From: Endomicrobium sp.
Lineage (GTDB): Bacteria > Elusimicrobiota > Endomicrobiia > Endomicrobiales > Endomicrobiaceae
DNA: 9,175 nucleotides
Reading direction: 5' to 3'
NCBI GenBank assembly: GCA_031278115.1
Contig: JAITKZ010000076.1
Coordinates: 1 to 9,175, forward strand
The stretch's first letter is position 1; the number at the start of each line of letters is the position of its first letter. Shown one piece after another: positions 1-9,175 of this stretch. The notes under the pieces were generated by a model. It had not been told where the DNA came from. It made no database searches and was given only the letters and a program-made list of their open reading frames with translations. The position numbers were made by a program, and so were the translations under genes.

Positions 1-1055
1 GATAAAAGATGCTTAAACAATTTTTCTTTTTGTTCTTTTGAAAACTGTTTTTCTTCACGATTTGTAATTTCACCTGTGTCTTTATCAACAATATCCTGCC
101 AATATCTTGCATTATTTAAAGCTTCCCAAAGACGACGTTCTTCATTTAACTTATGAGAGCAAGGCAAGCGTTTTTCATCTTTAAAATATGGACACCGTCC
201 GCTTTCGGGTATTAACTTTTCCGTTTCGTAATTTATCGCTTTAACAATTTTCTCAATATAATCGTCAGCTAATTCTTTATGATATTGCGCTTGCTTATTT
301 AAAATTAATTGTATTTCTTTAATTGTAAAATCTCTTGTGGGAGAAAATTGATGATTATCTTTAGCGTTGCTCACTTTTTCTCTTTCATGTTTTCCTTTGT
401 TTTCAAATTTTTCTCTGTAAAGGTATTCGCCGTAAGTTCTATAATGCTTCTCTTTCATTAGTTGTCCAACACTTTCGGCTATTTTTTTATTTTTCGTATT
501 TTCTTTTTGAGTTTCTTCAGAATCTTCTTCAAAAGTCCTTATTGCAGAAGAACCTCTATGATTTGCGATATGGTATAAAGCATATCCTATTTCTTGCAGA
601 GATAATTTTTCGTCAAGTGCTTTAACTCTTAGTTCATATACATCTTTTTGTAAAATTCCTACAGGGAATCTTTTAGACGAAGTTTCTTGCTCCGATGAAT
701 TTTCTTTAAATTTGTGGACAAATTTGTCTAAATTATTCGGAACAGGTAAAGCCAACTTTTTAGATGCTAAAAGTTTCCATAAATAACGCATTCTTTCTCT
801 AGTATGTCTATGATTATTCCTTTGCCCTCTTTGCATTCTTCTATTTATGGCACCATCGGACGCTTTGAAAATTCTTGAGCCGTTCATTATTATTTCTTTA
901 GGCAACAAAATTTTCTCTGAGTTTTCTTCCATAGACACTATTGCAAAGCCTATGGAACCCACCCCTAAGTCTAGCCCTATGCGATAATCTCCATTTCTTA
1001 ATTTTTCTTTTATTTTCGCTAAATATTTCAGATAAATTTGATTTTTTGATTGCAT
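1..1055 (-). CDS. cas9: Cas9 endonuclease, N-terminal part (gene continues past the left edge)
   Basis: RNA-guided DNA nuclease of a type II CRISPR system, which cuts invading DNA with its RuvC and HNH domains. I translated 351 uninterrupted codons from ATG at 1055 to the window edge. Residues 24-38 carry the RuvC-I motif YRIGLDLGVGSIGFA, with D29 as the expected catalytic aspartate. Residues 70-92 are the arginine-rich bridge helix (INRRMQRGQRNNHRH). HIANHRG at 162-168 and GRCPYF (286-291) followed by an RRLWEALNNAR block around W310 match the REC lobe of type II-C proteins as I know them. HNH, RuvC-II/III and the PAM-interacting domain lie outside the window. About 20 residues precede RuvC-I, slightly more than usual. 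The start is supported by the strong Shine-Dalgarno AGGAAGG just upstream. No stop or frameshift is seen, unlike the two neighbouring decayed genes. Cas9 identity is very sure; subtype II-C is likely but not certain. Confidence 0.94.
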   Translation of the reverse strand, partial: MQSKNQIYLKYLAKIKEKLRNGDYRIGLDLGVGSIGFAIVSMEENSEKILLPKEIIMNGSRIFKASDGAINRRMQRGQRNNHRHTRERMRYLWKLLASKKLALPVPNNLDKFVHKFKENSSEQETSSKRFPVGILQKDVYELRVKALDEKLSLQEIGYALYHIANHRGSSAIRTFEEDSEETQKENTKNKKIAESVGQLMKEKHYRTYGEYLYREKFENKGKHEREKVSNAKDNHQFSPTRDFTIKEIQLILNKQAQYHKELADDYIEKIVKAINYETEKLIPESGRCPYFKDEKRLPCSHKLNEERRLWEALNNARYWQDIVDKDTGEITNREEKQFSKEQKEKLFKHLL

Positions 1056-1059
1056 ATTT

Positions 1060-1067
1060 CCTTCCTA
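1060..1067 (-). promoter_or_regulatory. Ribosome binding site of cas9
   Basis: Read on the minus strand this is TAGGAAGG, ending four bases before the ATG at 1055. It offers two overlapping AGGA/AAGG matches to the 16S rRNA tail at workable spacing, and it fixes the cas9 start. Confidence 0.65.
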
Positions 1068-1081
1068 ATTTTATTTTTCAT

Positions 1082-1094
1082 AGATTTAAAATCT
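1082..1094. promoter_or_regulatory. 13-base perfect palindrome in the cas9 leader
   Basis: AGATTT-A-AAATCT is perfectly symmetric around 1088. It lies between the putative cas9 promoter and the ribosome binding site. It could be an operator or a small RNA hairpin in the 5' leader. In such AT-rich DNA a palindrome of this size may also occur by chance. Confidence 0.2.
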
Positions 1095-1118
1095 GCCGAA
1101 TGAGCATATATTTCTTTA

Positions 1119-1147
1119 TCCATAATCAGTCCGTATTTTCAAATCAA
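1119..1147 (-). promoter_or_regulatory. Candidate sigma-70-type promoter for cas9
   Basis: On the minus strand TTGATT (1147-1142) is followed after 17 bases by TATGGA (1124-1119). Spacing is ideal and each box differs from consensus at two positions. It would start transcription near 1112 and give a leader of roughly 57 bases containing the palindrome at 1082-1094. This is a pattern match only, and AT-rich DNA gives many such matches. Confidence 0.35.
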
Positions 1148-1170
1148 CAAATATCAAAGGAGCGTAGGCG

Positions 1171-1201
1171 TATAATACATTATTCAAAAGAGGAATACAA
1201 C
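1171..1201 (+). ncRNA. Candidate tracrRNA anti-repeat (single CRISPR-repeat-like segment)
   Basis: The minus strand of this segment begins GTTGTATTCC and ends ATTATA, which resembles the layout of many type II-C CRISPR repeats (GTTGTA start, TTCC soon after, AT-rich end). I see only one copy in the window, so it is not an array. A lone repeat-like segment beside cas9 is where a tracrRNA anti-repeat is usually found. If so, the tracrRNA would be read on the plus strand, away from cas9, through the hairpin at 1259-1284 and possibly to the AT-rich hairpin at 1302-1324. Inside it, TATTC and GAATA (1181-1185, 1193-1197) can form a small hairpin. I do not recognise a standard tracrRNA nexus after it, and the true repeat of this organism is not visible, so this stays a hypothesis. 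Confidence 0.25.
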
Positions 1202-1258
1202 CTTTAGACATTATAGAAAAAAATCTAATCTAATATCTATAAAATTATTGTTCAGATA

Positions 1259-1284
1259 TACTCATGTAAGGCAGAGTATGAGTA
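1259..1284. repeat. Inverted repeat, 7-bp stem with 12-base loop
   Basis: TACTCAT (1259-1265) pairs perfectly with ATGAGTA (1278-1284), leaving the loop GTAAGGCAGAGT. It sits in the non-coding stretch between the trpA relic and cas9. It may be a stem-loop of a small RNA such as tracrRNA, or a protein-binding site. Confidence 0.3.
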
Positions 1285-1301
1285 ACTTTAGATATGACAA
1301 A

Positions 1302-1324
1302 ATTAAAATGTTTTAATAATTTTT
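1302..1324. terminator. Weak AT-only hairpin, possible bidirectional terminator
   Basis: ATTAAAA (1302-1308) and TTTTAAT (1311-1317) are perfect inverted copies. A T-run follows at 1320-1324 on the plus strand, and on the minus strand the stem runs straight into TTTTG. It lies downstream of the trpA relic. The stem has no GC pairs, so termination would be weak at best. Confidence 0.2.
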
Positions 1325-1348
1325 ATATCAATTGAGTATAATAGTTTT

Positions 1349-1513
1349 TTAAAGTTCAGATGTATAATTCGCTAGTTTTACAGCCGCATTAACTTTATAT
1401 TGTTCTATTATTTTTACAACAGCACTGCCTATTATTACACCGCCTGCACATTTTACAATCTATTTTGACTGAGAAGTGTTTGAAATACCAAAACCAACCA
1501 TAATACAACTTAT
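1349..1513 (-). pseudogene. trpA: Relic of trpA, C-terminal end of tryptophan synthase alpha subunit
   Basis: TrpA releases indole from indole-3-glycerol phosphate in the last two steps of tryptophan synthesis. The minus strand here encodes MVGFGISNTSQSK, then a TAG (1462-1460), then IVKCAGGVIIGSAVVKIIEQ and a tail NAAVKLANYTSEL ending at TAA (1351-1349). This matches the conserved TrpA C-terminus (VGFGIS-PEQAK, then ADGVIVGSA-VKIIE) position by position; the TAG stands where a lysine codon is usual. Similarity is traceable a little further upstream (ISCI before MVGFGIS), but a TAA interrupts the frame there too and the first roughly 200 codons are absent. No start signal is seen. It is a dead fragment, not a short gene. 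It lies directly downstream of the broken autotransporter, so the 5' part was probably lost in a deletion or rearrangement between 1515 and 1558. Confidence 0.82.
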
Positions 1514-1558
1514 ACTAAATGTCAACTTTTAGTTCGGCAAAATCCTGAGTTTATAAGA

Positions 1559-2035
1559 TTAGATAGTTCTATTGTTTAATTGCTTCTCTTTTATATATGT
1601 TGTTTTTTCATAAAAATCTTTGGGGAGAATATCAAATTTAAAATTTGCACCTATATTACAGTAAAATCCTCTTTGAATATCAAGGTCAGTGACAATAGTG
1701 TTTAGGTTTGCGTAAACTCCTAAATTTTTAGTAATGTCATAGATTATTCCTAAGCCGAATATAACAGTGAATAGATCATTTTCTAAACCTTTAATATGCG
1801 TGTCTTGCAAGCCATTTTTTAATTTTGCTGTAACACTCCCAGTCCTTCCATAAAGAAATAAATTTGCCTTTAATTCTGCCTGCCATCTAAATTTTGATTC
1901 AATGCCATTGTTTATTCGCAATCCAAATAATGTTTCAGCCATATTATAAGAATTACTAAATACGTTCAAATCTGCAGCATTAGCTCCTTTTTCAATAAAA
2001 TCATCTATATGAACATATGTAAAAAAGACTAACAA
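1559..2035 (-). pseudogene. Autotransporter fragment 4: C-terminal half of the beta-barrel
   Basis: About 158 residues of alternating polar/hydrophobic strands, including FTYVHIDDFIEKGANAAD, FGLRIN, WQAELKANLFLYG and GFYCNIGANFKF, as in the last strands of autotransporter barrels. The piece follows fragment 3 through the T6 tract at 2021-2026, where LCVKPFVSLF in one frame continues as TYVHIDDF in the other. Barrels of this kind normally end in a terminal aromatic residue. Here GANFKF is followed by 23 more residues, rich in lysine and asparagine, which may be an eroded or altered end. Confidence 0.75.
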
Positions 2036-2822
2036 AAGGTTTTACACATAACGTATTATTATAGTAATGGTTGTACGCGAGCTCCGCAGCAGCATTAACA
2101 TTATAACCTACAAATTCTGCTCCAGTTTTTCTTTTTAAATATTTTATGTTTCTTGCAGAAGTGTATTTATCTCTACCACCAATAAGAAGAACTCTTGTCT
2201 CCAAATTATTATCAAAAAAATATGAACCATAGCAGCCGACATTATATCCATTTATATCAACTTTGTCGTCACTCTGACTGGAATTACAATCAACAGAGCC
2301 AACAGTTATACCAAAAACATGAGCATCTTCTTTTAATGTGTCAAAACCTGCTTGAAAACCTTTTTGAGATGATTTAAAATCGCCCTGAGAATTAGTGTCG
2401 CCTTTACATAAATTATTTGCGCTGTACCAATGATCCCATATATTTCTCTTGCTTAATGCATCATCATTTGAGAAATAACTCCTTTCAAGTCTTGATAAAA
2501 TATTATTTCTTACGGCGTTTAATGCGGGAACTGTAATTACATTGGCGTAAATACATCCTGAAAGATCATTCAAAGCGGCTTTTATGTTTACAATATTATC
2601 CTTATAGTGCGGATTCATTTTATCTATCGCGTCAATTATAAAAAATAAATCTCCTAGTGCACCTCCATAATCACTATCCAAAGCAAAAGCCACACTACGT
2701 TCATTGTCTGATAAACCATCAATACTGCTTAATTGATCAACTTGAAGCGTCAAATTAACTTCATGCCATGAATATTGATCTCCGTCATTGCCATAATCAA
2801 TAGCTGGCTGAATGAACTCTAG
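2001..2822 (-). pseudogene. Autotransporter fragment 3: passenger-barrel junction and first half of the barrel
   Basis: The frame opens after a TGA at 2825-2823. It encodes PAIDYGNDGDQYSWHEVN, then LSDNERSVAFALDS, then a helical stretch with LNDLSGCIYANVITV. This matches the conserved autotransporter pattern of NQ..VA.ALD, LL..L, and ALN.LSGE.YAN before the barrel. The motif GFQAGFDTLKEDAHVFGITVG is the typical first barrel strands (G.QAG.D.L.....G...G). A TTG codon at 2753 is not a convincing start, and the true reading enters from fragment 2. It ends at TGA 2003-2001 after the frameshift in the T6 tract. Confidence 0.78.
2021..2026 (-). other. T6 homopolymer at the third autotransporter frameshift
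   Basis: On the minus strand CTT TTT TAC in frame 3 and TTT TTT ACA in frame 4 share this run of six T. Removing one T joins VSLF directly to TYVHIDDF and restores the barrel. Homopolymers of this kind are common sites of one-base slippage, by replication, transcription or sequencing. Confidence 0.6.
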
Positions 2823-3057
2823 TCATAGAACTGCTTTCAGAATTAGTATTGTCAAAACTGATATTACCATTGCCGCCAGTACTACTATTTGTTGCCACAA
2901 TTATATTGTATGTTACACTTCCAGAATAAACACCTGAAAATAAAGCTTTAATCTTGCTGCCACCCATTTCTGCCCTATTGTCAACAATTATCTTGTCTGA
3001 AAACTTATTTTCCAAATTTATGTCGTAACATATAGAAGCTGAGGAAATTAAATGGCT
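2797..3057 (-). pseudogene. Autotransporter fragment 2: end of passenger / linker
   Basis: The frame is open from just after a TAA at 3060-3058 and encodes ISSASICYDINLENKFSDK, then NRAEMGG, a serine- and asparagine-rich linker (NSSTGGNGNISFDNTNSESS), and stops at TGA 2799-2797. It continues fragment 1 (ending GGTSLIKAI) and leads into fragment 3 (starting PAIDYGND). Its composition fits the last turns of a passenger before an autotransporter barrel. The TTG at 3015 lies inside the conserved stretch, so it is not the native start. Confidence 0.65.
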
Positions 3058-3764
3058 TTAATAAGCGAAGTACCTCCAGATAGAAATATTGCACCACCTA
3101 ATCTGCTGGCTTTATTATTAACAAAATATCCTCCGTCATTTAAACTAACATCATTTGAATATACTGCTCCTCCCAAAGATGCTTCATTGCTTTCTGCCAC
3201 AACACAAGAATTAAAAATTACACTGCCTGAAGAATAAACAGCTCCTCCAGTTCCGCTTAAAGCGATATTTTTCTTAAATACTATATTGCCCATAAAAGTT
3301 AGAGTCCATGAAGATAAAAACACGGCTCCGCCGGCACCTTTGCTGGCAGTATTTTGCATAAAGGACGCATTCCCATTTAACGTGAAATTCCTTCCGGGAA
3401 CGCAAATTGCAGTACCTCCTTTAAAAGAACTTTCTTTATACATACCGCCTTTTAAAACTAAACCGTCTATAGTTAAAGATGTATTCAATAAATTTTCAGG
3501 AAGAGAAAAAAAGTTATTGTTTTTGTTTGCAGTAAGAGTTCTTATTATATTGGAATTGTTGGTAGAAAGTTTTTCAGCTGACTGAAGAGGAGCTGATGTT
3601 GACAGAAAAAAATTACCACAGAAAATACCTGGCTCAGCACTAAGAGCTTCCCAATTAGCAGGATTATCTACATCTGCCTGTGTTTTAAAATTTACAGCGT
3701 ACAGAAACGCTGTAATGTAAAAGAAAAAGCAAATAATAGATACTATTACTTCTAACTTTTTCAT
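3048..3764 (-). pseudogene. Autotransporter fragment 1: signal peptide and Pmp-type repeat passenger
   Basis: Starts at ATG 3764 (a TTG at 3767 is the less likely alternative). Lysines then a long hydrophobic run (VIVSIICFFFYITAFLYA) form a signal peptide with a plausible cut after LYA near residue 23. Four GGA repeats follow (numbering from the TTG): GGAVF at 146, GGAVY at 174, GGAVY at 199, GGAIF at 224. FxxN motifs stand near them: FMQN 136, FKKN 164, FVNN 215. This is the hallmark of chlamydial polymorphic membrane proteins and related beta-helix passengers. It ends early at TAA 3050-3048, where the frame shifts into fragment 2. No ribosome binding site is visible. A truncated, unanchored product could be secreted only as far as the periplasm. 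Confidence 0.78.
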
Positions 3765-3832
3765 CAAATAGAATTTTATATAATACTTTAAGATTTGTAA
3801 AATAGAATAGAAAACTTAAATTGCCTTAATGG

Positions 3833-4102
3833 CTAGTCCTTAACCGAAAATCTGTATTCTATCTCGTCTGGCGCTGCAACGTTTAATTCGCTACGAACCA
3901 TTCTTAGTAAATAAGAAGATTCATTTTCAAGATAATATATTCTTTTTTTAAGTAATTCATTTTGATACTGAGCGTATTTAATACTTCTATTTAATTTACT
4001 CATCTCAAAACATCGTCTAAAAAGTGTTCTATTTCCTTCATTAAAAATCAAAATCAATAGAAAAACTAACAGTATAATATAACGAATTTTTATTTTTTTC
4101 AT
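3833..4102 (-). CDS. FtsB/DivIC-like septum formation initiator
   Basis: A small single-pass membrane protein of 89 residues. MKKIKIRY is followed by a transmembrane segment at about 8-20, then a coiled coil at about 35-62 (KLNRSIKYAQYQNELLKKR, then IYYLENE). It closes with VRSELNVAAPDEIEYRF at 69-85, the conserved closing motif of the family ((A/V)R.ELG...PGE..YRF). FtsB and DivIC act in the divisome, where they pair with FtsL and activate septal wall synthesis. Length and layout are normal for the family. It lies 26 bases after the LptE-like gene and probably shares its transcript; I see no good ribosome binding site before ATG 4102. I leave the symbol empty because FtsB, DivIC and related short coiled-coil proteins cannot be told apart by eye. 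Confidence 0.75.
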   Translation of the reverse strand: MKKIKIRYIILLVFLLILIFNEGNRTLFRRCFEMSKLNRSIKYAQYQNELLKKRIYYLENESSYLLRMVRSELNVAAPDEIEYRFSVKD

Positions 4103-4128
4103 AATTTTATTTTTAACAACATATTCAA

Positions 4129-4710
4129 CTATTGTGCAGGAACTTTCTTTTCTGACATGCTGGTTACGGAGCCAAAACCTTTAATAACCCGTCTTACAAT
4201 ATTTTTAGACATTTTAGTCCAAACAATTTGCCTTGCTTCTTCTTCACTCATTCCCTCGCCAATAGAATTTTCTCCGTTTGGTCTTCTATTTATATCGCAA
4301 TAAATTTCTATTCCTTCCATATTTGGTTCAGTCCAAAGAGTTACATTATTGTCATTATCAACTAATGAAACGCTCACAATAATCCACATTTTATATTGTT
4401 CTGCGACATTGTTTATATCATGGGTAAGGGGTTGCAAAATATATTTCTTAATTGTCGCCGTGAGAATTCCGTCTGCATCTTTTTCTTTGTTTACTAAAGA
4501 TAAACGTCCGTTGTTAATTATTTCTTCTATAACTTCGTTTGTAAATTTTGATTCTATTCCAAATTGATTAATATTATTTCCAAAAGGTCTAACATAAACT
4601 TTTTTAATATGTTCTGGCAAAAGTTGAACTGCCGGCTCATATGGAGATGTACATGAACTGAGAATTATAAACAAAGCAGCTATAAATAAATAAGCAATAA
4701 TTTTTTTCAT
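4129..4710 (-). CDS. lptE: LptE-family LPS-assembly lipoprotein
   Basis: Residues 1-20 form a lipoprotein signal peptide: MKK, a hydrophobic core, and a lipobox LSSC with C20 as the lipidated cysteine. The mature part carries the pattern seen in LptE-type proteins: VYVRPFGNN at the first strand, FTNEVIEEIINNGRLSLV, then DADGILTATIKKY (a strand after an A/D-D-G turn), and a C-terminal helix MSEEEARQIVWTKMSKNIV. LptE sits in the outer membrane as the plug of the LptD barrel and helps insert lipopolysaccharide. At 193 residues it is of normal length. A strong Shine-Dalgarno GGGAGG (4720-4715) sets ATG 4710, only 13 bases after leuS. The leuS-lptE order is also that of enterobacteria, which supports the call. 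Sequence conservation in this family is low, so the family is likely but not proven. Confidence 0.72.
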   Translation of the reverse strand: MKKIIAYLFIAALFIILSSCTSPYEPAVQLLPEHIKKVYVRPFGNNINQFGIESKFTNEVIEEIINNGRLSLVNKEKDADGILTATIKKYILQPLTHDINNVAEQYKMWIIVSVSLVDNDNNVTLWTEPNMEGIEIYCDINRRPNGENSIGEGMSEEEARQIVWTKMSKNIVRRVIKGFGSVTSMSEKKVPAQ

Positions 4711-4723
4711 AGAGCCTCCCTGA

Positions 4724-7138
4724 CTACTTTATTACTATAGTAACTATTTTATTTTTAATATATATAAACTTAGCTAACTGTTTATCTTTTAAATGAGCTG
4801 CTATTTTCTCATCTGAGTTTACAGCTTTCTTTACTTCGTCTTCAGACGCATCAGCAGAAATAGTTATTCTTCCTTTTAATTTTCCATTTATTTGTACCGG
4901 AAGTTCAATGGAAGATTCTTTGATCATACTTTCATCAAAAACAGGCCATGTATGAATTGAGATACATTTATTATTTCCAAGCTTTTCCCAAATTTCTTCG
5001 CATAAATGAGGAGTAATAGGAGCAAGTAGTAATATCAATGTCTTATATACTCTCAATGATACTCCGTCGTCGTTAGCATGATATTTATAGGAATATAGTG
5101 CGTTCACAAGCTCCATAATTGATGAAATCGCAGTATTAAACTGAAATTCTTTTTCAATATCAGACGTAACTTTCTTTATGGTCTTATGCATAGTCCTCAA
5201 AATATCATCTTTATCCTTTTGAGAAGCAGTAGTTATAGACTTTGTATTTACAACCTCAAAAAGACGCCACACTCTGTTTACAAATCTCCAACATCCTTCT
5301 ATTCCATCGGAAGACCAGTCAAGCTGTTTCTGAAGAGGAGCTGCAAAAAGAATAAACAGTCTTGCTGTATCAGCTCCGTATTTTGGAAGTATTTCGTCAG
5401 GACTTACAACGTTTCCTTTTGATTTTGACATTGCACTACCACCGAGAGCTACCATTCCTTGAGTTAACAAATTCGTAAATGGTTCATCGCATTTTACAAG
5501 ATCTAAGTCTCTCATAACTTTAAACCAAAAACGTGCAAATATCAAGTGCATGCAAGCGTGTTCTATACCACCGATATTCTGAATTACAGGCATCCAATAA
5601 TTTGCTTTTACACTGTCAAAAGGAGCATGGTCACTGTGTGCATCGCAATATCTTGCATAATACCAAGAAGAGTCAGCAAAAGTATCCATCGTGTCGGTTT
5701 CTCTTCTTGCGTCTTTCCCACATTTTGGGCATTTAACATTTACAAATGTCTTGCTTGTCTTTAAAGGAGACTCTCCTGCTCCTGTGAATTCTACGTCTTC
5801 AGGAAGTAAAACTGGCAGCTCTTTTTCAGCAACAGGAACAATACCACAGTAATCACAATGAATCATTGGTATAGGAGCACCCCAATATCTCTGTCTTGAA
5901 ACTAACCAGTCTTTAAGTTTAAAATTTACAGTCTTTTTCCCAAATCCCTGTTTTTCAATCCAGCTTGAAACAGCATTAAAAGCATCAGTAGATTTAACTC
6001 CAGAAAACTCCCCGGAATTTACAAGAATACCTTCATCTTCATAAGCATGTTTGCTTACGTCAGAATTATTGCCTTTTATTACTTCTATTACAGGAACGTC
6101 AAATTTTTTAGCGAACTCCCAATCTCTTTGGTCGTGAGCAGGTACAGCCATAATAGCGCCTGTGCCATATCCTGTTAAAACATAATCTGCTGCAAAAATA
6201 GGAATCTCTTTTCTTGTAGCAGGATTTAAGACATTTATGCCTTCCAGCCTTATTCCTGTTTTTTCTTTGCTTGATGCCCTTTCTATATTTGATTTTCTGC
6301 CGCTTGCAAGAATATACTGGGCAACTTGTTCATAATTTTTAATTTTAGATTTCAGTTTATTGATTATTTCGTGTTCGGGAGCTACAACCATAAAAGTTAC
6401 GCCAAAGATTGTATCAGGACGCGTAGTAAATATTTTTAAATTTTTATCAGCTCCTGAGATTTTAAAGTCCACTTCGGCTCCGTAAGATCTGCCTATCCAA
6501 TTTTTCTGCATTGATAAAACCTGCTCCGGCCAGCCACCAAGTTGTTTGTGTCCTTCCAAAAGCTCATCTGCATAATCTGTGATTTTTATAAACCATTGTT
6601 CCAAATCTCTATGCTCGGTATGGCTGTCACATCTCCAACACACACCGTTTGAAACTTGTTCGTTTGCAAGAACTGTTTGACATGACGGACACCAATTAAC
6701 ATTAGCGCTCTTTCTAAACACTAAACCTTTTTCCCACATCTTTATAAAGAACCACTGAGTCCATTTATAATATTTAGGATCGCATGTTGCGGTTTCTCTG
6801 GTCCAGTCGTAGGAAAATCCTAAAGCTTTCAACTGTTCTCTCATACGGTTGATATTTTGTTTAGTCCATTTTGCAGGGTGTATTTTATTTTTAATTGCCG
6901 CATTTTCAGCAGGAAGACCAAAAGCGTCCCAGCCTGCTGTATATAAAACATTTTCACCCTTCATTCTGTGAAAACGAGCGCAAACATCTCCTATGCTATA
7001 ATTACGGACATGCCCCATGTGCAGATTGCCTGAAGGATAAGGAAGCATTTCCAAACAATAATATTTTTCTTTTTTAGAGTCTTCTTTAGTCTCAAATATT
7101 TTGCTTTCAGACCACTTTTTTTGCCACTTTTTTTCCAC
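4724..7138 (-). CDS. leuS: Leucyl-tRNA synthetase
   Basis: Class I synthetase that joins leucine to tRNA-Leu in the cytoplasm. Key parts, counted from GTG 7138: HMGH at 40-43 (HIGH motif, after LEMLPYPSG), a Cys4 zinc knuckle (WCPSC then CWRC), the CP1 editing domain with TTRPDTIFG and GYGTGAIMAVPAHDQRD, a second cysteine pair (VKCPKC), and AMSKSKGN with K572 (KMSKS loop). Length 804 is that of typical bacterial forms. The start is odd. Upstream GTG 7162 has a good ribosome binding site, but its third codon is TAA (7156-7154). After that stop, codons for YNHLEV lead straight into EKKWQKKW, which is the normal LeuRS N-terminus. So an ancestral start at 7162 seems to have been interrupted, and translation probably restarts at GTG 7138, which has no clear binding site of its own. 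The gene is essential and the rest is intact. Confidence 0.97.
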   Translation of the reverse strand: MEKKWQKKWSESKIFETKEDSKKEKYYCLEMLPYPSGNLHMGHVRNYSIGDVCARFHRMKGENVLYTAGWDAFGLPAENAAIKNKIHPAKWTKQNINRMREQLKALGFSYDWTRETATCDPKYYKWTQWFFIKMWEKGLVFRKSANVNWCPSCQTVLANEQVSNGVCWRCDSHTEHRDLEQWFIKITDYADELLEGHKQLGGWPEQVLSMQKNWIGRSYGAEVDFKISGADKNLKIFTTRPDTIFGVTFMVVAPEHEIINKLKSKIKNYEQVAQYILASGRKSNIERASSKEKTGIRLEGINVLNPATRKEIPIFAADYVLTGYGTGAIMAVPAHDQRDWEFAKKFDVPVIEVIKGNNSDVSKHAYEDEGILVNSGEFSGVKSTDAFNAVSSWIEKQGFGKKTVNFKLKDWLVSRQRYWGAPIPMIHCDYCGIVPVAEKELPVLLPEDVEFTGAGESPLKTSKTFVNVKCPKCGKDARRETDTMDTFADSSWYYARYCDAHSDHAPFDSVKANYWMPVIQNIGGIEHACMHLIFARFWFKVMRDLDLVKCDEPFTNLLTQGMVALGGSAMSKSKGNVVSPDEILPKYGADTARLFILFAAPLQKQLDWSSDGIEGCWRFVNRVWRLFEVVNTKSITTASQKDKDDILRTMHKTIKKVTSDIEKEFQFNTAISSIMELVNALYSYKYHANDDGVSLRVYKTLILLLAPITPHLCEEIWEKLGNNKCISIHTWPVFDESMIKESSIELPVQINGKLKGRITISADASEDEVKKAVNSDEKIAAHLKDKQLAKFIYIKNKIVTIVIK

Positions 7139-7153
7139 TTCTAAATGATTATA

Positions 7154-7162
7154 TTATGTCAC
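7154..7162 (-). other. Two-codon reading frame (GTG ACA TAA) at the ancestral leuS start
   Basis: GTG at 7162 stands six bases after the Shine-Dalgarno AAAGGGG, then ACA, then TAA. The frame is that of leuS, and the codons between this TAA and GTG 7138 (TAT AAT CAT TTA GAA) still match the usual YNxxEVEKKW start of LeuRS. It is either a nonsense mutation in codon 3 (one base from AAA, CAA or GAA) or a minimal upstream frame that works by restart. Confidence 0.6.
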
Positions 7163-7168
7163 GTTTTT

Positions 7169-7175
7169 CCCCTTT
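7169..7175 (-). promoter_or_regulatory. Ribosome binding site for the ancestral leuS start
   Basis: On the minus strand AAAGGGG, overlapping the tlyA stop by two bases, with six bases to GTG 7162. It is too far (over 30 bases) from GTG 7138 to serve that codon directly, which is why the intended start is inferred to be 7162. Confidence 0.6.
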
Positions 7176-7911
7176 ACTTTTCTAGCAAAACAAAATGTTC
7201 TAAATTGCCTTTAGGTCCTTTAAGTCCTGAGTCAGCTTCAGAAATTATTTTAAAGCCTAAACTTAAAGCAAAATTTTTAATTTTACTTATAGCTTTTTGC
7301 CTCAACTTTTCATCTCTTACAACGCCTTTCTTTATTTCCGAAGGTTCAAGTTCAAATTGAGGTTTTATCACAGCTAAACCCAAACCATTTTCACAAATGG
7401 TTTTATATACCATTGGCAAAATCTTATCAAGCGAAATAAAAGAAACATCTATAGTCGCAAAATCTATCTTATCTTTTAATAGATCACCGTCAAAATATCT
7501 AAAATTGACGTTTTCTATATTTATTACTCTTTTATCATTTCTTAATTTATAATGAAGCTGCCCAGAACCAACATCAATAGAATAAACTTTAATAGCTCCT
7601 TTTTGAAGCATACAATCTGTAAAACCCCCTGTTGAGGCCCCTATATCAAGACAAACATATCCTTTAACATCAATATTTAAAACTCTCAAAGCCGACTCTA
7701 ATTTTAGTCCGCCTCTGGAAACATAAGGACTTATATTTTTTATTTCAATTACATCTTCATCTCCGACCAATAGACTCGGTTTGTACTGAACTTGATTATT
7801 TACAAAAACACTACCGCCCATTATAAAGGCTTGGGCTTTGGTTCTTGTTTCCACAAAGTCTTTTTCAAACACTAAAATATCTAAACGTTTCTTCTTCTTA
7901 ATTTTTTCCAT
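7174..7911 (-). CDS. tlyA: TlyA-family rRNA 2'-O-methyltransferase
   Basis: TlyA proteins methylate the 2'-OH of cytidines in 16S and/or 23S rRNA using S-adenosylmethionine. From ATG 7911 (245 residues): an N-terminal S4 RNA-binding domain, from KKRLDILVFEKDFVETRTKA at about 7 to the 50s; the linker YVSRGGLKLE at 63-72; and a FtsJ-like Rossmann methyltransferase domain with SAM loop DIGASTGGFTDC at 89-100. The later motifs IDVSFISL and VIKPQFE carry the family's catalytic lysine. TTG 7917 is an alternative start two codons upstream. The gene overlaps the end of dxs by 14 bases, so translation is probably coupled. A role as haemolysin, after which the family was named, should not be assumed. 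The dxs-tlyA linkage is common in bacteria. Confidence 0.93.
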   Translation of the reverse strand: MEKIKKKKRLDILVFEKDFVETRTKAQAFIMGGSVFVNNQVQYKPSLLVGDEDVIEIKNISPYVSRGGLKLESALRVLNIDVKGYVCLDIGASTGGFTDCMLQKGAIKVYSIDVGSGQLHYKLRNDKRVINIENVNFRYFDGDLLKDKIDFATIDVSFISLDKILPMVYKTICENGLGLAVIKPQFELEPSEIKKGVVRDEKLRQKAISKIKNFALSLGFKIISEADSGLKGPKGNLEHFVLLEK

Positions 7912-9175
7912 CTGCAAACATCTTTAAAGCTTTGTTGGCTGCTTCTTCAGGTGTAAAACCGTACTTCTTTCTTAGTACTTTTACATTCCCATGCTCTACA
8001 AATTTATCTGGAAGCCCTATACATTCAACTTCAGCTCCTGTACCAAATAACACATTCTTTACGCTTTCGCCAAAACCTCCAATTAAAGAATTTTCTTCAA
8101 TCGTAACAAATTTCTTAGTTTTTGAAAGCGCCTCTTTTATTATGTCAACATCCAAAGGCTTTAAAAACCTCATGTTTATTACAAAAGCATTTATATTTTC
8201 CTTTTCTAGCAGTTGGGCAGCTTTTAAACACGTATCTACGTGGTTTCCTATAGCAAGAAAGCAAATATCGTCACCCTCTTTTAGAACAGCTCCCTTTCCG
8301 ATTTTTAAAACACATGGAGACTTATCAAGTTTAACCCCTATACCGGACCCTCTAGGATAACGTATAGCGCAAGGCTTATTAGAGTTTAATGCAGTTTTTA
8401 ACATGTGCTGCAATTCATTCTCGTCGGCAGGAGACATAATAATTAAATTAGGTATATAATTCAAATAAGACAAATCAAAAGCTCCGTGATGAGTTCCCCC
8501 GTCTTCACCAACGAGACCAGCTCTGTCCAAGGCAAAAGTAACTGGAAGATTCTGCAAAGCCACATCGTGTATAATGTTATCTATCGCTCTTTGCATAAAT
8601 GTTGAGTAAATAGCACAAACAGGTTTCATGCCGTCTGCTGCCATAGCGGCAGCGAAAGTAATGGCATGCTCTTCAGCAATACCTACATCAAAATATCTGT
8701 TAGGAAATTGTTTAGCAAATTTATCAAGCCCAGTTCCCTCCGGCATTGCAGCAGTTATAGCAACTATTTTGTTATCAGAATGAGCAAGTTTTATAAGAGT
8801 ATCTGAAAAAACTTTCGTATATGTAACTGCATTGCTTTTTACCGTTTCGCCACTTTTTATGTCAAACTTGCCTACTCCGTGAAATTTTATCGGTTCATTT
8901 TCAGCGGGAATATATCCCTTACCTTTTTTTGTAATAACATGCAATAAAACAGGTCCCTCTATGTCTTTAATATTTTCAAGAATAACTGTTAAATTATTGA
9001 TGTCGTGTCCTTGCACAGGACCAATATACGTAAATCCCATTTCTTCAAAAAGCATACCTGGAAAAAGTATTACTTTAGCTCTTTTTATAAACTTTCTAAA
9101 AGGCAAACCAAAACCATGGAATCTACTTACAGTTTTCATCACCTTTTCTTCAACTTTTCTTGCCATACCCAAAGT
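7898..9175 (-). CDS. dxs: 1-deoxy-D-xylulose-5-phosphate synthase, C-terminal two thirds (continues past the right edge)
   Basis: Thiamine-diphosphate enzyme that condenses pyruvate and glyceraldehyde 3-phosphate, the first step of the non-mevalonate (MEP) isoprenoid pathway. The frame is open from the edge for 425 codons plus the stop. About 200 N-terminal residues, with the main diphosphate-binding motif, lie outside. Visible motifs: YIGPVQGHD near 9005-9030, KKGKGYIPAE, then the pyrimidine-binding domain with DVGIAEEHAITFAA (the Glu of EEH activates the cofactor; around 8670), FALDRAGLVGEDGGTHHGAF, IRYPRG, and the C-terminal transketolase domain with EENSLIGGFGESV. All are as expected for Dxs. 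Internal ATG and TTG codons near the edge are not starts. It heads the visible gene cluster and overlaps tlyA. Confidence 0.97.
   Translation of the reverse strand, partial: TLGMARKVEEKVMKTVSRFHGFGLPFRKFIKRAKVILFPGMLFEEMGFTYIGPVQGHDINNLTVILENIKDIEGPVLLHVITKKGKGYIPAENEPIKFHGVGKFDIKSGETVKSNAVTYTKVFSDTLIKLAHSDNKIVAITAAMPEGTGLDKFAKQFPNRYFDVGIAEEHAITFAAAMAADGMKPVCAIYSTFMQRAIDNIIHDVALQNLPVTFALDRAGLVGEDGGTHHGAFDLSYLNYIPNLIIMSPADENELQHMLKTALNSNKPCAIRYPRGSGIGVKLDKSPCVLKIGKGAVLKEGDDICFLAIGNHVDTCLKAAQLLEKENINAFVINMRFLKPLDVDIIKEALSKTKKFVTIEENSLIGGFGESVKNVLFGTGAEVECIGLPDKFVEHGNVKVLRKKYGFTPEEAANKALKMFADGKN

Follow-up and report, generated by a model that had tools for sequence, protein, structure and literature searches.

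An early nonsense codon in an otherwise normal leuS gene of an Endomicrobiellum-type contig, and how leucyl-tRNA synthetase might still be made

lacI of Escherichia coli is the textbook gene in which translation restarts behind an early nonsense codon. Termination followed by reinitiation in bacteria is given a reach of more than 40 nt in a passage of PMC5972666, where an SD-like (Shine-Dalgarno-like) sequence before the second start is said to be required. In Buchnera and Blochmannia, slippage at poly(A) tracts rescues genes that look broken, according to PMC5009743. The nearest solved relatives of the enzyme treated here, leucyl-tRNA synthetase (LeuRS), are the ordinary bacterial enzymes of PDB entries 1h3n, 3zgz and 5ah5.

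The window (the whole stretch of 9,175 nucleotides of Endomicrobium sp. DNA that was analysed, contig JAITKZ010000076.1) contains a leuS gene on the minus strand with a TAA at codon 3. The contig is of the Endomicrobiellum type, symbionts of the termite gut; the nearest relatives (loci L089 and L090) are 93% identical in amino acid sequence, and among relatives with a name the best are Candidatus Endomicrobiellum porotermitis (L001, 88%) and an Endomicrobium sp. (L002, 86%). The features of the start region are listed in Table 1, and every base of the layout described in an earlier note on this DNA lies at its coordinate when read on the minus strand. The stop codon of the tlyA-like gene (TAA, 7176-7174) precedes leuS so closely that the Shine-Dalgarno stretch of leuS overlaps the last tlyA codon. 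Codon 2 is ACA (7159-7157), the second GTG is followed by GAA AAA and is separated from the TAA by 15 bases, and none of the codons listed between the TAA and the tyrosine codon is a start codon.

Table 1. Features of the leuS start region and its surroundings, in window coordinates
Feature	Coordinates	Strand	Remarks
tlyA-like gene (S4 domain and FtsJ methyltransferase), 5′ of leuS	7174..7917	-	ORF; Pfam PF01728, PF01479
AAAGGGG, Shine-Dalgarno-like	7169..7175	-	6 bases 5′ of the first GTG; same place in L089, L090
First GTG, inherited leuS start codon	7160..7162	-	GTG in L089, L090; ATG in L091
TAA, leuS codon 3, nonsense change	7154..7156	-	GAA in L089, L090, L091
Codons 4-8, TAT AAT CAT TTA GAA (YNHLE), in frame behind the stop	7139..7153	-	
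Second GTG, codon 9, earliest possible in-frame start codon past the TAA	7136..7138	-	
Remainder of leuS, 804 open codons to TAG	4724..7138	-	catalytic, editing and anticodon-binding domains

When 41 genomes of the genus were searched, leuS was present and its start could be read in 40; the remaining genome (G040) gave only weaker matches, to other synthetases. All 40 starts have a sense codon before the conserved tyrosine (GAG in 10, GAA in 8, GAT in 7, GAC in 4, AGT in 4, AAA in 3, AAT in 2, GGT in 1 and AAC in 1) and are open from the start codon through to the tyrosine, which marks the TAA as an evidently derived nonsense change that is private to this contig. The gene begins GTG ACA GAA TAT AAT CAT in L089 and L090 and ATG ACA GAA TAT AAT CAT in L091, and over the ten codons from the first GTG through the codon past the second GTG, L089 differs from the window at codon 3 only. 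If the ancestor read GAA, a single G-to-T change would have produced the TAA. Codon 9 is GTG also in L089, L090, L091 and L082, and is another codon in L081 and L092-L095. The nonsense change that the earlier note had suspected at codon 3 is thus borne out by the relatives, which also carry the YNHLEV-like residues whose lack the note had named as grounds for abandoning its reading. Its description of the start as damaged does not hold, since L089 and L090 start with GTG at this position too, so that the GTG start is inherited.

Two further readings of these bases were set aside. A frameshift around the stop was ruled out by the bases, the other two frames also being shut within a few codons, and a change of the genetic code was rejected because TAA also terminates dxs and tlyA in this window. 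The second copy question is touched by one genome of the genus (G033), which has a partial second leuS piece of 355 residues with 81% identity (G033:C137:3396-4460) in addition to a full leuS on another contig, and is perhaps a mixed bin. Weak class I synthetase-like matches with 23-26% identity and internal stops (G001:C20, G002:C26, G007:C16, G020:C1, G029:C86 and G042:C1) are perhaps alignments that overrun the start of another synthetase gene.

Codons 4-8, behind the stop, encode a conserved tyrosine and the residues with which the first helix of LeuRS begins. The tyrosine just after codon 3 is present in all 120 homologues listed (of 7996), none of which starts past it; of 80 bacterial loci from a wider set, 78 have it as well and the other two have histidine. 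The earlier note's recognition of the in-frame segment YNHLEVEKKWQ as genuine LeuRS homology was therefore correct, and chance resemblance is ruled out by the tyrosine of the homologues together with the codon match to L089. In the structure modelled for P0002, an intact relative (39 sequences, mean pLDDT 79.5), residues 1-10 have a mean pLDDT of 82 and residues 6-20 form a helix, so that translation from codon 9 is predicted to cut into an ordered element and leave a shortened first helix; the model gives no contact for the tyrosine. A narrow literature search, which is weak evidence of absence, found nothing on bacterial LeuRS shortened at the N-terminus.

leuS is otherwise intact, as the earlier note had said: 804 codons are open in one frame, with matches to PF00133, PF13603 and PF08264, the motif HMGH at 40 and MSKSK at 570. 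The domains (catalytic, editing and anticodon-binding) and the HMGH and MSKS motifs of a bacterial LeuRS gene are all found, and in these the remaining 804 residues resemble the solved enzymes; the piece that is missing from a complete gene is an N-terminus with the conserved tyrosine translated from a normal start, because of the TAA at codon 3. There is no indel relative to L089-L091. The dN/dS of the window leuS by the NG86 method is 0.12 against L089, 0.09 against L090 and 0.15 against L091. Parsimony counts that treat the window, L089, L090 and L091 as a star of four close sequences assign to the window 26 nonsynonymous and 49 synonymous private changes (dN/dS about 0.14; P 4e-17 under neutrality), compared with private-change dN/dS values of 0.15 for L089, 0.03 for L090 and 0.25 for L091; in the tree, the window falls in the same group as these three and is not a simple sister of L089. 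The pooled counts of the close relatives (40:88) do not differ from those of the window (26:49; Fisher p 0.64). At positions at least 97% conserved among 114 homologues, the window departs four times (K217R, Y521N, Y534F and T564A), as compared with one departure in L089, two in L090, four in L091, two in L092 and five in L081. There are some changes at conserved positions and no excess of them, and the loss of constraint that characterizes a pseudogene was not found in the coding sequence. By these counts leuS has been under constraint for most of its branch; since constraint is measured over the whole branch, it does not date the stop, and a very recent death of the gene may fit.

The explanation that we favour would begin with a G-to-T change that turned leuS codon 3 from GAA to TAA in the lineage of the contig, in a gene that is otherwise normal, constrained and of single-copy type. 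If the change is real, LeuRS would still be made, though in smaller amount, by either or both of two leaky routes. By the first, ribosomes would load at the strong Shine-Dalgarno sequence, translate GTG-ACA and stop, and a fraction would restart 15 bases on at codon 9, yielding an enzyme of 804 residues without MTEYNHLE. By the second, a fraction would read through the UAA and yield the full enzyme of 812 residues. A derived nonsense codon together with LeuRS from restart, readthrough or both has, as the whole explanation, an even chance of being right, and we infer with about the same balance of confidence that the TAA is carried by a living population in which restart or readthrough supplies LeuRS. 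A stronger form is unlikely, namely that LeuRS comes only through the leak, whether from a GTG at codon 9 that has no Shine-Dalgarno sequence and costs the tyrosine or from steady UAA readthrough, so that the efficiency of termination sets the supply.

Ribosomes may restart at the second GTG. This in-frame codon lies 15 bases past the stop, within a limit of about 40 nt and inside the scanning reach given in the passage of PMC5972666; the SD-like sequence that the same passage requires before a second start was not found in leuS. Scored against an assumed generic 16S tail, the duplex is -7.8 kcal/mol at the first GTG and +0.7 kcal/mol at best at the second. On the same scale, the ATG of the ftsB-like gene in this contig (+0.4) has no Shine-Dalgarno sequence either, so its lack does not rule a start out in this contig, and for two TTG starts in the ORF finder's list the values are -0.9 and -0.4. 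The product begun at codon 9 would miss eight residues, the conserved tyrosine among them, whereas alignments to the solved LeuRS enzymes begin at or before the tyrosine segment (Y at query position 4). The restart proposed in the earlier note is therefore sustained as to an in-frame start within reach and not as to Shine-Dalgarno pairing or retention of the tyrosine. The likeness to lacI lies in a nonsense codon near the beginning of the gene, a start codon in frame a short way behind it and a protein that is otherwise complete; unlike lacI, leuS is essential, its candidate restart codon is without Shine-Dalgarno pairing, and the piece that would be lost includes a nearly invariant residue. 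After termination, a ribosome could also move back to the first GTG.

Readthrough would preserve the tyrosine and yield a normal protein. The residue at codon 3 is variable among the 120 homologues listed (of 7996), E (52), D (45), S (6), K (4) and N (4) being the commonest, so whichever residue is inserted there should be tolerated. Readthrough of UAA is normally rare. The comparison with Buchnera and Blochmannia extends to a symbiont gene that may still yield some product in spite of a lesion, to judge from the passage of PMC5009743, and it ends there, because slippage cannot repair a nonsense codon made by substitution. A better comparison for slippage is the leuS of a distant Endomicrobia genome (L119, G027:C4:20200-23000), in which the frame changes at 20 consecutive A (about 286-305), shortly past the N-terminal segment; the frame change is either a poly(A) slippage rescue or a homopolymer assembly error.

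The foremost alternative, which is not among the explanations offered in the earlier note, is that the T is a base error or a minority variant in one assembled contig and that leuS of the organism is intact; we consider this possible at clearly less than even chance. The TAA is known from one copy of the sequence in one contig, and none of the 120 homologues listed (of 7996) is the window's own protein. Selection across the rest of leuS looks ordinary, and one isolated substitution is just how an error would look; G-to-T is a common artefact of oxidation during library preparation. Against an error, the part of dxs in the window, tlyA, lptE and ftsB align to the relative L116 with neither gaps nor stops, which shows that errors are not widespread in the contig. 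The finding in its present state is accordingly modest, one base in one contig: a nonsense codon is present in an otherwise healthy leuS, at a position where the relatives compared have an ordinary amino acid.

Decidedly less probable is that a real change has only just inactivated leuS, which would be either covered by a second leuS or in a lineage on its way out. Genes are lost from symbiont genomes of this type, the window has a broken surface-protein gene (1559-3767), and tlyA is broken in a relative (G012). Nevertheless, no full second leuS was found in the relatives, only one of the 41 genomes of the genus (G033) having a further strong match, the 355-residue piece; leuS is essential in bacteria; and its conserved sites show no excess of changes. 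The earlier note had also taken the state of leuS to fit a decay around it, a claim left weak by the neighbouring housekeeping genes, which have no frame break (part of dxs, tlyA, lptE and ftsB), with only the surface-protein gene in its favour. Of that note's interpretation as a whole, the nonsense change is upheld and the damaged start is not; the restart may occur, and the argument from surrounding decay is weak.

That GTG-ACA-TAA is a two-codon upstream frame kept as a regulatory leader to set the level of LeuRS, as the note had also suggested, is very improbable, for in spite of a strong Shine-Dalgarno sequence at the first GTG and a second GTG close downstream, none of 40 relatives has GTG-ACA-TAA, nothing in the two codons reads leucine, the window matches no Rfam family (0 hits up to E 1), and the local RNA folding at the leuS start, from single structures computed without shuffles, is not clearly different from that of L089-L091 (-12.6 kcal/mol as against -9.8, -11.8 and -10.9).

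If the preferred reading holds, with a real nonsense codon and LeuRS from restart or readthrough, the locus would be a natural test of how much of its N-terminus LeuRS can lose or, alternatively, of how leaky translation is in a reduced symbiont at a gene that cannot simply be lost.

Other features of the region deserve mention. The broken gene at 1559-3767 is of the Pmp/autotransporter surface-protein type and is spread over several frames (PF02415 followed by two PF03797 pieces that overlap). In the near relative L121 (G012:C23:19000-31000), tlyA is in two pieces with one stop; it is intact in the window. The stretch at 3-1055, which has no match in L121, L116 or L090, carries the start of a type II CRISPR Cas9 gene that continues beyond the window's edge (best E 2e-36 with PADLOC models of Cas9).
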